A DNA stretch of 64,000 nucleotides, from the NCBI GenBank assembly GCA_903859155.1, contig CAIOLO010000089.1, positions 1 through 64,000 on the forward strand, read 5' to 3'. Positions 1 to 64,000 of this stretch are shown piece after piece. Under the pieces are notes generated by a model that was not told the DNA's origin, searched no databases, and saw only the letters and a list, made by a program, of their open reading frames with translations. Both the position numbers and the translations under genes were made by a program. The stretch's first letter is position 1, and each line of letters begins with the position of its first letter. This DNA comes from an uncultured beta proteobacterium. Its GTDB lineage: Bacteria > Pseudomonadota > Gammaproteobacteria > Burkholderiales > SG8-39.

Positions 1-136
1 CCAAAAGCTTGCCGCGCTGCTTCTGGCAGCCGGCGCGAGATTTATGCGACGGCGGTTTCATGTACGACCGCGCGGCCAAAAGCTTGCCGCGCTGCTTCTG
101 GCAGCCGGCGCGAGATTTATGCGACGGCGGTTTCAT
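1..136. repeat. Two-copy direct repeat, 61-bp unit, 75-bp period
   Basis: Bases 1-61 are repeated exactly at 76-136, separated by 14 unrelated bases. The second copy ends one base before the stop codon of the Lon-type protease gene. The first copy begins at base 1, so the array may continue outside the window. The unit is GC-rich and I see no protein that explains it. The forward ORF of 176 codons that runs through it is a shadow of the protease gene. Confidence 0.9.
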
Positions 137-2623
137 CTAGCGCTTTCCGCGATTTGGCAGGTGCAGCCTTCGCGCACGCGCGCCTGCGCCTTCGCGACCG
201 CTACTGCGCTCGGCGTATTTGACCAGCCGTTGTTCCACCAGTGCATTGATGGAGCCCTCGGGAAAACCGCCGTTGCCGTCTGCTGCCCCGGCGGTAATCC
301 CCGTGAGCAGCGCGATACCCTGGTCGATGTGGGTTATCGGGTAAATGTGGAATCGGCCCTGAGCCACAGCTTCGACCACCTGATCCTTCAGCATCAGATG
401 TTTTTCGTTCGATGCGGGAATAAGCACGCCCTGCTCGCCGCTGAGGCCGCGTGCATTGCACAGGTCGAAGAATCCCTCGATCTTTTCATTGACCCCTCCG
501 ATCGCCTGTACGTCGCCATGCTGATTGACCGAGCCGGTGACCGCCAGCGACTGCGACACAGGCAGATCTGCTAGGGCCGAGAGCAATGCATAGAGTTCCG
601 CGGAGGAAGCGCTGTCGCCCTCGACGCCGCCGTAGCTTTGCTCGAACACCAGGCTTGCCGACAGCGACAGGGGAGCCTCCAGGGCGTAGCGACCTGCCAG
701 AAAGCCAGAGAGGATGAGTACACCCTTGGAATGGAGCGGCCCGCCCAGTTCGGCCTCGCGTTCGATATCGACAACGCGGCCTGAGCCGGGCCGCACGCGC
801 GCGGTAATGCGGTGAGGCATGCCGAAAGCGAAACCTCCCAGCTGCATTACCGACAGGCCGTTGATCTGTCCGGCACGACTGCCCGACGTATCGATCAGCA
901 GTGTGCCGCGCAACACTTCTTCCTGCAGGCGCGAGCGCACCCGGCCGGCACGCGCCTCGGTGGCGACGATGGCCTGGCGCACATCGGGCGCGGTAATGAG
1001 ATTTCTCCCGGCTTGTGCCGCCCAGTGATCGGATTCGCGCAGCAGGTCGGCCAGTGCCATCGTTCGTGCCGAGAGCTTGCCCGAGTCGGCGGCCACGCGC
1101 GAGGCGCGCTCCACGACCTGTGCGACCGCGGCGGGATCCAGCGGGCGAAGCGATTCCTGCCGGGCGACGGCAGCCACCGTGCCCGCGTATTTCAGGTCCG
1201 CACCGGGGTGTCGCTCCATGTCCTCGTCGAAATCGACCAGCACCTTGAACAGCGCACCGAACTCCGGGTCGTACTGGTGCAGCAGGTAGTAATGCGTGCG
1301 CTGGCCGATCAGCACCACCTTGACATCCAGCGGGATTGGCTGTGGTTGCAGCGAAACGGTGCTCACCAGGCTGAGTGCCTGGCCCAGTGATTCCATGTGG
1401 ATCTGGCGCGATCGCAGCGCCCGCTTGAGCGCCTCCCATGCAAACGGCTGCGCGAGCAGGCGCAGCGCATCGAGTATCAGGTAGCCGCCATTGGCGCGGT
1501 GCAGGGCACCGGACTGGATGAGGGTGAAATCGGTTTTCAGCGCGCCCATTTGCGCAACGTGCTCGATGCGACCGACCAGATTGTCGTGGGTTGGATTGTC
1601 CTCGTAGACCACCGGGGAGCCGGTCTGGCCGGCGTGCTCCACCAGGACGTTGACCTCCATGCGGCGCAATGGCGAATCGGCCCCCTCTGACTGGGGTGGT
1701 GGAATGCCAAACAGTGCCGGCGGTTCGCCGTCTTTAGCAGGCTGGAAGAACTCCGATTTGTCCAGTACGTCCGCCTGCGCTGCGCTCAGGTGCGCGATGA
1801 CTTCGGGCAGGTTGGCGTACTTGAGCCTGACATCCTCGATGAGTCCGTTGACTGCAGTGTGGGTGATCTGGCGGTTCAATTCCTCGAGCTTGCGGTGCGC
1901 TTCGCGGCGCCACTTGGGCATTTCGTGAAAGACCTTCTCAAGCTCTTCCTGCAGCGCCGCGATGGCCGATTCAAGGCGCTTTTTTTCCTCGTCGGGCAGT
2001 TTGATGAATTCCTGGGGGGGCATTACCGCGTCATCCAGGCGCGGTGCGAATCCAAATCCTGCCGGCGTGCGCAGCAGTGCGATTCCTTGCGACGAGGCGC
2101 TTTCTTCGATGCCACCCATGGCATGGGCCTGGCGCTCGTTGAATTCGGACTCGATTTCGTGGCGCCGTGCGCGGTACCCATCAGATTCGAAAGCCGCGGG
2201 AATGCCGGTACGCAGGTCCTCCATCAGCCTTTGCATATCGCGCCGGAATTCCACGCCGACCCCGGGGGGCAACTGCAAGGCCTGCGGACGGTGCGGCGCC
2301 GCGAAATTGAATACATAACACCAGTCGCTGCTGACTTTCTCCGCTGCGGCGCGCTCCTCGATCAGGCGGCGCACGATCTGGTGACGGCCCAGGCCCTCGG
2401 GTCCCATCGCGTAGAGGTTGTAGCCTTCGCGGCGCATGCCGATGCCAAAGCGCAGCGCCTCCACGGCGCGGTCCTGCCCGAGCGTGTACCCGGCGTCAGT
2501 TATCTCGCCGGTGTTTGCAAAGGTAAATTGCGACGCATCGCAGCGCCGGCAAAGCCTTTCGGCAGGCAGTTCGGTCGGGGTGGCCTGGTCGCCGGACAGA
2601 AGGTCTGTCTGAGACATAGACAT
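137..2623 (-). CDS. Lon-family AAA protease (LonB/YcbZ-like)
   Basis: Predicted cytoplasmic ATP-dependent serine protease of about 828 residues. The N-terminal part has a degenerate P-loop (GPEGLGRH, without the usual GKT/S), as in the YcbZ-type Lon relatives. The C-terminal quarter is the Lon proteolytic domain, with the catalytic serine in GDSASSAEL and the catalytic lysine in GGVNEKIEGFF. The longest ORF starts at 2668, but I chose the MSMSQTD start at 2623 because the extra 15 residues (MCCFLDC...) look non-native; MSQTD at 2617 is also possible. It is the last gene of an apparent leftward unit behind fnr and a small acidic protein gene. That makes a role in protein turnover during the aerobic/anaerobic shift plausible, but this is inferred from position only. 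Confidence 0.85.
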   Translation of the reverse strand: MSMSQTDLLSGDQATPTELPAERLCRRCDASQFTFANTGEITDAGYTLGQDRAVEALRFGIGMRREGYNLYAMGPEGLGRHQIVRRLIEERAAAEKVSSDWCYVFNFAAPHRPQALQLPPGVGVEFRRDMQRLMEDLRTGIPAAFESDGYRARRHEIESEFNERQAHAMGGIEESASSQGIALLRTPAGFGFAPRLDDAVMPPQEFIKLPDEEKKRLESAIAALQEELEKVFHEMPKWRREAHRKLEELNRQITHTAVNGLIEDVRLKYANLPEVIAHLSAAQADVLDKSEFFQPAKDGEPPALFGIPPPQSEGADSPLRRMEVNVLVEHAGQTGSPVVYEDNPTHDNLVGRIEHVAQMGALKTDFTLIQSGALHRANGGYLILDALRLLAQPFAWEALKRALRSRQIHMESLGQALSLVSTVSLQPQPIPLDVKVVLIGQRTHYYLLHQYDPEFGALFKVLVDFDEDMERHPGADLKYAGTVAAVARQESLRPLDPAAVAQVVERASRVAADSGKLSARTMALADLLRESDHWAAQAGRNLITAPDVRQAIVATEARAGRVRSRLQEEVLRGTLLIDTSGSRAGQINGLSVMQLGGFAFGMPHRITARVRPGSGRVVDIEREAELGGPLHSKGVLILSGFLAGRYALEAPLSLSASLVFEQSYGGVEGDSASSAELYALLSALADLPVSQSLAVTGSVNQHGDVQAIGGVNEKIEGFFDLCNARGLSGEQGVLIPASNEKHLMLKDQVVEAVAQGRFHIYPITHIDQGIALLTGITAGAADGNGGFPEGSINALVEQRLVKYAERSSGREGAGARARRLHLPNRGKR

Positions 2624-2760
2624 GCCGGTCAGTTCTGACGGATTTTCGCAGTCAAGAAAACAGCACACGCCGCTTTGGCGGTGCCTGCCCTTTTAACAAC
2701 CTCGCGATGGTGGCGAAGAAGCGCCACAGGCGCTGCGCCGATGCCTGGCGCCTGCCCGCA

Positions 2761-3051
2761 TCAATGCAATTCCAGCCGGTGCGCGCCATCCTCGGCGGGC
2801 AGGCCGGTATCCGGATCGATCCAGCCGGCAACACCGATTTCATCCTCGGCCTCTTCCAGTGATACGCATGACTCGACCGCGGCCAATTCCAGCGCGGTTC
2901 CGGCATCGATATCGTCCACCACTTCAAGCAGCGACGCGTGCGGGCCGCGCAGGCGCGTCTCGCCATTGAGCCGCCAGTAAAAGCCATCGGCGCGTTCCAG
3001 AACGCTGACGGTCTCGTCCTGGTAGATCGGCTTCATGGATTGTCGTGACAT
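2761..3051 (-). CDS. Small acidic protein of unknown function
   Basis: A 96-residue, strongly acidic protein that I do not recognise. It has no signal peptide or membrane segment. The middle is rich in Asp and Glu (VVDDIDAGTALELAAVES, SLEEAEDEIG). A good ribosome binding site (GGGAGA) lies a few bases before the ATG. It sits 42 bp downstream of fnr and upstream of the Lon-type protease gene on the same strand, so it is probably co-transcribed with both. It might be an adaptor or substrate of the protease or an accessory of the regulator, but nothing in the sequence shows this. Confidence 0.65.
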   Translation of the reverse strand: MSRQSMKPIYQDETVSVLERADGFYWRLNGETRLRGPHASLLEVVDDIDAGTALELAAVESCVSLEEAEDEIGVAGWIDPDTGLPAEDGAHRLELH

Positions 3052-3093
3052 GATGTTCTCCCGGTTTGGCTGTTTCCCGTCTTCGGTCAGGAT

Positions 3094-3879
3094 TCAGTTG
3101 TAGTGCTGGCCCATGGCGGCTTTGAGGCCATCGGCATCGAGAATTCGGATGTGCTTTTGCTGAACGCTGATCATTTCCTCATCCTGGAATTTGGAAAACG
3201 CGCGGCTGACCGTTTCGAGTTTCAGCCCGAGGTAGCTGCCGATTTCCTCGCGGGTCATGCGCAGGTTGAAATCGCTCTTCGAATAGCCGCGGGCATTGAA
3301 GCGTTGCGACAGATTGAGCAGAAATGCGGCCAGGCGTTCCTCCGCCCGCATGCTCCCGAGCAGCAGCATGACCCCGTGTTCGCGTACGATCTCGCGGCTC
3401 ATAACCTTGTGGAACTGGGTCTGCAGGCCGGGCAGGTCGCGGGTGAGTTCCTGCAGTTTCGCGTAGGGAATAACGCAGACCTCGCTATCCTCCAGGGCTA
3501 CGGCGCTGGTACTGTGTGTGCCGGTGCCGATGCCGTCCATGCCGAGCATTTCTCCCCCCATGTGAAACGCGGTGACCTGTTCGCGTCCGTCATCGAGCAT
3601 CAGCGTAGCTTTGAAAAAGCCGCTGCGCAGCGCGTACAGCGAGATGAAGGGGTCGCCGGCGTGATAAACGGTTTCGCCGCGCTTGAGGCGCCTGCGGGTA
3701 TAGACCAGTTCTTCGGCGCGCGTCGCATCGCTCCCGGAGAGTCCGCAGGGCAGGCACAATTCGCGCAGATTGCAGGAAGCACAGCGGGTCGCCACCTTGG
3801 TCACATTACCCGGCACAGGCGTTCGCGGCGGCATGGCAATTTCTGCACGGGTAGCATGGATTTCGATGGGGGGGGTCAT
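3094..3879 (-). CDS. fnr: FNR-type oxygen-sensing transcription regulator
   Basis: A 261-residue Crp/Fnr protein. Cysteines 33, 36 and 42 (in CASCNLRELC) and Cys135 (SEVCVIP) reproduce the spacing of E. coli FNR Cys20, 23, 29 and 122 with a constant offset of 13, so an oxygen-labile [4Fe-4S] cluster is expected. The cyclic-nucleotide-like fold occupies roughly residues 60-170. The C-terminal helix-turn-helix carries the E-x-x-S-R recognition motif (ETVSR) that in FNR reads TTGAT-N4-ATCAA. Several such boxes occur in this window (before hemN, narK1, the FMN oxidoreductase gene and norC), and this protein is the obvious candidate to bind them. AAGGAG precedes the ATG. The gene lies 20 bp behind the receiver-only regulator gene. 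Confidence 0.93.
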   Translation of the reverse strand: MTPPIEIHATRAEIAMPPRTPVPGNVTKVATRCASCNLRELCLPCGLSGSDATRAEELVYTRRRLKRGETVYHAGDPFISLYALRSGFFKATLMLDDGREQVTAFHMGGEMLGMDGIGTGTHSTSAVALEDSEVCVIPYAKLQELTRDLPGLQTQFHKVMSREIVREHGVMLLLGSMRAEERLAAFLLNLSQRFNARGYSKSDFNLRMTREEIGSYLGLKLETVSRAFSKFQDEEMISVQQKHIRILDADGLKAAMGQHYN

Positions 3880-3899
3880 GCCTTTCTCCTTTTGATCTG

Positions 3900-4334
3900 C
3901 TAAGCACAGTGGTGATAGTGGTCTTCGTCAGCCTGCCTTGCTGCGCAGCCGGCGAGAATCGCTTCCTTGACCTTGTCGAATTCGGTGCTTTTGTCCAGCA
4001 ATGAACTGGCACCGGCTTCGGCGAACAGGCGACGGTAATGCGGATCCGGGTAATTGGTGAGTACGACGAATACAATTTTCGGTGCCAGCAGGCGCACTTT
4101 GCGAATGACTTCGATGCCGCTGCCGCCCCGCAGATGGATGTCCAGCACCACGGCATCGGGCTTGCTGGAGAGGATGCCGGCTATGGCCTCTGGCGGGGTC
4201 TCGGCCTGGCCGACCACGTCAATGTTGCCGCCCTCCTCGAGCAGTTTGGCCAGGCGCTCGCCGATGGCCGCTGAATCCTCGGCAATGAATACCGTGATGC
4301 GGTTCGGGTTTTGCAGATGCAGCGCTTGTTCCAT
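3900..4334 (-). CDS. Receiver-only response regulator
   Basis: A 144-residue single-domain protein. It has the CheY-like receiver features: acidic pocket (FIAEDS), phosphoacceptor Asp in VVLDIHL, conserved Thr in FVVLTN and Lys in LLDKS. There is no DNA-binding output domain, and the last 20 residues are a His/Asp-rich tail (ADEDHYHHCA). It is the first gene of the unit that continues into fnr, so it may relay phosphorylation from the nearby kinase to FNR or to another partner; that is inference. Two tandem palindromes lie 60-96 bp upstream of its start codon. Confidence 0.85.
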   Translation of the reverse strand: MEQALHLQNPNRITVFIAEDSAAIGERLAKLLEEGGNIDVVGQAETPPEAIAGILSSKPDAVVLDIHLRGGSGIEVIRKVRLLAPKIVFVVLTNYPDPHYRRLFAEAGASSLLDKSTEFDKVKEAILAGCAARQADEDHYHHCA

Positions 4335-4393
4335 GGCCCGAAGTATGCAAGCCGGCTGCGGGACAAACTATCGGCGCCGGCTGAATCAGCGGG

Positions 4394-4430
4394 TAGGCGG
4401 GCGCCTAAATCCGGGGTAGGAATCGTCCTA
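4394..4430. promoter_or_regulatory. Two tandem TAGG-N6-CCTA palindromes
   Basis: The sequences TAGGCGGGCGCCTA (4394-4407) and TAGGAATCGTCCTA (4417-4430) both fit TAGG-N6-CCTA, with centres 23 bp apart, roughly two helical turns. They lie in the 204-bp gap between the receiver-only regulator gene (leftward, start 4334) and the end of the NarL-type regulator gene. The inverted half-sites with N6 spacing resemble in layout the TGTAAG-N6-CTTACA sites of GacA-type NarL/FixJ regulators. The adjacent NarL-type regulator is therefore a candidate ligand, which is inference. Confidence 0.6.
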
Positions 4431-4538
4431 CGCAAGCTTGGGCCTGCGGGCTCCAGAACGGGGGGGGAGGGACCCGCGCTTTTGCAACTGCGCTTCCGCT
4501 ACCGCCGTTACCCGGCGCCATGGGGCGTGCCGCGTGAC

Positions 4539-5168
4539 TCAGTCCAGGTTGTTTTCCATGGCGTAGCGGATCAGGTCCGCCTGGTTGGTCATGCCCATCT
4601 TCAGCATCAGCCGCGTCTTATGGGTGCTCACAGTCTTGACCGAGAGGTTCAGCTCAGAGGCAATGTCGGTGATGCTTTTTCCCGCCACCAGCAGGCGCAT
4701 CACCTGAAACTCGCGGTCCGAGAGGGTGCTGTGCAGCGGACCTTCTGCGTTGGGCATCGCCCCCAGGGCGATCTGCTCGGCGACCCCCGGAGTGATGAAG
4801 GCGCCACCCGAGGCAACCTTGCGAATGGCCAGAACCAGCTGGGCCTCGGCGGTTCCCTTGGTAAGGTAACCCGAGGCGCCAGCGCGGATGGCGCGCACAG
4901 CATACTGCTGCTCCTCGTGCATGCTCAGTATCAGGATGCGCAGCTTGGGCTTTTCACTCTTGACCTGGCGGATCAGCTCAATGCCGCTGCGACCGGGCAT
5001 GGACATGTCCAGCAACAGCAAGTCGAACTCCAGTTCCCGTGTTCGGACCAGAACCTCATGGCCGTTGCAGGCTTCGCCCACGACGGCGAAATCCTGGCTG
5101 GCATCGAGCATCTGCTTGAGCCCCTCGCGCACGATGGTGTGATCATCAGCGATAACGATGCGTATCAT
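4539..5168 (-). CDS. NarL/FixJ-family response regulator
   Basis: A 209-residue two-domain regulator. The N-terminal receiver has the acidic pair in IADDHTI, the phosphoacceptor in LLLDMSMPG and Lys in YLTKGT. The C-terminal LuxR-type helix-turn-helix (about residues 145-205) contains LSDREFQVMRLLVAGKS and LNLSVKTVSTHK. Its start codon overlaps the end of the histidine kinase gene by 4 bp, so kinase and regulator form a co-translated pair. Its targets are unknown. Nitrate, oxygen or redox control would suit the neighbourhood. Confidence 0.9.
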   Translation of the reverse strand: MIRIVIADDHTIVREGLKQMLDASQDFAVVGEACNGHEVLVRTRELEFDLLLLDMSMPGRSGIELIRQVKSEKPKLRILILSMHEEQQYAVRAIRAGASGYLTKGTAEAQLVLAIRKVASGGAFITPGVAEQIALGAMPNAEGPLHSTLSDREFQVMRLLVAGKSITDIASELNLSVKTVSTHKTRLMLKMGMTNQADLIRYAMENNLD

Positions 5169-6463
5169 ATGGCTTCACCTGGCGTTTCCAGAGGGATGCG
5201 CACTGCAACGACCGTGCCCTTGCCGGCGTTGCTCTGAACGCTGACCTCGCCGTTGAGCAGGTAGACCCGCTCACGCATGCCAATCAACCCGAATGACCCG
5301 CTTGCCCGGGTTTCCCCTGCGGAAAATCCGCGGCCGTTGTCGCTCACCGTGAGGACCAGTGCGCGTCCTTCGGTCTCAAGCGTCACCTCCACCTGGGTTG
5401 CCGCGGCATGCCGCGCGACATTGGTCAACGATTCCTGCAGGATGCGAAAAATCGCGGTGGCATGAGCTCCAGAGGTCTGAAGATCCGGCGATCCGAACGC
5501 CAGTTCGCAGGATATGCCGCTGCGGCGCTGGAAGTCCTGCACCAGCCACTCCACCGCAGGCGCGAGGCCCAGGTCATCGAGCATCATCGGGCGCAGATCG
5601 GCGGATATGCGCCGGGTCGCCGCAACGGTCTGGTCCAGCAGCAGTTGCATCGACGCGAGCTTCTTCTCCAGGTCGGCCGAGCCGGCGGGCAGCCTCTCGC
5701 GCAGCCAGGCGGCGTCCATCTTGAGTGCGGTGAGTGCCCCGCCCAGTTCGTCGTGCAGTTCGCGTGCGACCCGGCTTTTTTCCTGTTCCCGGACCTTTTG
5801 CGAAACCGAGGCCATCTCGCGGAGCTCTTCGCGCGAGTGGCGCAGCGCCTGCTCCGTGCGCACCCGCTGGCTGATGTCCCTGAGGATGGCCGTGAAGATG
5901 AGTTCGCCGGGTCTGCCCGATTTCGAAATCGATGCTTCCACCGGAAACTCCTCGCCATCGGCGCGCAGGCCGGTCAGCACCGAATGGTCTCCCATGCGGC
6001 GTGATGTGGTGCCGGTTGCGCCGAAATGCGCAACGTGCGCACGATGCGCCTGGCGCAGTCGCGCCGGCAGCAGCATGTCGAGCGGCTGGCCCAGCACCTG
6101 CTCGCGCGGCCGCTGAAAAATCTTTTCCGCAGCCTGGTTGAACAGCACCACCTGTTGCCGTTCATCCACGGTGATGACCGCGTCCATCGCCCCTTCCAGC
6201 ACAGTGCTCACTTGTACCTCGGCGCGGCGCAGGGCGCGCCGGGCGAGGATTTCGTAATGTATCAGTACTGCCGCCGTCGTCAATACAACGACGCCGGCAA
6301 ACGCGCTGGTCAACAGCATCTGCTGCGGATACCAGTTCATCACCTCGGCCAGGGCGGCAAGCAGCATGGTCGCCGCCGCCACCACCAGCACCGGGCCGAG
6401 GAAGATGAGCAGCACGCTGCGGTTTTGCTGCGTGGCCGATTGCGAATGGTCAAATACCGGCAT
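5165..6463 (-). CDS. Membrane PAS sensor histidine kinase
   Basis: A 432-residue kinase. Two membrane segments near residues 18-68 are separated by only a short loop. A PAS domain follows (VSTVLEGAMDAVITVDE onward), then a HisKA_3 dimerisation domain with the phospho-accepting His in RELHDELGGALTALKMD, and a HATPase domain with DNGRGF and GSFGLIGMRERV. This is the NarX/DegS/NreB-type kinase class. It lacks a large periplasmic nitrate-binding domain, so sensing is probably through the cytoplasmic PAS domain or the membrane. It pairs with the NarL-type regulator that overlaps its 3' end. The FNR box at 6501-6514 is 38 bp before its start codon. Confidence 0.9.
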   Translation of the reverse strand: MPVFDHSQSATQQNRSVLLIFLGPVLVVAAATMLLAALAEVMNWYPQQMLLTSAFAGVVVLTTAAVLIHYEILARRALRRAEVQVSTVLEGAMDAVITVDERQQVVLFNQAAEKIFQRPREQVLGQPLDMLLPARLRQAHRAHVAHFGATGTTSRRMGDHSVLTGLRADGEEFPVEASISKSGRPGELIFTAILRDISQRVRTEQALRHSREELREMASVSQKVREQEKSRVARELHDELGGALTALKMDAAWLRERLPAGSADLEKKLASMQLLLDQTVAATRRISADLRPMMLDDLGLAPAVEWLVQDFQRRSGISCELAFGSPDLQTSGAHATAIFRILQESLTNVARHAAATQVEVTLETEGRALVLTVSDNGRGFSAGETRASGSFGLIGMRERVYLLNGEVSVQSNAGKGTVVAVRIPLETPGEAI

Positions 6464-6500
6464 GAAGCACCGCCAGCGTATTGGTTTGCGTGATCACCGC

Positions 6501-6514
6501 TTGACCCAGATCAA
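6501..6514. promoter_or_regulatory. FNR box (TTGACCCAGATCAA) between kinase gene and hemN
   Basis: The site matches TTGAT-N4-ATCAA at 9 of 10 positions. It lies in the 248-bp divergent gap between the histidine kinase gene (start 6463, leftward) and hemN (start 6712, rightward). A weak leftward -10-like TACGCT sits about 30 bp from the box centre on the kinase side. For hemN the box would imply a leader of about 160 nt. FNR control of hemN is common in proteobacteria; which gene is controlled here cannot be decided from sequence alone. Confidence 0.7.
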
Positions 6515-6711
6515 TTGGTGCCGACATGCGGCGGCGCACAGTAACAGGCGAACTTGGCAGGAATTTGGGCCGCATCGCGCGACTGTGCAGCCGACCCGTG
6601 CGGGGGAAGGGCAAATCAGCCATTTGTGCCATTTGAGATAAAAACATTGGTCAACGGTTGTGGAAAAGTTTTGGTTTCTATGACCGTCATTGCACGCAAT
6701 CGCGTTTGAGC

Positions 6712-8103
6712 ATGGATATGTATACAAATCTCGTCATAGACGCAGACCTGATCCGCAAATACGGCGGCAACGGCCCGCGCTATACCTCCTATCCCACCGC
6801 CGATCGATTTGTCGAGGCTTTTGACGCCGATGTCTATCGCCACTGGTTGCGCAATAGAAATGTCGGTGGTATCTCCCGTCCGCTTTCATTATACGTACAC
6901 CTGCCATTCTGCGGGACGGTCTGCTATTACTGTGCGTGCAACAAGATCGTCACCGGTGACCGCAGCCGTTCTGCGCCCTACATCAGCTATCTGGCCCGGG
7001 AGGTTGAGCTCCTGTGCACGGAGCTGGGCGAGGACCGCGCCGCCAGCCAGGTGCATTTTGGGGGAGGCACGCCGACTTTTCTTCCGGACAACGAGTTGCG
7101 CGAGCTGATGCGCGTTCTCGGTTCGGGATTCAAGCTGAATCCCGCCGGTGAATACGCCATCGAGATCGACCCGCGCGGCGTGGGCGAGGAGCGGGTCGCG
7201 TTGCTTGCGGAACTGGGCTTTAACCGCATGAGCCTGGGCGTGCAGGATTTCGACCCGGTGGTGCAGCGCGCGGTCAACCGCATCCAGACGATTGAGCAGA
7301 CGCTGGAGACCACGCTTGCGGCGCGTCGCCACGGCTTCCGCTCCATCAATTACGACCTCATCTACGGATTGCCGCGCCAGACTCTGGAAGGGTTCTCGCG
7401 CACCCTCGATCTGGTGTGTGAAGCCGCGCCGGATCGCATTGCGCTGTATTCCTACGCGCACCTGCCCGCCGTCTTCATGCCGCAGCGGCGAATCGCGGCG
7501 GCCGATCTGCCGACCCCGGAGGTGAAACTGCAGCTGATGACCCAGGCGATCGCGAAATTCAGCGCCGCCGGCTACGTCTATATCGGCATGGATCATTTCG
7601 CCAGGCCCGATGACGACCTTGCGCTGGCGCAGCGGCAGGGACGGCTGACGCGGAATTTCCAGGGATATTCAAGTGCCGGCGATGCGGACACCCTGGCGAT
7701 CGGCGTATCGGCCATAAGCAATGTCGGGCCCACCTACAGCCAGAACTACAAGGAACTCGACGATTACGCCGCCCGCCTGGATGACGGCGTGCTGCCGGTG
7801 CTGCGCGGCATAGAGCTGAGCGCAGATGACCTTGCGCGCAGTGCGGTCATACAGTCGCTCGCCTGCCACTTCCGCGTCTCCAAAGAATCCATTTCTATCG
7901 CGCACCTGATCGATTTCGACAGTTATTTCACCCACGAGATGAGCCATCTTGCGCTGCTGCGCGACGATGGCCTGGTGGATATAGACGACGAGTGGATCAC
8001 GGTGACTCCCTCGGGCCGCCTGCTGGTGCGGGCTGTCTGCATGGTGTTCGACCGTTATCTCAGCCAGGGCCAGGCGCGCGCGCAATATTCGCGCGTGCTA
8101 TGA
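6712..8103 (+). CDS. hemN: Oxygen-independent coproporphyrinogen III dehydrogenase
   Basis: Radical-SAM enzyme that oxidatively decarboxylates coproporphyrinogen III to protoporphyrinogen IX without oxygen. This supplies haem for the cytochromes encoded further along. From MDMYTN the protein has 463 residues, the usual HemN length. The radical-SAM cluster motif C-x3-C-x2-C is CGTVCYYC (Cys67, 71 and 74), followed by the SAM-binding FGGGTPTF. The typical N-terminal GPRYTSYPTA is present. The ORF extends upstream to 6658, but the extra residues do not look like HemN. The stop codon overlaps the ATG of the next gene, so the two are translationally coupled. Confidence 0.93.
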   Translation: MDMYTNLVIDADLIRKYGGNGPRYTSYPTADRFVEAFDADVYRHWLRNRNVGGISRPLSLYVHLPFCGTVCYYCACNKIVTGDRSRSAPYISYLAREVELLCTELGEDRAASQVHFGGGTPTFLPDNELRELMRVLGSGFKLNPAGEYAIEIDPRGVGEERVALLAELGFNRMSLGVQDFDPVVQRAVNRIQTIEQTLETTLAARRHGFRSINYDLIYGLPRQTLEGFSRTLDLVCEAAPDRIALYSYAHLPAVFMPQRRIAAADLPTPEVKLQLMTQAIAKFSAAGYVYIGMDHFARPDDDLALAQRQGRLTRNFQGYSSAGDADTLAIGVSAISNVGPTYSQNYKELDDYAARLDDGVLPVLRGIELSADDLARSAVIQSLACHFRVSKESISIAHLIDFDSYFTHEMSHLALLRDDGLVDIDDEWITVTPSGRLLVRAVCMVFDRYLSQGQARAQYSRVL

Positions 8104-9506
8104 GCAAGGCGGCGGACCGAGGTGCGTCGTTGCGGCGCGGCCTGCAATTTCTCGGTGCCACCGGCACGGTCACCGGATCAAAATATCTGCTGCGCGCCGG
8201 CGACGCGCGGCTGCTGATCGACTGCGGATTGTTCCAGGGTTACAAGCAATTGCGCCTGCGCAATTGGGCGCCGCTGCCATTGAAGCCAGCGGCACTGTCC
8301 GCCGTGGTGCTCACCCATGCCCATATCGACCACAGCGGCTACTTGCCGCTGCTCGTGCGCAATGGCTTCGCCGGAAAAGCCTATTGCAGTGAGGGCACCC
8401 GTGATTTGTGCCGCGTCATGCTGCCCGATGCAGGCAGGCTGCAGGAAGAGGAAGCCGACTATCTCAACCGGCGCGGGCTGTCGCGCCACAAACCGGCCAG
8501 GCCCCTGTACACCGAAAGGGATGCGAAGCACGCGCTGACATTGCTGCAGCCAGTGGATTTCGGCGTGCCGCTGGATTTGCAGGGCCTGACCCTGACCCTG
8601 TTCCCGGCCGGGCATATCCTGGGCGCCTCCATTGCGAGCCTCGAGCAGGGCAATACGCGCATCGTGTTCTCCGGTGACCTTGGCCGGATGGAGGATGCGG
8701 TCATGGCGCCACCGGCGCGAGTGCGCCACGCGGATTATCTGGTGCTCGAATCGACCTACGGCAACCGTCGCCACGATAATTCCGACCCGCAGGAGAAACT
8801 GGCAAGCCTTATTCGCGCTACTGTGGCCCGCGGCGGCGTGATGCTGATTCCCGCTTTTGCCGTAGGAAGAACCCAGACGCTGCTGCATTTCATCCATAGC
8901 TTGAAGGAACGCGGCGAAATTCCGGCGGACCTGCCGGTGTTCCTGAACAGCCCCATGGCCACCGAAGCGACCGGCGCCTATGTGAAATATTGCGCGCGGC
9001 ATGGCGCCGAACACCGCCTGACGCCGACGCAGATCCAGGCGCTGAGCCACACCGCGGTGTTTGTCGACTCGCCGGACGATTCGCGCCGCCTCAACGCGCG
9101 CGGCGGGCCGATGGTCATCATCGCCGGCAGCGGCATGGCCACCGGCGGGCGCGTGGTGCATCACCTCAAAGCGTTTGCGCCCGATCCGCGCAATACCATC
9201 CTGTTTGCCGGTTTTCAGGCGGGTGGGACACGCGGGGCCACGATGGTCGCTGGCGCCGGTTCGGTGAAGATCCATGGCGAATACGTGCCGGTGCGCGCGC
9301 AGGTGGCCATGATCGAGAACCTGTCAGCGCATGCCGACGCGGGCGAAATCCTTGCCTGGTTGCGCGGCTTCGAGCAGGCACCGCGACAGACCTTCATCAC
9401 CCACGGTGAGCCTGCGGCCGCCGATGCGCTGCGCCGCGACATCGAGGAAGCACTGGGATGGCGCTGCAGCGTGCCGGACTACATGGAATCCGTGGAGCTT
9501 GCTTGA
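8100..9506 (+). CDS. beta-CASP metallo-beta-lactamase (RNA-processing exonuclease family)
   Basis: A 468-residue protein with the metallo-beta-lactamase zinc motif THAHIDHSG. Further conserved elements are FPAGHILGA, FSGDLG and ESTYGNR, then the beta-CASP insertion, IIAGSGMATGGR and the C-terminal ENLSAHADAGEIL. This is the YSH1/CPSF-like family of predicted RNA endo/exonucleases. The ATG at 8100 overlaps the hemN stop (ATGA), which decides the start against the longer ORF from 7992. Co-expression with hemN suggests RNA turnover under anaerobiosis, which is inference. Confidence 0.88.
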   Translation: MSKAADRGASLRRGLQFLGATGTVTGSKYLLRAGDARLLIDCGLFQGYKQLRLRNWAPLPLKPAALSAVVLTHAHIDHSGYLPLLVRNGFAGKAYCSEGTRDLCRVMLPDAGRLQEEEADYLNRRGLSRHKPARPLYTERDAKHALTLLQPVDFGVPLDLQGLTLTLFPAGHILGASIASLEQGNTRIVFSGDLGRMEDAVMAPPARVRHADYLVLESTYGNRRHDNSDPQEKLASLIRATVARGGVMLIPAFAVGRTQTLLHFIHSLKERGEIPADLPVFLNSPMATEATGAYVKYCARHGAEHRLTPTQIQALSHTAVFVDSPDDSRRLNARGGPMVIIAGSGMATGGRVVHHLKAFAPDPRNTILFAGFQAGGTRGATMVAGAGSVKIHGEYVPVRAQVAMIENLSAHADAGEILAWLRGFEQAPRQTFITHGEPAAADALRRDIEEALGWRCSVPDYMESVELA

Positions 9507-9636
9507 GGCTGCTCGGTGAGGAGCAGTTCGGCCAGGGCGAGAAGGCTGCACCCGGCCCGTATTCATCTCGACCACGGGCGTTACCCTGACGCGGAATTCC
9601 AGGTGCCGCGGCCCCGGGCAAAATGCATCGTCTTGA

Positions 9637-10608
9637 TCATTCAGGTTTCACCCCAAGATATTTCACCAGTTCCGCGACATCCCGCAACTGGGCGCGTATG
9701 TATTGATCGAATGCTTCGGGGCTCCCCGGGTTGGGTGTGAGGCCGACGCGCTCCACGATATTGGTCTGGTAGGTCGGGTTGTCGAAGGCTTTGCGCAGTT
9801 CCGCGTTCATGCGCGCGATCAGTTCGCGTGGCGTGCCGGTCTGATAGTGATAGCCCTGCCAGGTGCGCAGGGGCAGCTTTATTCCCAGTTCGTCGAAGGT
9901 GGGCACATTGGGCATGTCGCTGTGGCGTTTTTCCGAAGTTATCGCCAGCACTTTGAGCTTTCCCGCCTTGATGTGCGGCCCCGAATTGTTGAACGAGGTG
10001 AGCGAGACATCGCTTTCATTGGTGACCAGCGCCAGGATGTTCTGTGGTTGGGTCTTGTAGGGCACGGGATAGAACGGGGCGCCCCTGGATTTTCTCAGCC
10101 AGTCCATGTACATGTACCCGGTGCTATTGGTGCCGAAGTGGCCCCAGTTCACCTTTTCCGGATTGGCCTTCGCATAGTCGATCAGTTGCTGCACGGTGTT
10201 ATAGGGCCGCGATACATGCGCCACCAGCGTGCTGTCGAAGAATCCCGAGTGCACCACCGGCGCGAAGTCGCGCAGCGTGTTGTAGGGAAGGTCCGGCCTG
10301 AGCACCATGTTCCAGATCATCACGTTGCTGGCCGTGCCGCACAGCGAATAGCCGTCGGGCGGAGCTTTGGCGCAGACGGAGGTGCCGATGATGCCCTCGG
10401 CGCCGACGCGGTTGTCGATGATCACCGGCTGACCGAGCTGCTTCCCGAGGATGTCCACCAGGCCGCGACTGACAGCGTCGGTGGTCGCGCCGGCGGCGGC
10501 GGCGATCATGATGTGCAGGGGTTTGGTGGGCCAGCCCTGCGCCTGGACAAGGGCGGTGAAAAACAATTCCGAGAGGGCGAGTGCGAGCAATACCGATCGA
10601 TTTCTCAT
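9637..10608 (-). CDS. Bug/TctC-family periplasmic solute-binding protein
   Basis: A 323-residue exported binding protein with a signal peptide ending near ALVQAQ. It has the family pattern WPTKPLHIMIAAAAGATTDAVSR and GQPVIIDNRVGAEGIIG near the N-terminus and a PDGYSL block at about residue 85. These proteins capture organic anions, usually carboxylates, in the periplasm for tripartite tricarboxylate transporters or for signalling. No TctA/TctB membrane partner is nearby. The ligand cannot be read from the sequence. It is divergent from the next Bug gene, which starts the catabolic cluster. Confidence 0.88.
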   Translation of the reverse strand: MRNRSVLLALALSELFFTALVQAQGWPTKPLHIMIAAAAGATTDAVSRGLVDILGKQLGQPVIIDNRVGAEGIIGTSVCAKAPPDGYSLCGTASNVMIWNMVLRPDLPYNTLRDFAPVVHSGFFDSTLVAHVSRPYNTVQQLIDYAKANPEKVNWGHFGTNSTGYMYMDWLRKSRGAPFYPVPYKTQPQNILALVTNESDVSLTSFNNSGPHIKAGKLKVLAITSEKRHSDMPNVPTFDELGIKLPLRTWQGYHYQTGTPRELIARMNAELRKAFDNPTYQTNIVERVGLTPNPGSPEAFDQYIRAQLRDVAELVKYLGVKPE

Positions 10609-10945
10609 TCCATTTCCTGTCTAACAGGTGGCAATATGACGCGAAGGATTCGGCAAATTGGAAAGATTTAGCATGTCCGGCTGGCAAGCATAGGCAGCCA
10701 ACTACGATATTAATATTAATATAATGTTGTCTCCATGACCACCCTGTGAAGGGATCCTCGGGTGTCAGGATAGCGTCTTCCTGAATTGATTTTGCGAGGA
10801 GCATCGAAATCGGAAACCGGCAGGGCGGCCCCCGGTCCGGCCGGCGACCGCCGAATTGGACACGCGCTTGAGTACAATGGCCGTTCGGGTGGGATGCAAG
10901 CAGAAATCCCAGATACATTTGATCCGCGCCGGAGGAGATGAATTC
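10609..10945. other. Divergent intergenic region between two Bug genes, with AT-rich palindrome
   Basis: This 337-bp gap contains no credible gene. It holds the palindrome ATATTAATATTAATAT at 10707-10722, which stands out from the GC-rich surroundings and could be a promoter or operator element. A strong ribosome binding site (GGAGGAGA, from 10931) belongs to the rightward Bug gene. I see no FNR-type box here. Confidence 0.5.
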
Positions 10946-11929
10946 ATGAGGGCAGGTGTGAAGCAAGTGCTGGTTTTTCTCGCTATGGTGGCTGTTGCCT
11001 CCACGGCATTCCCCCAGGAAAAGGATTTTCCAAGCAAACCGATTCGCCTGGTTGCACCTTTCGGGCCGGGCAGCGGTGCCGACACCTCGGGGCGGTTTTT
11101 CGCGGAACTGCTGGGCAAGACACTCGGCCAGTCTGCGTACGTGGAGAATCGCCCTGGCGCCAGCGGATCGGTGGGAGCGGTCGCGGTGAGGAACGCGCCT
11201 GCGGACGGCTACACGCTGCTGATTGCCGGATGGTCCGCCCAGGCGGTCAATCCGATCGTCTTTCAGGATCTGCCCTACGACCCGATCAAGGATTTCAAGC
11301 CGGTGTCGGGATTGACGCGCAGCGCAATCGGCTTCTACGTTCCGGCCAATTCAAAACTCAATGGCATGGCTGATCTGGTGGCCGCCGCAAAAAGCGCGAA
11401 GCAGCTGTTGAACATCGGCACCATTTCCGAAGGCCAGCAGATCATCGTTGCCTGGTTTTCCGGACTCGCCGGCGTGAAAATGCAGAACGTGCCCTACAAG
11501 ACCGGCGCTCAGATGCTAACCGACCTGATGGGCAGCCAGATCGACGTGGCCACGGAGAACATTCCTTCGACCGCCCCGATGGTGCGCTCGGGCAAGTTGA
11601 GGATGCTGGCGACCTCGGGCGAGACCCGCCACACCGAGCATCCGAATGTGCCGACCGTCAGGGAAAGCGGCTATCCCGAGTTCACGAACTATGGCTGGTC
11701 GGGGCTGTACGTGCGTGCGGAAACGCCGACCGAGATCACCGCTGTGCTCGCCGATGCGATGCAGAAGGTCATGGCGATGCCGGCGGCGCGCGAATTCGCC
11801 AGGAAGCTCGGTTCGGAACTGATGAATTTCGGTCCCGAGGCGATGCGCAAATATGAAGCCGATCAACTGGCGACTTTCCGTCGCGTCGCGCACGCCTCGG
11901 GCATCACCGCCGTTAAAATGGGCAATTGA
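10946..11929 (+). CDS. Bug/TctC-family periplasmic solute-binding protein
   Basis: A 327-residue exported binding protein starting MRAGVKQVLVF, with a signal peptide ending near STAFPQ. The family motifs are SKPIRLVAPFGPGSGADTSGR, VENRPGASGSVG and PADGYTLL. I moved the start from 10856 to 10946 because GGAGGAGA stands just before this ATG and the signal peptide begins here. It is the first gene of a rightward cluster with four MaoC-like dehydratase subunits and two CoA-transferases. Its ligand is therefore probably the acid that the cluster degrades (inference). Confidence 0.88.
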   Translation: MRAGVKQVLVFLAMVAVASTAFPQEKDFPSKPIRLVAPFGPGSGADTSGRFFAELLGKTLGQSAYVENRPGASGSVGAVAVRNAPADGYTLLIAGWSAQAVNPIVFQDLPYDPIKDFKPVSGLTRSAIGFYVPANSKLNGMADLVAAAKSAKQLLNIGTISEGQQIIVAWFSGLAGVKMQNVPYKTGAQMLTDLMGSQIDVATENIPSTAPMVRSGKLRMLATSGETRHTEHPNVPTVRESGYPEFTNYGWSGLYVRAETPTEITAVLADAMQKVMAMPAAREFARKLGSELMNFGPEAMRKYEADQLATFRRVAHASGITAVKMGN

Positions 11930-11954
11930 GGATTGATCAGGGAGGAGGAGGTTC

Positions 11955-12425
11955 GTGTCTGATATCCAGGATGTACGGCCCGCTTACGACTGGGATTACG
12001 CCGTCATTGGCGATGCCGCGAGTCCGGTGACGGTCGAAATCAGCGCCGACAAGATTCTGCAATATGCCGCCGCGCAGCGCGACACCAATCCCGCGTTTCG
12101 GCGCGACGCCGGGGCCGCACTGGGTGTACCGCCGGTCATGGTGCGCGTATATGCGCCGTTGCGTCGCCGCGAACTGGTGGCGGAAAAAGGGGCTCGTTAC
12201 CCGAACCATCCGACCCCGGCTGTGCACTGGCGCTGCCAGGTGCTGGAGTCGCTGCGCGTCGGCGACCGCATCACCAGCATCACGCGGGTGCAGGACAAAT
12301 ATCTCAAGAATGGCCGCCACTTTATCGCCTGGCAGGTCGAGGCGCGCCGCGGCGCCGACATCGTGGCGCTGTTCGAGTACGTGAACCTGTGGGATCGCGG
12401 TCGTCCGGAGGACAGGAATCGATGA
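11955..12425 (+). CDS. MaoC-like (hot-dog) dehydratase subunit, copy A1
   Basis: A 156-residue hot-dog-fold protein of the FAS1-like/MaoC hydratase group, starting at GTG after a strong GGAGGAGG. It aligns by eye with the third dehydratase gene (12976-13464). Shared features are the helix region YAAAQRDTNPAF against YVKTSGDANPLY and similar C-termini (RGRPEDRNR against GARPEDKSR). The catalytic D-x(4)-H pattern of R-specific enoyl-CoA hydratases is not obvious here, which suggests this is the non-catalytic half of a heterodimer. The stop overlaps the start of the next gene. Confidence 0.75.
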   Translation: MSDIQDVRPAYDWDYAVIGDAASPVTVEISADKILQYAAAQRDTNPAFRRDAGAALGVPPVMVRVYAPLRRRELVAEKGARYPNHPTPAVHWRCQVLESLRVGDRITSITRVQDKYLKNGRHFIAWQVEARRGADIVALFEYVNLWDRGRPEDRNR

Positions 12426-12889
12426 ACGCTGCAGCTAAACCGGCTTGTTTCGCGGATATCCAGGTGGGCGATGTGCTGCCTTCGCAGATCTGGACGGTGA
12501 CCAAAGCGGACATAGCGGCGTTCGGTGAGTTCCTCTATCCGCCGCAACCTGACAATCCGGAGCGCAAAGGCAATCCGCACATCGATGAAGAGTACGCGCG
12601 CCAGAGCATCTACGGCGGCCTGTTTGTCGATGGCAACCAGACGGTGGCGTTCCTCTGCCGCATGGCCACCGACTGGTTGCCGGCAGGGGCGCTGGCCCAC
12701 GGCTGGAGTGATGTGGACCTGAAGTTTCCGAATCCCTGCCGCCTCGACGACGTGATCACGTTCACCGGCAAGGTGGCGACCAAGTCCAGCGAGCGCGGAC
12801 GGGACCAGGTCAGGCTCGAGGTTCTCGCATCCAATCAGGCGGGCAAGCTTGTGGCAGTGGGGCATATTTCCGCGCAGGTGGCGCGCTAG
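12422..12889 (+). CDS. MaoC-like dehydratase subunit, copy B1
   Basis: A 155-residue hot-dog protein starting MNAAAKPACF at 12422, where ATGA overlaps the previous stop. That overlap fixes the start against the longer ORF from 12389. It carries NPHIDEEYARQSIYGGLFVDGNQ, a likely D/H active-site loop of acyl-CoA hydratases. It resembles the fourth dehydratase (13646-14140), which has NLHVDEDFSRRNMFGGVVGDGNQ. It probably forms a heterodimer with the upstream product and hydrates or dehydrates an acyl-CoA intermediate. Confidence 0.75.
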   Translation: MNAAAKPACFADIQVGDVLPSQIWTVTKADIAAFGEFLYPPQPDNPERKGNPHIDEEYARQSIYGGLFVDGNQTVAFLCRMATDWLPAGALAHGWSDVDLKFPNPCRLDDVITFTGKVATKSSERGRDQVRLEVLASNQAGKLVAVGHISAQVAR

Positions 12890-12975
12890 CGATTCTGGCG
12901 CAGCAGGCATCGTTCCCCGCGCAGTCCCGCATCTGGAATTCTTATGAAACCGTGTAATTTTCTGGGAGTTTTGAC

Positions 12976-13464
12976 ATGGCTAACGAAACCGGCATACCGG
13001 TGTATGAGTGGGCAGCCGCTGAGGTGGGGGACACCATTCCACCGGCCGACATTCGTGTGGAGAAGGCGCGCATCGACCTTTATGTGAAGACCTCGGGGGA
13101 CGCCAACCCGCTGTACAGCGACGAGGCATTCGCTAAATCGAAAGGCATGGAGTGCACTGCGGTGCCGATTTCGATGGCGATGCGCGTGGCGCCGACCCGG
13201 CGCTCGGTGATCATCAAGAAAAAAGGCTTCTCGCATCCGGTGCGCCCGACACCTTTTGCGCGCTGGGAATGCCAGTTCTTCGCGCCAATGAAACCGGGAG
13301 ATGTCATCACCAGCGACACCCGTCTCGGTGAAAAATTCGAGAAGCGCGGCCGCAAGTATGTGGTGTGGACGATCACCGCGCACAACCAAAGGGGCGAGAA
13401 GGTCATGGAATACCGCTCCACCAATTGCTGGGAGGGCGCCAGGCCCGAGGACAAGTCACGCTGA
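12976..13464 (+). CDS. MaoC-like dehydratase subunit, copy A2
   Basis: A 162-residue hot-dog protein, paralogous to copy A1 over its whole length. It has the family helix YVKTSGDANPLYSDEAFAKS and the second-half pattern WECQFFAPMKPGDVITSDTR. It lies 86 bp after copy B1 and is followed by a 181-bp gap with a palindrome before copy B2. A hydratase-subunit role in acyl-CoA metabolism is likely; the substrate is unknown. Confidence 0.78.
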   Translation: MANETGIPVYEWAAAEVGDTIPPADIRVEKARIDLYVKTSGDANPLYSDEAFAKSKGMECTAVPISMAMRVAPTRRSVIIKKKGFSHPVRPTPFARWECQFFAPMKPGDVITSDTRLGEKFEKRGRKYVVWTITAHNQRGEKVMEYRSTNCWEGARPEDKSR

Positions 13465-13526
13465 GCCTGAAAGGCAGAGGCGGAACCCGACGACTTGCCT
13501 CGGCTTGGAGGCCGTTTTCCCCGTTA

Positions 13527-13561
13527 TTTTGTAACGTTGCAAAAAGCGCAACTTCACAAAA
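13527..13561. promoter_or_regulatory. Interrupted palindrome between dehydratase genes
   Basis: TTTTGT (13527) - AAC - GTTGC - AAAAAGC - GCAAC - TTC - ACAAAA (to 13561) forms two nested inverted repeats in the gap between copies A2 and B2. It could be an operator for a second promoter, or an RNA hairpin. No T-run follows, so it does not look like a standard terminator. Confidence 0.45.
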
Positions 13562-13645
13562 TGACGAGATGCATACAAACCTCTGTTCTTCGTGAGTTGT
13601 GTCAACACTAGTCTCGCAAGTTAATATTCGACAGGAGTGCACTAC

Positions 13646-14140
13646 ATGACCAAAGACCCGCGCGACCGGACGTTTGCGGACCTGACCGAAGGCGAGGCCT
13701 TGCTGCCATTGCATATCGCGGTTACCAAGGAACACATCAATGGCTTCCAGGATTTCCTCGGCCATCATGACCCCGATACCATAGAAGGCACGCAGTGGCT
13801 GGTGGGCAACAATCTGCATGTGGACGAGGATTTTTCGCGGCGGAACATGTTTGGCGGTGTTGTCGGCGATGGCAACCAGACCATCCAGTACCTGTGCCAG
13901 TTGCTCACCGATTCGCTGCCTTGGGGGTCGCTGGTATCGGGTTGGAGCAGCCTTGACGTCAAGCTTACCAATCCGACACGCCCGGGGGACGCAGTGGTTG
14001 CGACCGGCAACATCGTCAGGAAATTCAGCGAGGACGGGCGCGACTACGTGATCTGCGAAACCAAGGCGCTCAAGCAGGGCGACAGCATTGTCGCCATCGG
14101 CACGTTCAAGGCTTATGTGCCCGCGCATGGAAACCGCTAG
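13646..14140 (+). CDS. MaoC-like dehydratase subunit, copy B2
   Basis: A 164-residue hot-dog protein paralogous to copy B1 (see its active-site-like loop NLHVDEDFSRRNMFGG). I chose ATG 13646 over GTG 13637 because ACAGGAG lies 8 bp before the ATG. The end overlaps the first CoA-transferase gene by 14 bp, so the dehydratase and transferase are co-translated. This supports a shared CoA-thioester pathway. Confidence 0.78.
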   Translation: MTKDPRDRTFADLTEGEALLPLHIAVTKEHINGFQDFLGHHDPDTIEGTQWLVGNNLHVDEDFSRRNMFGGVVGDGNQTIQYLCQLLTDSLPWGSLVSGWSSLDVKLTNPTRPGDAVVATGNIVRKFSEDGRDYVICETKALKQGDSIVAIGTFKAYVPAHGNR

Positions 14141-15329
14141 CGAAGGACCGCTCGAGGGGCTCAAGGTCCTCGACCTCGGGCACCAGATCGCCGGCCCCTA
14201 TTGCGCGCGGTTGCTCGCAGACCAGGGGGCGGACGTTGTCAAGATCGAGCGCCCGCTGACCGGGGACGTGGCGCGCGCCATGGGCCCATTTGCGGGCGAT
14301 CATCCGCACCCCGAAAAATCGCTCACGTTTCTCTATCTCAACTACAACAAGCGCAGCCTGACGCTTGATCTGAAGAGCGCGGCAGGGCGGGAAATTCTGC
14401 TGGACCTGGTTCGCGACGCGGATGTGCTGGTGGAGAATTTCGAGCCGCGGGTAATGGCCTCGCTGGGCATTGATTTCAAGGCCTTGTCCGCGGTGAATCC
14501 GAAACTGGTGGTCACCTCCATTTCCAATTTCGGGCAGACCGGCCCGCGACGCGACTGGCGCGCCAATGATCTCATTGATTACGCCGTGAGCGGAGTGATG
14601 TCGATCTCCGGTTATGCGGAGCGCGAACCTGTGAAACACGGTTATTTCCAGGCGGGCTATGTCGGCGGCCTTGCTGGCAGTATCCCCACCATGGCGGCAG
14701 TTCTGGTGCAGGGTGCCACAGGCAGGGGGCAGCACGTGGATGTGGCGATTTCGGAAGCGCTGAGCTCGACCTTGCTGCTGACCGTTCCCTATTACACCTA
14801 CATGGGCGAGACACAGACGCGCCGCGCCCCGGTCGGCGAGGCATTCGGCAATTGCGCGCGCGCGCGCGATGGGTGGGTAGTCGCGCATTCGCCACGCAGC
14901 GGCGAATGGGGCGATTTCTGCGATGTGGTGGGTGCCCCCGAACTCAAGGACCCCAAGTTCGCAACGGCGCGCGGCAAGATCGCCAATGCGGCGGAACTCG
15001 ATGAGTTGCTCGGTGCGGCGCTGGTGCGGCATGACCGGTTCGCGCTGTTCGAAGAGGCGAACCGCAAGAAGATTCTTTTCGGTGTGGTGCAGACGCCAGA
15101 GGATCTCGCCCGCTGCGAGCAGCTGGCCGAGCGAAATTACTACCACGAGATCGATCATCCGGTCGCGGGCCGCCTGCGCTATCCCGGCCAGACTTTCGAA
15201 GCATCCGAAAGCGGCTTCGCCATTTCGCGGCGGCCGCCGCTGCTGGGCGAGCACAACGAGGAGATCCTGGCCGGGCTGGGTCGTTCCCGCGAGGATATCC
15301 TGCGGTTGCGCGAGCAAGGTGTCGTATGA
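14127..15329 (+). CDS. Class III (CaiB/BaiF) CoA-transferase
   Basis: A 400-residue CoA-transferase starting METASEGPLEG. The N-terminal family pattern is LKVLDLGHQIAGPYCARLLADQGADVVKIERP. The catalytic Asp is likely in GQHVDVAISEAL, the position of Asp169 in formyl-CoA transferase. These enzymes move CoA between carboxylic acids. The longer ORF from 14088 reads back into the preceding dehydratase gene and is rejected. The next gene is a second, divergent family member overlapping by 4 bp. The two may form a heteromer or act on different acids. Confidence 0.88.
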   Translation: METASEGPLEGLKVLDLGHQIAGPYCARLLADQGADVVKIERPLTGDVARAMGPFAGDHPHPEKSLTFLYLNYNKRSLTLDLKSAAGREILLDLVRDADVLVENFEPRVMASLGIDFKALSAVNPKLVVTSISNFGQTGPRRDWRANDLIDYAVSGVMSISGYAEREPVKHGYFQAGYVGGLAGSIPTMAAVLVQGATGRGQHVDVAISEALSSTLLLTVPYYTYMGETQTRRAPVGEAFGNCARARDGWVVAHSPRSGEWGDFCDVVGAPELKDPKFATARGKIANAAELDELLGAALVRHDRFALFEEANRKKILFGVVQTPEDLARCEQLAERNYYHEIDHPVAGRLRYPGQTFEASESGFAISRRPPLLGEHNEEILAGLGRSREDILRLREQGVV

Positions 15330-16675
15330 ATCAGCCTGCAAAAACCACGGACCTTCCGCTCGCCGGCGTGCGCGTCATCGACGCAAGCCACGTATTTGCG
15401 GTTCCCTACGCCACCGGCCTGCTTGCCGACCTGGGTGCCGAGGTCATCAAGATCCAGGCGCATACGCGCATGGATGTCATGGCCGGTCACGGCCCTTTCC
15501 CGGAAAATATTCCCGGCGAACGCGCCTGGGACCGGGTTGGCAGCCTCAACACCGTCAACCGCGGCAAAATCGGCCTCTCGCTCGATCTCACCAAGCCGGA
15601 GGCGATCGAGATATTCCGCCGCCTGGTGCGGGTGAGCGATGTGCTGGCCGAGAGCTTCACCCCCCGCGTGATGAAGAAACTCGGGCTCGATTACGCGGCG
15701 CTGCGGGAAATCCGGCCGGAATTGATCATGCTGTCGAACACCGGCTATGGCCACAGCGGACCCTGGCGCGAATATGGCAGCGTGGCGACCTCGCTGGAGG
15801 CCACCACCGGCATGTGCTGGCTTTCGGGTTACGAAAACGGGCCGCCCAGCAAGATCGGGCAGTCCTATACGGACTTTCTCGCTTGCTGGAACGCGGTATA
15901 CGCGCTGCTGCTCAGCCTGTACAGGCGGCGCAGAACCGGGCGGGGACAATGGATAGATCTCTCCATGTACCAGACCGGTGCGGCCACGCTAGGACCCCTG
16001 ATCATGGATTATTTTGCCAACGGCAAGGTTGCCTCGCGAATGGGAAACCGCCATCCGGACATGGCGCCGCATAATGTTTACCGCTGCGCCGGAGAGGATC
16101 GCTGGATTGCCATCGCGGTGGATTCGGATGAAGCCTGGCGCGCTCTGGGTGTGGCAATGGCGCAACCGGCCTGGGCCGCCGAGGCGCGCTTCGCCGCAGC
16201 GGCAGGTCGAATCGAAAACAGCGCGTTTGTCGATCAACAATTGTCCGCCTGGAGCGCCGGCCAGAATGCCGAAGAGTTTGCCGCGCGACTGCAGAAAGCC
16301 GGGGTCATGGCCGGCGTGGTGGAGAACGGACGGGATCTCCTGCATGACGAACAGCTTCGCCACAGAAATTTCCTGGAACTGGTCCGGCATCCTCCTGAGA
16401 GCGGTATAGGCGAGCGGCGCTATATCGGCCGGCCCTGGAAGCTGTCCGGCGCGGAGCTTGCCATCACGCGGCCGGCTCCCCAACTCGGTGAGCACAACCG
16501 CGAGATTCTCACCGGTTTGCTGGGGTACTCGGAGGCGGAAGTCGATGCGTTGGAAAAGTCGCAGGTCATCGGAAATGAAATCACCAACGCCGGAAAGGTG
16601 CAACCGCTTCATCTGGAGGGGATGAGGCGAAACCATCGCATCGGACAGCCGGATAACGGCTACCGGGAAGTCTGA
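15326..16675 (+). CDS. Class III (CaiB/BaiF) CoA-transferase
   Basis: A 449-residue CaiB/BaiF family protein. The N-terminus reads LAGVRVIDASHVFAVPYATGLLADLGAEVIKIQ, and the probable catalytic Asp lies in GQWIDLSMYQTG. The C-terminal GEHNREIL is typical of the family. ATGA couples it to the first CoA-transferase. It ends the rightward catabolic cluster and converges on a Bug gene. The C-terminal tail after residue 410 is longer than usual. Substrates are unknown. Confidence 0.88.
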   Translation: MNQPAKTTDLPLAGVRVIDASHVFAVPYATGLLADLGAEVIKIQAHTRMDVMAGHGPFPENIPGERAWDRVGSLNTVNRGKIGLSLDLTKPEAIEIFRRLVRVSDVLAESFTPRVMKKLGLDYAALREIRPELIMLSNTGYGHSGPWREYGSVATSLEATTGMCWLSGYENGPPSKIGQSYTDFLACWNAVYALLLSLYRRRRTGRGQWIDLSMYQTGAATLGPLIMDYFANGKVASRMGNRHPDMAPHNVYRCAGEDRWIAIAVDSDEAWRALGVAMAQPAWAAEARFAAAAGRIENSAFVDQQLSAWSAGQNAEEFAARLQKAGVMAGVVENGRDLLHDEQLRHRNFLELVRHPPESGIGERRYIGRPWKLSGAELAITRPAPQLGEHNREILTGLLGYSEAEVDALEKSQVIGNEITNAGKVQPLHLEGMRRNHRIGQPDNGYREV

Positions 16676-16719
16676 ATACGGGCAGACCGGCGATCCGGAA
16701 TCGCTTTACTTCGGCGGCA

Positions 16720-17688
16720 TTACTCAGGCTTGACCTTGGCGAGTTTTGTCAGCCGGCCCGCGAGTTCACGATCCACCTTGAGGAATCTGCCGAATTCCTC
16801 CGGCGAGCCGGCCTTGAATTCCACGGAACCGGGAATCAGGAATTTCTCGCCGAAGGCGGTGTCGGCGAGCACCTTGTTGATCTCCGTATTCAGCCTTTGA
16901 ACGATATCGCGCGACGTACCTGTTGGCGCAAATGCGCCGACCCATCCGCGAAAGTCCATGTCGTAGCCCAATTCCGCGAATGAGGGGACATCCGGCAGGT
17001 TGCGGTAGCGGTTGGGACCGATGGTGGCAAGCACCTTGATCTTGCCGGCTCTGGCAAGGCTGGTCAGCGCTCCCGAGGCATTGAGCATGACCTGTCCTTC
17101 ACCCGCTATGATCGATTGCATGGCCGCGCTCGACGCCTTGTACGGCAGTTCCAGGAATTTGACATTGAAGGTGCCCTCCACCCAGGCACGGTATAGATCC
17201 GAAAAACTGCCTGGCCCCCAGGTGCTCCAGACCAGTGACTCCGGCTTTGCCCTTGCCATTTCGATCAGTTCGCGCAGCGAATTCACCGGCACCGTGGCGC
17301 TCACCATGATGGACGCGGCGATCACCCCCATGTTGGCGACGGGCGCGAGGTCGCGCAGCGGTTCGTAAGGCAGTTTCGAATAGAAGTAAGGGTTGAGCGA
17401 AACCGGCGCACCCTGCGTGACCGACAAGGTGTAACCGTCAGGGGCGGACCTGATTACGGCTTCCATGCCGATGATGCCGTTGGCGCCGACACGGTTCTCC
17501 ACCACCCAGGGCTGTCCCAGAGCAAGGCTCATTGGCTGCGCCATGGCGCGCGACAGGATATCGGGCGGCGCGCCTGCGGCGCCTGGGATGATGATATGCA
17601 CCGGCTTGGTAGGGTAGCTCTGGGCCCACGCCAGATGTGCGGCCAGCAGCAATGCGACCAATGGGGCGAGGCGAAAGATTGATTTCAT
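16720..17688 (-). CDS. Bug/TctC-family periplasmic solute-binding protein
   Basis: A 322-residue exported protein with a signal peptide ending near LAWAQ. Family motifs are YPTKPVHIIIPGAAGAPPDILSR, VVENRVGANGIIG and APDGYTLS. It is the third Bug gene flanking the MaoC/CoA-transferase cluster and is convergent with it. It may bind another substrate of the same pathway. No transporter membrane subunits are adjacent. Confidence 0.87.
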   Translation of the reverse strand: MKSIFRLAPLVALLLAAHLAWAQSYPTKPVHIIIPGAAGAPPDILSRAMAQPMSLALGQPWVVENRVGANGIIGMEAVIRSAPDGYTLSVTQGAPVSLNPYFYSKLPYEPLRDLAPVANMGVIAASIMVSATVPVNSLRELIEMARAKPESLVWSTWGPGSFSDLYRAWVEGTFNVKFLELPYKASSAAMQSIIAGEGQVMLNASGALTSLARAGKIKVLATIGPNRYRNLPDVPSFAELGYDMDFRGWVGAFAPTGTSRDIVQRLNTEINKVLADTAFGEKFLIPGSVEFKAGSPEEFGRFLKVDRELAGRLTKLAKVKPE

Positions 17689-17718
17689 CCCGATTTCCTT
17701 TTCCGATCGTGCGGCTAT

Positions 17719-17766
17719 TAGAACAAGGATTTAAGGGAGCCGCCATGGCTCCTTGTGTCGTGTTCT
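17719..17766. promoter_or_regulatory. Hairpin-forming sequence upstream of terC
   Basis: ACAAGGA (17723) can pair with TCCTTGT (to 17756). An alternative inner stem, AAGGGAGCC with GGCTCCTT, overlaps it. The element lies 190-240 bp before the TerC start and 31 bp before the leftward Bug gene start. Its role is unknown. It lacks the T-run of a terminator and the GGGGAGUA core of the yybP-ykoY manganese riboswitch. Confidence 0.3.
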
Positions 17767-17957
17767 TGAGCCGATGACGCCTGGAAGGGAATCTCAATAC
17801 ATCTAAAAAATGGAACTTATTTACAAAAACATTCGAATGGTTAGAGTGGTATCCGCCCCTTATACTCTCTCATCCAAGCAGAGGAAACCGGGTTGCTGCG
17901 CCGAATTACGGCCTGTTTCCCTGAGACTGGAAACCACCGACGAAGGCGGGACACAAG

Positions 17958-18932
17958 ATGGAATCGATAGGAACCTGGTACTGGTATCTGGGATTTGCGG
18001 TGTTTGTGCTCCTGGCCATCGTCGTGGATCTGGTGGTGCTGGAATCCAAAGGGGCAAGCAAGGTCTCCTTCCGACAGGCGCTCGCGTGGTCGATGATCTG
18101 GATATCCCTGGCCCTGGTGTTCAATGCCTTGTTGTGGTTTTACCTGGACGGAAAGCTCGGCCGGGAGGTTGCCAACCGCAGCGCCACCGAATTCTTCACC
18201 GGCTATCTGCTGGAGAAATCGCTCGCCGTGGACAATCTGTTCGTATTCCTGATGCTGTTCACGTTCTTCGGGGTGCAGCCTATGCTGCAGCGCCGTGTGT
18301 TGATCATCGGCGTTGTCGGCGCGATCGTGCTGCGCGCGGTCATGATCCTGATCGGAGCATGGCTGATCGCCCAGTTCCACTGGGTTCTCTATCTGTTTGG
18401 CCTGATTCTTCTGGTGACCGGCGTCAAGATGCTGATGTTCGCTGAAGTCGAGCCGGACATGAACCGCAACCCGATCCTGCTATGGATGCGAAAGCACATG
18501 CGCATCACCGATGAATACCAAGGGGAACGGTTCTCGATCGTGAAGGAGGGGAATCGATGGTTCACGCCTCTCTTCGTGGTTGTGGCCATGGTCGCCATCA
18601 CCGACGTGATTTTTGCGGTGGACAGCATACCGGCCATTTTCGCCATCACGCTGGACCCCTTCATAGTGCTGACATCCAACGTCTTCGCGGTGCTCGGCCT
18701 GCGGGCGATGTACTTCATGCTGGCCGACCTGGCGGACCGCTTCCACCTGCTCAAGTACGGCATCGCTTTCATCCTGATATTCATCGGCATCAAGATGTTG
18801 CTGCTCGATATCTACAAGATTCCAGTAGGGTTTGCTTTGTCGGTTGTCGGCATCGTGCTCGCGATCTCCATGCTGGCGAGCATCTGGATTACCCGAAAGC
18901 CCAGGGCAAGATCGGCGGGGACCCGATCATGA
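17958..18932 (+). CDS. TerC-family integral membrane protein
   Basis: A 324-residue protein with about nine membrane segments. The family signatures are EFFTGYLLEKSLAVDNLFVFLMLF and AITDVIFAVDSIPAIFAIT, whose acidic residues are thought to bind metal. TerC/Alx proteins are linked to manganese export, metalation of exported proteins and tellurite or pH stress. The start MESIGTWYWYLGF is the usual one. It stands alone between divergent and convergent neighbours. Confidence 0.92.
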   Translation: MESIGTWYWYLGFAVFVLLAIVVDLVVLESKGASKVSFRQALAWSMIWISLALVFNALLWFYLDGKLGREVANRSATEFFTGYLLEKSLAVDNLFVFLMLFTFFGVQPMLQRRVLIIGVVGAIVLRAVMILIGAWLIAQFHWVLYLFGLILLVTGVKMLMFAEVEPDMNRNPILLWMRKHMRITDEYQGERFSIVKEGNRWFTPLFVVVAMVAITDVIFAVDSIPAIFAITLDPFIVLTSNVFAVLGLRAMYFMLADLADRFHLLKYGIAFILIFIGIKMLLLDIYKIPVGFALSVVGIVLAISMLASIWITRKPRARSAGTRS

Positions 18933-19051
18933 GGCGGGGCACGCTGCGCCGGTTATTCCCTGCCTGAATCCGGCCCTCGCTGCCGGCTGCGCGTTTCCCT
19001 CTGATCTGGGGGGGTACGAGGGGGCGAAGGCTCCCTTGTTTCAGGACTACG

Positions 19052-19981
19052 CTAGCTGTTCCCGAGTTGTATTCCGGCAAGCAGCCAGCCGTTATTGCCT
19101 TCACGCGACTTGACCAGATGCCATATTTCGTCAACGGATTCCGATGGAATGCCGGGGCCCTCGCTGACCAATCCGGTGAAACGCACACTGACCACATAAC
19201 GGGCAGCCTCTTCTGCGACATCCAGGACCTGGGCATTGATGTTGATCACGTCCGTATTCTGGGTGGCATTGCCGCGCTCGTCGATGTTCATCTTCAGCTC
19301 GGCGAACATTTCCGGCGTGGTGAAGTCGCGGATGTCGTCGAGATTGCGGGCGTCGTTGGCCGCCTGCAGGCGGATGAAGTTGATCTTGGCATTGCGCTCA
19401 AAGGCGGGCACATCGAATTCCGCCGGAATGTGTCCGGACGGCGTGCCCACGGACGTCATCTCCCTGGTCACCGCTGCAGAACCCGGCATCGACACATCGT
19501 GCGCCCGCATCAACGGTGCCGCGTTCGGTGCTCCCGAAGCGGCGGACTTGAACGTACCACTATCCGCACCTGCGCCGGCCAGCGCCGGTTGCGCTCCGGC
19601 AGCGCGCCGCCGCATGACCAGGCCGATGACGACTATGACGGCCATGACCAGCAAGCCGATCATCAGCATCGATGCCAGTTCTTCGCCAAAGCCGAAGTGG
19701 GACGCAAGGGCAGCCAGTCCGATGCCGGCGGCCAGACCGGCAAGCGGCCCCATCCAGGATGACTTGGGCTGTGCCGCGGCCGCGGCGCCCGCCGCGGGAG
19801 CTTTTGCGTTCGCGGTTTGAGCGGGCGCCGCTGTGGCAGCAGGAGATTTGTCGGGCGTGCCCATCTGTCGTTGCATGCCGGTGGACTTGCCGCCACCGAG
19901 ACGCTTGGCGGCGTCGGCCTCCCCCACGGCCATGGTCAGGCCAAGCGTCAGTACCAAAGCCAGCAACGAGAATAATTTCAT
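19052..19981 (-). CDS. Tim44-like domain membrane protein
   Basis: A 309-residue protein. An N-terminal signal peptide (ends near GEADA) is followed by a low-complexity Ala/Pro linker, then membrane segments around residues 75-130. The C-terminal Tim44-like domain (about residues 180-309) includes NFIRLQAANDARNLDDIRDFTTPEMFAELK and DEIWHLVKSREGNNGWLLAGIQ. The start was placed at MKLFSLL (19981), after AAGGTGA, instead of the ORF start at 20104. Function is unknown. Tim44-like proteins are usually membrane-associated, and this one may act in envelope assembly. Confidence 0.82.
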   Translation of the reverse strand: MKLFSLLALVLTLGLTMAVGEADAAKRLGGGKSTGMQRQMGTPDKSPAATAAPAQTANAKAPAAGAAAAAQPKSSWMGPLAGLAAGIGLAALASHFGFGEELASMLMIGLLVMAVIVVIGLVMRRRAAGAQPALAGAGADSGTFKSAASGAPNAAPLMRAHDVSMPGSAAVTREMTSVGTPSGHIPAEFDVPAFERNAKINFIRLQAANDARNLDDIRDFTTPEMFAELKMNIDERGNATQNTDVININAQVLDVAEEAARYVVSVRFTGLVSEGPGIPSESVDEIWHLVKSREGNNGWLLAGIQLGNS

Positions 19982-20254
19982 CGAGTTCACCTTTGAGATT
20001 GAGTCAGACGGCAAAAACGATAGCCTCTTGTTATCGTAAATTAAAACAGAATTATTTATATCGATACTTCGTAAAAAACTGATGATTGCGGCCCGGTCCG
20101 TCAAATCGCGAGCCCGATCTCAGCCGGACGCTTCCCCGCCGAAATATGCCGCGGCACACCGGGGACCGTGCCGAACGCGGCGGGCGATGCCGTGCCCGCG
20201 GCCAGGCGAGCTGCTACAGAGTCCGGCCCGCGCGCAAAACAAAGACGCGCCAAA

Positions 20255-21265
20255 TCACGTATCCGCGCGTTTTTTCACGCGTCGGGCACCGACCGTCTTT
20301 TTTGGAGTCGGGTCAGGCGCAGTCCGGTGTCGGGAATTGCTCGCAGGTTGCACGCTCCCGCGCACGTTGCCGAAAAGATCCTGCTGCGCCGCCTGGCTCA
20401 TGGCCACCGTTGCCGGGTGCTTGAGCCTGCGTTCCGTGGTTATGGCATAGAGTTGTTCAACCACAGACTCGATCTTGCCGACCGGGTGGACCCCATACTG
20501 CGCACAGACGTAGCCGGAAATGGCGGTTGGCGCCGCGAACAACCCCGCACCGCCCTGACCAAATGCCTTTAACAGGGCGATATCGTCGAATTCACCGACG
20601 ATGCGGGGATGAAGGTCCTGGTCTTCGAACCATTGCATCAGGCGGGCGCGCACCGCGACGCCTTCGCCGGGCATCAGAAACGGGGTGTCCGTGAGCGAGG
20701 CGGGAAATTTGCCGCGCAGGGACTTAATCAGTTGCGGCGCGCCGAAGATGGTCAGGTCGCTTTCTCCGAGCAGGTGGCTGTATCCGCGCACATTGACCTC
20801 GGTCGGCATCGGCCGGTCAGCGATGACGATGTCGAGCCGGTGTACCGCCAGATCCGCGAGCAGGGTCGTCAGCCGGCCTTCGCGGCAGATCAGGCGCACC
20901 GGCTCCTGCAGCCGCATCGCCGGCTCGACCACCCTGTAGGCCACGGATTTGGGCACCGAGTCGGCTATGCCCACCATGAAAGGCAGCAGCTTGCGCATTG
21001 ACTGGTCGCGCGCGACCTCCAATAGCTCGTCGCCGAGGCTGAAAATTTCATCCGCGTAGCCGAGGATGCGGCGGCCGGTCTCGGTCAGTTCCAGGCCGCG
21101 TCCGGCGCGGCGCAGCAGTTCGGCGCCGATGACCTGCTCCAGGTCGCGCAGTTGGACGCTGATCGACTGCGGGGTCACATGCAATTGTTCGCTGGCGCGG
21201 GCAATGCTGCCTGAGCGCGCGACGGCCCAGAAATAGCGCAAGTGCTTGAAATTGAGTGAGGCCAT
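20255..21265 (-). CDS. nhaR: LysR-family regulator, NhaR-like
   Basis: A 336-residue LysR protein. The helix-turn-helix lies in GSIARASEQLHVTPQSISVQLRDLE. The remainder resembles E. coli NhaR closely by eye: LNFKHLRYFWAVARSGS, RAGRGLELTETGR, PGEGVAVRARLMQWFEDQDLHPRIVGEFDDIALLKAFG. NhaR activates the Na+/H+ antiporter gene nhaA and envelope functions in response to Na+. No nhaA is present here, so the targets may differ. A basic tail of about 30 residues (DPTPKKTVGARRVKKRADT) extends beyond the usual length. Confidence 0.85.
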   Translation of the reverse strand: MASLNFKHLRYFWAVARSGSIARASEQLHVTPQSISVQLRDLEQVIGAELLRRAGRGLELTETGRRILGYADEIFSLGDELLEVARDQSMRKLLPFMVGIADSVPKSVAYRVVEPAMRLQEPVRLICREGRLTTLLADLAVHRLDIVIADRPMPTEVNVRGYSHLLGESDLTIFGAPQLIKSLRGKFPASLTDTPFLMPGEGVAVRARLMQWFEDQDLHPRIVGEFDDIALLKAFGQGGAGLFAAPTAISGYVCAQYGVHPVGKIESVVEQLYAITTERRLKHPATVAMSQAAQQDLFGNVRGSVQPASNSRHRTAPDPTPKKTVGARRVKKRADT

Positions 21266-21377
21266 GGAAATCCAATAATAAGAAAAATACTAACTGTTAT
21301 TAAATTATATTCGATTTGTTGGATGTCATCGACATGCCCAGAATGCGCAGCGTCTTCACCACAACAGGAGCGCAAAA

Positions 21378-21782
21378 ATGCAGATCGATATCCAGTCAAG
21401 AGGCTTTACTCTGACCGAAAGCCTGCGCCGGCATGCCGAAAGACGGCTTCAATTCGCGATCGGGCCGATGAGCGAGAACCTGCGCGCCATCGCGATGCGT
21501 CTCTCGGATGAAAACGGCCCGCGCGGCGGTGAGGACAAACTCTGCCGCATACAGGCAAGCCTGGCCGGCGCGCCGCCCGTCGTGATCGAGGATGTTCAAT
21601 CCAACCTGTATGTTGCCATCGACCGTGCCGCGGATCGCCTGGGCAGGACGGTTGCGAGAAGGCTGCACAGGCAGAGAAGAGCCCGCCGCTCTTTGGGCCG
21701 GGCAGGACTCGCCGATCGTGTCCTTGCTCCGGAGAGCATCGAAGATCTTCCGCAATCCGGCGCACTGCGCATCTGCAATTGA
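21378..21782 (+). CDS. HPF/RaiA-like ribosome-associated protein
   Basis: A 134-residue protein with the N-terminal beta-alpha-beta pattern of sigma-54-modulation/HPF proteins (MQIDIQSRGFTLTESLRRHAERRL, then YVAIDRAADRLGRTVARRL). Such proteins bind the 30S subunit and cause ribosome hibernation under stress. The tail is unusually Arg-rich. CAGGAG precedes the ATG. It is divergent from nhaR and is followed by htpX, so the neighbourhood looks like stress response. Confidence 0.78.
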   Translation: MQIDIQSRGFTLTESLRRHAERRLQFAIGPMSENLRAIAMRLSDENGPRGGEDKLCRIQASLAGAPPVVIEDVQSNLYVAIDRAADRLGRTVARRLHRQRRARRSLGRAGLADRVLAPESIEDLPQSGALRICN

Positions 21783-21836
21783 TTCTTTCCGGATGAACCT
21801 GCCGGAATCTTTCGCATTTTTTCAGGGAGTTTGTTC

Positions 21837-22748
21837 ATGAAACGCATTGCATTGTTCCTGCTGACCAACCTTGCAGTGTTGGTCACGCTTTCCGTGGTGG
21901 TCCATCTTTTCGGCTTCGACCGGTTCATCAGTGCCCAGGGGCTCGATTTCTCCGGCCTGCTCGCCTTTGCCGCGGTATTCGGCTTTGGGGGCGCGTTTTT
22001 CTCTCTGGCCATATCCAAGTGGTCGGCGAAGATGGCCGTCGGGGCGCGAGTGATAGAAACACCGTCGAACTCCACGGAGGCGTGGCTGCTCAGCACCGTG
22101 GCGCGGCAAGCCAGTGCGGCGGGGATCGGCATGCCGGAAGTTGCAATCTATGAAGCCGATGAAGTCAACGCCTTCGCCACCGGCATGAATCGCAACAATG
22201 CCCTGGTGGCAGTCTCGACCGGCCTGCTGCAGCGTATGACGCGCGCCGAAGCCGAGGCGGTGCTCGGCCACGAAGTGTCGCATGTGGCGAACGGCGACAT
22301 GGTGACCCTTGCGCTGATCCAGGGCATCGTCAATACCTTCGTCATCGTCATCGCACGTGCCGTCGGCTGGTTCGTCGACCGAGTCGTGCTGAAGAACGAG
22401 GAGGGGCCCGGCGTCGGCTATTACGTGACTTTCTTTGTGCTGGAGATTGCGCTGGGCATTCTCGCCTCGGGCATCGTCATGTGGTTTTCGCGCCGCCGTG
22501 AGTTTCGCGCGGATGCCGGGGGTGCCGGGCTGGCGGGTTGCGCGGCGATGATTGCTGCGCTTGAAAAGCTCAAGGCGCTGAGTGAAGAGTCGCGCCTGCC
22601 TGAGCGGGTGGCCGCCTTCGGAATATCCGGCAGGAGAGGCGGCTGGATGCAGTTCTTTGCGACCCATCCGCCGCTCGAGGACCGCATCGCCGCCTTGCGC
22701 GCGGCGGAAATTCCAAAGTTCCTGGGCGTGTCGTCGCAGTTTCGTTGA
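21837..22748 (+). CDS. htpX: HtpX membrane zinc metalloprotease
   Basis: A 303-residue inner-membrane M48 protease. The active-site zinc motif is HEVSH (in [14 protein letters not shown]). There are N-terminal membrane segments ([23 protein letters not shown]) and the downstream glutamate ligand region [13 protein letters not shown]. HtpX removes misfolded membrane proteins together with FtsH. I chose ATG 21837 over TTG 21831; AGGGAG lies upstream. Confidence 0.94.
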
Positions 22749-22783
22749 GAGTGGCCAGGGGGCTGGAAACAGAAGCTGTGCAG

Positions 22784-23169
22784 CTATTCCACTTTCATCC
22801 CGCTTTCCTTCACCACCTTGGCCCATTTTGCAAGCTCGGCGAGCATGAACTGACCGAACTCCTCGGGCAAATTGTCCGCCGGTTCCGAGCCGTCGGTCTC
22901 CGGCTGGTTCAATATTTTTATCAATTCAGCGTGCAGCCGCGTGACGATGGGGTGATCAGGCGGATTGGCCGGCTGGGGTAATCCTGCTGTGCCACGACAG
23001 GTATGACAAGGCGAAGGCTCGGCGGAAAGAGCGCAGCGCACAAAAAAGCACGGCAGATGCTTGTTATGGACAGGCGCCGCCTCAAGGCGCAGCGGCCATC
23101 AAAGCAAGACCCCGGATACCGTGCGGCAGGGCTGTGGCAAAGGATTCGACAGGGGGGTGCACACAACAT
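22784..23169 (-). pseudogene. Bug/TctC solute-binding protein gene with large internal deletion
   Basis: Two parts of one Bug gene survive in different frames. The N-terminal part has a signal-peptide-like run and VVAQQDYPSRPIRLITP. The C-terminal part reads HPIVTRLHAELIKIL, then PEEFGQFMLAELAKWAKVVKESGMKVE, the usual Bug ending. They abut near 22965-22985, so roughly 200 codons are missing and the join is out of frame. The start is uncertain. This is a decayed relative of the six intact Bug genes in the window. Confidence 0.75.
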
Positions 23170-23280
23170 ATAGATATTGCCGCATACTCGGCTCCTTGCC
23201 CCTGTCAATTGCCGACAGCCGATTACCGACATGCCGATTACCGCACCGGTTTGCCGAAGATCGCCAAGTCTTAACCTATG

Positions 23281-23328
23281 TCAAAGGGGCACCGCAATTC
23301 CACAATAGAGTGTCGCTGGCCCCTTTGA
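23281..23328. promoter_or_regulatory. 10-bp inverted repeat in the leader of the PFOR gene
   Basis: TCAAAGGGGC (23281-23290) and GCCCCTTTGA (23319-23328) are perfect inverted repeats 28 bp apart, 43 bp before the PFOR start codon. They could be an operator pair or an RNA stem near the ribosome binding site (AAGGA at 23359). No FNR box was found here. Confidence 0.5.
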
Positions 23329-23370
23329 GGGGGGAGGCGTAGGCACGCCGGTTGTCTTAAGGATATTTCG

Positions 23371-26982
<3,612 letters not shown>

Positions 26983-26986
26983 CCCC

Positions 26987-28009
26987 ATGACAACGTCCCC
27001 GAACGCAACTGATTCCGTCGATCTTTCGACCCGCTACCTCGGCCTGGATTTGCCGCATCCGTTCGTGCCCGGCGCCTCGCCGATGATGGACGACCTCGAC
27101 ACGGTGCGCCGGCTCGAGGATGCCGGTGCTGCGGCCATCGTGATGCGTTCGTTGTTCGAAGAGCAGATCGAGCAGGAGCAGGGGCGCACGCTGTACGACA
27201 TCGATTCGAACCTCAACTCGTTCTCCGAGGCGAGTTCGTTTTTCCCTCGCCCGGCCGAGTTCCGGCTCGGCCCCCAGGCCTATCTGGACCAGATCCGCCA
27301 GATCAAGGAGGCGGTGAAGGTGCCGGTGATCGCCTCGCTCAACGGCATTACCGCGACAGGCTGGCTGGAATACGCGAAGCTCATCGAACAGGCGGGCGCC
27401 GACGCACTGGAACTCAACGTCTACTACGTGGCCACGAACCCTGACGAGGACGGCGCCGCTGTCGAGCGCCGCACCGTCGACATTGTGCGCACCGTGAAGC
27501 GCGCGGTGCGGATTCCGATCGCGGTAAAGCTGTCGCCGTTCTTCTCGTCGCTGGCGAATTTCGCGGCTTCTCTGGAGGCGGCGGGTGCCGACGGCCTGGT
27601 GCTTTTCAACCGCTTCTACCAGCCGGATATCGACATTGAGGCGCTGGAGATCCGCAACGAATTGCACCTGTCGGACTCCTCCGAGCTGTTGTTGCGGCTG
27701 CGCTGGCTGGCGATTCTTTCGGCGCAGCGCAAAATGGACCTCTCGGTCTCCGGCGGCGTGCACACGCCGGCCGACGCCGTCAAGGCGGTGATGGCGGGGG
27801 CGCGCTCGGTGCAGGTGGTTTCGGCGCTGCTGAAAAACGGCCCGCAGCAGCTGGTGTCGCTGCGCGCCGGCCTCGCCCGCCTGCTCGAGGAGCGCGGTTA
27901 TGCCTCGCTCAAGGAAATGCATGGCTGCATGAACCTGGCGCGCTGTCCCGACCCGGCGGCGTTCGAGCGCGGCAACTACATGCGGATCCTGCAGAACTGG
28001 CAGGCCTGA
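26987..28009 (+). CDS. Dihydroorotate-dehydrogenase-like FMN protein
   Basis: A 340-residue TIM-barrel protein of the DHOD-like family, with the conserved N-terminus LSTRYLGLDLPHPFVPGASPM, NVYYVATNP, VKLSPFFSSLANFA and SGGVHTPADAVKAVMAGARSVQVVSALL. Genes of this type commonly stand next to nifJ. Whether it is a true dihydroorotate dehydrogenase or a flavoprotein serving the PFOR is unresolved; its position 4 bp after PFOR favours a joint role. An extended Cys-containing C-terminus (MHGCMNLARCPDP) is present. Confidence 0.85.
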   Translation: MTTSPNATDSVDLSTRYLGLDLPHPFVPGASPMMDDLDTVRRLEDAGAAAIVMRSLFEEQIEQEQGRTLYDIDSNLNSFSEASSFFPRPAEFRLGPQAYLDQIRQIKEAVKVPVIASLNGITATGWLEYAKLIEQAGADALELNVYYVATNPDEDGAAVERRTVDIVRTVKRAVRIPIAVKLSPFFSSLANFAASLEAAGADGLVLFNRFYQPDIDIEALEIRNELHLSDSSELLLRLRWLAILSAQRKMDLSVSGGVHTPADAVKAVMAGARSVQVVSALLKNGPQQLVSLRAGLARLLEERGYASLKEMHGCMNLARCPDPAAFERGNYMRILQNWQA

Positions 28010-28108
28010 GGCTTAGGCCTCCCGGCAGGAATCCGCTTCCCTTCTTGCAACGGGCTGCAGGTGAGCCGGTTTGCGATCGCCTCCATGCCGAATCGAGCTT
28101 TAAAAAAA

Positions 28109-28122
28109 ATGATTTACATCAA
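28109..28122. promoter_or_regulatory. FNR box (ATGATTTACATCAA) upstream of narK1
   Basis: The site matches TTGAT-N4-ATCAA at 9 of 10 positions. Its centre is 72 bp before the narK1 start. A box centred at -41.5 would place transcription start near 28157 and leave a leader of about 30 nt. It is the only such box I see before the narK1K2GHJI unit. Confidence 0.7.
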
Positions 28123-28187
28123 AGCCGCGCCGATATCGATTCCCCTACTCTTGGCTCGACAATGTTCGGAGCGAGAAAAGGGAGGAA

Positions 28188-29456
28188 ATGGTGGCCTCAA
28201 AAGCTTACAAAGGCTGGTCGGTCGTAACGGCGAGCACAACGGCGTTTACGGTTTGTTTCATGGTATGGATGATGTTTGCCGTGATCGGCATTCCGATCAA
28301 GCAAAATCTCGGGCTCAATGAAACGCAGTTCGGCATTCTGGTGGCCCTGCCGGTTCTGACCGGCTCGCTGATCCGCCTGCCGCTGGGTATGTGGACCGAC
28401 CGGTTCGGCGGACGAATCGTGTTTTTCATCCTGATGTTGTCCACGGTCTTCCCAATCTGGTTTATTTCGCAGGCCACTGAATTCTGGCACTTCCTGGTGA
28501 CCGGCCTGTTCGTCGGCGTGGCCGGCGGTTCCTTCACGGTCGGCATCGCCTACTGCGCGCGCTGGTTTCCGCGGGAGCGTCAGGGGCTTGCCATGGGCAT
28601 CTTCGGCGCGGGCAACACGGGCGCGGCGGTCAATAAGCTGGTGGCTCCGAGCATCGTGGTGGCATTCGGCTGGGCGATGGTGCCGCAAGTGTACGCATTG
28701 CTCATGTTGGTCACCGCCATTGCATTCTGGTTTTTTACCTATACGGATGAAGATCATTCCACGGGCGCCACCGAGGTCACCGTCCGCGAGCAGTTGGCTG
28801 TGTTGAAGGACCCCAAGGTTTGGCGGTACAGCCAGTACTATTCGATCGTCTTCGGCGGTTACGTCGCGCTGTCCTTGTGGATGACCAAGTACTACATATC
28901 CGAGTACGGCTTCGACATCCAACTGGCGGCTCTGCTCGCCGCCGCTTTCAGCATTCCCGGGGGGGTGCTGCGCGCGGTCGGCGGCTGGTTCTCCGACAAG
29001 TACGGCGCGCATACCATCACCTGGTGGGTGTTGTGGATCTCACTGGTCTGCCTGTTCTTCCTGTCTTATCCGCAAACCGATCTCACGATTAACACCGTGG
29101 ACGGTCCCAAGGCCTTCCATATCGGGCTCAATGCGACGGCATTCACCATCATCATGTTTTCGATGGGAGTTGCGTTCGCGATAGGCAAGGCCTCGGTCTT
29201 CAAGTACATCTCCGACGACTATCCGGGAAACATCGGCGTGGTGTCCGGCGTGGTTGGTCTGGCGGGCGGCATGGGCGGTTTCATCCTGCCCATCATGTTC
29301 GGCGCGCTCGTGGATCTGACCGGCGTGCGCTCCTCGGCGTTCATGCTGATGTTCGGCATCGTCTGGGTTTCTTTGATGTGGATGTACTTCACCGAAGTGC
29401 GGCCGATGGGCGCGGAATTGAGCCGCAAGCACCCAGAGCCAGCTCACTTTTCATGA
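28188..29456 (+). CDS. narK1: Nitrate/nitrite transporter, NarK1 type (MFS)
   Basis: A 422-residue major-facilitator protein with 12 predicted membrane segments. The nitrate-family features include PLGMWTDRFGGR between helices 2 and 3 and GNTGAAVNKL in the middle. The type I NarK proteins are nitrate/proton symporters. The ATG at 28188 is only 2 bp from GGAGG; the GTG at 28191 has better spacing and may be the real start. It is the first gene of the nar unit. Confidence 0.88.
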   Translation: MVASKAYKGWSVVTASTTAFTVCFMVWMMFAVIGIPIKQNLGLNETQFGILVALPVLTGSLIRLPLGMWTDRFGGRIVFFILMLSTVFPIWFISQATEFWHFLVTGLFVGVAGGSFTVGIAYCARWFPRERQGLAMGIFGAGNTGAAVNKLVAPSIVVAFGWAMVPQVYALLMLVTAIAFWFFTYTDEDHSTGATEVTVREQLAVLKDPKVWRYSQYYSIVFGGYVALSLWMTKYYISEYGFDIQLAALLAAAFSIPGGVLRAVGGWFSDKYGAHTITWWVLWISLVCLFFLSYPQTDLTINTVDGPKAFHIGLNATAFTIIMFSMGVAFAIGKASVFKYISDDYPGNIGVVSGVVGLAGGMGGFILPIMFGALVDLTGVRSSAFMLMFGIVWVSLMWMYFTEVRPMGAELSRKHPEPAHFS

Positions 29457-29487
29457 ACCACAAGTCCAACAGCCGGAGATTCAAATC

Positions 29488-31155
29488 ATGACCAACACGC
29501 AAGCAAAGCCAGGTGCGGTGGGTGCCGATGCTGCAAGCGGCTACAACTCGGCCGATATCCCCGAGTGGAACGTCGAAGACAATGACTTCTGGGAGTCTCG
29601 GGGCAAGGGTATCGCCAACCGCAACCTGTGGATTTCCATCCCCAACCTGCTGTGCGGATTCGCCATCTGGGCGATGTGGGGCATCATCACGGTGCAGATG
29701 CTGAACCTGGGTTTCCCTTTCAGTTCGGCGGATATGTTCACGCTGACCGCGATCTCGGGCCTGATGGGCGCGACGATGCGCATTCCGGCCTCGTTTTTCA
29801 TCCGCCTCTCCGGCGGGCGCAACACCATCGTCCTGACCTCGGCACTTTTGATCATTCCGGCGATCGGGACCGGCATTGCGCTGCAGGACAAGAACACGCC
29901 GCTGTGGGTATTCCAGCTCTGGGCCTTCCTTTCCGGCATAGGCGGGGGCAACTTTGCCTGCTCCATGTCCAATATCACCGGTTTCTTCCCCAAGCGGCTG
30001 CAGGGCACCGCCCTTGGGCTTAATGCGGGGCTGGGAAATTTCGGTGTGACCACCATGCAGGTGCTGATCCCTCTGGTGATGACCGTTGGCCTGTTTGGCG
30101 CTGTTGCCGGCGCGCCGATGACCCTGGTCAAGGACAGCGGCTGGATCCTGGGCAAGATCACCGCCGGCACGCCGACCTTCATTCAGAACGCGGGGTTCGT
30201 CTGGGCGGCGATCCTGGTGCCGCTGGTGATTGCCGCCTGGATCGGCATGAACAACCTGCTGCCCTTGTCGCCCAATTACGGCGGCACCCTGGCCGGCTTT
30301 GCCAAGATCCTGTACCTGTGGGGCCTGACCTGCATTGTCGGGGGACTGGGCCTTTACCTGTACCTGCCCGCCCCCACGGGTCTTGGCCTGCTGAACATGT
30401 GGGTGGCATTGCCGCTGATCATGCTGGCCACGCTGTTCACCATGAAGCTCGCCGCCTTCGGCGAGATGAAGGGCAATATCGCCAAGCAGTTCGAGATATT
30501 CAGGAACAAGCACACCTGGTCGATGACGATACTTTACATCGTCACTTTCGGGTCGTTCATCGGCTTCTCGATGGCGCTGCCGCTGGCGATTACGGTGATC
30601 TTCGGTGTTCAGCATCTGCCCGACGCATCCGGGGTGATGCAACACAGCCTGAAGAACCCCAATGCGCCCTCGGCGCTGACCTACGCATGGATGGGCCCCT
30701 TTGTCGGGGCGCTGATCCGGCCGGTCGGCGGCTGGATATCCGACAAGGCGGGCGGTTCCATCGTCACCCAGGTCATTTCGGCGTTGATGGTGGTGGCATC
30801 CGCCGCAGTGGGTTACGTGATGCTGCTGGCTTACAAGTCGCCGACCCCCGAAGAGTATTTCCTGATTTTCATGGTTTTGTTCGTGATCCTGTTCGCCGCC
30901 AGCGGCATAGGCAACGGCTCCACCTTCCGCACCATCGGCGTGATTTTCGACCGCCAGCAGGCCGGACCGGTGCTGGGCTGGTCCTCGGCGGTGGCCGCTT
31001 ACGGCGCCTTCATTGCGCCGGTGGTGATCGGCGCCCAGACCAAGGCCGGCACTCCGGAAAACGCCATGTACGGTTTCGCGGTGTTCTACGCCATATGCCT
31101 GATTCTCAACTGGTGGTTTTATCTGCGCGCCAACGCGTATGTGAAAAATCCGTAG
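29488..31155 (+). CDS. narK2: Nitrate/nitrite transporter, NarK2 type (MFS)
   Basis: A 555-residue MFS transporter with an N-terminal cytoplasmic extension (about 45 residues) ending at NVEDNDFWESRGKGIANRNL. Nitrate signature regions include AGLGNFGVTTMQ and GNGSTFRTIGVIF. Longer type II NarK proteins exchange nitrite for nitrate. Tandem narK1-narK2 is typical for denitrifiers and would let respiration start by symport and continue by antiport. It lies 31 bp after narK1. Confidence 0.9.
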   Translation: MTNTQAKPGAVGADAASGYNSADIPEWNVEDNDFWESRGKGIANRNLWISIPNLLCGFAIWAMWGIITVQMLNLGFPFSSADMFTLTAISGLMGATMRIPASFFIRLSGGRNTIVLTSALLIIPAIGTGIALQDKNTPLWVFQLWAFLSGIGGGNFACSMSNITGFFPKRLQGTALGLNAGLGNFGVTTMQVLIPLVMTVGLFGAVAGAPMTLVKDSGWILGKITAGTPTFIQNAGFVWAAILVPLVIAAWIGMNNLLPLSPNYGGTLAGFAKILYLWGLTCIVGGLGLYLYLPAPTGLGLLNMWVALPLIMLATLFTMKLAAFGEMKGNIAKQFEIFRNKHTWSMTILYIVTFGSFIGFSMALPLAITVIFGVQHLPDASGVMQHSLKNPNAPSALTYAWMGPFVGALIRPVGGWISDKAGGSIVTQVISALMVVASAAVGYVMLLAYKSPTPEEYFLIFMVLFVILFAASGIGNGSTFRTIGVIFDRQQAGPVLGWSSAVAAYGAFIAPVVIGAQTKAGTPENAMYGFAVFYAICLILNWWFYLRANAYVKNP

Positions 31156-31232
31156 GGCGTGCCTGGTAAATGTTGGCATTTCCCACTGTTTAGTGCATCC
31201 ATAGATCAGCAACGCTATTGCCGGAGCATTTC

Positions 31233-34200
31233 ATGAGCCACTTTCTTGACCGACTGAATTACTTTTCACAACCCCGGGAGGCGTTCTCCGATGGCCATGG
31301 GGTGACCACGGGCGAAGACCGCGCCTGGGAGGACGCTTATCGGGACCGCTGGGCGCATGACAAGACGGTGCGCTCCACCCACGGCGTCAATTGCACCGGT
31401 TCCTGCTCCTGGAAGATCTATGTCAAGGGCGGAATCGTCACCTGGGAAACCCAGCAGACGGACTATCCGCGCACGCGCTGGGACATGCCCAACCACGAAC
31501 CCCGCGGCTGCTCGCGAGGGGCGAGCTACAGCTGGTACCTCTACAGCGCGAACCGCGTGAAATATCCGCTGGTGCGCGGGCGCCTGTTGAAGAGTTGGCG
31601 CGCGGCGCGTGTCGCGCTCCAACCGGTGGAGGCCTGGGCTTCGATTGTCGAAAACGATGACAAGCGCCGTGAATACCAGCAGGTGCGCGGCCTGGGCGGC
31701 TTCGTGCGCTCCTCCTGGGACGAAGTCAACGAGATGGTCGCCGCGGCCAACGTCTACACCATCAAGAAACACGGCCCGGACCGCATCATCGGTTTCTCTC
31801 CCATTCCCGCCATGTCGATGGTGAGCTACGCGGCCGGCTCGCGTTACTTGAGCCTCATTGGCGGCGTGTGCATGAGCTTCTACGACTGGTACTGCGACCT
31901 GCCGCCGGCGAGTCCGCAGATCTGGGGCGAGCAGACCGACGTGCCCGAATCGGCCGACTGGTACAACTCCAGTTTCATAATCGCCTGGGGCTCGAATGTG
32001 CCGCAGACACGCACCCCCGACGCGCACTTCTTCACCGAGGTGCGTTACAAGGGCACCAAGACAGTGGCGGTGACTCCGGACTATTCCGAGGTCGCGAAGC
32101 TTTCCGACATCTGGTTGCACCCCAAGCAGGGCACCGATGCGGCGGTGGCGATGGCGATGGGCCACGTGATTCTGAAGGAATTCTATTTTCCCGATGGCGG
32201 GGGGGAGCGCAGCGCCTACTTCGACGATTACGTGCGCCGCTACACCGACATGCCGATGCTGGTGATGCTCAAGAAACACACGCTTCCCGGCGGTGAGGTT
32301 ATTACGGTGCCCGACCGCTATCTGCGTGCCTCGGACCTGGACGGCAGCATGGGCCAGGTCAACAATCCGGAATGGAAAACCCTCGCCGTCGACCAGGCCG
32401 GCGAGGTGGTGCTGCCCAATGGCGCCATTGGTTTTCGCTGGGGTCCTGAAGGCCGCGCCGACCAGGGGAAGTGGAATCTCGAAGCGAAAGAGGCTCACCA
32501 CGGAGAGGAAGTCAAACTCAAGCTGTCGTTGCTCGAAGGCGAGGACCCCGACACGGAAACCGCCAGGGTGGGCTTTCCCTATTTTGGCGGAATCGTGACC
32601 GAGCACTTTTCCAATAATGTGCAAAAAAACGCTGCTGACGATGTTCTGGTCCGTACCGTGCCGGTGCGGCGCCTCATGCTGGGCAAGGCAGGCGAAGCAG
32701 TCGAGGCGCTGGTGGCCACGGTGTTCGACCTGCAGGTGGCCAACTATGGTGTGGCACGGGGTCTCAAAGGGGAACTGGCCGCGAAGAACTTCGACGACGA
32801 CACCCCGTACACGCCGGCCTGGCAGGAACGCATCACCGGCACGCCGCGGGACCAGGTGATCACGGTGGCGCGCCAGTTCGCTGAAAACGCGCACAAGACA
32901 CAGGGCAAATCAATGGTGATCATCGGCGCGGCGATGAACCACTGGTATCACAGCGACATGAATTACCGTGGTGTGATCAACATGCTGATGATGTGCGGTT
33001 GCATCGGCAAATCGGGCGGCGGCTGGGCGCATTACGTCGGCCAGGAAAAGCTGCGCCCCCAGACCGGCTGGACGGCGCTCGCTTTCGCGCTCGACTGGAT
33101 CCGCCCGCCGCGCCAGATGAACAGCACCAGCTTCTATTACGCGCACACCGACCAGTGGCGCTACGAGAAACTGGGCATGGAGGAGATCGTCTCGCCGCTG
33201 GCCGACAAAAAGCTGTACGGCGGCAGCATGATCGACTACAACGTGCGCGCCGAGCGCATGGGCTGGCTGCCCAGCGCGCCGCAACTGCAGACCAATCCGC
33301 TGCAGGTGGTGCGCGATGCGCAGGCCGCCGGTGTGGATCCGAAAGATCATGCCGTGAGTGCGCTCAAAAGCGGTGCGCTGAAAATGAGCTGTACCGATCC
33401 GGACCACCCGAGCAACTGGCCGCGCAACCTGTTCGTGTGGCGGTCCAATCTGCTGGGTTCCAGCGGCAAGGGCCATGAATATTTCCTCAAACATCTGCTG
33501 GGCACCAGCAATGGCGTGCAGGGCAAGGACATGGGCAAGGAAGAGGCCAGGCCCAAAGAGGTCGTGTGGCACGAGAAGGCCCCGGAGGGCAAGCTCGACT
33601 TGCTGGTGACGCTGGACTTCCGCATGAGCACCACCTGCCTGTACAGCGACATTGTGCTGCCCACCGCCACCTGGTACGAAAAGAACGATCTCAACACCAG
33701 TGACATGCACCCCTTCATCCATCCTCTTTCGACTGCGGTCGACCCGGCCTGGCAGTCCAAGAGCGACTGGGATATCTACAAGGGCTTCGCCAAGAAGTTC
33801 AGCGAAGTCTGCGTCGGTCACCTGGGCGTCGAGCGCGAACTGGTGCTCACGCCGCTCATGCACGACAGTCCGTCCGAATTGGCCCAGCCCTTCGAGGTCA
33901 AGGACTGGAAGCGCGGCGAGTGCGAGCTGATCCCCGGCAAGACCGCGCCGAACATGGCGGTGGTGGAGCGCGACTACCCCAACGTCTACAAGCGCTTTAC
34001 CGCGCTGGGACCGCTGATGGGAAAAGTGGGCAATGGCGGCAAGGGGATCGCGTGGAACACCCAGACCGAAGTGAAGCAACTCGGCGAATTGAGCGGCCTG
34101 GTCACCGCTGAAGGGGCCACCCGCGGCATGCCAAAAATAGAGACCGACATCGACGCCGCGGAAGTGGTGCTGATGCTGGCGCCGGAAACCAACGGACATG

Positions 34201-35048
34201 TCGCGGTCAAGGCCTGGCAGGCCCTGGGCAAGCAGACCGGGCGCGACCACACCCACCTTGCGGTGCATCGCGAAGACGAGAAGATCCGCTTCCGCGATAT
34301 CCAGGCGCAGCCGAGGAAGATCATTTCCTCGCCCACCTGGAGCGGCATCGAGAGCGAGACGGTCTCCTACAATGCCGGCTACACCAATGTCCACGAGATG
34401 ATTCCCTGGCGCACGCTCACCGGGCGACAGCAGTTCTACATGGATCATCCGTGGATGGTTGCTTTCGGCGAGGGCTTCACCAGCTATCGCCCGCCGGTGA
34501 ATCTCCGAACCACCGCCGGCATCCAGGGCACGAAGCCCAATGGCAATCCCGAGATTGCGCTGAACTTCATCACCCCGCACCAGAAATGGGGCATCCACAG
34601 CACTTATACCGACAACCTGCTGCTCCTGACGTTGAGCCGCGGCGGACCCTGTGTGTGGATGAGCGAAGACGACGCCAGGAGCGTCGGCATCGTCGACAAC
34701 GACTGGATCGAGCTTTTCAACATCAATGGCGCGATCGCAGCGCGCGCGGTGGTCAGCCAGCGCGTCAACCCCGGCATGGTGATGATGTATCACGCGCAGG
34801 AGAAGATCGTGAACACACCCGGCTCGGAAATCACCGGCCAGCGAGGCGGCATCCACAATTCGGTGACGCGCGCCGTGCTCAAGCCCACCCACATGATCGG
34901 CGGTTACGCGCAGTTCAGCTACGGCTTCAACTATTACGGAACCATCGGCACCAACCGCGATGAGTTTGTCGTGGTGCGCAAGATGAACAAGGTGGACTGG
35001 CTGGATACGCCGGTCTCGGGCCAACCCGCCGCTGCGGCGCACGCGTAA
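31233..35048 (+). CDS. narG: Respiratory nitrate reductase alpha subunit
   Basis: A 1271-residue molybdenum (bis-MGD) catalytic subunit that reduces nitrate to nitrite at the cytoplasmic face. The start MSHFLDRLNYF matches NarG proteins and follows GGAG; the TTG at 31218 is rejected. The FS0 cluster ligands are His50, Cys54, Cys58 and Cys93, and the Mo ligand Asp222 lies in YCDLPPASP, the same numbers as in E. coli NarG. The N-terminal degenerate Tat motif is absent or vestigial, as usual. Confidence 0.97.
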   Translation: MSHFLDRLNYFSQPREAFSDGHGVTTGEDRAWEDAYRDRWAHDKTVRSTHGVNCTGSCSWKIYVKGGIVTWETQQTDYPRTRWDMPNHEPRGCSRGASYSWYLYSANRVKYPLVRGRLLKSWRAARVALQPVEAWASIVENDDKRREYQQVRGLGGFVRSSWDEVNEMVAAANVYTIKKHGPDRIIGFSPIPAMSMVSYAAGSRYLSLIGGVCMSFYDWYCDLPPASPQIWGEQTDVPESADWYNSSFIIAWGSNVPQTRTPDAHFFTEVRYKGTKTVAVTPDYSEVAKLSDIWLHPKQGTDAAVAMAMGHVILKEFYFPDGGGERSAYFDDYVRRYTDMPMLVMLKKHTLPGGEVITVPDRYLRASDLDGSMGQVNNPEWKTLAVDQAGEVVLPNGAIGFRWGPEGRADQGKWNLEAKEAHHGEEVKLKLSLLEGEDPDTETARVGFPYFGGIVTEHFSNNVQKNAADDVLVRTVPVRRLMLGKAGEAVEALVATVFDLQVANYGVARGLKGELAAKNFDDDTPYTPAWQERITGTPRDQVITVARQFAENAHKTQGKSMVIIGAAMNHWYHSDMNYRGVINMLMMCGCIGKSGGGWAHYVGQEKLRPQTGWTALAFALDWIRPPRQMNSTSFYYAHTDQWRYEKLGMEEIVSPLADKKLYGGSMIDYNVRAERMGWLPSAPQLQTNPLQVVRDAQAAGVDPKDHAVSALKSGALKMSCTDPDHPSNWPRNLFVWRSNLLGSSGKGHEYFLKHLLGTSNGVQGKDMGKEEARPKEVVWHEKAPEGKLDLLVTLDFRMSTTCLYSDIVLPTATWYEKNDLNTSDMHPFIHPLSTAVDPAWQSKSDWDIYKGFAKKFSEVCVGHLGVERELVLTPLMHDSPSELAQPFEVKDWKRGECELIPGKTAPNMAVVERDYPNVYKRFTALGPLMGKVGNGGKGIAWNTQTEVKQLGELSGLVTAEGATRGMPKIETDIDAAEVVLMLAPETNGHVAVKAWQALGKQTGRDHTHLAVHREDEKIRFRDIQAQPRKIISSPTWSGIESETVSYNAGYTNVHEMIPWRTLTGRQQFYMDHPWMVAFGEGFTSYRPPVNLRTTAGIQGTKPNGNPEIALNFITPHQKWGIHSTYTDNLLLLTLSRGGPCVWMSEDDARSVGIVDNDWIELFNINGAIAARAVVSQRVNPGMVMMYHAQEKIVNTPGSEITGQRGGIHNSVTRAVLKPTHMIGGYAQFSYGFNYYGTIGTNRDEFVVVRKMNKVDWLDTPVSGQPAAAAHA

Positions 35049-35058
35049 GGAGAAGAAC

Positions 35059-36594
35059 ATGAAAATCCGCGCTCAAATCGGCATGGTGTTAAACCTTGAC
35101 AAGTGCATCGGCTGTCACACTTGCTCGGTTACCTGCAAAAACGTCTGGACCAGCCGGCCCGGCATGGAATACGCCTGGTTCAATAACGTCGAGACCAAAC
35201 CCGGCATCGGCTACCCGAAGGAGTGGGAGAACCAGGACAAATGGAACGGCGGCTGGATGCGCAAGTCCGATGGCAGCATCGAACCGCGCCAGGGCGCCAA
35301 GTGGAAGCTTTTGATGCGCATCTTCGCCAATCCCAACCTGCCGCAGATTGACGATTATTACGAACCTTTCACCTTCGACTACGACCACCTGCAATCGGCC
35401 CCCGAAATGAAAGCTGCGCCGACCGCGCGTCCGCGCAGCCTGATCACCGGCGAGCGCATGGAAAAGATTGAATGGGGTCCCAATTGGGAGGAACTCCTGG
35501 GCGGCGAATTCGCCAAGCGCTCCAAGGACAAGAATTTCGAAGCGGGGTTCGAGGCGACGCAGAAGGACATCTACGGCCAGTTCGAAAACACCTTCATGAT
35601 GTACCTGCCGCGCCTTTGCGAGCATTGCCTCAACCCTGCCTGTGTCGCCAGTTGCCCCTCCGGCTCGATCTACAAGCGCGAGGAAGACGGCATCGTGCTC
35701 GTCGACCAGGACAAGTGCCGCGGCTGGCGCATGTGCGTCTCCGGCTGCCCCTACAAGAAAATCTATTACAACTGGGAGTCGGGCAAGGCGGAAAAATGCA
35801 TATTCTGCTATCCGCGCATTGAAGCGGGCCAGCCCACGGTGTGTTCGGAAACCTGCGTCGGGCGCATCCGCTACCTGGGTGTGCTGCTGTATGACGCCGA
35901 CCGCATCGAGCAGGCCTCCAGCGTCGAGCACGACAGGGATCTTTACCAGTCGCAGCTGGATGTGTTTCTCGATCCCGCCGATCCCAAGGTGATCGCGCAG
36001 GCGCGCATCGACGGCATTCCCGATGCGTGGATGGAGGCCGCCCGCAACAGCCCGGTATACAAGATGGCTGTGCAGTGGAAGGTTGCGCTGCCGCTGCACC
36101 CGGAATACCGCACCATGCCGATGGTCTGGTATGTGCCGCCGCTCTCGCCCATCACCGCTGCGGCCAATGCCGGCCAGATGGGCATCAACGGCGAAATCCC
36201 GGACGTCAAGCAGTTGCGCATCCCGGTCAAATATCTTGCCAACCTGCTGACCGCCGGTGATACCCAGCCGGTGATTCGCGCGCTCGAGCGCATGCTGGCC
36301 ATGCGCGCCTATCAGCGAGAGAAGCATGTCGAGGGGCGCATCAACACCGCGGCCCTGCAGCAGGTGGGCATCACCCAGAGCGAGGTGGAGGACATGTACC
36401 ACGTGATGGCGATCGCCAACTACGAGGACAGGTTCGTCATCCCCAGCAGTCACCGCGAATATGCCGAGAACACCTTCGACATGCGCGGCGGCTGCGGCTT
36501 TTCTTTCGGCAACGGTTGCTCCGATGGCGTCAGCAAAACCAGCCTGTTTGGCGGCAGCAAGCGCCGCACCATCCCGATCAAGGCGGAGGTCTGA
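35059..36594 (+). CDS. narH: Respiratory nitrate reductase beta subunit
   Basis: A 511-residue iron-sulfur electron-transfer subunit. Cysteine groups are CIGCHTCSVTCKNVW, CEHCLNPACVASCP, CRGWRMCVSGCP and CIFCYPRIEAGQPTVCSETC. The Trp in CRGWRMC marks the [3Fe-4S] cluster typical of NarH. It carries electrons from NarI haems to NarG. It lies 10 bp after narG and 3 bp before narJ. Confidence 0.97.
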   Translation: MKIRAQIGMVLNLDKCIGCHTCSVTCKNVWTSRPGMEYAWFNNVETKPGIGYPKEWENQDKWNGGWMRKSDGSIEPRQGAKWKLLMRIFANPNLPQIDDYYEPFTFDYDHLQSAPEMKAAPTARPRSLITGERMEKIEWGPNWEELLGGEFAKRSKDKNFEAGFEATQKDIYGQFENTFMMYLPRLCEHCLNPACVASCPSGSIYKREEDGIVLVDQDKCRGWRMCVSGCPYKKIYYNWESGKAEKCIFCYPRIEAGQPTVCSETCVGRIRYLGVLLYDADRIEQASSVEHDRDLYQSQLDVFLDPADPKVIAQARIDGIPDAWMEAARNSPVYKMAVQWKVALPLHPEYRTMPMVWYVPPLSPITAAANAGQMGINGEIPDVKQLRIPVKYLANLLTAGDTQPVIRALERMLAMRAYQREKHVEGRINTAALQQVGITQSEVEDMYHVMAIANYEDRFVIPSSHREYAENTFDMRGGCGFSFGNGCSDGVSKTSLFGGSKRRTIPIKAEV

Positions 36595-36597
36595 GCC

Positions 36598-37344
36598 ATG
36601 GATGCAAATCTGGAACCTGTCAATGCTTCGGTCAGCCTGCGCGCCCTGGCGAGCCTGCTGGCCTATCCGGACAAGCAGCTGCGCGCGCATCTGCCGGCGC
36701 TGCGCGAGGCGTTGCACGCAGAAGGAGCGCTCCCGGCATCGCGTCTGGCGGAACTGGACGAGTTGGCGGAGTGGCTCTCGGGTGCGGGCAATGCCGCGGA
36801 CCCGTCGGATGAGCTTGAAGTCGAGGCCGCCTACGTCGAACTGTTCGACCGCGGCCGCAGCACCTGCCTGCACCTGTTCGAACACGTGCATGGCGATTCG
36901 CGCGATCGCGGCCCGGCGATGATCGACCTGGCGCAGACCTACGAAAAAGCCGGCCTGTACCTGGCGCCGGGAGAGCTGCCGGATTACCTGCCGGTGGTGC
37001 TGGAGTTCGTCTCCACCCAGCCGCCGCGCGAAGCACGGGATTTTCTCGCCGAGATGGCGCACATCTTCAACGTCATGTACAGCGCGCTGCGGCAGCGGCA
37101 GAGCGGCTACGCCGGCGTGCTTGGCGCCTTGCTGGACCTGGCAGGAGAAACGGCACAGCCTGTCGAATTCGTCGCAGAGGAACCGCTCGACGCGAGCTGG
37201 TCCGAGCCAGCCGTGTTTGGCGGCTGCTCCTCGCAAGGCCAGGTGGGGCCCGGGCAGGCGCAGCCCATTCAAATTCTGCGCAAGGATGGTCTCAACAGGA
37301 ACGCCCTCACCAGGGATGCAATCAACACGGGAGTTTCCGCATGA
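36598..37344 (+). CDS. narJ: Nitrate reductase assembly chaperone
   Basis: A 248-residue TorD/NarJ-type chaperone needed for cofactor insertion and membrane attachment of NarGH. The family pattern includes LASLLAYPDKQLRAHLPALREAL, YVELFDRGRSTCLHLFEHVHGDSRDRGPAM and LPDYLPVVLEFVS. The stop overlaps the narI start (ATGA). Confidence 0.95.
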   Translation: MDANLEPVNASVSLRALASLLAYPDKQLRAHLPALREALHAEGALPASRLAELDELAEWLSGAGNAADPSDELEVEAAYVELFDRGRSTCLHLFEHVHGDSRDRGPAMIDLAQTYEKAGLYLAPGELPDYLPVVLEFVSTQPPREARDFLAEMAHIFNVMYSALRQRQSGYAGVLGALLDLAGETAQPVEFVAEEPLDASWSEPAVFGGCSSQGQVGPGQAQPIQILRKDGLNRNALTRDAINTGVSA

Positions 37345-38075
37345 ATGCCTTCGACACTTTGTTGTTCGGCTATTACCCCTATGTCTGCATGACGGTGTTT
37401 TTCCTCGGCAGCCTGCTGCGCTTTGATCGCGACCAGTACACCTGGAAAAGCGATTCCTCGCAGCTGCTGCGTGCCGGCACGCTGCGCTGGGGCAGCAACC
37501 TGTTCCACATCGGCGTGCTGTTCCTGTTCTTCGGCCATTTCACCGGGCTGCTCACGCCGCACTTTGTCTACGAGCACTTCGTCAGCGCCCCCGACAAACA
37601 GATGGGTGCCATGATCGGCGGCGGCATTTTCGGCACGCTGGGTTTTATCGGACTCACCATGCTGCTGCACCGCCGCCTGACTGACCCGCGCATCCGCGCC
37701 ACCTCCAGAAGCAGCGATATCCTGATCCTGGTGTTGCTGTGGCTGCAACTGGTGCTGGGCCTGGTCACCATTCCCTTGTCAGCGCAGCATCTGGATGGCA
37801 GCTTGATGATGAATCTTGCGGAGTGGGCGCAGCACATCGTCACCTTCCGCTCGGGCGCCACCGAACAGCTCGCGGGGGCAGGCTGGATATTCAAGACCCA
37901 TCTGTTTCTCGGCATGACCCTGTTCCTGGTGTTCCCGTTCACCCGGCTGGTGCACATATGGAGTGGCTTTGCGACCCTGACCTACCTGATTCGACCTTAT
38001 CAGCTGGTGCGCAGCCGCCGGCTGAACCTGCCTGTAGCCCACAATCTGCCGCGTCATTCGGACGCCGGAGTTTGA
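37341..38075 (+). CDS. narI: Respiratory nitrate reductase gamma subunit (cytochrome b)
   Basis: A 244-residue membrane di-haem cytochrome b with five membrane helices. It oxidises quinol at the periplasmic side. Haem ligands His56, His66, His187 and His205 fall at the same numbers as in E. coli NarI (FHIGVLFLFFGH and KTHLFLGMTLFLVFPFTRLVH). Confidence 0.96.
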   Translation: MNAFDTLLFGYYPYVCMTVFFLGSLLRFDRDQYTWKSDSSQLLRAGTLRWGSNLFHIGVLFLFFGHFTGLLTPHFVYEHFVSAPDKQMGAMIGGGIFGTLGFIGLTMLLHRRLTDPRIRATSRSSDILILVLLWLQLVLGLVTIPLSAQHLDGSLMMNLAEWAQHIVTFRSGATEQLAGAGWIFKTHLFLGMTLFLVFPFTRLVHIWSGFATLTYLIRPYQLVRSRRLNLPVAHNLPRHSDAGV

Positions 38076-38088
38076 GGAGGGCCACGGG

Positions 38089-38916
38089 ATGACAAGCACC
38101 GCAGATCGTTCAGCAGTCACAGCAGTCACAAAAGCCGCCGTCAATGCCGAATCGGGCATCGCACGAGTCAACGGCATAGCCTTGAACGGACCGCGGGAAA
38201 TGCTGGCGGCCGGCGAATTGCGCCAGCGTGCCTGCAGCGAATTGCTGCGCCAGGCAGCGCGAAGCGCCGGTCTGCTCGACAGCGGCGATGCGCCCCCGAT
38301 CGATGGTGTGATCAGCGAGGCGGCGGCTGCCGCCATCGAGCGTCTTCTGGAGCAAAAACTCGTCCAGCCCGAACCCTCCGACGAGGCCTGCCGCCGCCAT
38401 TATGCCGCGCACGAAGCGAATTACCGCAACGCAGAACGAGTGCGGGTGCGCCACATCCTGTTCGCGGTGACACCTCGCGTCAACGTGGCCGCCTTGCGCA
38501 AGCGGGCCGAAGCCACCCTTTTGGAGGTTCGCTGTCACGATGGCAGGACGGAGGATATTTTCGCGAAGGTCGCGGGCGAGCTTTCGAACTGTCCCAGCGG
38601 CGCCGGGGGCGGTCACCTCGATTGGTTGAGCGCGGGCGATTGTGCCCCGGAGTTCGCGCGTGAACTTTTCGGTCATTCCGAAGTGGGCGTATTGCCGCGC
38701 CTGGTGCAAAGCCGCTTCGGGCTGCATGTGGTCGAGGTGCTCGAGCGCGAGCCAGGCAGCGCCCCTGCATTTGATTCGGTGCGGGGGGCGGTGGCCGTGT
38801 CGTTGCGCCGGCAGTTCTTTGTCACCGCACTGCAGCAGTATTTGAAGTTGCTCGCTGGAAAAGCCGCAATCGAGGGTGTCGAACTCGACGCCGCCGATAC
38901 GCCGCTGGTGCATTGA
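38089..38916 (+). CDS. Parvulin-type peptidyl-prolyl isomerase (NifM-like)
   Basis: A 275-residue protein. The C-terminal parvulin domain (about residues 118-225) contains VRVRHILFAVTP, CPSGAGGGHLDWLSAGDCAPEFARELF and SRFGLHVVEVLERE. No signal peptide is apparent, so it is probably cytoplasmic. It lies 13 bp after narI. Parvulins are often found at the end of nar operons and presumably assist NarGH folding. Confidence 0.85.
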   Translation: MTSTADRSAVTAVTKAAVNAESGIARVNGIALNGPREMLAAGELRQRACSELLRQAARSAGLLDSGDAPPIDGVISEAAAAAIERLLEQKLVQPEPSDEACRRHYAAHEANYRNAERVRVRHILFAVTPRVNVAALRKRAEATLLEVRCHDGRTEDIFAKVAGELSNCPSGAGGGHLDWLSAGDCAPEFARELFGHSEVGVLPRLVQSRFGLHVVEVLEREPGSAPAFDSVRGAVAVSLRRQFFVTALQQYLKLLAGKAAIEGVELDAADTPLVH

Positions 38917-38930
38917 TCTCGGGCGGAATC

Positions 38931-38944
38931 TTGACCTGTATCAA
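38931..38944. promoter_or_regulatory. FNR box (TTGACCTGTATCAA) upstream of FMN oxidoreductase gene
   Basis: The site matches TTGAT-N4-ATCAA at 9 of 10 positions. Its centre is 63 bp before the ATG at 39001. A -10-like TAGGCT (38967-38972) lies at the spacing expected for a class II FNR promoter. This gives the oxidoreductase gene its own anaerobic promoter within the island. Confidence 0.75.
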
Positions 38945-39000
38945 GTGGGTAGAGTCGCGATCCACGTAGGCTCAGTCTTTTCTAGATCGATCCTGCACCC

Positions 39001-40428
39001 ATGCCCGAAACCAAGCCAGCCCCTCAGATCATTCAGGGTGGCATGGGTGTTGCCGTATCCAACTGGTGCCTGGCCCGTGCCGTGGCCCGCCACGGCCAAC
39101 TCGGTGTCGTCTCTGGAACGGTCATCGATACCGTGCTGGTGCGTCGCCTGCAGGATGGCGACCCTGGTGGCCACATGCGGCGCGGGATGTTGCATTTTCC
39201 GATCGCGCGAGTGGCGGCGGATGCGTTGCGCCGCTACTTTCTGCCGGCAGGGCGGCCCGCCGGTCGCGGCTACCGTCTGCTCCCGATTCCGCGGGCGAAG
39301 CTGACTCCGGCGCGGCGCGAACTCATGATGCTTGCCGCTTTCGTGGAAGTGTGGCTCGCCAAGGAGGGCCATGATGGCTATGTCGGCATGAATCTGCTCA
39401 CCAAGGTTCAGATTCCGACCCTGCCTACGCTGTACGGGGCAATGCTCGCTGGCGTCGACTACGTGTTGATGGGTGCGGGAATTCCTCGCGACATTCCCGG
39501 TGCGCTCGACCTGCTGGCCGAACACCGTCCGGCGCGTCTGCGTTTCGAGGTCGAAGGCGCGACCGACCAACCCGGCATTGACCTGGTGTTTGATCCCGCC
39601 GGGCACTGGGACTCGCTGCCGCCACCCCTGGCGCGTCCGCGCTTCCTGCCGATTATCGCCAGCAACTCGCTGGCAACTTTGTTAGCCCGCAAGGCGACTG
39701 GCCGGGTCGACGGCTTCGTGGTCGAGGGGCCCATCGCCGGCGGGCACAATGCGCCCCCGCGCGGCCCGGCGCGGTTCAATGAGCGCGGCGAGCCGCTGTA
39801 CGGCGAACGCGATGTCGTCGACCTTGCTGGTCTCAAGGCATTGGGCCTGCCCTTCTGGGTGGCAGGCGGTGCGGGCCACCCTGAAAACCTGCGGGCGGCG
39901 CGCGCTGCCGGAGCTGCCGGGGTCCAGGTGGGAACGCTGTTCGCCTACTGCGAAGAGTCCGGCATGGCGCCGCAATTGCGATCATCGGTGCTGAAGCACG
40001 TCATGCGCAATGAAGTCACCGTGCGCACGGATGCGCGCGCGTCCCCCACGGGCTACCCGTTCAAGATTGTGGACTGGCCGGAAAATCCGGTCCATGGCAT
40101 GGTCCGCGAGCGGCTCTGCGATCTGGGCTATTTGCGCGTTGCCTACCGCAATCCCGACGACAGTATCGGCTACCGCTGCGCGGCCGAACCCGTGGACCAG
40201 TACCTGAGCAAGGGCGGCAAGCTCGAAGACACCACCGACCGCCAGTGCCTTTGTAACGGGCTGAATGCCGCAGTCGGGTTGGCACAGCTGCGCGAGGATG
40301 GCAGTGTCGAGCTGCCGGTGGTCACCAGCGGCGACGATCTCATCGGTATCGCCGGATTTCTCGCCGGTCGCCTGCACTACAGCGCGGCCGAGGTCATCGA
40401 TTATCTGCTCGAGGCTGTGCCCGCATAG
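39001..40428 (+). CDS. FMN-dependent oxidoreductase, nitronate monooxygenase/YrpB-like
   Basis: A 475-residue TIM-barrel flavoprotein of the 2-nitropropane dioxygenase/nitronate monooxygenase superfamily. It starts IIQGGMGVAVSNWCLARAVARHGQLGVVSG. Flavin-binding region features are VVEGPIAGGHNAP, FWVAGGAGHPENLRAARAAGAAGVQVGTLF and a Cys-rich end (DRQCLCNGLNA). It is longer than typical nitronate monooxygenases and may instead be an NAD(P)H-dependent flavin reductase. The FNR box and the place between nar and nor operons suggest a role in anaerobic nitrogen-oxide metabolism or detoxification, which is inference. Confidence 0.75.
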   Translation: MPETKPAPQIIQGGMGVAVSNWCLARAVARHGQLGVVSGTVIDTVLVRRLQDGDPGGHMRRGMLHFPIARVAADALRRYFLPAGRPAGRGYRLLPIPRAKLTPARRELMMLAAFVEVWLAKEGHDGYVGMNLLTKVQIPTLPTLYGAMLAGVDYVLMGAGIPRDIPGALDLLAEHRPARLRFEVEGATDQPGIDLVFDPAGHWDSLPPPLARPRFLPIIASNSLATLLARKATGRVDGFVVEGPIAGGHNAPPRGPARFNERGEPLYGERDVVDLAGLKALGLPFWVAGGAGHPENLRAARAAGAAGVQVGTLFAYCEESGMAPQLRSSVLKHVMRNEVTVRTDARASPTGYPFKIVDWPENPVHGMVRERLCDLGYLRVAYRNPDDSIGYRCAAEPVDQYLSKGGKLEDTTDRQCLCNGLNAAVGLAQLREDGSVELPVVTSGDDLIGIAGFLAGRLHYSAAEVIDYLLEAVPA

Positions 40429-40544
40429 CAGGAGAGGGCGCTCCTCCAGCTTGGAGACAGCCATTTTCGGGTACGGCAAATTCCGAAATCTGGTCTAATC
40501 AGTTCCGCGGGTTATCCGCAGATTTTAAAAATGGGGGCGGTTAA

Positions 40545-41069
40545 ATGTTAAAGCAATTGCGTGGGCTGTTACGAATCATGCTCGCGCTGGCATGTGGCGC
40601 TATTCCGGTTTCAGTCAATGCCGCCGATGCACCAGCCAAACCGGCGGCTAAGCAGGCGGCCAGGCAGGCAAGCAGCAAACAGGTTGAACGCGGACGTTAC
40701 CTGGTCATGATTACCGGCTGCAACGACTGCCATACGTCCAATTTCCTGACGACCGGAGGCAAGACCCCCGAGAAGGATCGCCTGACCGGAGGCGAACTGG
40801 GTTGGCGCGGACCATGGGGTACAACCTATCCGGTCAATCTGCGCCTGTTTTTCCAGGACATGGGGGAGGAGCAGTGGATCCAGCTGGCCAAGGAAATCCA
40901 GCGGCGACCGCCAATGCCCTACTTCTCGCTTAATGCCATGTCTGCGGCCGATTTGCGCGCCATCTACAGCTACATCCGCTATCTCGGACCCGCCGGAAAA
41001 GCAGCGCCCGCGTTCGTTCCGCCAGACAAGGAACCGCCGCAACCCTACGTTCAGTTTCCCAAGATATAA
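40545..41069 (+). CDS. Exported mono-haem cytochrome c
   Basis: A 174-residue protein with a signal peptide ending near SVNAA, an Ala/Lys-rich linker, one haem motif CNDCH (in ITGCNDCHTSN) and a likely Met ligand in PPMPYFSLNAMS. It should be a periplasmic electron carrier, possibly to nitric oxide reductase or another terminal enzyme. It lies 116 bp after the FMN oxidoreductase gene and may share its FNR promoter. GGGGGCGG precedes the ATG. Confidence 0.85.
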   Translation: MLKQLRGLLRIMLALACGAIPVSVNAADAPAKPAAKQAARQASSKQVERGRYLVMITGCNDCHTSNFLTTGGKTPEKDRLTGGELGWRGPWGTTYPVNLRLFFQDMGEEQWIQLAKEIQRRPPMPYFSLNAMSAADLRAIYSYIRYLGPAGKAAPAFVPPDKEPPQPYVQFPKI

Positions 41070-41236
41070 AACAGGGCAGCGCGCCTGTCTAGCGCAGGAG
41101 CAATTCCTGTCGCGCGACTGCTCGCACTCGCGCTTGTTGCGGCGGGTGGGTGCTTGAGCAGGCGCCATTTTCTTTGCGGCCGCGCGATCCCGGATTAGGA
41201 ATACCCCAGCGATCTGCTCAAGGTATTTTTCTATTC

Positions 41237-41250
41237 TTGATCCGCATCAA
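41237..41250. promoter_or_regulatory. Perfect FNR/Dnr box (TTGATCCGCATCAA) upstream of norC
   Basis: The site is a perfect TTGAT-N4-ATCAA, with its centre 80 bp before the norC ATG. A good -10-like TATAGT lies at 41274-41279, the right distance for a class II site. FNR or the Dnr-like protein encoded at 47745 could bind it. Control by NO through Dnr is usual for nor genes. Confidence 0.85.
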
Positions 41251-41323
41251 GGAATCCGTATCTCCTCGACGCCTATAGTCCGCGTGCGCTGCGTTGGGCA
41301 GTTGCGTGAACAAGGGGGAGCTT

Positions 41324-41755
41324 ATGAGCGGCACTTTCACCACTTCGGCGGCACGGAACATTTTTTTCGGCGGGACGGTGTTCTTCGCACTGGTGTTCCT
41401 GGCGCTGACCTTCCAGAACGAGAGGATCATTCCGCAGCGCGACCAGCGGGCGCAACTGGCCGCCAACCCGGGCATCGCCGTTGGCAAGAGGCTCTGGGAG
41501 ACCAACCAATGCATCGGCTGTCACACGCTGCTGGGCGAGGGCGCCTATTTCGCGCCGGAACTGGGCAATGTCTACAAGCGCCGCGGACCTGACTTCATCA
41601 AGGCATGGATGAAGTCCCAGCCCACCGGCACGGCAGGGCGCCGGCAAATGCCGCAGTTCAACCTGACCGACAAAGAACTGGAGGACATTGTCGCTTTCCT
41701 CAAGTACGTGTCGGAAGTGAACACCAATAACTGGCCCCCCAACGTCGAAGGCTGA
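41324..41755 (+). CDS. norC: Nitric oxide reductase cytochrome c subunit
   Basis: A 143-residue membrane-anchored cytochrome c: one N-terminal helix (FFGGTVFFALVFLALTF) and a haem motif CIGCH followed by LLGEGAYFAPELGNVY. It passes electrons to NorB. I set the start at 41324, behind AAGGGGGAG; the ORF start at 41294 (TTG) is upstream of this site. Confidence 0.95.
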   Translation: MSGTFTTSAARNIFFGGTVFFALVFLALTFQNERIIPQRDQRAQLAANPGIAVGKRLWETNQCIGCHTLLGEGAYFAPELGNVYKRRGPDFIKAWMKSQPTGTAGRRQMPQFNLTDKELEDIVAFLKYVSEVNTNNWPPNVEG

Positions 41756-43144
<1,389 letters not shown>

Positions 43145-43165
43145 CGGCGAGCGCAGTACTTTTAG

Positions 43166-43201
43166 CCAGCACCCCGGCCATGCGGCCGGGGCTGGTTTTT
43201 T
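43166..43201 (+). terminator. Rho-independent terminator after norB
   Basis: CCCCGGCC-ATGC-GGCCGGGG forms an 8-bp GC stem, extended by CCAG/CTGG with a small bulge, and is followed by six T residues. It sits between norB and norQ, so norCB are probably transcribed more than the downstream assembly genes, as expected for structural versus accessory subunits. Confidence 0.85.
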
Positions 43202-43220
43202 CGCGGCAAGGGTTCCAATA

Positions 43221-44021
43221 ATGGACATGCGGGCGACAACGGCTCAGATTCCCTACTACGATGCCGCTGGCAACGAGATCGTGCTTTTCGAGCACGCCTG
43301 GAAAAACCATCTGCCGGTGCTGATCAAGGGACCGACCGGGGTGGGCAAGACGCGCTTTGTAGCGCACATGGCGGCGCGGCTGGGGCTGCCCTTGTTTACC
43401 GTCGCCTGCCATGACGAACTCTCGGCCGCGGACCTGGTCGGACGGCATCTGATTGGCGAGGGCGAAACCTACTGGTCCGACGGTCCGCTCACGCGCGCCG
43501 TCCGTGAAGGCGGCATCTGCTATCTTGACGAAATCGTCGAGGCGCGCAAGGACACCACGGTGGTCATACATCCTCTGGCCGACCACCGCCGCTGCCTGCC
43601 GATCGACCGCACCGGCGAGACGCTGGTCGCTCCGTCCTCCTTCATGCTGGTGGTTTCCTACAACCCCGGCTACCAGAATTTTCTCAAGGGCATGAAGCCA
43701 TCGACGCGGCAGCGCTTTGTCAGCCTGCGCTTCGATTTTCCGACGCCGGAGCGCGAGGTGGCCATCCTGGTCAGCGAGACCGGTTGCGACATCACGGTGG
43801 CAAAAAGGCTCGTCTCCATCGGATGCGCCTTGCGCGCGCTCAAGGACGTCGACCTGGAAGAAGTGGCCAGCACACGCCTGCTCGTCTATGCGGCGCTGCT
43901 CATCCGCGACGGGCTCGATCCGGTCGAAGCCTGCCGCGCCGCGCTGGTGGAAAGCCTCACCGACGATTCCGAGGTTGCCGCCGCGCTGTTGGAGGTGGTC
44001 CTTGCCACTTACGGTCGATGA
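43221..44021 (+). CDS. norQ: NorQ-type MoxR-like AAA ATPase
   Basis: A 266-residue AAA+ ATPase with Walker A GPTGVGKT and Walker B GGICYLDEI. NorQ and NorD activate the nitric oxide reductase, probably by inserting non-haem FeB. The start MDMRATTAQIPYY (43221) is preferred to the ORF start at 43125, which would run back across the terminator. The 3' end overlaps the next gene by 20 bp. Confidence 0.92.
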   Translation: MDMRATTAQIPYYDAAGNEIVLFEHAWKNHLPVLIKGPTGVGKTRFVAHMAARLGLPLFTVACHDELSAADLVGRHLIGEGETYWSDGPLTRAVREGGICYLDEIVEARKDTTVVIHPLADHRRCLPIDRTGETLVAPSSFMLVVSYNPGYQNFLKGMKPSTRQRFVSLRFDFPTPEREVAILVSETGCDITVAKRLVSIGCALRALKDVDLEEVASTRLLVYAALLIRDGLDPVEACRAALVESLTDDSEVAAALLEVVLATYGR

Positions 44022-44388
44022 CATTCCAGGACGCCGTCTGGCGGTTGCGGCCGAAACCCTGTTTCTAGCCAACCTGCTGGTCGCGCCGGGGATTGCCTTT
44101 CTCGCATTGCTCTGGATGCGGCGCCATTACGCTGACGCACCAGCGCTGGCGCGCTGCCACATTGATCAGGCTTTCTTCGCCGGCCTGTGGAGCGGCGTCC
44201 TTCTGCTGGTCGTCACGGCGGTTTTGCTGATGCTTGGCGGTGTGACATGGATATGGACCTGGGTCATTGTCATCCCCTATTTCATCTGCATGCACGCGAG
44301 CCTGATCCTGCTGGGCGTTCTCGGCCTGGCCAGGGCGCAGGCCGGCAGGCCCTACACGTTTCCTTTGATCAGGCCCCGCCGTGGCTAG
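44002..44388 (+). CDS. Small membrane protein of the nor cluster
   Basis: A 128-residue protein with three or four hydrophobic segments (LFLANLLVAPGIAFLALLW, GLWSGVLLLVVTAVLLML and WIWTWVIVIPYFICMHASLILLGVLGL). It is not recognised. The ORF track shows it only inside a longer frame from 43717 that overlaps norQ. The real start is probably TTG 44002, 6 bp behind GGAGG, overlapping norQ. Its 3' end overlaps the ferredoxin gene. Tight coupling with norQ and norD suggests a NOR maturation role. Confidence 0.7.
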   Translation: MPLTVDDIPGRRLAVAAETLFLANLLVAPGIAFLALLWMRRHYADAPALARCHIDQAFFAGLWSGVLLLVVTAVLLMLGGVTWIWTWVIVIPYFICMHASLILLGVLGLARAQAGRPYTFPLIRPRRG

Positions 44389-45388
44389 CACGAGCGTCAT
44401 ACCGATACGGGTCTGGTCGGCCAAGGCGGCGCCAGGGGCGCCCGGTGTGCTGCAGCGTCGCCGCCTGATTTTCCAGATCACCTTCTTCGTATTGTTTATC
44501 CTGGCGCCGGTATTCGATCTGTTCCGCTACGACCTGGCCTCCGGACACGCCATCGTCTTTGGTTACGCCTGGCGCCTGGGGGTGGACGAATTCTTCGCCG
44601 GCCGCATCGACGCGTTGCAGTTGGGCCTGAATATCATCATGCGGTTGTTTATTCCGGTGCTGGGCGCCGCCGCGCTGTTTATCGCGGCGGCCTGGCGCTG
44701 GGGGCGGCTTTACTGCGGCTGGTTGTGTCCGCACTTTTCGGTTGTCGAAACCATCAACCGCCTGATGCGCCATGCCAGCGGCAAGCCCAGCATCTGGGAG
44801 AGCAAGCCCTTGCCCGGGCGCAATCCTGATGGCAGCGTGTTCAAAATCAGCGCGCGCTGGTGGTTCGTCACAGTGCCGTTGGCGGTCGGCTTTGCCTTGC
44901 TCTGGGCCGTCGTGTTGTTGACCTATCTGATCGCCCCGGCCGAGATCTACGGCAACCTCGCGCACCTTACGCTCACGCGCAATCAGGCAGTCTTCATCAG
45001 CGCCGGCACCGTCGTGTTGTCGCTGGAATTCATGTTTGCGCGGCACCTGTTCTGTCGCTTTGGTTGCGCGGCCGGGCTGTTCCAGAGTCTGGCCTGGATG
45101 GCCAATCGTCATGCGATGGTGGTCGGATTTCAGCGCAAGCGCGCCGATCGCTGCGCCGAGTGTTATCGAGCAGGTTCAATCGGCACGGCTGCCTGCGAAG
45201 CGGTCTGCCCGATGCGGCTCAAGCCGCGCATGACCAAGAATCAGATGTTCGCCTGCACCCAGTGCGCGCAATGTGTCGCCGCGTGCGCCACCGTGCAGAG
45301 CGCCTCGGGCACGCTGCTTGGCTGGGTGGAACACGAAAGCGCGTTGCAGAACGAGGCGCAGGTGAGCCTGACCGGAAGGCGAGGCTGA
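44381..45388 (+). CDS. CcoG/RdxA-like membrane ferredoxin of the nor cluster
   Basis: A 335-residue protein with about four membrane helices, a CGWLCPH motif (YCGWLCPHFSVVE), CRFGCAAG, and ferredoxin-type cysteines CAECYRAG, CEAVCPM and CTQCAQCVAACAT. This is the NapH/CcoG class of membrane-bound iron-sulfur proteins. CcoG reduces copper for cbb3 oxidase; here, between norQ and norD, it may deliver electrons for FeB insertion in NorB (inference). It starts at GTG, overlapping the previous gene. Confidence 0.85.
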   Translation: MASTSVIPIRVWSAKAAPGAPGVLQRRRLIFQITFFVLFILAPVFDLFRYDLASGHAIVFGYAWRLGVDEFFAGRIDALQLGLNIIMRLFIPVLGAAALFIAAAWRWGRLYCGWLCPHFSVVETINRLMRHASGKPSIWESKPLPGRNPDGSVFKISARWWFVTVPLAVGFALLWAVVLLTYLIAPAEIYGNLAHLTLTRNQAVFISAGTVVLSLEFMFARHLFCRFGCAAGLFQSLAWMANRHAMVVGFQRKRADRCAECYRAGSIGTAACEAVCPMRLKPRMTKNQMFACTQCAQCVAACATVQSASGTLLGWVEHESALQNEAQVSLTGRRG

Positions 45389-45391
45389 CGC

Positions 45392-47245
45392 ATGGAAGAA
45401 TTTGTCGGTGCACTGTGGAACCGGATAGTCACCCGCGCCGCACGCCGCGACTATCCCGAGGCAGCGGTCGGGCTCGGTGAGATCGAGAAAATGCTCGGCG
45501 TGTTGTTCCGTGCGCTCGGGGGCGACGCCGGCCTGCGCGTCACAATGGCCGCCGAGCAGCGCCATGGCGCGCGGCGGCGGCTCCTTGAGCGCATCGCCGG
45601 CAGCGGCGAAAGATCGCCGCGCTCGGCCCTGGACGGGGCCACCTTGCGATTGCCGGAGCGTATCGCGCTGTTCGCGCGGCGCGAGTTGAACCGCGATCTC
45701 TACCTATGGCTGGTTGCCGCGGCGGCGCACCAGCCAGCACCTTGCGGCGATGCATGGATCGTGCGCAACCAGATTGCCACGCTGCGCGCCCTTTCACGCT
45801 ATCCGGGCCTCAGGCTGCGTTATGAGCGGCTGGTGGCAGAGGTGCTTGCGGGGCGCATCGATCCGGCCGCCATGCCGGCCGACGAGGCCGCGCAGGAGCA
45901 GGCGGTGCGGCAGGCCCTGCTACAACCGGGAAGCGTCAGCAGCCTGCCGCCGCTGATGCGCTCCAAGGCCAGGAAATTGCAGGCGGTGCCATTGTGGATT
46001 TATCCCGCACCGGACATGGCCCCGGGTGCCGCGGCCAGCGCACATGCCCCGCGCGCCGAGGGCGGTGGCAGCCGTGCGCAGGAGAGCGAGGCCGAACGCA
46101 AGCGCTACCAGGCGCAACGCACCGAAACGCCGGATAACGAATCGCCGCTGCTGCTGCCGTTTCGCGCGGAGAGCATATTGTCATGGGCCGAGTACGTGAA
46201 GGTCAACCGCGCCCTGGATGACGATGAGAACCCGGATGCGGCGCGCACCGCCGCTAATATGGATCAGTTGAGCGTGGCGGCCGACAATGGCGAGCGCGTT
46301 GCCTCCAGGGTGCGTTTCGACCTCGACCTGCCATCGGCCGCCGAAGATGATGCGCCGCTGGGGGAGGGCATTGCGCTGCCTGAATGGGACCATCGTCGCC
46401 GTGAACTCAAGCCCGACTATTGCCGTCTGCAGCGGCTGGTGGCCCGCGGCGCAGTCCCCTTGCCGTTGCCCGAGCACCTGCGCAGGCCCGCCCGCAAACT
46501 CAGGAACCAGTTCGCCGCGCTGGCACACGCGCGCCGCTGGCAGAAGGCGCAACCCGATGGCAGCGAAATCGACATCGACGCCTGCGTGCGCCTTCACGCC
46601 GACCGTCTTGCGGGCCGGCACCAGGCTGGCGGCGCATATATGAGCCTGAAACGCCAGGAACGCGATCTGGCCTGCCTGGTACTCGCCGATCTTTCGCTGT
46701 CGACCGACGCCTGGGTCTCGGACTCGCACCGCATTATCGATGTGATACGCGACAGTCTCATGCTGTTCGGCGAGGCGCTTTCGGCCACCGGCGACCGTTT
46801 TGGCTTCTACGGCTTTTCCTCGCTCAAGCGCGGCAACGTGCGCTTTCACGAGATCAAGGACTTCGCATGCACCTTCGACAGCGCGGCGCGCGGCCGCATT
46901 GCCGCGCTCAAGCCCGGCTATTACACCCGCATGGGCGCCGCGATCCGCCACGCTTCAACAGTGCTGTGCAGGCAACCGGCGGCGCAACGCCTGCTGCTGA
47001 TGCTCTCAGATGGAAAACCGCACGACATGGACCTCTACGAAGGGCGCTATGGCATAGAGGACACGCGTAAAAGTCTGCTGGAGGCGCGCATACTCGGCAT
47101 CAGGCCCTTCTGCGTCACCATAGACCGCGAAGGGGCATCCTATCTGCCCCACCTGTTCGGCTCCGGCGGCTTCACGGTGTTGCGCAAGGCGGAAGACCTG
47201 CCGACGCGTCTGCCGCTCCTCTACGCCCAGCTCACCGGCGTTTAA
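45392..47245 (+). CDS. norD: NorD, VWA-domain nitric oxide reductase activation protein
   Basis: A 617-residue protein. The C-terminal von Willebrand A domain has the metal-ion site pattern LADLSLSTDAW (DxSxS-like) and LMLSDGKPHDMD. The middle is charged and of lower complexity. NorD partners NorQ in activating NorBC. It lies 3 bp after the ferredoxin gene. Confidence 0.93.
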   Translation: MEEFVGALWNRIVTRAARRDYPEAAVGLGEIEKMLGVLFRALGGDAGLRVTMAAEQRHGARRRLLERIAGSGERSPRSALDGATLRLPERIALFARRELNRDLYLWLVAAAAHQPAPCGDAWIVRNQIATLRALSRYPGLRLRYERLVAEVLAGRIDPAAMPADEAAQEQAVRQALLQPGSVSSLPPLMRSKARKLQAVPLWIYPAPDMAPGAAASAHAPRAEGGGSRAQESEAERKRYQAQRTETPDNESPLLLPFRAESILSWAEYVKVNRALDDDENPDAARTAANMDQLSVAADNGERVASRVRFDLDLPSAAEDDAPLGEGIALPEWDHRRRELKPDYCRLQRLVARGAVPLPLPEHLRRPARKLRNQFAALAHARRWQKAQPDGSEIDIDACVRLHADRLAGRHQAGGAYMSLKRQERDLACLVLADLSLSTDAWVSDSHRIIDVIRDSLMLFGEALSATGDRFGFYGFSSLKRGNVRFHEIKDFACTFDSAARGRIAALKPGYYTRMGAAIRHASTVLCRQPAAQRLLLMLSDGKPHDMDLYEGRYGIEDTRKSLLEARILGIRPFCVTIDREGASYLPHLFGSGGFTVLRKAEDLPTRLPLLYAQLTGV

Positions 47246-47271
47246 CCCGGACTTCATGTATTTTCAAAATC

Positions 47272-47285
47272 TTGACATGTCTCAA
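47272..47285. promoter_or_regulatory. FNR/Dnr-like box (TTGACATGTCTCAA) after norD
   Basis: The site matches TTGAT-N4-ATCAA at 8 of 10 positions. It lies 26 bp after the norD stop and about 175 bp before the DUF2249 gene. It is weaker than the other boxes and more distant from its gene. Confidence 0.4.
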
Positions 47286-47453
47286 ATACCTGGCGAGTTT
47301 GCGGACGTAGATTGCAGTCCCGCTGGCGCAAACCAAACACTGCCGCTCGATGGCACGGTTTGCGGCCCGTCATGCGGGGAGATGGCCATGGCAGATGCTG
47401 CGTTCTTCCGGCAGAGTGCGTCGCCGGGTCCTTACAATCGGAAAGGAGGGGGC

Positions 47454-47699
47454 ATGAAGAAAGAACCTGAATACACCGTTCGCCTTATTGACGCGCGCGC
47501 CATGGTTCACCCGGAACCCTTTGAGCGTGTGGTCGAAGCGCTGACAAGCCTGGGGCCGGATGAGCGTGTCAAACTGGTGCTTGATCGCGAACCGATCCCG
47601 CTCTACCGCTTTCTGCAGGCGAACGGCTACGAGTACCGGGTCTCGCCGCAGTCCGGTGGGATCTATGAGATCCTGATCTGGGAGCCGGTCCGCAAGTGA
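47454..47699 (+). CDS. DUF2249-type small protein
   Basis: An 81-residue protein starting MKKEPEYTVRLIDARAMVHPEPFERVVEALTSLGP after a strong AAAGGAGGGGG, which decides the start against the 147-codon ORF. The pattern RLIDARAM...PEPFERVVEAL...LVLDREPIPLYRFLQANGYEY...WEP fits the SirA/TusA-like DUF2249 family. Such genes often accompany denitrification genes, but their function is unknown. Confidence 0.85.
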   Translation: MKKEPEYTVRLIDARAMVHPEPFERVVEALTSLGPDERVKLVLDREPIPLYRFLQANGYEYRVSPQSGGIYEILIWEPVRK

Positions 47700-47744
47700 G
47701 GCCTGGCGCGAGGTCTGTGCGGCGGCTTCTGCCGGCGCAGCTCT

Positions 47745-48452
47745 TCAGCCGGTGTAGCTCTTCAGGCGTTCGACATCGCTGATCAATATTTTGCGCCCCT
47801 TGACCGTGATCATGCCGCGGCTGACCAGTTCGTGCAGGATGCGCGAGAAATGTTCCTGCGTAAGATTGAGGCGGGAAGCGATCAGGCCTTTGGTCGCGGG
47901 CAGGGTGATGCGTAACTGTCCCTTGCCGCCGGCCTCGTCATCCGTATCCGTGACGGCGCGCTGGCTGAGCAGGTAGCCAATGAGGCGCTCGGTGCCGCTG
48001 CGCATCGATACCGCCTCCAGGTCGCTCATCAGGTAATGCAGGCGGCGCGACAGCCCGCCAACGATGCGACGCGCGAATTTCGGGTCTCGCTCCAGTTCGT
48101 CGAAGATGGCATCGCGCGAGATGAAAAGCAGTAGCGAATCGGCAAGCGCGTGGGCGCTGACCACATGGCGGGTGTCGAGGAACATGACGGCTTCGCCGAA
48201 ACTCTGGCCCGGTCCGAGGATGTCGACCACTTTTTCGTCCCCCGAGGACGAAGCGAAGGCGAGCTTGATCTGCCCGGTGACGATGACATGCATGCCCGCC
48301 GCGGGTTCGCCGCGATGGAACAGGATCTCACCGCGCGCTGCGCGTTGCTGGCGCGTGCGCGCCGCAACGCGATCGAGTTCGTCCGGCGCCAGTTCCCGGA
48401 ACAACGGAAGATTACGCAGGAAGTCCTGTTCACGGATGATGGTTGGCGTCAA
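47745..48452 (-). CDS. Dnr/NnrR-like Crp/Fnr regulator
   Basis: A 235-residue Crp/Fnr family protein without the FNR cluster cysteines. The cyclic-nucleotide-like domain starts LRNLPLFRELAPDELDRVAARTR and the helix-turn-helix reads TKGLIASRLNLTQEHFSRILHEL, with E-x-x-S-R (EHFSR) similar to FNR. Dnr/NnrR proteins sense NO with haem and activate nor genes at FNR-like sites, so the norC box is a likely target. I chose TTG 48452 (MTPTIIREQDF) behind AAAGGG; the ORF start 48563 would extend into feoB. Confidence 0.8.
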   Translation of the reverse strand: MTPTIIREQDFLRNLPLFRELAPDELDRVAARTRQQRAARGEILFHRGEPAAGMHVIVTGQIKLAFASSSGDEKVVDILGPGQSFGEAVMFLDTRHVVSAHALADSLLLFISRDAIFDELERDPKFARRIVGGLSRRLHYLMSDLEAVSMRSGTERLIGYLLSQRAVTDTDDEAGGKGQLRITLPATKGLIASRLNLTQEHFSRILHELVSRGMITVKGRKILISDVERLKSYTG

Positions 48453-48516
48453 GGTTTGCCCTTTATTCAACTTGACGCGCAGGGTACCGCAGATTGAGCC
48501 CAGGCCGCTGCGCCGG

Positions 48517-50571
48517 TCACGCGCCCGCCAGCCGCGCGCCTTCGAGCAGCAAGCGCACCGCACCGCTCACCAGCAGGGCGACGCCCACCGACAGCGACAC
48601 CGAGACCAGGGCATCTCTGCGGCCGATGGTCTTGAGCATCACTGCCAGGGTGGAAATACAGGGAATGTAAAAGGTGAGGAACAGCAGGAAGGTCATGATC
48701 TGCACCCAGTCGAGTACCGCGCCCACCTCGAAGGTGCCCAGCGCCTGATAGATCATCAGCAGCGACAACTCCTTGCGCAGAATGCCGAACAGGATGGGGA
48801 CCCCCAAAACCACCGGCAGTCCCAGCCACCAGGAGGTCACGGGCGTAAAAAGGGTATTGATGAGCGCATCGGCGCCGACGTGGTGCAGCAGCGCGAGCAG
48901 CACGCTGCCGGCGATCAGCAGGGGGGTGACGATGGTCACCACGTCGCTGGTGCGCGCCCAGGTTTCGGCGACCAGGGTGCGCCACCGGGGCAGCGCGTAA
49001 GCCGGGATGTCCTGCACCAGACCTGATCCGGCGTGGTCGCCGCGCCGCGCGAGCAGCCGCCCCAGCACGGCGATCACGACAATGGTCAGCGCGAAGATGG
49101 CGAAGACGCCGCCGGCCCCGAGATATTTGCCGGCCAGCGCAAGAATGATTGCCGAGCGCGCCGAGCAGGGTACAAAACTGATCAGCATCGAGGCAATGAC
49201 GCGCTCGCGGCCGCTGCTGACTTTGGCCACGCCCGAGATCGCGGGCACGTTGCAGCCCAGGCCGAGCAGGAAGGGCACGGCGACCACGCCGTGCAGGCCG
49301 ATCTGGTGAAAACCGCGATCGACGACGAAGGCGATCCGCTGCATCACGCCGACCTCCTCGAGCACCACCAGCAGCAGCACCAGTGGAATCATGTACGGCA
49401 CGACGATGCCGACCAGGCCGATGAGGCCGTCGGCCACCGCGCGTTCGACGACCCCCGCGGTGGACTGCGGCTGCCATCCGGCCAGGACGTCGATCAGGCG
49501 CGCCGCGGTCATCGAGTCGAGCCAGGTGCTCATTTCGAAGACCACGAACAGCACCGCCGCGAACACCGCGAGGCTGCCGATCAGTCCCCACTGTGGGTGC
49601 AGGAACAGTTCATCGAGCCAGTAACGCCAGCCGCGCCCCTCGTGCGGAGCCCCGGCGCGGGTGGCCGCCTCGAACAGCGTGGCGGCCCGGTGATGGCGGT
49701 CCGCGTGCAGTTCTTCATCCAGAGGGCGCGGGAGTTTGCCGGCGGCCTCTGCGCGCAATTGCTCGAGTTCCGGCAGCAGGGCCGGAAAATGCTGGCGCAA
49801 TTCGTCCTCGAAGTAGGTGTCGCCCGCCGCGAACTGCAACAGAAGATATTCGTGGGGCACGCGAAACGACGCCTGCACCTCCTCCCGGGCCAGTGCCCCG
49901 GCCAGTGGCTGCAGGCTGTCGCGGATGTGCATCGCAGCAGGCGGCGGCAGCGGGCAGGACGCTGCGCGCGCGACATCCACCGCCGCGGCAAACAATTCTG
50001 CGATTCCGCGGCCCATGGTTGCTACTGTTGGTACTGCCGGCACGCCGAGAAGTTTGGCGAGGGCTTTGACGTTGATGTGCAGCCCGTTTTCCCAGGCCTC
50101 GTCCATCTTGTTGAGCGCGATCACCATTGGCCGGCCCAACTGGCTCAATTCCAGGGTGAGTTCCAGGTGGCTCTCCAGGCTGCTTGCATCGACGACCTGG
50201 ATGATGAGATCCGGCGCGGCGAGCGGTGCGGGCGGGCCCTCCGGTTCGTGCGCCGATACCGGCGGGCGCTGGTCTCCCCAGAGGAGATATTTCAATGCCG
50301 CCAGATCGTCCTGCGCCAGATGCTGTAGCGAGCGAATGCTGGGCAACTCGACTACGCTTGCCTCGTCGAATCCGATCTTCACCGTGCATTCCGCGTAATC
50401 GCGTTGCGTTCCGGCGAGTTTTCCGGTGCGCGGCGAAGCGCTTGATACCGCGCCGAAGAGCGTGCTCTTGCCCGCGTTCGGCATCCCCACCAGCGCGATG
50501 CGCAGGCGCTTTGCGCCGCGAAACAGCGGCGAGCGCAGCGGGACGGCGACTTGATTCATCGGCTTTTTCAT
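48517..50571 (-). CDS. feoB: FeoB-like ferrous iron transporter with altered G3 motif
   Basis: A 684-residue protein. The N-terminal G domain has G1 GMPNAGKST and G4 NKMD, but the G3 motif that reads DLPG in FeoB is ELPS here. The C-terminal membrane part has FeoB gate motifs (LGLGCNVPAISG, FVPCSARSAII) and about ten membrane segments. It probably imports Fe2+ for the iron-rich anaerobic enzymes; the altered G3 may weaken GTP hydrolysis. The start MKKPMNQ is uncertain (50571 or 50559); the 50757 ORF start lacks support. No feoA is visible. Confidence 0.8.
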   Translation of the reverse strand: MKKPMNQVAVPLRSPLFRGAKRLRIALVGMPNAGKSTLFGAVSSASPRTGKLAGTQRDYAECTVKIGFDEASVVELPSIRSLQHLAQDDLAALKYLLWGDQRPPVSAHEPEGPPAPLAAPDLIIQVVDASSLESHLELTLELSQLGRPMVIALNKMDEAWENGLHINVKALAKLLGVPAVPTVATMGRGIAELFAAAVDVARAASCPLPPPAAMHIRDSLQPLAGALAREEVQASFRVPHEYLLLQFAAGDTYFEDELRQHFPALLPELEQLRAEAAGKLPRPLDEELHADRHHRAATLFEAATRAGAPHEGRGWRYWLDELFLHPQWGLIGSLAVFAAVLFVVFEMSTWLDSMTAARLIDVLAGWQPQSTAGVVERAVADGLIGLVGIVVPYMIPLVLLLVVLEEVGVMQRIAFVVDRGFHQIGLHGVVAVPFLLGLGCNVPAISGVAKVSSGRERVIASMLISFVPCSARSAIILALAGKYLGAGGVFAIFALTIVVIAVLGRLLARRGDHAGSGLVQDIPAYALPRWRTLVAETWARTSDVVTIVTPLLIAGSVLLALLHHVGADALINTLFTPVTSWWLGLPVVLGVPILFGILRKELSLLMIYQALGTFEVGAVLDWVQIMTFLLFLTFYIPCISTLAVMLKTIGRRDALVSVSLSVGVALLVSGAVRLLLEGARLAGA

Positions 50572-50805
50572 TGGAATCGGCCAGCAGGTTGTAACGGGTG
50601 CCCGGGCCGCCTCATCGGTCCGTGGCAAACGGAGTGCCGCGAGGCTTTCGCAGGTCAGCAGAGCTTTACGGGTGACGCCGGAAATATGACGGCAGCAAGA
50701 GTGTACTTCACACCACTGCCGGAATTCCGGGTTTGATATTCGGCAATACGCCATCAATTCGCCGGCATTCCCGGGAAATCCATGCGTCCTTGGTAACGTC
50801 TCGAA

Positions 50806-52068
50806 TCATGGCGCAGCCGGTTTCGTACTTGCCGTTGGGGTCTTTTCCGCCGCTTCGATCAGTTTCAGTAATTCAGCGGCCTGGGCAATGCCTTGCGTCT
50901 GTGCCCGTATTGCCCATTGCCGGGCTGTCTCGGCATCACGCGCGGTTCCCAGGCCGAATGCGAGCAATCGCCCCAGGTTGAACTGTGCGGGGGCAAATCC
51001 GTTCTCGGCGCTCCTTCGATACCAGGTGAGCGCCAGGGCCGGATCGCGGGCGACGCCGCGACCGGTCTCGTAACACTCCCCGAGGTTGTTCTGCGCGGCG
51101 AAATCGCCCGCATCGGCTGCGGTCCGATACAAGGCAAATGCCTGGGTCAATGATTCGGCAGTCCCTTCGCGCACGTAAAGCCATGCGAGCACGCTGATTG
51201 CACTGACTCTGCCTTGTGCGGCCGCGGATTGCAGCCATTTCTTCGCGCAACTGGTGTCGATGCTGGCGCCCTCGATGCAGGCGCGCCCCAACCGTTCTGC
51301 GGCAGCGGGATTACCTCCAAGTGCCGCTTGCTGCAACCACTGCCGCGCGCGCTCCGGCTGGGTCTTTGCAGCGCACTGTGCGGCCCGATACGCGGCATCA
51401 GGCTGCCCGGCATTGGCGGATCGCGAAAAATAATCACAACCTCGGGCGGGGTCAGAAGTCACCAGAATGCCATCGGCATAATAGAGCCCCAGCGCAGCCT
51501 GCGCGCGTGCCGGCTGCTCGCGTACCAGTTGGGTGACCCGCCAGAACGTATCCGCGAGGGCCGTCTTGATCAGAGTGGCATAGTGAGATACCTCCTGCGC
51601 GCTTCCCCGTGATTCGGCTGCCAGAACGCGGTTGGCGGCCTCAATCGATATCAGACCTAGATTCCGCCGCGCGGTTTCATCCCAGGTGACCATCTTGATC
51701 GCATTGCGCTGCGCAAGGATCAGCACATTAAGCTCGGTTGCCGTCTGTCTGGCGATGTTGTCAGGCAGCAAAGGCGCTACAGCCTGTGCCGGATTCGCCT
51801 GTTGTGCGCGCGCCGGCGGTTTGAGCTGAACCCTGGGAGGAGATGGCCTGAGCTGGCTGGCCGCTTTCAGTTTGAGTGCGGAATCCTTGGCGGGATTCGC
51901 CTGCGCTGCCGGCTGCGCGGCATCTGTCGATAGGGTGCCTTCGGCGCCGCCCGCCCCCAGGGGTACTGCCAGGCACATGCATCCGAGTAGCCGGATCAGC
52001 GCCGCAATGCGTGACCGGCGTTGCCGCCTAACCATAGCTTGTCCCATACCGAAATACCCGCGCAGCAT
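50806..52068 (-). CDS. Sel1-repeat (TPR-like) exported protein
   Basis: A 420-residue protein. A signal-type segment near residues 20-45 (IAALIRLLGCMCLAVPLGAGG) is followed by an Ala/Pro-rich linker. At least four Sel1-type repeats lie in the C-terminal half (ALGLYYADGILVTSDPARGCDYFSRSANAGQPDAAY, NNLGECYETGRGVARDPALALTWYRRSAENGFAPAQFNLG). Such repeats mediate protein interactions in the envelope. The start at 52068 follows CAGGA; the ORF start at 52179 is less likely. Confidence 0.75.
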   Translation of the reverse strand: MLRGYFGMGQAMVRRQRRSRIAALIRLLGCMCLAVPLGAGGAEGTLSTDAAQPAAQANPAKDSALKLKAASQLRPSPPRVQLKPPARAQQANPAQAVAPLLPDNIARQTATELNVLILAQRNAIKMVTWDETARRNLGLISIEAANRVLAAESRGSAQEVSHYATLIKTALADTFWRVTQLVREQPARAQAALGLYYADGILVTSDPARGCDYFSRSANAGQPDAAYRAAQCAAKTQPERARQWLQQAALGGNPAAAERLGRACIEGASIDTSCAKKWLQSAAAQGRVSAISVLAWLYVREGTAESLTQAFALYRTAADAGDFAAQNNLGECYETGRGVARDPALALTWYRRSAENGFAPAQFNLGRLLAFGLGTARDAETARQWAIRAQTQGIAQAAELLKLIEAAEKTPTASTKPAAP

Positions 52069-52384
52069 GGAACAATTCCTGCCGCGCATCAAGGGGCACA
52101 CCGCTGCCGAAGTTTGCCACTTCCTGTTCACCCCTCGGAACAGCCGCGCAGCCTGCCCGATATCGGGCACCGGATCCATGGCAAAACATCGATCCCTGAC
52201 TCGCCCTAAAATAGCGCCTCTTGAAGTGGTATGCGTTCAATATTCAGGCAATGCCCGGGGAATGAAAAATGCCGGGGAAAATTCCGGCCGCAATAACCGC
52301 CGCTGCGCAACACCCGGGCGCGACCCGGACCGATTTCACGCCAATCCGATGGCGTGGCAACTCATGAAGGCGTGAAGCATTTCG
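52069..52384. other. Divergent intergenic region without recognised feature
   Basis: This 316-bp gap separates the Sel1 gene (leftward) and the PDR-type reductase gene (rightward). Both must have promoters here. I see no palindrome, FNR box or conserved ORF. Short ORFs in the track that cross it are shadows. Confidence 0.5.
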
Positions 52385-53362
52385 ATGTCAGACACCTCTA
52401 ACCCCATACAGAAAATAGAAACCCGCCTGCAGGCGATCACCTGGGAGGCGCCGGGTATCCACAGTTTCGAATTGCGCCGGCCCGATGGCGGTGCTTTGCC
52501 GGTATTCACCGCGGGCGCGCACATCGACCTGTACCTCGGCAACGGCATGGTGCGCAGTTATTCGCTGGTCAATGCGCAGGGAGAAACCCACCGTTACATC
52601 GTCGGCGTTAATCGCGATGTGGCCAGCCGCGGCGGTTCGCGATACCTGCACGACACGCTGAAGGTGGGCGACTCGCTCACCATCAGCGCGCCGCGCAACA
52701 ACTTTCCCCTTAACGAATCGGCGCCGCACAGTGTGTTCATCGCCGGGGGCATCGGCGTCACCCCGATGTATTGCATGGTGCAGCGCATGGCGGCATTGAA
52801 GGCGTCGTGGCAGCTTTTCTATTCCAGCCGCACTCCGCAGCACGCCGCCTACCGCGAGGGCATCGAGGCGCTGGGCAAGGCGGCCGGGCAGCAGGTGGTC
52901 TTCAACTACGACCAGGTGCCCGGCGGCAAGATGCTCGATCTGAAGGCCCTCATCGCCGGCATGGCGCCCTCTGCCCACCTTTACTGCTGCGGTCCCCTGC
53001 CGATGCTGGCTGCCTTCGAGGAGGCCTGCAAGGGTCGGGCCGAGGAGACCGTGCACGTCGAATATTTTTCCGCGCGCGAGGCCGCGGCCACGGGCGGCGG
53101 GTTCAATGTGGTGCTGGCGCGTTCGGGCAAGAAGGTGTTCGTCGCCGAAGGCAAGACGATCCTGGACGCGCTGCTCGATGCCGGCGAAAACGCGCCTTTC
53201 TCGTGCATGGAAGGCGTGTGCGGCAGTTGCGAGACCAAGGTGGTCAGCGGCACGCCCGATCATCGCGACATGATCCTCACCGATTCTGAACGCAAGGCCG
53301 GCAAGACCATGATGATCTGTTGTTCTGGGTCGAAATCGGCGGAACTGGTGCTGGATTTGTAG
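52385..53362 (+). CDS. PDR/VanB-type oxygenase reductase
   Basis: A 325-residue electron-transfer flavoprotein. It has a flavin domain (RSYSLVN, a RxYS motif), an NAD(P)H-binding domain (VFIAGGIGVTPMYCMV, YCCGPLPML) and a C-terminal plant-type [2Fe-2S] ferredoxin with CMEGVCGSCETKV...CC. This order is that of phthalate dioxygenase reductase and VanB. It should supply electrons to a Rieske oxygenase, but no oxygenase gene is in the window, so the partner lies elsewhere. Confidence 0.9.
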   Translation: MSDTSNPIQKIETRLQAITWEAPGIHSFELRRPDGGALPVFTAGAHIDLYLGNGMVRSYSLVNAQGETHRYIVGVNRDVASRGGSRYLHDTLKVGDSLTISAPRNNFPLNESAPHSVFIAGGIGVTPMYCMVQRMAALKASWQLFYSSRTPQHAAYREGIEALGKAAGQQVVFNYDQVPGGKMLDLKALIAGMAPSAHLYCCGPLPMLAAFEEACKGRAEETVHVEYFSAREAAATGGGFNVVLARSGKKVFVAEGKTILDALLDAGENAPFSCMEGVCGSCETKVVSGTPDHRDMILTDSERKAGKTMMICCSGSKSAELVLDL

Positions 53363-53463
53363 GGCAGGGCGGCGCTTTCCGCCCCTGGATGATGCTGTGT
53401 AGAAGCGCAGCAATTCTCGATATTTTCATGTTAATAAAATGTTATCGATAAAAGCCACCTGTG

Positions 53464-53489
53464 TTTTCAGGAAATTTTTATCCTGAAAA
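53464..53489. promoter_or_regulatory. 9-bp inverted repeat upstream of MetE-C-like gene
   Basis: TTTTCAGGA (53464-53472) and TCCTGAAAA (53481-53489) are perfect inverted repeats 8 bp apart, 33 bp before the ATG. A second, looser pair, TCGATA/TATCGA, lies at 53417-53448. The region is AT-rich. An operator or leader hairpin is possible; it lacks a T-run for termination. Confidence 0.45.
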
Positions 53490-53522
53490 TGGGTTGTATT
53501 CGGATTCTTGGAGGGGACGGCA

Positions 53523-54704
53523 ATGAAACGCAGCAGCGACCGCATTCGCACCACCCATACCGGCAGCCTTCCCCGGCCGCCGGAGATTCTCGAGTTCCTG
53601 CGCCTGAAGGAGGCGGGCAAGCCCTATGACGCCAAGGCCTTCGAAGCGGCGTTGACGCGCTGCGTGGCCGGGAGCGTGCTGCGGCAAAAGCAATTGGGCA
53701 TCGACGTGGTGAGCGACGGCGAGTGCAGCAAGCCCAGTTTCCTCGGTTACATCGGCGAGCGGCTTTCCGGTTTTGAAGCGCGCATTCCGCCGGGCGGCAT
53801 TCCGGTGCCCACCGGGCCGATCGGCACCACCGGGCGCGACGCCGAGATGTTCCCGGAATTCTACAAGCATGTGCTCGAGCACAATCCGTTCGAGAATGCG
53901 GTGCGCCTGCCGCCGCTGGTGTGCGTCGGTCCGCTTCGCTATGTCGGCCATGACAAGATTGCCCGCGACATTGCCAACCTCAAGGCGGGCATGGCCGCGG
54001 CCGGCGTCGACGAGGGTTTCGTGCCCACCTCGGCGCCATTCACCGTAGTGCCCAACGAATACTATCGCTCCAACGAAGAGTACCTGGAAGCCTACGGCGA
54101 GGCGGTGCGCGAAGAGTACAAGATCATTCTTGAGGCGGGCCTCCTGGCGCAGATCGATTTCCCCCACCTGGTGAGTTCCTGGGATGCCAAAAAGGGCATG
54201 AGTCTCGCCGACTACCGCAAGTGGGCCGAAGGCCGGGTCGAGCACCTCAATCACGCCTTGCGCGGCCTGCCCGAGGATCGCATCCGCTTCCACACCTGCT
54301 ACGGCGTCAATTTCGGCCCGCGCGTGAGCGACCTGCAGTTGGAGAATGTGATCGATATTTTCTTCAAGATCAAGGCCGGTTCCTATTCCTTTGAAGCCGC
54401 CAATCCGCGCCATGAACACGAGTGGCGCGTGCCGCAGAAGGTTAAAGTTCCCGAGGGCAAGATCCTGATTCCCGGCGTGGTGACGCATTCCAACGCGATG
54501 ATCGAACATCCCGAGGTGGTGGCCGATCACATCGAGCGCTGGGCGCGCTCTGCCGGGCGCGAGAATATTCTGGTGGGCAACGACTGCGGCTTCGCGTCGG
54601 TGGCGGGCAACACCGAGATCCCGATGACCGTGGCCTGGGCTAAGCTGCAGGCATTGGGCGAGGGCGCACGCATCGCTTCGGCGCGCTTGTGGGATGGAGG
54701 TTAG
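53523..54704 (+). CDS. MetE-C-like (cobalamin-independent methionine synthase family) protein
   Basis: A 393-residue protein of the COG0620/UROD-MetE group. It starts IRTTHTGSLPRPPEIL, a family hallmark, and has GIDVVSDGECSK and HTCYGVNFGPR, where the His and Cys are probable zinc ligands. Family members without the MetE N-terminal half act as methyltransferases or on other small thiol or epoxide substrates. The catabolic context (Bug gene directly after, PDR reductase before) argues for a degradation role over methionine synthesis. GAGGGG precedes ATG 53523. Confidence 0.82.
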   Translation: MKRSSDRIRTTHTGSLPRPPEILEFLRLKEAGKPYDAKAFEAALTRCVAGSVLRQKQLGIDVVSDGECSKPSFLGYIGERLSGFEARIPPGGIPVPTGPIGTTGRDAEMFPEFYKHVLEHNPFENAVRLPPLVCVGPLRYVGHDKIARDIANLKAGMAAAGVDEGFVPTSAPFTVVPNEYYRSNEEYLEAYGEAVREEYKIILEAGLLAQIDFPHLVSSWDAKKGMSLADYRKWAEGRVEHLNHALRGLPEDRIRFHTCYGVNFGPRVSDLQLENVIDIFFKIKAGSYSFEAANPRHEHEWRVPQKVKVPEGKILIPGVVTHSNAMIEHPEVVADHIERWARSAGRENILVGNDCGFASVAGNTEIPMTVAWAKLQALGEGARIASARLWDGG

Positions 54705-54783
54705 ACAGGCATTGAACCCGGCTGGCCGGTGTCAGCGAGGCGCAGGCCAGGCGTTTGATTATTGAATTCATGGAAGGAGCAGC

Positions 54784-55749
54784 ATGCGTGCGTTGATTGC
54801 AATACTGACGGTGTTGGCGGCGGTCGCCACATCGGCCGCCCTGGCACAGACCTGGCCGAACAGGCCAATCAAGCTGATCCAGGCGGCGGCGGCTGGCAAC
54901 AGCGGCGATGTCGCGGCGCGCCTGTTCGCCGAGCGGCTGCAACGCTCTGTTGGGCAGGCGGTGGTGGTCGAGAACATCGCCGGGGCAGCGGGGCTTCTTG
55001 GCGGGCAGGCGCTGGCGCGCAGCGCCCCCGATGGCTACACCTTGCTGTTCGGCAGTTCCGCCACGGTGGTGAGCGCGAATCTGTTCGTCAAATCGGTTCC
55101 CTATGATCTGAACAAGGACTTCACCGCCATTGCCAACCTCATCGAAGTGGTGCCGTTCATGCTCACCACGGGCGCCGATCAGCCCTACAAGACGCTGGCC
55201 GAAATCATCGCGGCGGCCAAATCCAATCCCGGCAAACTCGCCTACGGCATTGAGGGTTCACCGCAGCGCTTGATCGGCCTGCTCATTGCCAAGCGCGCCG
55301 GTGTCGATATGGTGGAGGTGCGCTACAAGGCGAGCGCGCAGGGCATTCAGGACGCATTGAGCGGACGAATCCAGGTCATGATCGCCTCGATGGCCGCAAC
55401 CGACGCGCTGGTGAAGGCGGGAAAGATGCGCAGAATCGCGGTTGCCTCGGCAGTCCGCTTCCCGGGATTCGAGGATCTGGCCACCGTCAACGAGACCCTG
55501 CCCGGCGTGGTGGTCGATGGCCAGTACTATCTTATCGGCCCGGCCGGTCTGCCCGGCGATATCGTGCGCCGGCTCAATCGCGAGGGCGAGGCCTATGTGA
55601 AGGATCCCGAAATCATCAAGCGCCTGCTGTCGGTAGGTTTGAAGATGACGCCGAGCGCGGGAACACCGGAATCGACCGCGGAACACCTGCGGCGCGAGCG
55701 CGCGCGCTGGGAACAACTCACCAAAGAGGTGGGTTGGGTGCCCGAGTGA
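54784..55749 (+). CDS. Bug/TctC-family periplasmic solute-binding protein
   Basis: A 321-residue exported binding protein with a signal peptide ending near SAALAQ. The motifs are WPNRPIKLIQAAAAGNSGDVAARLFAERL and VVENIAGAAGLLGGQALA, then APDGYTLL. It follows the MetE-C-like gene by 79 bp and is probably co-transcribed, so it may capture that enzyme's substrate. GGAGC precedes the ATG. Confidence 0.88.
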   Translation: MRALIAILTVLAAVATSAALAQTWPNRPIKLIQAAAAGNSGDVAARLFAERLQRSVGQAVVVENIAGAAGLLGGQALARSAPDGYTLLFGSSATVVSANLFVKSVPYDLNKDFTAIANLIEVVPFMLTTGADQPYKTLAEIIAAAKSNPGKLAYGIEGSPQRLIGLLIAKRAGVDMVEVRYKASAQGIQDALSGRIQVMIASMAATDALVKAGKMRRIAVASAVRFPGFEDLATVNETLPGVVVDGQYYLIGPAGLPGDIVRRLNREGEAYVKDPEIIKRLLSVGLKMTPSAGTPESTAEHLRRERARWEQLTKEVGWVPE

Positions 55750-55831
55750 GGGCGATGGACGAACTTTCATCCCACGCCATGGCCATCGCCGCCGAGTACT
55801 CGGCCTGCTTCTGCTGCACCCTGAAGAAGCA

Positions 55832-56350
55832 TTGCACGGCCGCGAAATCGCGCGCCGCACGGGGCTCCCTGCAGGAACGCTCACGCGTGAACTGAAGCGA
55901 TTGGCCGATGTGGGGTTGCTCAAGCGCGAGCGGCGCGGCAATCAGCAGGTGTACCAGGGCGACACGTCCTGTCCCGTATTCAATGAAGTGGCCGGCATCT
56001 TGCGCAAGACATCGGGTCTTGCTGACGTGCTGGCTGAGGCATTGGCTCCGGCCGCACAGCAAGTGCGTGTCGCGTTTGTTTTCGGTTCGATGGCGCAGGG
56101 GCACGAGTCCAGTGCCAGTGATGTCGATGTGATGCTGATCGGTGATATTGGTTTTGCTGAGACGGTCAGCCTTTTTTATCCGACTCAGGCAGTATTGGGG
56201 CGTGAGGTGAATCCCAAGGTTTTTACCAGAGAGGAATTTTCTACCAAGGCAACAATCGAGCCCTTTCTGCGCGATGTGCTCGGCAAGCCCAAAATTTTCC
56301 TGATCGGGGGTGACCGTGACCTTGCAGAACTTGTTGGGCGTCAGTCTTGA
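55832..56350 (+). CDS. HTH-MNT nucleotidyltransferase (antitoxin-like), N-terminus probably frameshifted
   Basis: About 172 residues from TTG 55832. The N-terminal helix-turn-helix (HGREIARRTGLPAGTLTRELKRLADVGLLKRE) is followed by a minimal nucleotidyltransferase with a perfect GS-x10-DxD motif (GSMAQGHESSASDVD). The open frame extends upstream as VLGLLLLHPEEALHGREI, which fits the family, yet it has no ATG, GTG or TTG. An ATG at 55755 (MDELSSHAM) lies in another frame, so a 1-bp shift near codon 12 would restore a full protein. It overlaps the HEPN gene. Confidence 0.65.
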   Translation: MHGREIARRTGLPAGTLTRELKRLADVGLLKRERRGNQQVYQGDTSCPVFNEVAGILRKTSGLADVLAEALAPAAQQVRVAFVFGSMAQGHESSASDVDVMLIGDIGFAETVSLFYPTQAVLGREVNPKVFTREEFSTKATIEPFLRDVLGKPKIFLIGGDRDLAELVGRQS

Positions 56351-56753
56351 CTCTGTTGCGCCTGAGCGGGCGCAAGTTGCAAGGATGCTGCCGGCGGCCG
56401 AGCGCAACATGGCCGATACCCGAATCGCCGGGCTGAGCGCGGAGACTCGCTTCGATGTCGCGTACAAGGCGATCATGCAGTCTGCGATGCTGGCGCTGTA
56501 TGCCAACGGCTATCGCACACTCACCAGCCGCCCGGGCCATCATCAGACTGCGATCCAGACTCTGACGCTCACCGTCGCTCTGGCGCCCGAACAGGTGCGC
56601 GTGCTCGATGCGTTGCGCAAGCAGCGCAACCTGGCCGATTACTCGGGCGACCTGGTGCCCGATTCGGCGGTCGATGAGTGCGTCACCAGTGCGACCGCTT
56701 TGCAAGCGCAGGTGCTGGCCTGGCTGCGGGCGAACAAGCCGGAACTGATATGA
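56310..56753 (+). CDS. HEPN-domain protein paired with the nucleotidyltransferase
   Basis: A 147-residue helical protein (GTG start) overlapping the nucleotidyltransferase gene by 41 bp. The C-terminal half has the HEPN-like pattern LRKQRNLADYSGDLVPDSAVDECVTSA. A catalytic RX4-6H RNase motif is not visible, since Tyr stands where His would be. MNT-HEPN pairs form a known class of toxin-antitoxin-like modules. Activity here is uncertain. Confidence 0.7.
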   Translation: MTVTLQNLLGVSLDSVAPERAQVARMLPAAERNMADTRIAGLSAETRFDVAYKAIMQSAMLALYANGYRTLTSRPGHHQTAIQTLTLTVALAPEQVRVLDALRKQRNLADYSGDLVPDSAVDECVTSATALQAQVLAWLRANKPELI

Positions 56754-56781
56754 CATCGGTGCTTAAGGCCGGCCACTGACG

Positions 56782-56883
56782 ATGCTCCCCATACTCGTTT
56801 CGCGCCGGCTACTCGATGGCTTGAAGGAGTTCCTGCGCGCTACTTATCCCGTCACTACACCGGGATTGCGGCGCGAAGCTTGA
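56782..56883 (+). pseudogene. Possible remnant of a DEAD/DEAH helicase N-terminus
   Basis: A 33-codon open frame, MLPILVSRRLLDGLKEFLRATYPVTTPG, resembles the first residues of defence-associated DEAD/DEAH-box helicases, which start with a similar MLPxLLSRxLxxGLxxFL pattern. Nothing of the remainder follows; the frame stops and an AT-rich spacer begins. It lies directly behind the MNT-HEPN pair. The recognition is from memory of the pattern and is tentative. Confidence 0.35.
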
Positions 56884-56964
56884 TGCAGAACGGAATAATT
56901 TAAAAACTTTCACTTTTTTATAGCAAGAAATAGCGATAAATTTTTAAAGAATTAAATCCAAATA

Positions 56965-57996
56965 ATGGAATTATCAAGAATCGACTGGCTGGCCCAGGTC
57001 CACGAAGATGCGCTGGAGCCCGATCTGCCTATCTGCGACAGCCATCACCATCTCTGGGACCGGCGCGCCAACCAGGCGCCGTTCGAGAACTACCTGGTGC
57101 GCGAGTACCTTGCCGAGTTCGGCGGACACCGCCTGGTGGCCTCGGTGTTCGCCGACTGCAATTCCATGTACCGCGCGCGCGGCCCCGAGGAAATGAAACC
57201 GGTCGGCGAAACCGAATTCGTGCAGGGCATGGCGGCGATGGCGGCAAGCGGCCTGTATGGCGATTGCGCGGTGGCCGCGGGCATCGTCGCCTATGCCGAC
57301 CTGAGTTTGGGGACGCGCATCGCGCCGGTGCTCGAGGCGCATGTCGCCGCAGCCCCCGGGCGCTTTCGCGGCATCCGCTTCGGCACGCATTGGGACGCCG
57401 ACCCGTCGGTGCGTCCGGGACGTTCGCATCATGCTGCACCCAACATGCTGGGCGATGCCGGTATCCGCGCGGGCCTCGCCTGCCTTGCGCGCATGGGACT
57501 GTGTTTCGATGCCTCGTTGTTCTTTCACCAGATCCCGGAACTCACGGCGCTGGCGCGCGCCCTGCCCGGAATGACGATCGTCCTCGGGCACCTGGGAGGG
57601 CTGCTCAATATCGGTCCCTATGCGGGGAGGAAGGACGAGATCTTCGCGCATTGGAAAAAAGATCTTGCCGAGCTGGCCACCTGTCCCAATGTCGTGGTGA
57701 AACTGGGTGGCATGGCCAATCCGCGCTTCGGTTTTGGCTGGCAGAACGAGAAGCGGCCGCCAACTTCGGATCAGTTCGTCGCGGCGACGCGCCGCTATTT
57801 CCTGACCGCAATCGAATTGTTCGGGCCGCATCGCTGCATGTTCGAGAGCAACTATCCGGTGGACAAGGTGTCCATTGCGTTCGCCGTCCTGTGGAACGCC
57901 TACAAGAAAATGACCGCCGATTTTTCACCCGCGGAGCGCGCCGAGTTGTTCTGCGGTACGGCGATGCGCGCCTATTGCCTGAGCGCTGCGATCTAG
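56965..57996 (+). CDS. Amidohydrolase (2-pyrone-4,6-dicarboxylate lactonase-like)
   Basis: A 343-residue metal-dependent hydrolase of the amidohydrolase-2 family. It has ICDSHHHLWD (HxH-type metal site), a mid-protein FRGIRFGTHWD, IVLGHLGG and the C-terminal MFESNYPVDK (active-site Asn/Asp region). Family members open lactones or decarboxylate aromatic ring-cleavage products. It precedes a convergent Bug gene. The leader (56884-56964) is AT-rich. Substrate unknown. Confidence 0.85.
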   Translation: MELSRIDWLAQVHEDALEPDLPICDSHHHLWDRRANQAPFENYLVREYLAEFGGHRLVASVFADCNSMYRARGPEEMKPVGETEFVQGMAAMAASGLYGDCAVAAGIVAYADLSLGTRIAPVLEAHVAAAPGRFRGIRFGTHWDADPSVRPGRSHHAAPNMLGDAGIRAGLACLARMGLCFDASLFFHQIPELTALARALPGMTIVLGHLGGLLNIGPYAGRKDEIFAHWKKDLAELATCPNVVVKLGGMANPRFGFGWQNEKRPPTSDQFVAATRRYFLTAIELFGPHRCMFESNYPVDKVSIAFAVLWNAYKKMTADFSPAERAELFCGTAMRAYCLSAAI

Positions 57997-58003
57997 CGCC
58001 GCT

Positions 58004-58984
58004 TCAATCGGCCTTGATATTCTTTTCGCGGATGATGCGCGACCACTTGGCGGCGTCCGCCTTGATCAGCGCGGCCAGTTCCTCCGGGCTGGAGGCGGCC
58101 GGCTCCGCGCCCGAGTCGCGCAGGCGCGTGCGCACAGACTCGTTACCCAGCGCCGCGCGCAGGCCGCGGTTGATCGCGTCCACCGTGGCGCGCGCTGTTT
58201 TCGCCGGCACCAGCAGCGCGTACCAGTTGTTCGACTCCACGCCGTTGATGCCCTGCTCGGCAAAGGTTTTTACTTCGGGCAGCAGCGTGTGGCGCCGCGG
58301 CGCCGCCACGGCGATGGCTTTCAACTTGCCGCCCTTGATCTGCCCGATGAAGCCGGGCAGATCGCCCAGGAATCCGGCGACGCGGCCGGCGAGCACATCG
58401 GTGATGACCTGCGCCGCGCCTTTGTAAGGCACGTGCAGCAGCTTGGCGCCGGTGGCCGCCTGCAGCAACTCCAGGGTGAGGTGCGGCGTACTGCCGCTGC
58501 CGGAGGAGCCGAATGGCGTGGGCTGCGCCGCTTTGATGGTGTCGGCGACGAATTCCGCGGCGCTGTTGGCCGGGTTCGATACGTTGACCACGAACACCGT
58601 GGAGTTGTTCACCACCACCGAGACCGGCGCGAAGTCACGCACCGGATCGTAGGGCAGCGGCGAATACAGCGCCGGGCTGATCGCGATTGCGCCCACGCTG
58701 GAGAGAAACATCACCGCGCCGTCAGGCGCGGCCTTGGCGACATATTCGGCGCCGATGTTGCCATTGGCGCCGGCGCGATTCTCCACCACCACGGTCTGTC
58801 CCAATTCGCGCCCGAGCGGCTCGGCAATCAGGCGCGCGACAAAATCGACCGGCCCGCCCGGTGTGAACGCGACGACGATCTGCGCGTTGCGTTGTGACTG
58901 GGCGAGGGCCGTGCCCGCGATGCACAGGCAGGCAAGTACTGCGCGGCGCAGCAGTCTGGGGAGCATTTTTCGGTGTGCGGACAT
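58004..58984 (-). CDS. Bug/TctC-family periplasmic solute-binding protein
   Basis: A 326-residue exported binding protein with a signal peptide ending near GTALAQ. Family motifs are AQIVVAFTPGGPVDFVARLIAEPLGRELGQTVVVENRAGANGNIG and APDGAVM. It lies 28 bp downstream of the EthD-like gene on the same strand and is probably co-transcribed with it. Convergent with the amidohydrolase gene. Confidence 0.87.
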   Translation of the reverse strand: MSAHRKMLPRLLRRAVLACLCIAGTALAQSQRNAQIVVAFTPGGPVDFVARLIAEPLGRELGQTVVVENRAGANGNIGAEYVAKAAPDGAVMFLSSVGAIAISPALYSPLPYDPVRDFAPVSVVVNNSTVFVVNVSNPANSAAEFVADTIKAAQPTPFGSSGSGSTPHLTLELLQAATGAKLLHVPYKGAAQVITDVLAGRVAGFLGDLPGFIGQIKGGKLKAIAVAAPRRHTLLPEVKTFAEQGINGVESNNWYALLVPAKTARATVDAINRGLRAALGNESVRTRLRDSGAEPAASSPEELAALIKADAAKWSRIIREKNIKAD

Positions 58985-59012
58985 GCGGATTCCTTTTCGA
59001 CTATGACGGAAA

Positions 59013-59597
59013 TCAGGCGAACGGCTCGTGCCTGAACAGGGTCCTCTTGGTGTTGCGGAAATTCGGCCGCACCCGCGAACTCCAGGCGGTATTGCGCACT
59101 GCCAGCCATTCGGGACGCTCCAGTGTCCCCGCTTCGGTCAGATCGTAGGCGGCGATGTATCGCGGCTTGTGCGACAGGTTGCGGTAGCGCGCCGCGGCAA
59201 TGCAACCGGGCACCGCTGCGAGTCCGGGCAGGTGTTCCGTGTCGTACCAGTCGTTCAGTTCCTGCTCGGGGCCGGCATCGACATCGGTTTCGACCACATA
59301 GTGAAAATCGGCTGTGCAGCCTCGTGCCGGGCCGTCCCTGTGGAGCAGCGGCGCAATTGCGCTGGCGGTCAGACCCTGGTCAACGAGGCTCCGGGTTGCA
59401 CAGGGCTCCAGCGAGGCGGCAAGGCCGAGCGCGTCTTGCGGCGTGAGCAGATAACAATAGAGTTCCGCATCCGACACCGCCTTGAAGCAGGCGTCGACGG
59501 AAAATCCGAGCGTTGTCGCCAGAAGGTGCAACTCCCGGCGCCAGTCAACATGGGCGCCAGGGCGCGTTTTGAGCAGAATCCGGTTGCTTGTCATCAT
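59013..59597 (-). CDS. EthD/dimeric alpha-beta-barrel-like protein
   Basis: A 194-residue protein with ELNDWYDTEHLPGLAAVPGCIAAARYR in the C-terminal half. This is the pattern of EthD-like or small-molecule-binding ferredoxin-like alpha-beta barrels, which assist in degradation of organic compounds. The N-terminal half appears to be a more diverged repeat of the same fold. The precise function is unknown. It lies upstream of, and on the same strand as, the Bug gene at 58004. Confidence 0.65.
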   Translation of the reverse strand: MMTSNRILLKTRPGAHVDWRRELHLLATTLGFSVDACFKAVSDAELYCYLLTPQDALGLAASLEPCATRSLVDQGLTASAIAPLLHRDGPARGCTADFHYVVETDVDAGPEQELNDWYDTEHLPGLAAVPGCIAAARYRNLSHKPRYIAAYDLTEAGTLERPEWLAVRNTAWSSRVRPNFRNTKRTLFRHEPFA

Positions 59598-59716
59598 GGC
59601 CGCCCGCAGACTATCACGGGCTGTTTGCCGCGGCTTGCTGCGGCCTTGTGGGCGGTGCGCGATTCGTCCAAGATGGCTGTCACGGCGTTCGTTTCGAATA
59701 CAACGGGAGACACAGC

Positions 59717-60691
59717 ATGGTCAAAACGATTAAGCGCTTGATTGCAGTCCTGGCGGCCGCGCCGCTGCTTTGCCATGCGCAGAGCTATCCGGTGAAGCCG
59801 GTCGTCCTGGTGACGCAGTTTGCCCCGGGGAGCACCGGCGACACGCTGTGCCGCATCATGGCCGAGAGCATGAAGGAGGTGATGGGCCAGCCGGTTATCG
59901 TCGACAACCGCGCCGGCGCCGGCGGTGTGCTGGCCGCCGAGTACGTGGTGCGCGCCGCACCCGACGGCTATACCCTGCTGGTGGGCACCACCGGCACGCA
60001 GATCATGCGGGTGCATCTGGCGAAGAACAGTTCGTTCGATCCGGTGAAGGATTTCACCCCGATCACCGAGGTCGGCGAAACCCCGACCCTGTGGGTGGCC
60101 AATCCGTCTTTCGGCCCGAATTCTTTCCGCGAAATGATCGACTATGCGCGCGCCAACCCGGGGACCGTGACCTACGGAACCTCGGGTATCGGCTCGCCGC
60201 ATCACCTTTCCGGGGAGTTGCTGCGGCAGATGGCAGGGGTCACCATGATTCACGTGCCCTACAAGGCATCCGCGCAGGCCTTGCAGGATACCGTGGCCGG
60301 CCAGTTGAACACCACCTTCGCCATCTCGGGTCTTGCGGTGCCATCGGTGCGCGCCGGCAAGGTCAAAGCGCTCGCCATCGTGCGCAGCCAGCGCTTCAAG
60401 CCCCTGCCCGATGTGCCGACGGTCGGCGAAATTGTTCCCGGATTCGAGACGCCGCCGGCCTGGACCGGCCTGTTCGGCCCGGCCGGCATGCCGGTGCCGC
60501 TCACCACGCGCGTTCACGCCGAAGTGGTCAGGGCGCTCAACGTGCCGGCGGTGCGCACACGACTGTCGGAGCAGCAGCACTTTGAAGTGATCACCAACGA
60601 GACGCCCGCGGCATTTGCAGCGCAGATCAGGCGCGAGATCGACCTGGTCGGCAGAATAGTCAAGGGGGCTGGCATCAAACCAACGGAATGA
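59717..60691 (+). CDS. Bug/TctC-family periplasmic solute-binding protein
   Basis: A 324-residue exported binding protein starting MVKTIKRLIAVLAAAPLLCHAQ. Motifs: YPVKPVVLVTQFAPGSTGDTLCRIMAE, VDNRAGAGGVLAAEYVV and APDGYTLL. The start was moved from 59588 to 59717, where the signal peptide begins. It is divergent from the EthD-like gene and convergent with the LysR gene, and probably serves the hydantoinase/oxoprolinase pathway next door (inference). Confidence 0.88.
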   Translation: MVKTIKRLIAVLAAAPLLCHAQSYPVKPVVLVTQFAPGSTGDTLCRIMAESMKEVMGQPVIVDNRAGAGGVLAAEYVVRAAPDGYTLLVGTTGTQIMRVHLAKNSSFDPVKDFTPITEVGETPTLWVANPSFGPNSFREMIDYARANPGTVTYGTSGIGSPHHLSGELLRQMAGVTMIHVPYKASAQALQDTVAGQLNTTFAISGLAVPSVRAGKVKALAIVRSQRFKPLPDVPTVGEIVPGFETPPAWTGLFGPAGMPVPLTTRVHAEVVRALNVPAVRTRLSEQQHFEVITNETPAAFAAQIRREIDLVGRIVKGAGIKPTE

Positions 60692-60863
60692 GCCTTGGGA
60701 AATTTGCGGGTTGCTGACTTTGGAGGACGAAGCTGCAAGAGGGCAATCAAAGGGCCGCCTCCTTTCCTCGGGTTGATGCTCGCCTTCTCTGGGCGGTGGC
60801 ATTCGAACCGTGGTTTGGCAATCAGATGCTTGGAGAGACCGGTGCTGCTCCGTGCGGCATTCT

Positions 60864-61790
60864 TCAGGACGATTCGAAACCGCCGTTGACGTTTCGGCAG
60901 GAGTTCTGGATTTCCGTAATGAGGATGCGACTGAGCGGCGAAAGGTTAGATGCGCCACGATGCATGATGCCTATGGGTCTGCGGAATACCGGAGAGTTGA
61001 GGCTGATTTCCATTATGCCGTCGTCGCTGCCCTCGTCATGAATCAGGCCCTTGGGCAACACGGCCACAAGGTCGCTGTCGGCGAGTATCGATTGGATGAA
61101 CGTCTCGGAACCGCCCTCCACCGTGGCTGCCGGCGGCGTTGAACCCTCCAGCCTGAAGTACTCGTCGATGCGCTGCCGGTGCGCTGAGCCCAGCCTGGGA
61201 TAGATCCACGGATATTTTCCGAGTTCGCGCACATTGAGGTTCTGGCTGCGCACCAGCGGGTGGTTACGCCGGACCGTGATTACCAGTTCGTCGTAGAACA
61301 ATATGTTCTGTTGCATGCCGTCTTCGAGCGGGCCGTTCGCCAGGATGCCGACGATGAAATCGAACTGTCCGCGGCGGAACGCGGGAACCAGGTCGGAGTT
61401 ATTGAGTTCGGTCACGGACACTGTCACCTCCGGCCGCACTTTCATGAGCCGGACAATCGCCGAGGGCAGATAGCTCTTGGCGATCAAAGGGATGACACCG
61501 ACCGCGACACTGCCTTTGCGCGCCCCGCGCAATGCCTCAATTTCGCTGCGCGCCCGGTCGAGTTCCGCGTCTACGCGCTTGGCGTGGTCGTATAGACACT
61601 CGCCGTAGATGGTGGGGCGCATGCCTCGTGAATGTCGTTCCAGCAGCTTGACCTTGAGTTCCTGCTCAAGGTGCCGCAGGCTCTTGGTAAGGGCCGGCTG
61701 GGAGATGTTGAGCACGCCGGATGCCTTGGTGAGCCCCCCCGACTCGACCACGCAGAGAAACTGCTCGATTTGCCGGCTGTTGAGTCCCAT
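60864..61790 (-). CDS. LysR-family transcription regulator
   Basis: A 308-residue LysR protein. The helix-turn-helix is GGLTKASGVLNISQPALTKSLRHLE and the effector domain follows from about residue 90. It is divergent from the hydantoinase B gene with a 90-bp gap, the usual arrangement for a regulator of its neighbour. A palindrome overlaps its start codon. Confidence 0.88.
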   Translation of the reverse strand: MGLNSRQIEQFLCVVESGGLTKASGVLNISQPALTKSLRHLEQELKVKLLERHSRGMRPTIYGECLYDHAKRVDAELDRARSEIEALRGARKGSVAVGVIPLIAKSYLPSAIVRLMKVRPEVTVSVTELNNSDLVPAFRRGQFDFIVGILANGPLEDGMQQNILFYDELVITVRRNHPLVRSQNLNVRELGKYPWIYPRLGSAHRQRIDEYFRLEGSTPPAATVEGGSETFIQSILADSDLVAVLPKGLIHDEGSDDGIMEISLNSPVFRRPIGIMHRGASNLSPLSRILITEIQNSCRNVNGGFESS

Positions 61791-61803
61791 AACCTGGGGT
61801 TAT
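61789..61803. promoter_or_regulatory. Palindrome ATAACC-TGG-GGTTAT at the lysR start
   Basis: This perfect 6-3-6 palindrome overlaps the lysR start codon by two bases in the 90-bp divergent gap with the hydantoinase gene. It includes the T-N11-A layout of LysR sites. It is a candidate autoregulatory operator. Confidence 0.45.
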
Positions 61804-61880
61804 ATATCGGGTTGAAAGATTGATTATACATAGCAGGCTTCGGCGGTTCATCATGCCATTGGCAACCTGGAGCAGTCGCA

Positions 61881-63614
61881 ATGGACCCGATTACCCTTGA
61901 AATCATCAATTCATCCCTCGCGGCCTACGCCGACGAGATGACCAACAGCTTCTGGCGCAGTTCCTACAGCTACATGAACTATGAGGTGCGCGATTTCGCG
62001 GTCGGGTTCATCGATCGCGAGGGCCGTATCATCACCCAGTCGCGCTATACCCATCCCGCTTTCACTGGCGACCTGGGATACGTGGTCAAGGCCGCGGTCG
62101 ATGATATCGGCGAAAGCAATATTTCCCAGGGCGATATCATCGTCACCAACGACCCGGTGGTGCAGGGGCAGCACCTCAACAACACCGTGGTGTTCGCGCC
62201 CCTGATTTGTGACGGCAGGATATTTGCCTACTCCTGCGTGCGCGCGCATCTGCACGACGTTGGCGGCGCGACGGTGGGTTCCGGCGGTCCCGGAGCCACC
62301 GAGATCTTCCAGGAGGGGCTGCAGATCAGCGCGTCGCGGTTGTACCGTAAGGGCGTGGCCAACGAAGAGTTGTACCGTCTGATAGAGCGAAATACCCGCT
62401 TTCCAGAAATCGTGCGGGGCGATCTGAATGCGCAGGTGGCTGCAAGCAAGTTGGGATTACGGAGGTTCCTCGAACTGATCGAGAAGTTCGGCCGCGCGAC
62501 GATCGAGAAGGCGGTGATGGCCTCCTGGGACATGGCCGAGCGTGCCGCGCGCAAGGCGGTGAGCGCAATCCCTTCCGGGCGCTATTACGCAGAATCGTTC
62601 CTCGACAACGACGGGATCGATCTCGAGAAGCCGGTGCCGATCCGCGTGCATGTCGAAATCAAAGGGGAGGAGATGACCATCGACTTCTCGGATATCTCCG
62701 ACCAGGTGAAGGGCGCTATGAACAGCGGCTACTATGGCGGCGCGACCAACGTCGGGCGCATCGTCTTCAAATGCCTGACCACGCCGCGGCTGCCTTCCAA
62801 CGAAGGGTGTTTTCGCCCGCTGACAATCATCTGCCCCGAAGGCAAAATCCTCAACGCTCGCCGGCCAGCGGCGTTGTACGAGTGGTCGGTGACCTTTCCC
62901 ACCATTATCGATACCACGCTAAAGGCTTTGTCCAATGCGCTAGTCAGCCGCGTGCCGGCGGCGACCCGAGGCGATCCGCGTGGCGCCTGGATCAGCGGCT
63001 TCAACGAAGCGACGCGCAAATACTTCACGATTAATATTCCGCACCCGGGTGGCCACGGTGCGAGGCCGACCGCCGACGCGCCTTCGCCCAAGTGCTCGAT
63101 ACAACAGGGCAATGAACACGGCCTGCCAATCGAAATCGTCGAAACCAAGAATCCGGTGATCTTCGAGCGTTACGCTTTGCGCGAGGATTCCGGCGGGGCG
63201 GGGCGTTATCGCGGCGGCCTGGGTACGGATGTCATGGCCTATCTCGAACTGGATTGCGATGTGCGCAACCAGATGAGTCGCTCCAAGTGCCCGCCCTGGG
63301 GGCTCGACGGCGGCGGCAACGGCGCGACCAATATCGCATTTACCGTGGATAAGGGCAGGGAAAGCCCGTTGCTGCGCACCAAGATTCACCGTCTGGCTTC
63401 AGGCGAGCGCGTGCGCGTTCTCACCGGCGGGGGCGGCGGGCACGGTGATCCGTTTGATCGTCCCGCGGACAAGGTGCGGGACGACGCGGTCGACGGCTAT
63501 ATTTCCATCGCAGCGGCGCGTGATTGCTACGGCGTGGTCATGAACCAGAAATTCGAAATTGACGAACAAGCGACGGCAACGAGCCGTAACAAGCGTGGAG
63601 AGGCGGCACAATGA
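61881..63614 (+). CDS. hyuB: Hydantoinase B/oxoprolinase family protein
   Basis: A 577-residue HyuB-type subunit of the ATP-dependent N-methylhydantoinase/5-oxoprolinase/acetone-carboxylase-like group. The start DPITLEIINSSLAAYADEMTNSFWRSSYSYMNYEVRDF is typical. Other conserved parts are ITQSRYTHPAFTGDLGY, NDPVVQGQHLNNTVVFAP, DFSDISDQVKGAMNSGYYG and the Gly-rich ending RVLTGGGGGHGDPFDRP. The usual order of A before B is reversed. ATGA couples it to the next gene. Confidence 0.9.
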   Translation: MDPITLEIINSSLAAYADEMTNSFWRSSYSYMNYEVRDFAVGFIDREGRIITQSRYTHPAFTGDLGYVVKAAVDDIGESNISQGDIIVTNDPVVQGQHLNNTVVFAPLICDGRIFAYSCVRAHLHDVGGATVGSGGPGATEIFQEGLQISASRLYRKGVANEELYRLIERNTRFPEIVRGDLNAQVAASKLGLRRFLELIEKFGRATIEKAVMASWDMAERAARKAVSAIPSGRYYAESFLDNDGIDLEKPVPIRVHVEIKGEEMTIDFSDISDQVKGAMNSGYYGGATNVGRIVFKCLTTPRLPSNEGCFRPLTIICPEGKILNARRPAALYEWSVTFPTIIDTTLKALSNALVSRVPAATRGDPRGAWISGFNEATRKYFTINIPHPGGHGARPTADAPSPKCSIQQGNEHGLPIEIVETKNPVIFERYALREDSGGAGRYRGGLGTDVMAYLELDCDVRNQMSRSKCPPWGLDGGGNGATNIAFTVDKGRESPLLRTKIHRLASGERVRVLTGGGGGHGDPFDRPADKVRDDAVDGYISIAAARDCYGVVMNQKFEIDEQATATSRNKRGEAAQ

Positions 63615-64000
63615 TCAGGATTGCGACGGATGTCGGCGGGACCTTCACCGATCTCGCAGCCTACGACTCTGAAACGGGCGAATTCATCATCGCCAAGGCG
63701 AGCACCACGCCTGAAGTCGTCAATGGCGTGAGCGATGTGATGCACAAGGCGCGGGTCGACGCAGCAAAAGCAGATTATTTCATTCACGGCAGCACCATCG
63801 CCATCAACACGGTGATCGAGAAAAAAGGCGTTGTCACGGGCTTGATTACGACGCGCGGCTTTCGTGACGTGCTGGAGATCGCGCGCGGAAATATCGTCAA
63901 TTCCTTCGACTTGCTGTTTACGACGCCACCACCGCTGGTTCCCAGGCGTTTGCGGCTGGAGATCGACGAAAGAATCCGCGCCGACGGCAGTATCTTGCGC
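63611..64000 (+). CDS. hyuA: Hydantoinase A/oxoprolinase family protein (partial, runs off the window)
   Basis: The first 130 residues of a HyuA-type ATP-binding subunit. It starts MIRIATDVGGTFTDLAAYD, the N-terminal ATP-site motif DVGGTFTD, followed by HGSTIAINTVIEKKG and ITTRGFRDVLEIARGN. It is absent from the ORF track because the frame is open at the right edge. It overlaps the hyuB stop by 4 bp. The substrate is not evident. The remaining part lies outside the window. Confidence 0.9.
   Translation, partial: MIRIATDVGGTFTDLAAYDSETGEFIIAKASTTPEVVNGVSDVMHKARVDAAKADYFIHGSTIAINTVIEKKGVVTGLITTRGFRDVLEIARGNIVNSFDLLFTTPPPLVPRRLRLEIDERIRADGSILR

Follow-up and report, generated by a model that had tools for sequence, protein, structure and literature searches.

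A conserved palindrome array upstream of a receiver–fnr operon in Betaproteobacteria, a candidate operator for the adjacent NarL-type regulator

To our knowledge, little is established about the regulation of fnr itself in Betaproteobacteria. The classical case of two-component control of a CRP/FNR-family gene is the alphaproteobacterial FixLJ–FixK system, where FixJ acts on fixK and FixK controls hemN and fixLJ (PMC4999443). Two overlapping regions of the fixK promoter, from -69 to -31, are protected by FixJ (PMC4999443, PMC7078487), and a receiver-only protein, FixT, inhibits the kinase FixL (PMC7078487). Other described systems share some of these elements. In Staphylococcus, oxygen responsiveness is conferred on NreBC by the kinase NreB, which senses via an Fe–S cluster (PMC8139620). 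The UvrY/SirA/GacA regulators recognize the box TGTAAG-N6-CTTACA (PMC3171408). Herbaspirillum seropedicae possesses three Fnr proteins and hemN is among the targets of their network; the paper describing them mentions no two-component control of fnr (PMC5934665).

The locus and its relation to described systems

The window, that is, the whole stretch of 64,000 nucleotides of an uncultured beta proteobacterium analysed here, carries on its minus strand, in this order, genes for a sensor kinase and a NarL-type regulator, a 204-bp gap, a receiver-only gene and fnr, with hemN divergent from the group (Table 1). The Fnr protein passes the PRK11161 model (236.5 bits, cut-off 228) and contains the ligand cysteines 33, 36, 42 and 135. 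The regulator scores below every NCBIfam cut-off; its nearest families are UvrY/SirA/GacA (174.7 bits, cut-off 280), MctR and NarL (125.9 bits, cut-off 250), its FixJ score is 99.7 bits (cut-off 255), and its best relatives of solved structure are VraR and NarL. The kinase has a HisKA_3 rather than a HisKA core and reaches 67.9 bits with the FixL model, far from the cut-off of 850. Its PAS domain matches 14 PDB entries (E 1.7e-15 for the best), almost exclusively FixL or DosP haem domains, and His140, which aligns with the haem-ligand histidine, is invariant in the nine orthologs compared; the distal arginine of FixL is not conserved, so haem binding is putative. The kinase would sense oxygen or redox state, probably through this PAS domain. 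Its sole cysteine, Cys319, does not conform to the Fe–S-cysteine pattern of the NreB PAS domain. Caulobacter FixT contains a four-cysteine motif, and no cluster of this type was seen in the receiver-only protein sequence of the window.

Table 1. Coordinates of genes and sequence elements at the receiver–fnr locus of the window
Feature	Coordinates	Strand	Remarks
hemN, oxygen-independent coproporphyrinogen III oxidase	6658..8103	+	TIGR00538 above cut-off; divergent neighbour
FNR-type box, TTGACCCAGATCAA	6501..6514	+	Kinase/hemN gap
Membrane-anchored sensor kinase	5165..6463	-	Two hydrophobic N-terminal segments, PAS, HisKA_3 and HATPase
NarL-type response regulator	4539..5168	-	Receiver and GerE/LuxR HTH; proposed binder
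Distal palindrome, TAGGACGATTCCTA	4417..4430	-	GTAGGA-N4-TCCTAC; about -88 from inferred transcription start; conserved, strong site
Middle palindrome, TAGGCGCCCGCCTA	4394..4407	-	23 bp from distal palindrome
Proximal element, TCAGCCGGCGCCGA	4371..4384	-	TCAG-CCGGCG-CCGA; consensus A[T/A]TCAGC-N4-GC[C/T]GATA; from comparison of relatives
-10-like hexamer, CATACT	4342..4347	-	37 bp from start of proximal element; found by comparison
Receiver-only response regulator, 144 aa	3900..4334	-	Pfam Response_reg; phosphorylatable Asp65 kept; first gene of proposed target operon
fnr	3094..3879	-	NCBIfam Fnr subfamily above cut-off; starts 20 bp past receiver gene; second gene of operon

The arrangement resembles FixLJ–FixK (PMC4999443, PMC7078487) in that a PAS kinase and a NarL/FixJ-type regulator would act on a CRP/FNR-family gene at its promoter and in that a receiver-only protein, as FixT there, belongs to the circuit. 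The parts are different, however: the kinase is built on a HisKA_3 core, the regulator falls closer to UvrY/GacA, NarL and VraR, the proposed target is a true four-cysteine Fnr, the receiver gene lies inside the target operon, and the site is TAGGA-N4-TCCTA instead of the FixJ site TAAGTAATTTCCCTTA. If the circuit proposed below is correct, other kinase and regulator parts have arrived at the FixLJ–FixK logic, in which the amount of an FNR-family regulator is governed by a two-component system and a receiver-only protein takes part.

Among described binding sites, the GacA box is the nearest, since the element found here, TGTAGG-N6-CCTACA, has identical spacing and geometry and almost the same half-site. 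It nevertheless differs by one base per half-site, the regulator falls below the family cut-off, and GacA-type targets are small RNAs. NreBC is similar in having a NarL-type partner, NreC, which binds a GC-rich palindrome (PMC8139620), but the kinase described here has a single cysteine and the targets of NreC are genes of nitrate and nitrite reduction. The NarXL and NarQP systems of Gammaproteobacteria likewise combine a HisKA_3 kinase with a NarL-type regulator in anaerobic respiration; here, in contrast, the proteins score below the NarL, NarX and NarQ cut-offs, the sensor is a PAS domain and the proposed action is on fnr itself. With the H. seropedicae Fnr network the locus shares its betaproteobacterial setting and hemN, here a probable target.

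The original prediction, made from the window alone, took two-component control of the FNR level to be a link not known to be described. The proposed circuit itself is supported, but the claim to novelty has to be toned down, since this kind of link is already classical in FixLJ–FixK (PMC4999443). A literature search, conducted largely outside subscription papers, returned no description of this operator, of the promoter array or of the betaproteobacterial pair, nor of any regulator of the receiver–fnr operon.

Two minor features of the window may be mentioned here. A minus-strand open frame of 96 aa (2761-3051) directly behind fnr matches no Pfam or NCBIfam family, and at the window start (1-135) a segment about 60 bp long (ccaaaagcttgccgcgctgcttctggcagccggcgcgagatttatgcgacggcggtttcat) is tandemly repeated.

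The palindrome array and its conservation

TAGG-N6-CCTA matches the window exactly twice, at 4394-4407 (TAGGCGGGCGCCTA) and at 4417-4430 (TAGGAATCGTCCTA), with 23 bp from centre to centre. Dinucleotide shuffles of the window yield 0.07 matches on average, and at least two were reached in one of 100 shuffles. The genome as a whole (5.26 Mb, 172 contigs) contains five such sites and 128 matches to the reversed-letter control; two of the remaining three sites lie within long open frames and the third is without conserved context. Both palindromes of the window fall in the gap between the regulator gene (ending at 4539) and the receiver-only gene (starting at 4334), 60-97 bp 5' of the receiver start codon, on the minus-strand promoter. 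The prediction of two sites of identical design with centres 23 bp apart thus holds for their existence and spacing, but not for their equality: the pair shares just the outer tetramers, and both the complete TAGGA-N4-TCCTA and conservation are confined to the distal site. Rather than an equal pair in tandem, the array consists of one strong, conserved site accompanied by weaker ones, including a third, proximal member that had been overlooked.

Conservation was assessed from orthologs of the regulator, collected independently of the motif from genomes of relatives and from named genomes, the latter almost all betaproteobacterial. Once duplicates had been discarded, a same-strand receiver or fnr gene lay downstream at 72 loci, and the scan covered at most 400 bp ahead of it. 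Exact TAGGA-N4-TCCTA was present in 58 of these 72 regions, with 0.11 expected from dinucleotide shuffles, and each of nine control palindromes, alike in form but with rearranged letters, occurred in 0-1 of 72 regions; the sampled loci are kin, and such counts overstate independence. Most loci lacking an exact match show a one-mismatch site in the same place. With one mismatch allowed, the motif was found in 78 of 82 regions as against 1-11 for the control patterns, in a set enlarged by ten hand-added regions, most of them chosen because the site was present. The palindrome is therefore kept in relatives upstream of orthologous receiver–fnr loci, and the original prediction, which a lack of conservation in relatives would have refuted, passed this check. 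Across the Betaproteobacteria the palindrome is found ahead of receiver–fnr or fnr genes, in most cases immediately after the orthologous gene for the NarL-type regulator. That the palindromes arose by chance has nothing in its favour beyond the shortness of the motif; contradicted by rarity in the window and genome and by this conservation, it is an explanation we consider extremely improbable.

A sister species within the genus has an identical distal site and an almost unchanged -42 element, whereas hardly any alignment is possible upstream of the array; of the middle site it retains TAG and CCTA, the remainder being changed. A count matrix of the palindrome reads (G)TAGGA-N4-TCCTA(C) with a centre leaning to A/T. 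At the position of the middle site, +20 to +23 from the strong palindrome, the promoters of relatives mostly show a weak or degenerate TAGG-like peak or a half-site TCCTAC. The exact tandem key TAGGN6CCTA-N9-TAGGN6CCTA was present in this genome alone among 61 searched, so that the perfect tandem, though not the degenerate one, is peculiar to it.

A strict sigma-70 scan of the promoter returned no consensus promoter, and the -10-like hexamer emerged only by comparison. The distance from TCAG of the proximal element (general form TCAG-N6-CYGA, 23 bp past the middle palindrome) to this hexamer is 37 bp in 47 of 50 spacings, which places the centre of the element near -42. Site starts in the window are 0, 23 and 46 for the distal, middle and proximal members. 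Across relatives, the distance from the strong palindrome to the proximal element is 23 bp in 6 regions, 42-46 bp in 38 and 65-67 bp in 8, with two values elsewhere. Given these quantised distances and the 23-bp register, we interpret the array as a series of dimer sites spaced by two helical turns, with strong binding at the distal end and weak binding close to RNA polymerase. Since only about seven bases separate the hexamer from the receiver start codon in the window (4335-4347) and in near relatives, the receiver–fnr mRNA may be leaderless.

The proximal element is open to another reading, in which the regulator binds the strong palindrome while TCAG-N6-CYGA at -42 serves a second factor, the promoter integrating two signals. 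The half-site TCAGC is indeed unlike TAGGA, yet itself strongly conserved, and in Undibacterium promoters an FNR-box-like sequence overlaps the element. We nonetheless regard this reading as rather unlikely, for the element retains the 4-N6-4 geometry in register with the palindromes. Moreover, in seven Comamonadaceae-type genomes a paralogous regulator (46-48% identical) adjoins a second receiver-only gene preceded by the same palindrome, which in six of the seven cases starts 37 bp before a CANANT hexamer and there occupies the -42 position held elsewhere by the proximal element.

The receiver–fnr target, the candidate regulator and the proposed circuit

Where regulator and receiver genes lie apart, the palindrome follows the receiver. 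Three loci have 0.5-1.7 kb between the two genes, and the palindrome is still about 100 bp before the receiver. Twelve genomes with the regulator gene apart from receiver–fnr were searched whole: the site precedes the receiver or fnr in eight of them (two judged by eye at contig ends), 5-20 kb from the regulator or on another contig, and no exact site was found before receiver–fnr in the other four. In one genome, found via the motif itself, the palindrome lies in a hemN–fnr gap. Because it stays with receiver–fnr when the regulator is elsewhere, the motif is assigned to this target rather than to the 3' end of the regulator gene. This bears directly on the possibility that the inverted repeats are RNA hairpins, which would terminate or help process the kinase/regulator transcript at its 3' end. 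The transcript can form two small hairpins, but their folding is unremarkable (z = -1.6) and the palindromes lack a terminator-like T run; together with the tracking of the receiver, this led us to reject the hairpin reading, which is very improbable.

The adjacent regulator is the best candidate for the protein that binds the palindromes. The original prediction had named a dimeric NarL/FixJ-type regulator encoded next door, and this identification gains support from tandem, phased sites that fit such an activator and from a motif that adjoins the orthologous regulator gene. Of 200 order-wide genomes, 26 encode a close ortholog (E no higher than 1e-90, a cut-off set after the list had been viewed); a TAGGAN4TCCTA site is present in 22 of these, compared with 50 of the 174 others (p = 7e-8). 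The Comamonadaceae-type paralogous regulator/receiver pair with its palindrome likewise links the motif to this regulator family, and the matching geometry of the GacA box agrees with a binder whose nearest NCBIfam family is UvrY/SirA/GacA. The operator might be real and yet be bound by another LuxR/NarL-type regulator, such as a paralog; genomes hold several NarL-type paralogs, and the Comamonadaceae-type paralog adjoins the same motif. Since at most loci the same ortholog lies directly beside the motif, and close orthologs tend to be present in the genomes that have sites, this alternative appears improbable.

Genome comparison shows that the array exists, is rare, conserved and regularly spaced, and is linked to the target operon; the identity of the binding protein, its activating role, the signal sensed by the kinase and the feedback are inferred. 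We consider it probable that the array is the operator of receiver–fnr, at which the adjacent NarL-type regulator, phosphorylated under an oxygen- or redox-responsive kinase, binds and activates, with possible feedback from Fnr and the receiver. An oxygen or redox signal would act on the kinase, probably through its haem PAS domain, to yield the phosphorylated regulator. Regulator dimers would bind the strong distal palindrome and then, cooperatively and in phase, the weaker sites down to about -42, where the regulator would activate sigma-70 RNA polymerase on the receiver–fnr operon. The kinase/regulator pair would thereby set the amount of Fnr and of the receiver-only protein. TTGA-N6-TCAA is found in the same kinase/hemN gap at nine of nine further related loci, and this conserved FNR-type box suggests feedback by Fnr, which probably acts on hemN and possibly on the kinase/regulator operon. 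The receiver-only protein may in turn exert feedback on the kinase, by analogy with FixT and FixL. A tentative extension, possible rather than probable in our estimate, is that these parts constitute a betaproteobacterial two-layer oxygen switch independent of FixLJ–FixK, comprising a haem-PAS HisKA_3 kinase with a GacA/NarL-like regulator, a leaderless receiver–fnr transcript, a phased dimer array, Fnr feedback and a FixT-like receiver brake.

For the control of fnr in Betaproteobacteria, these results supply a defined operator together with candidates for the regulator and the sensor. They are common to Massilia, Janthinobacterium, Duganella, Undibacterium, Polaromonas, Ramlibacter, Azoarcus and others, from soil, groundwater and plant-associated habitats. 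Several of these genera are culturable, so the proposed circuit is open to immediate testing.

Further occurrences of the palindrome

The fixK gene is the only conserved target of FixJ. The composite promoter, searched in the window's own genome with up to three mismatches, occurs once and reveals no second target; because of this single occurrence, receiver–fnr may be the only regulon target here, as fixK is for FixJ. Order-wide matches to TAGGAN4TCCTA away from the regulator were considered as targets and set aside, as they mostly look like chance: 29% of genomes lacking a close ortholog hold such a site, and many sites lie in open frames.

In five Massilia-type genomes, TGTAGGA-N4-TCCTACA is located before another receiver-like gene near hemA, in a gap where this gene is divergent from one for a small basic protein. 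Elsewhere, the palindrome stands 23 bp before CTGATA or CCGATA upstream of a cytochrome c gene in one genome and of large lipoprotein or cytochrome-like genes in two others. A CANANT-type hexamer follows at the same distance as in the receiver promoters, the spacings having been read by eye, and these three genes are possible further targets.
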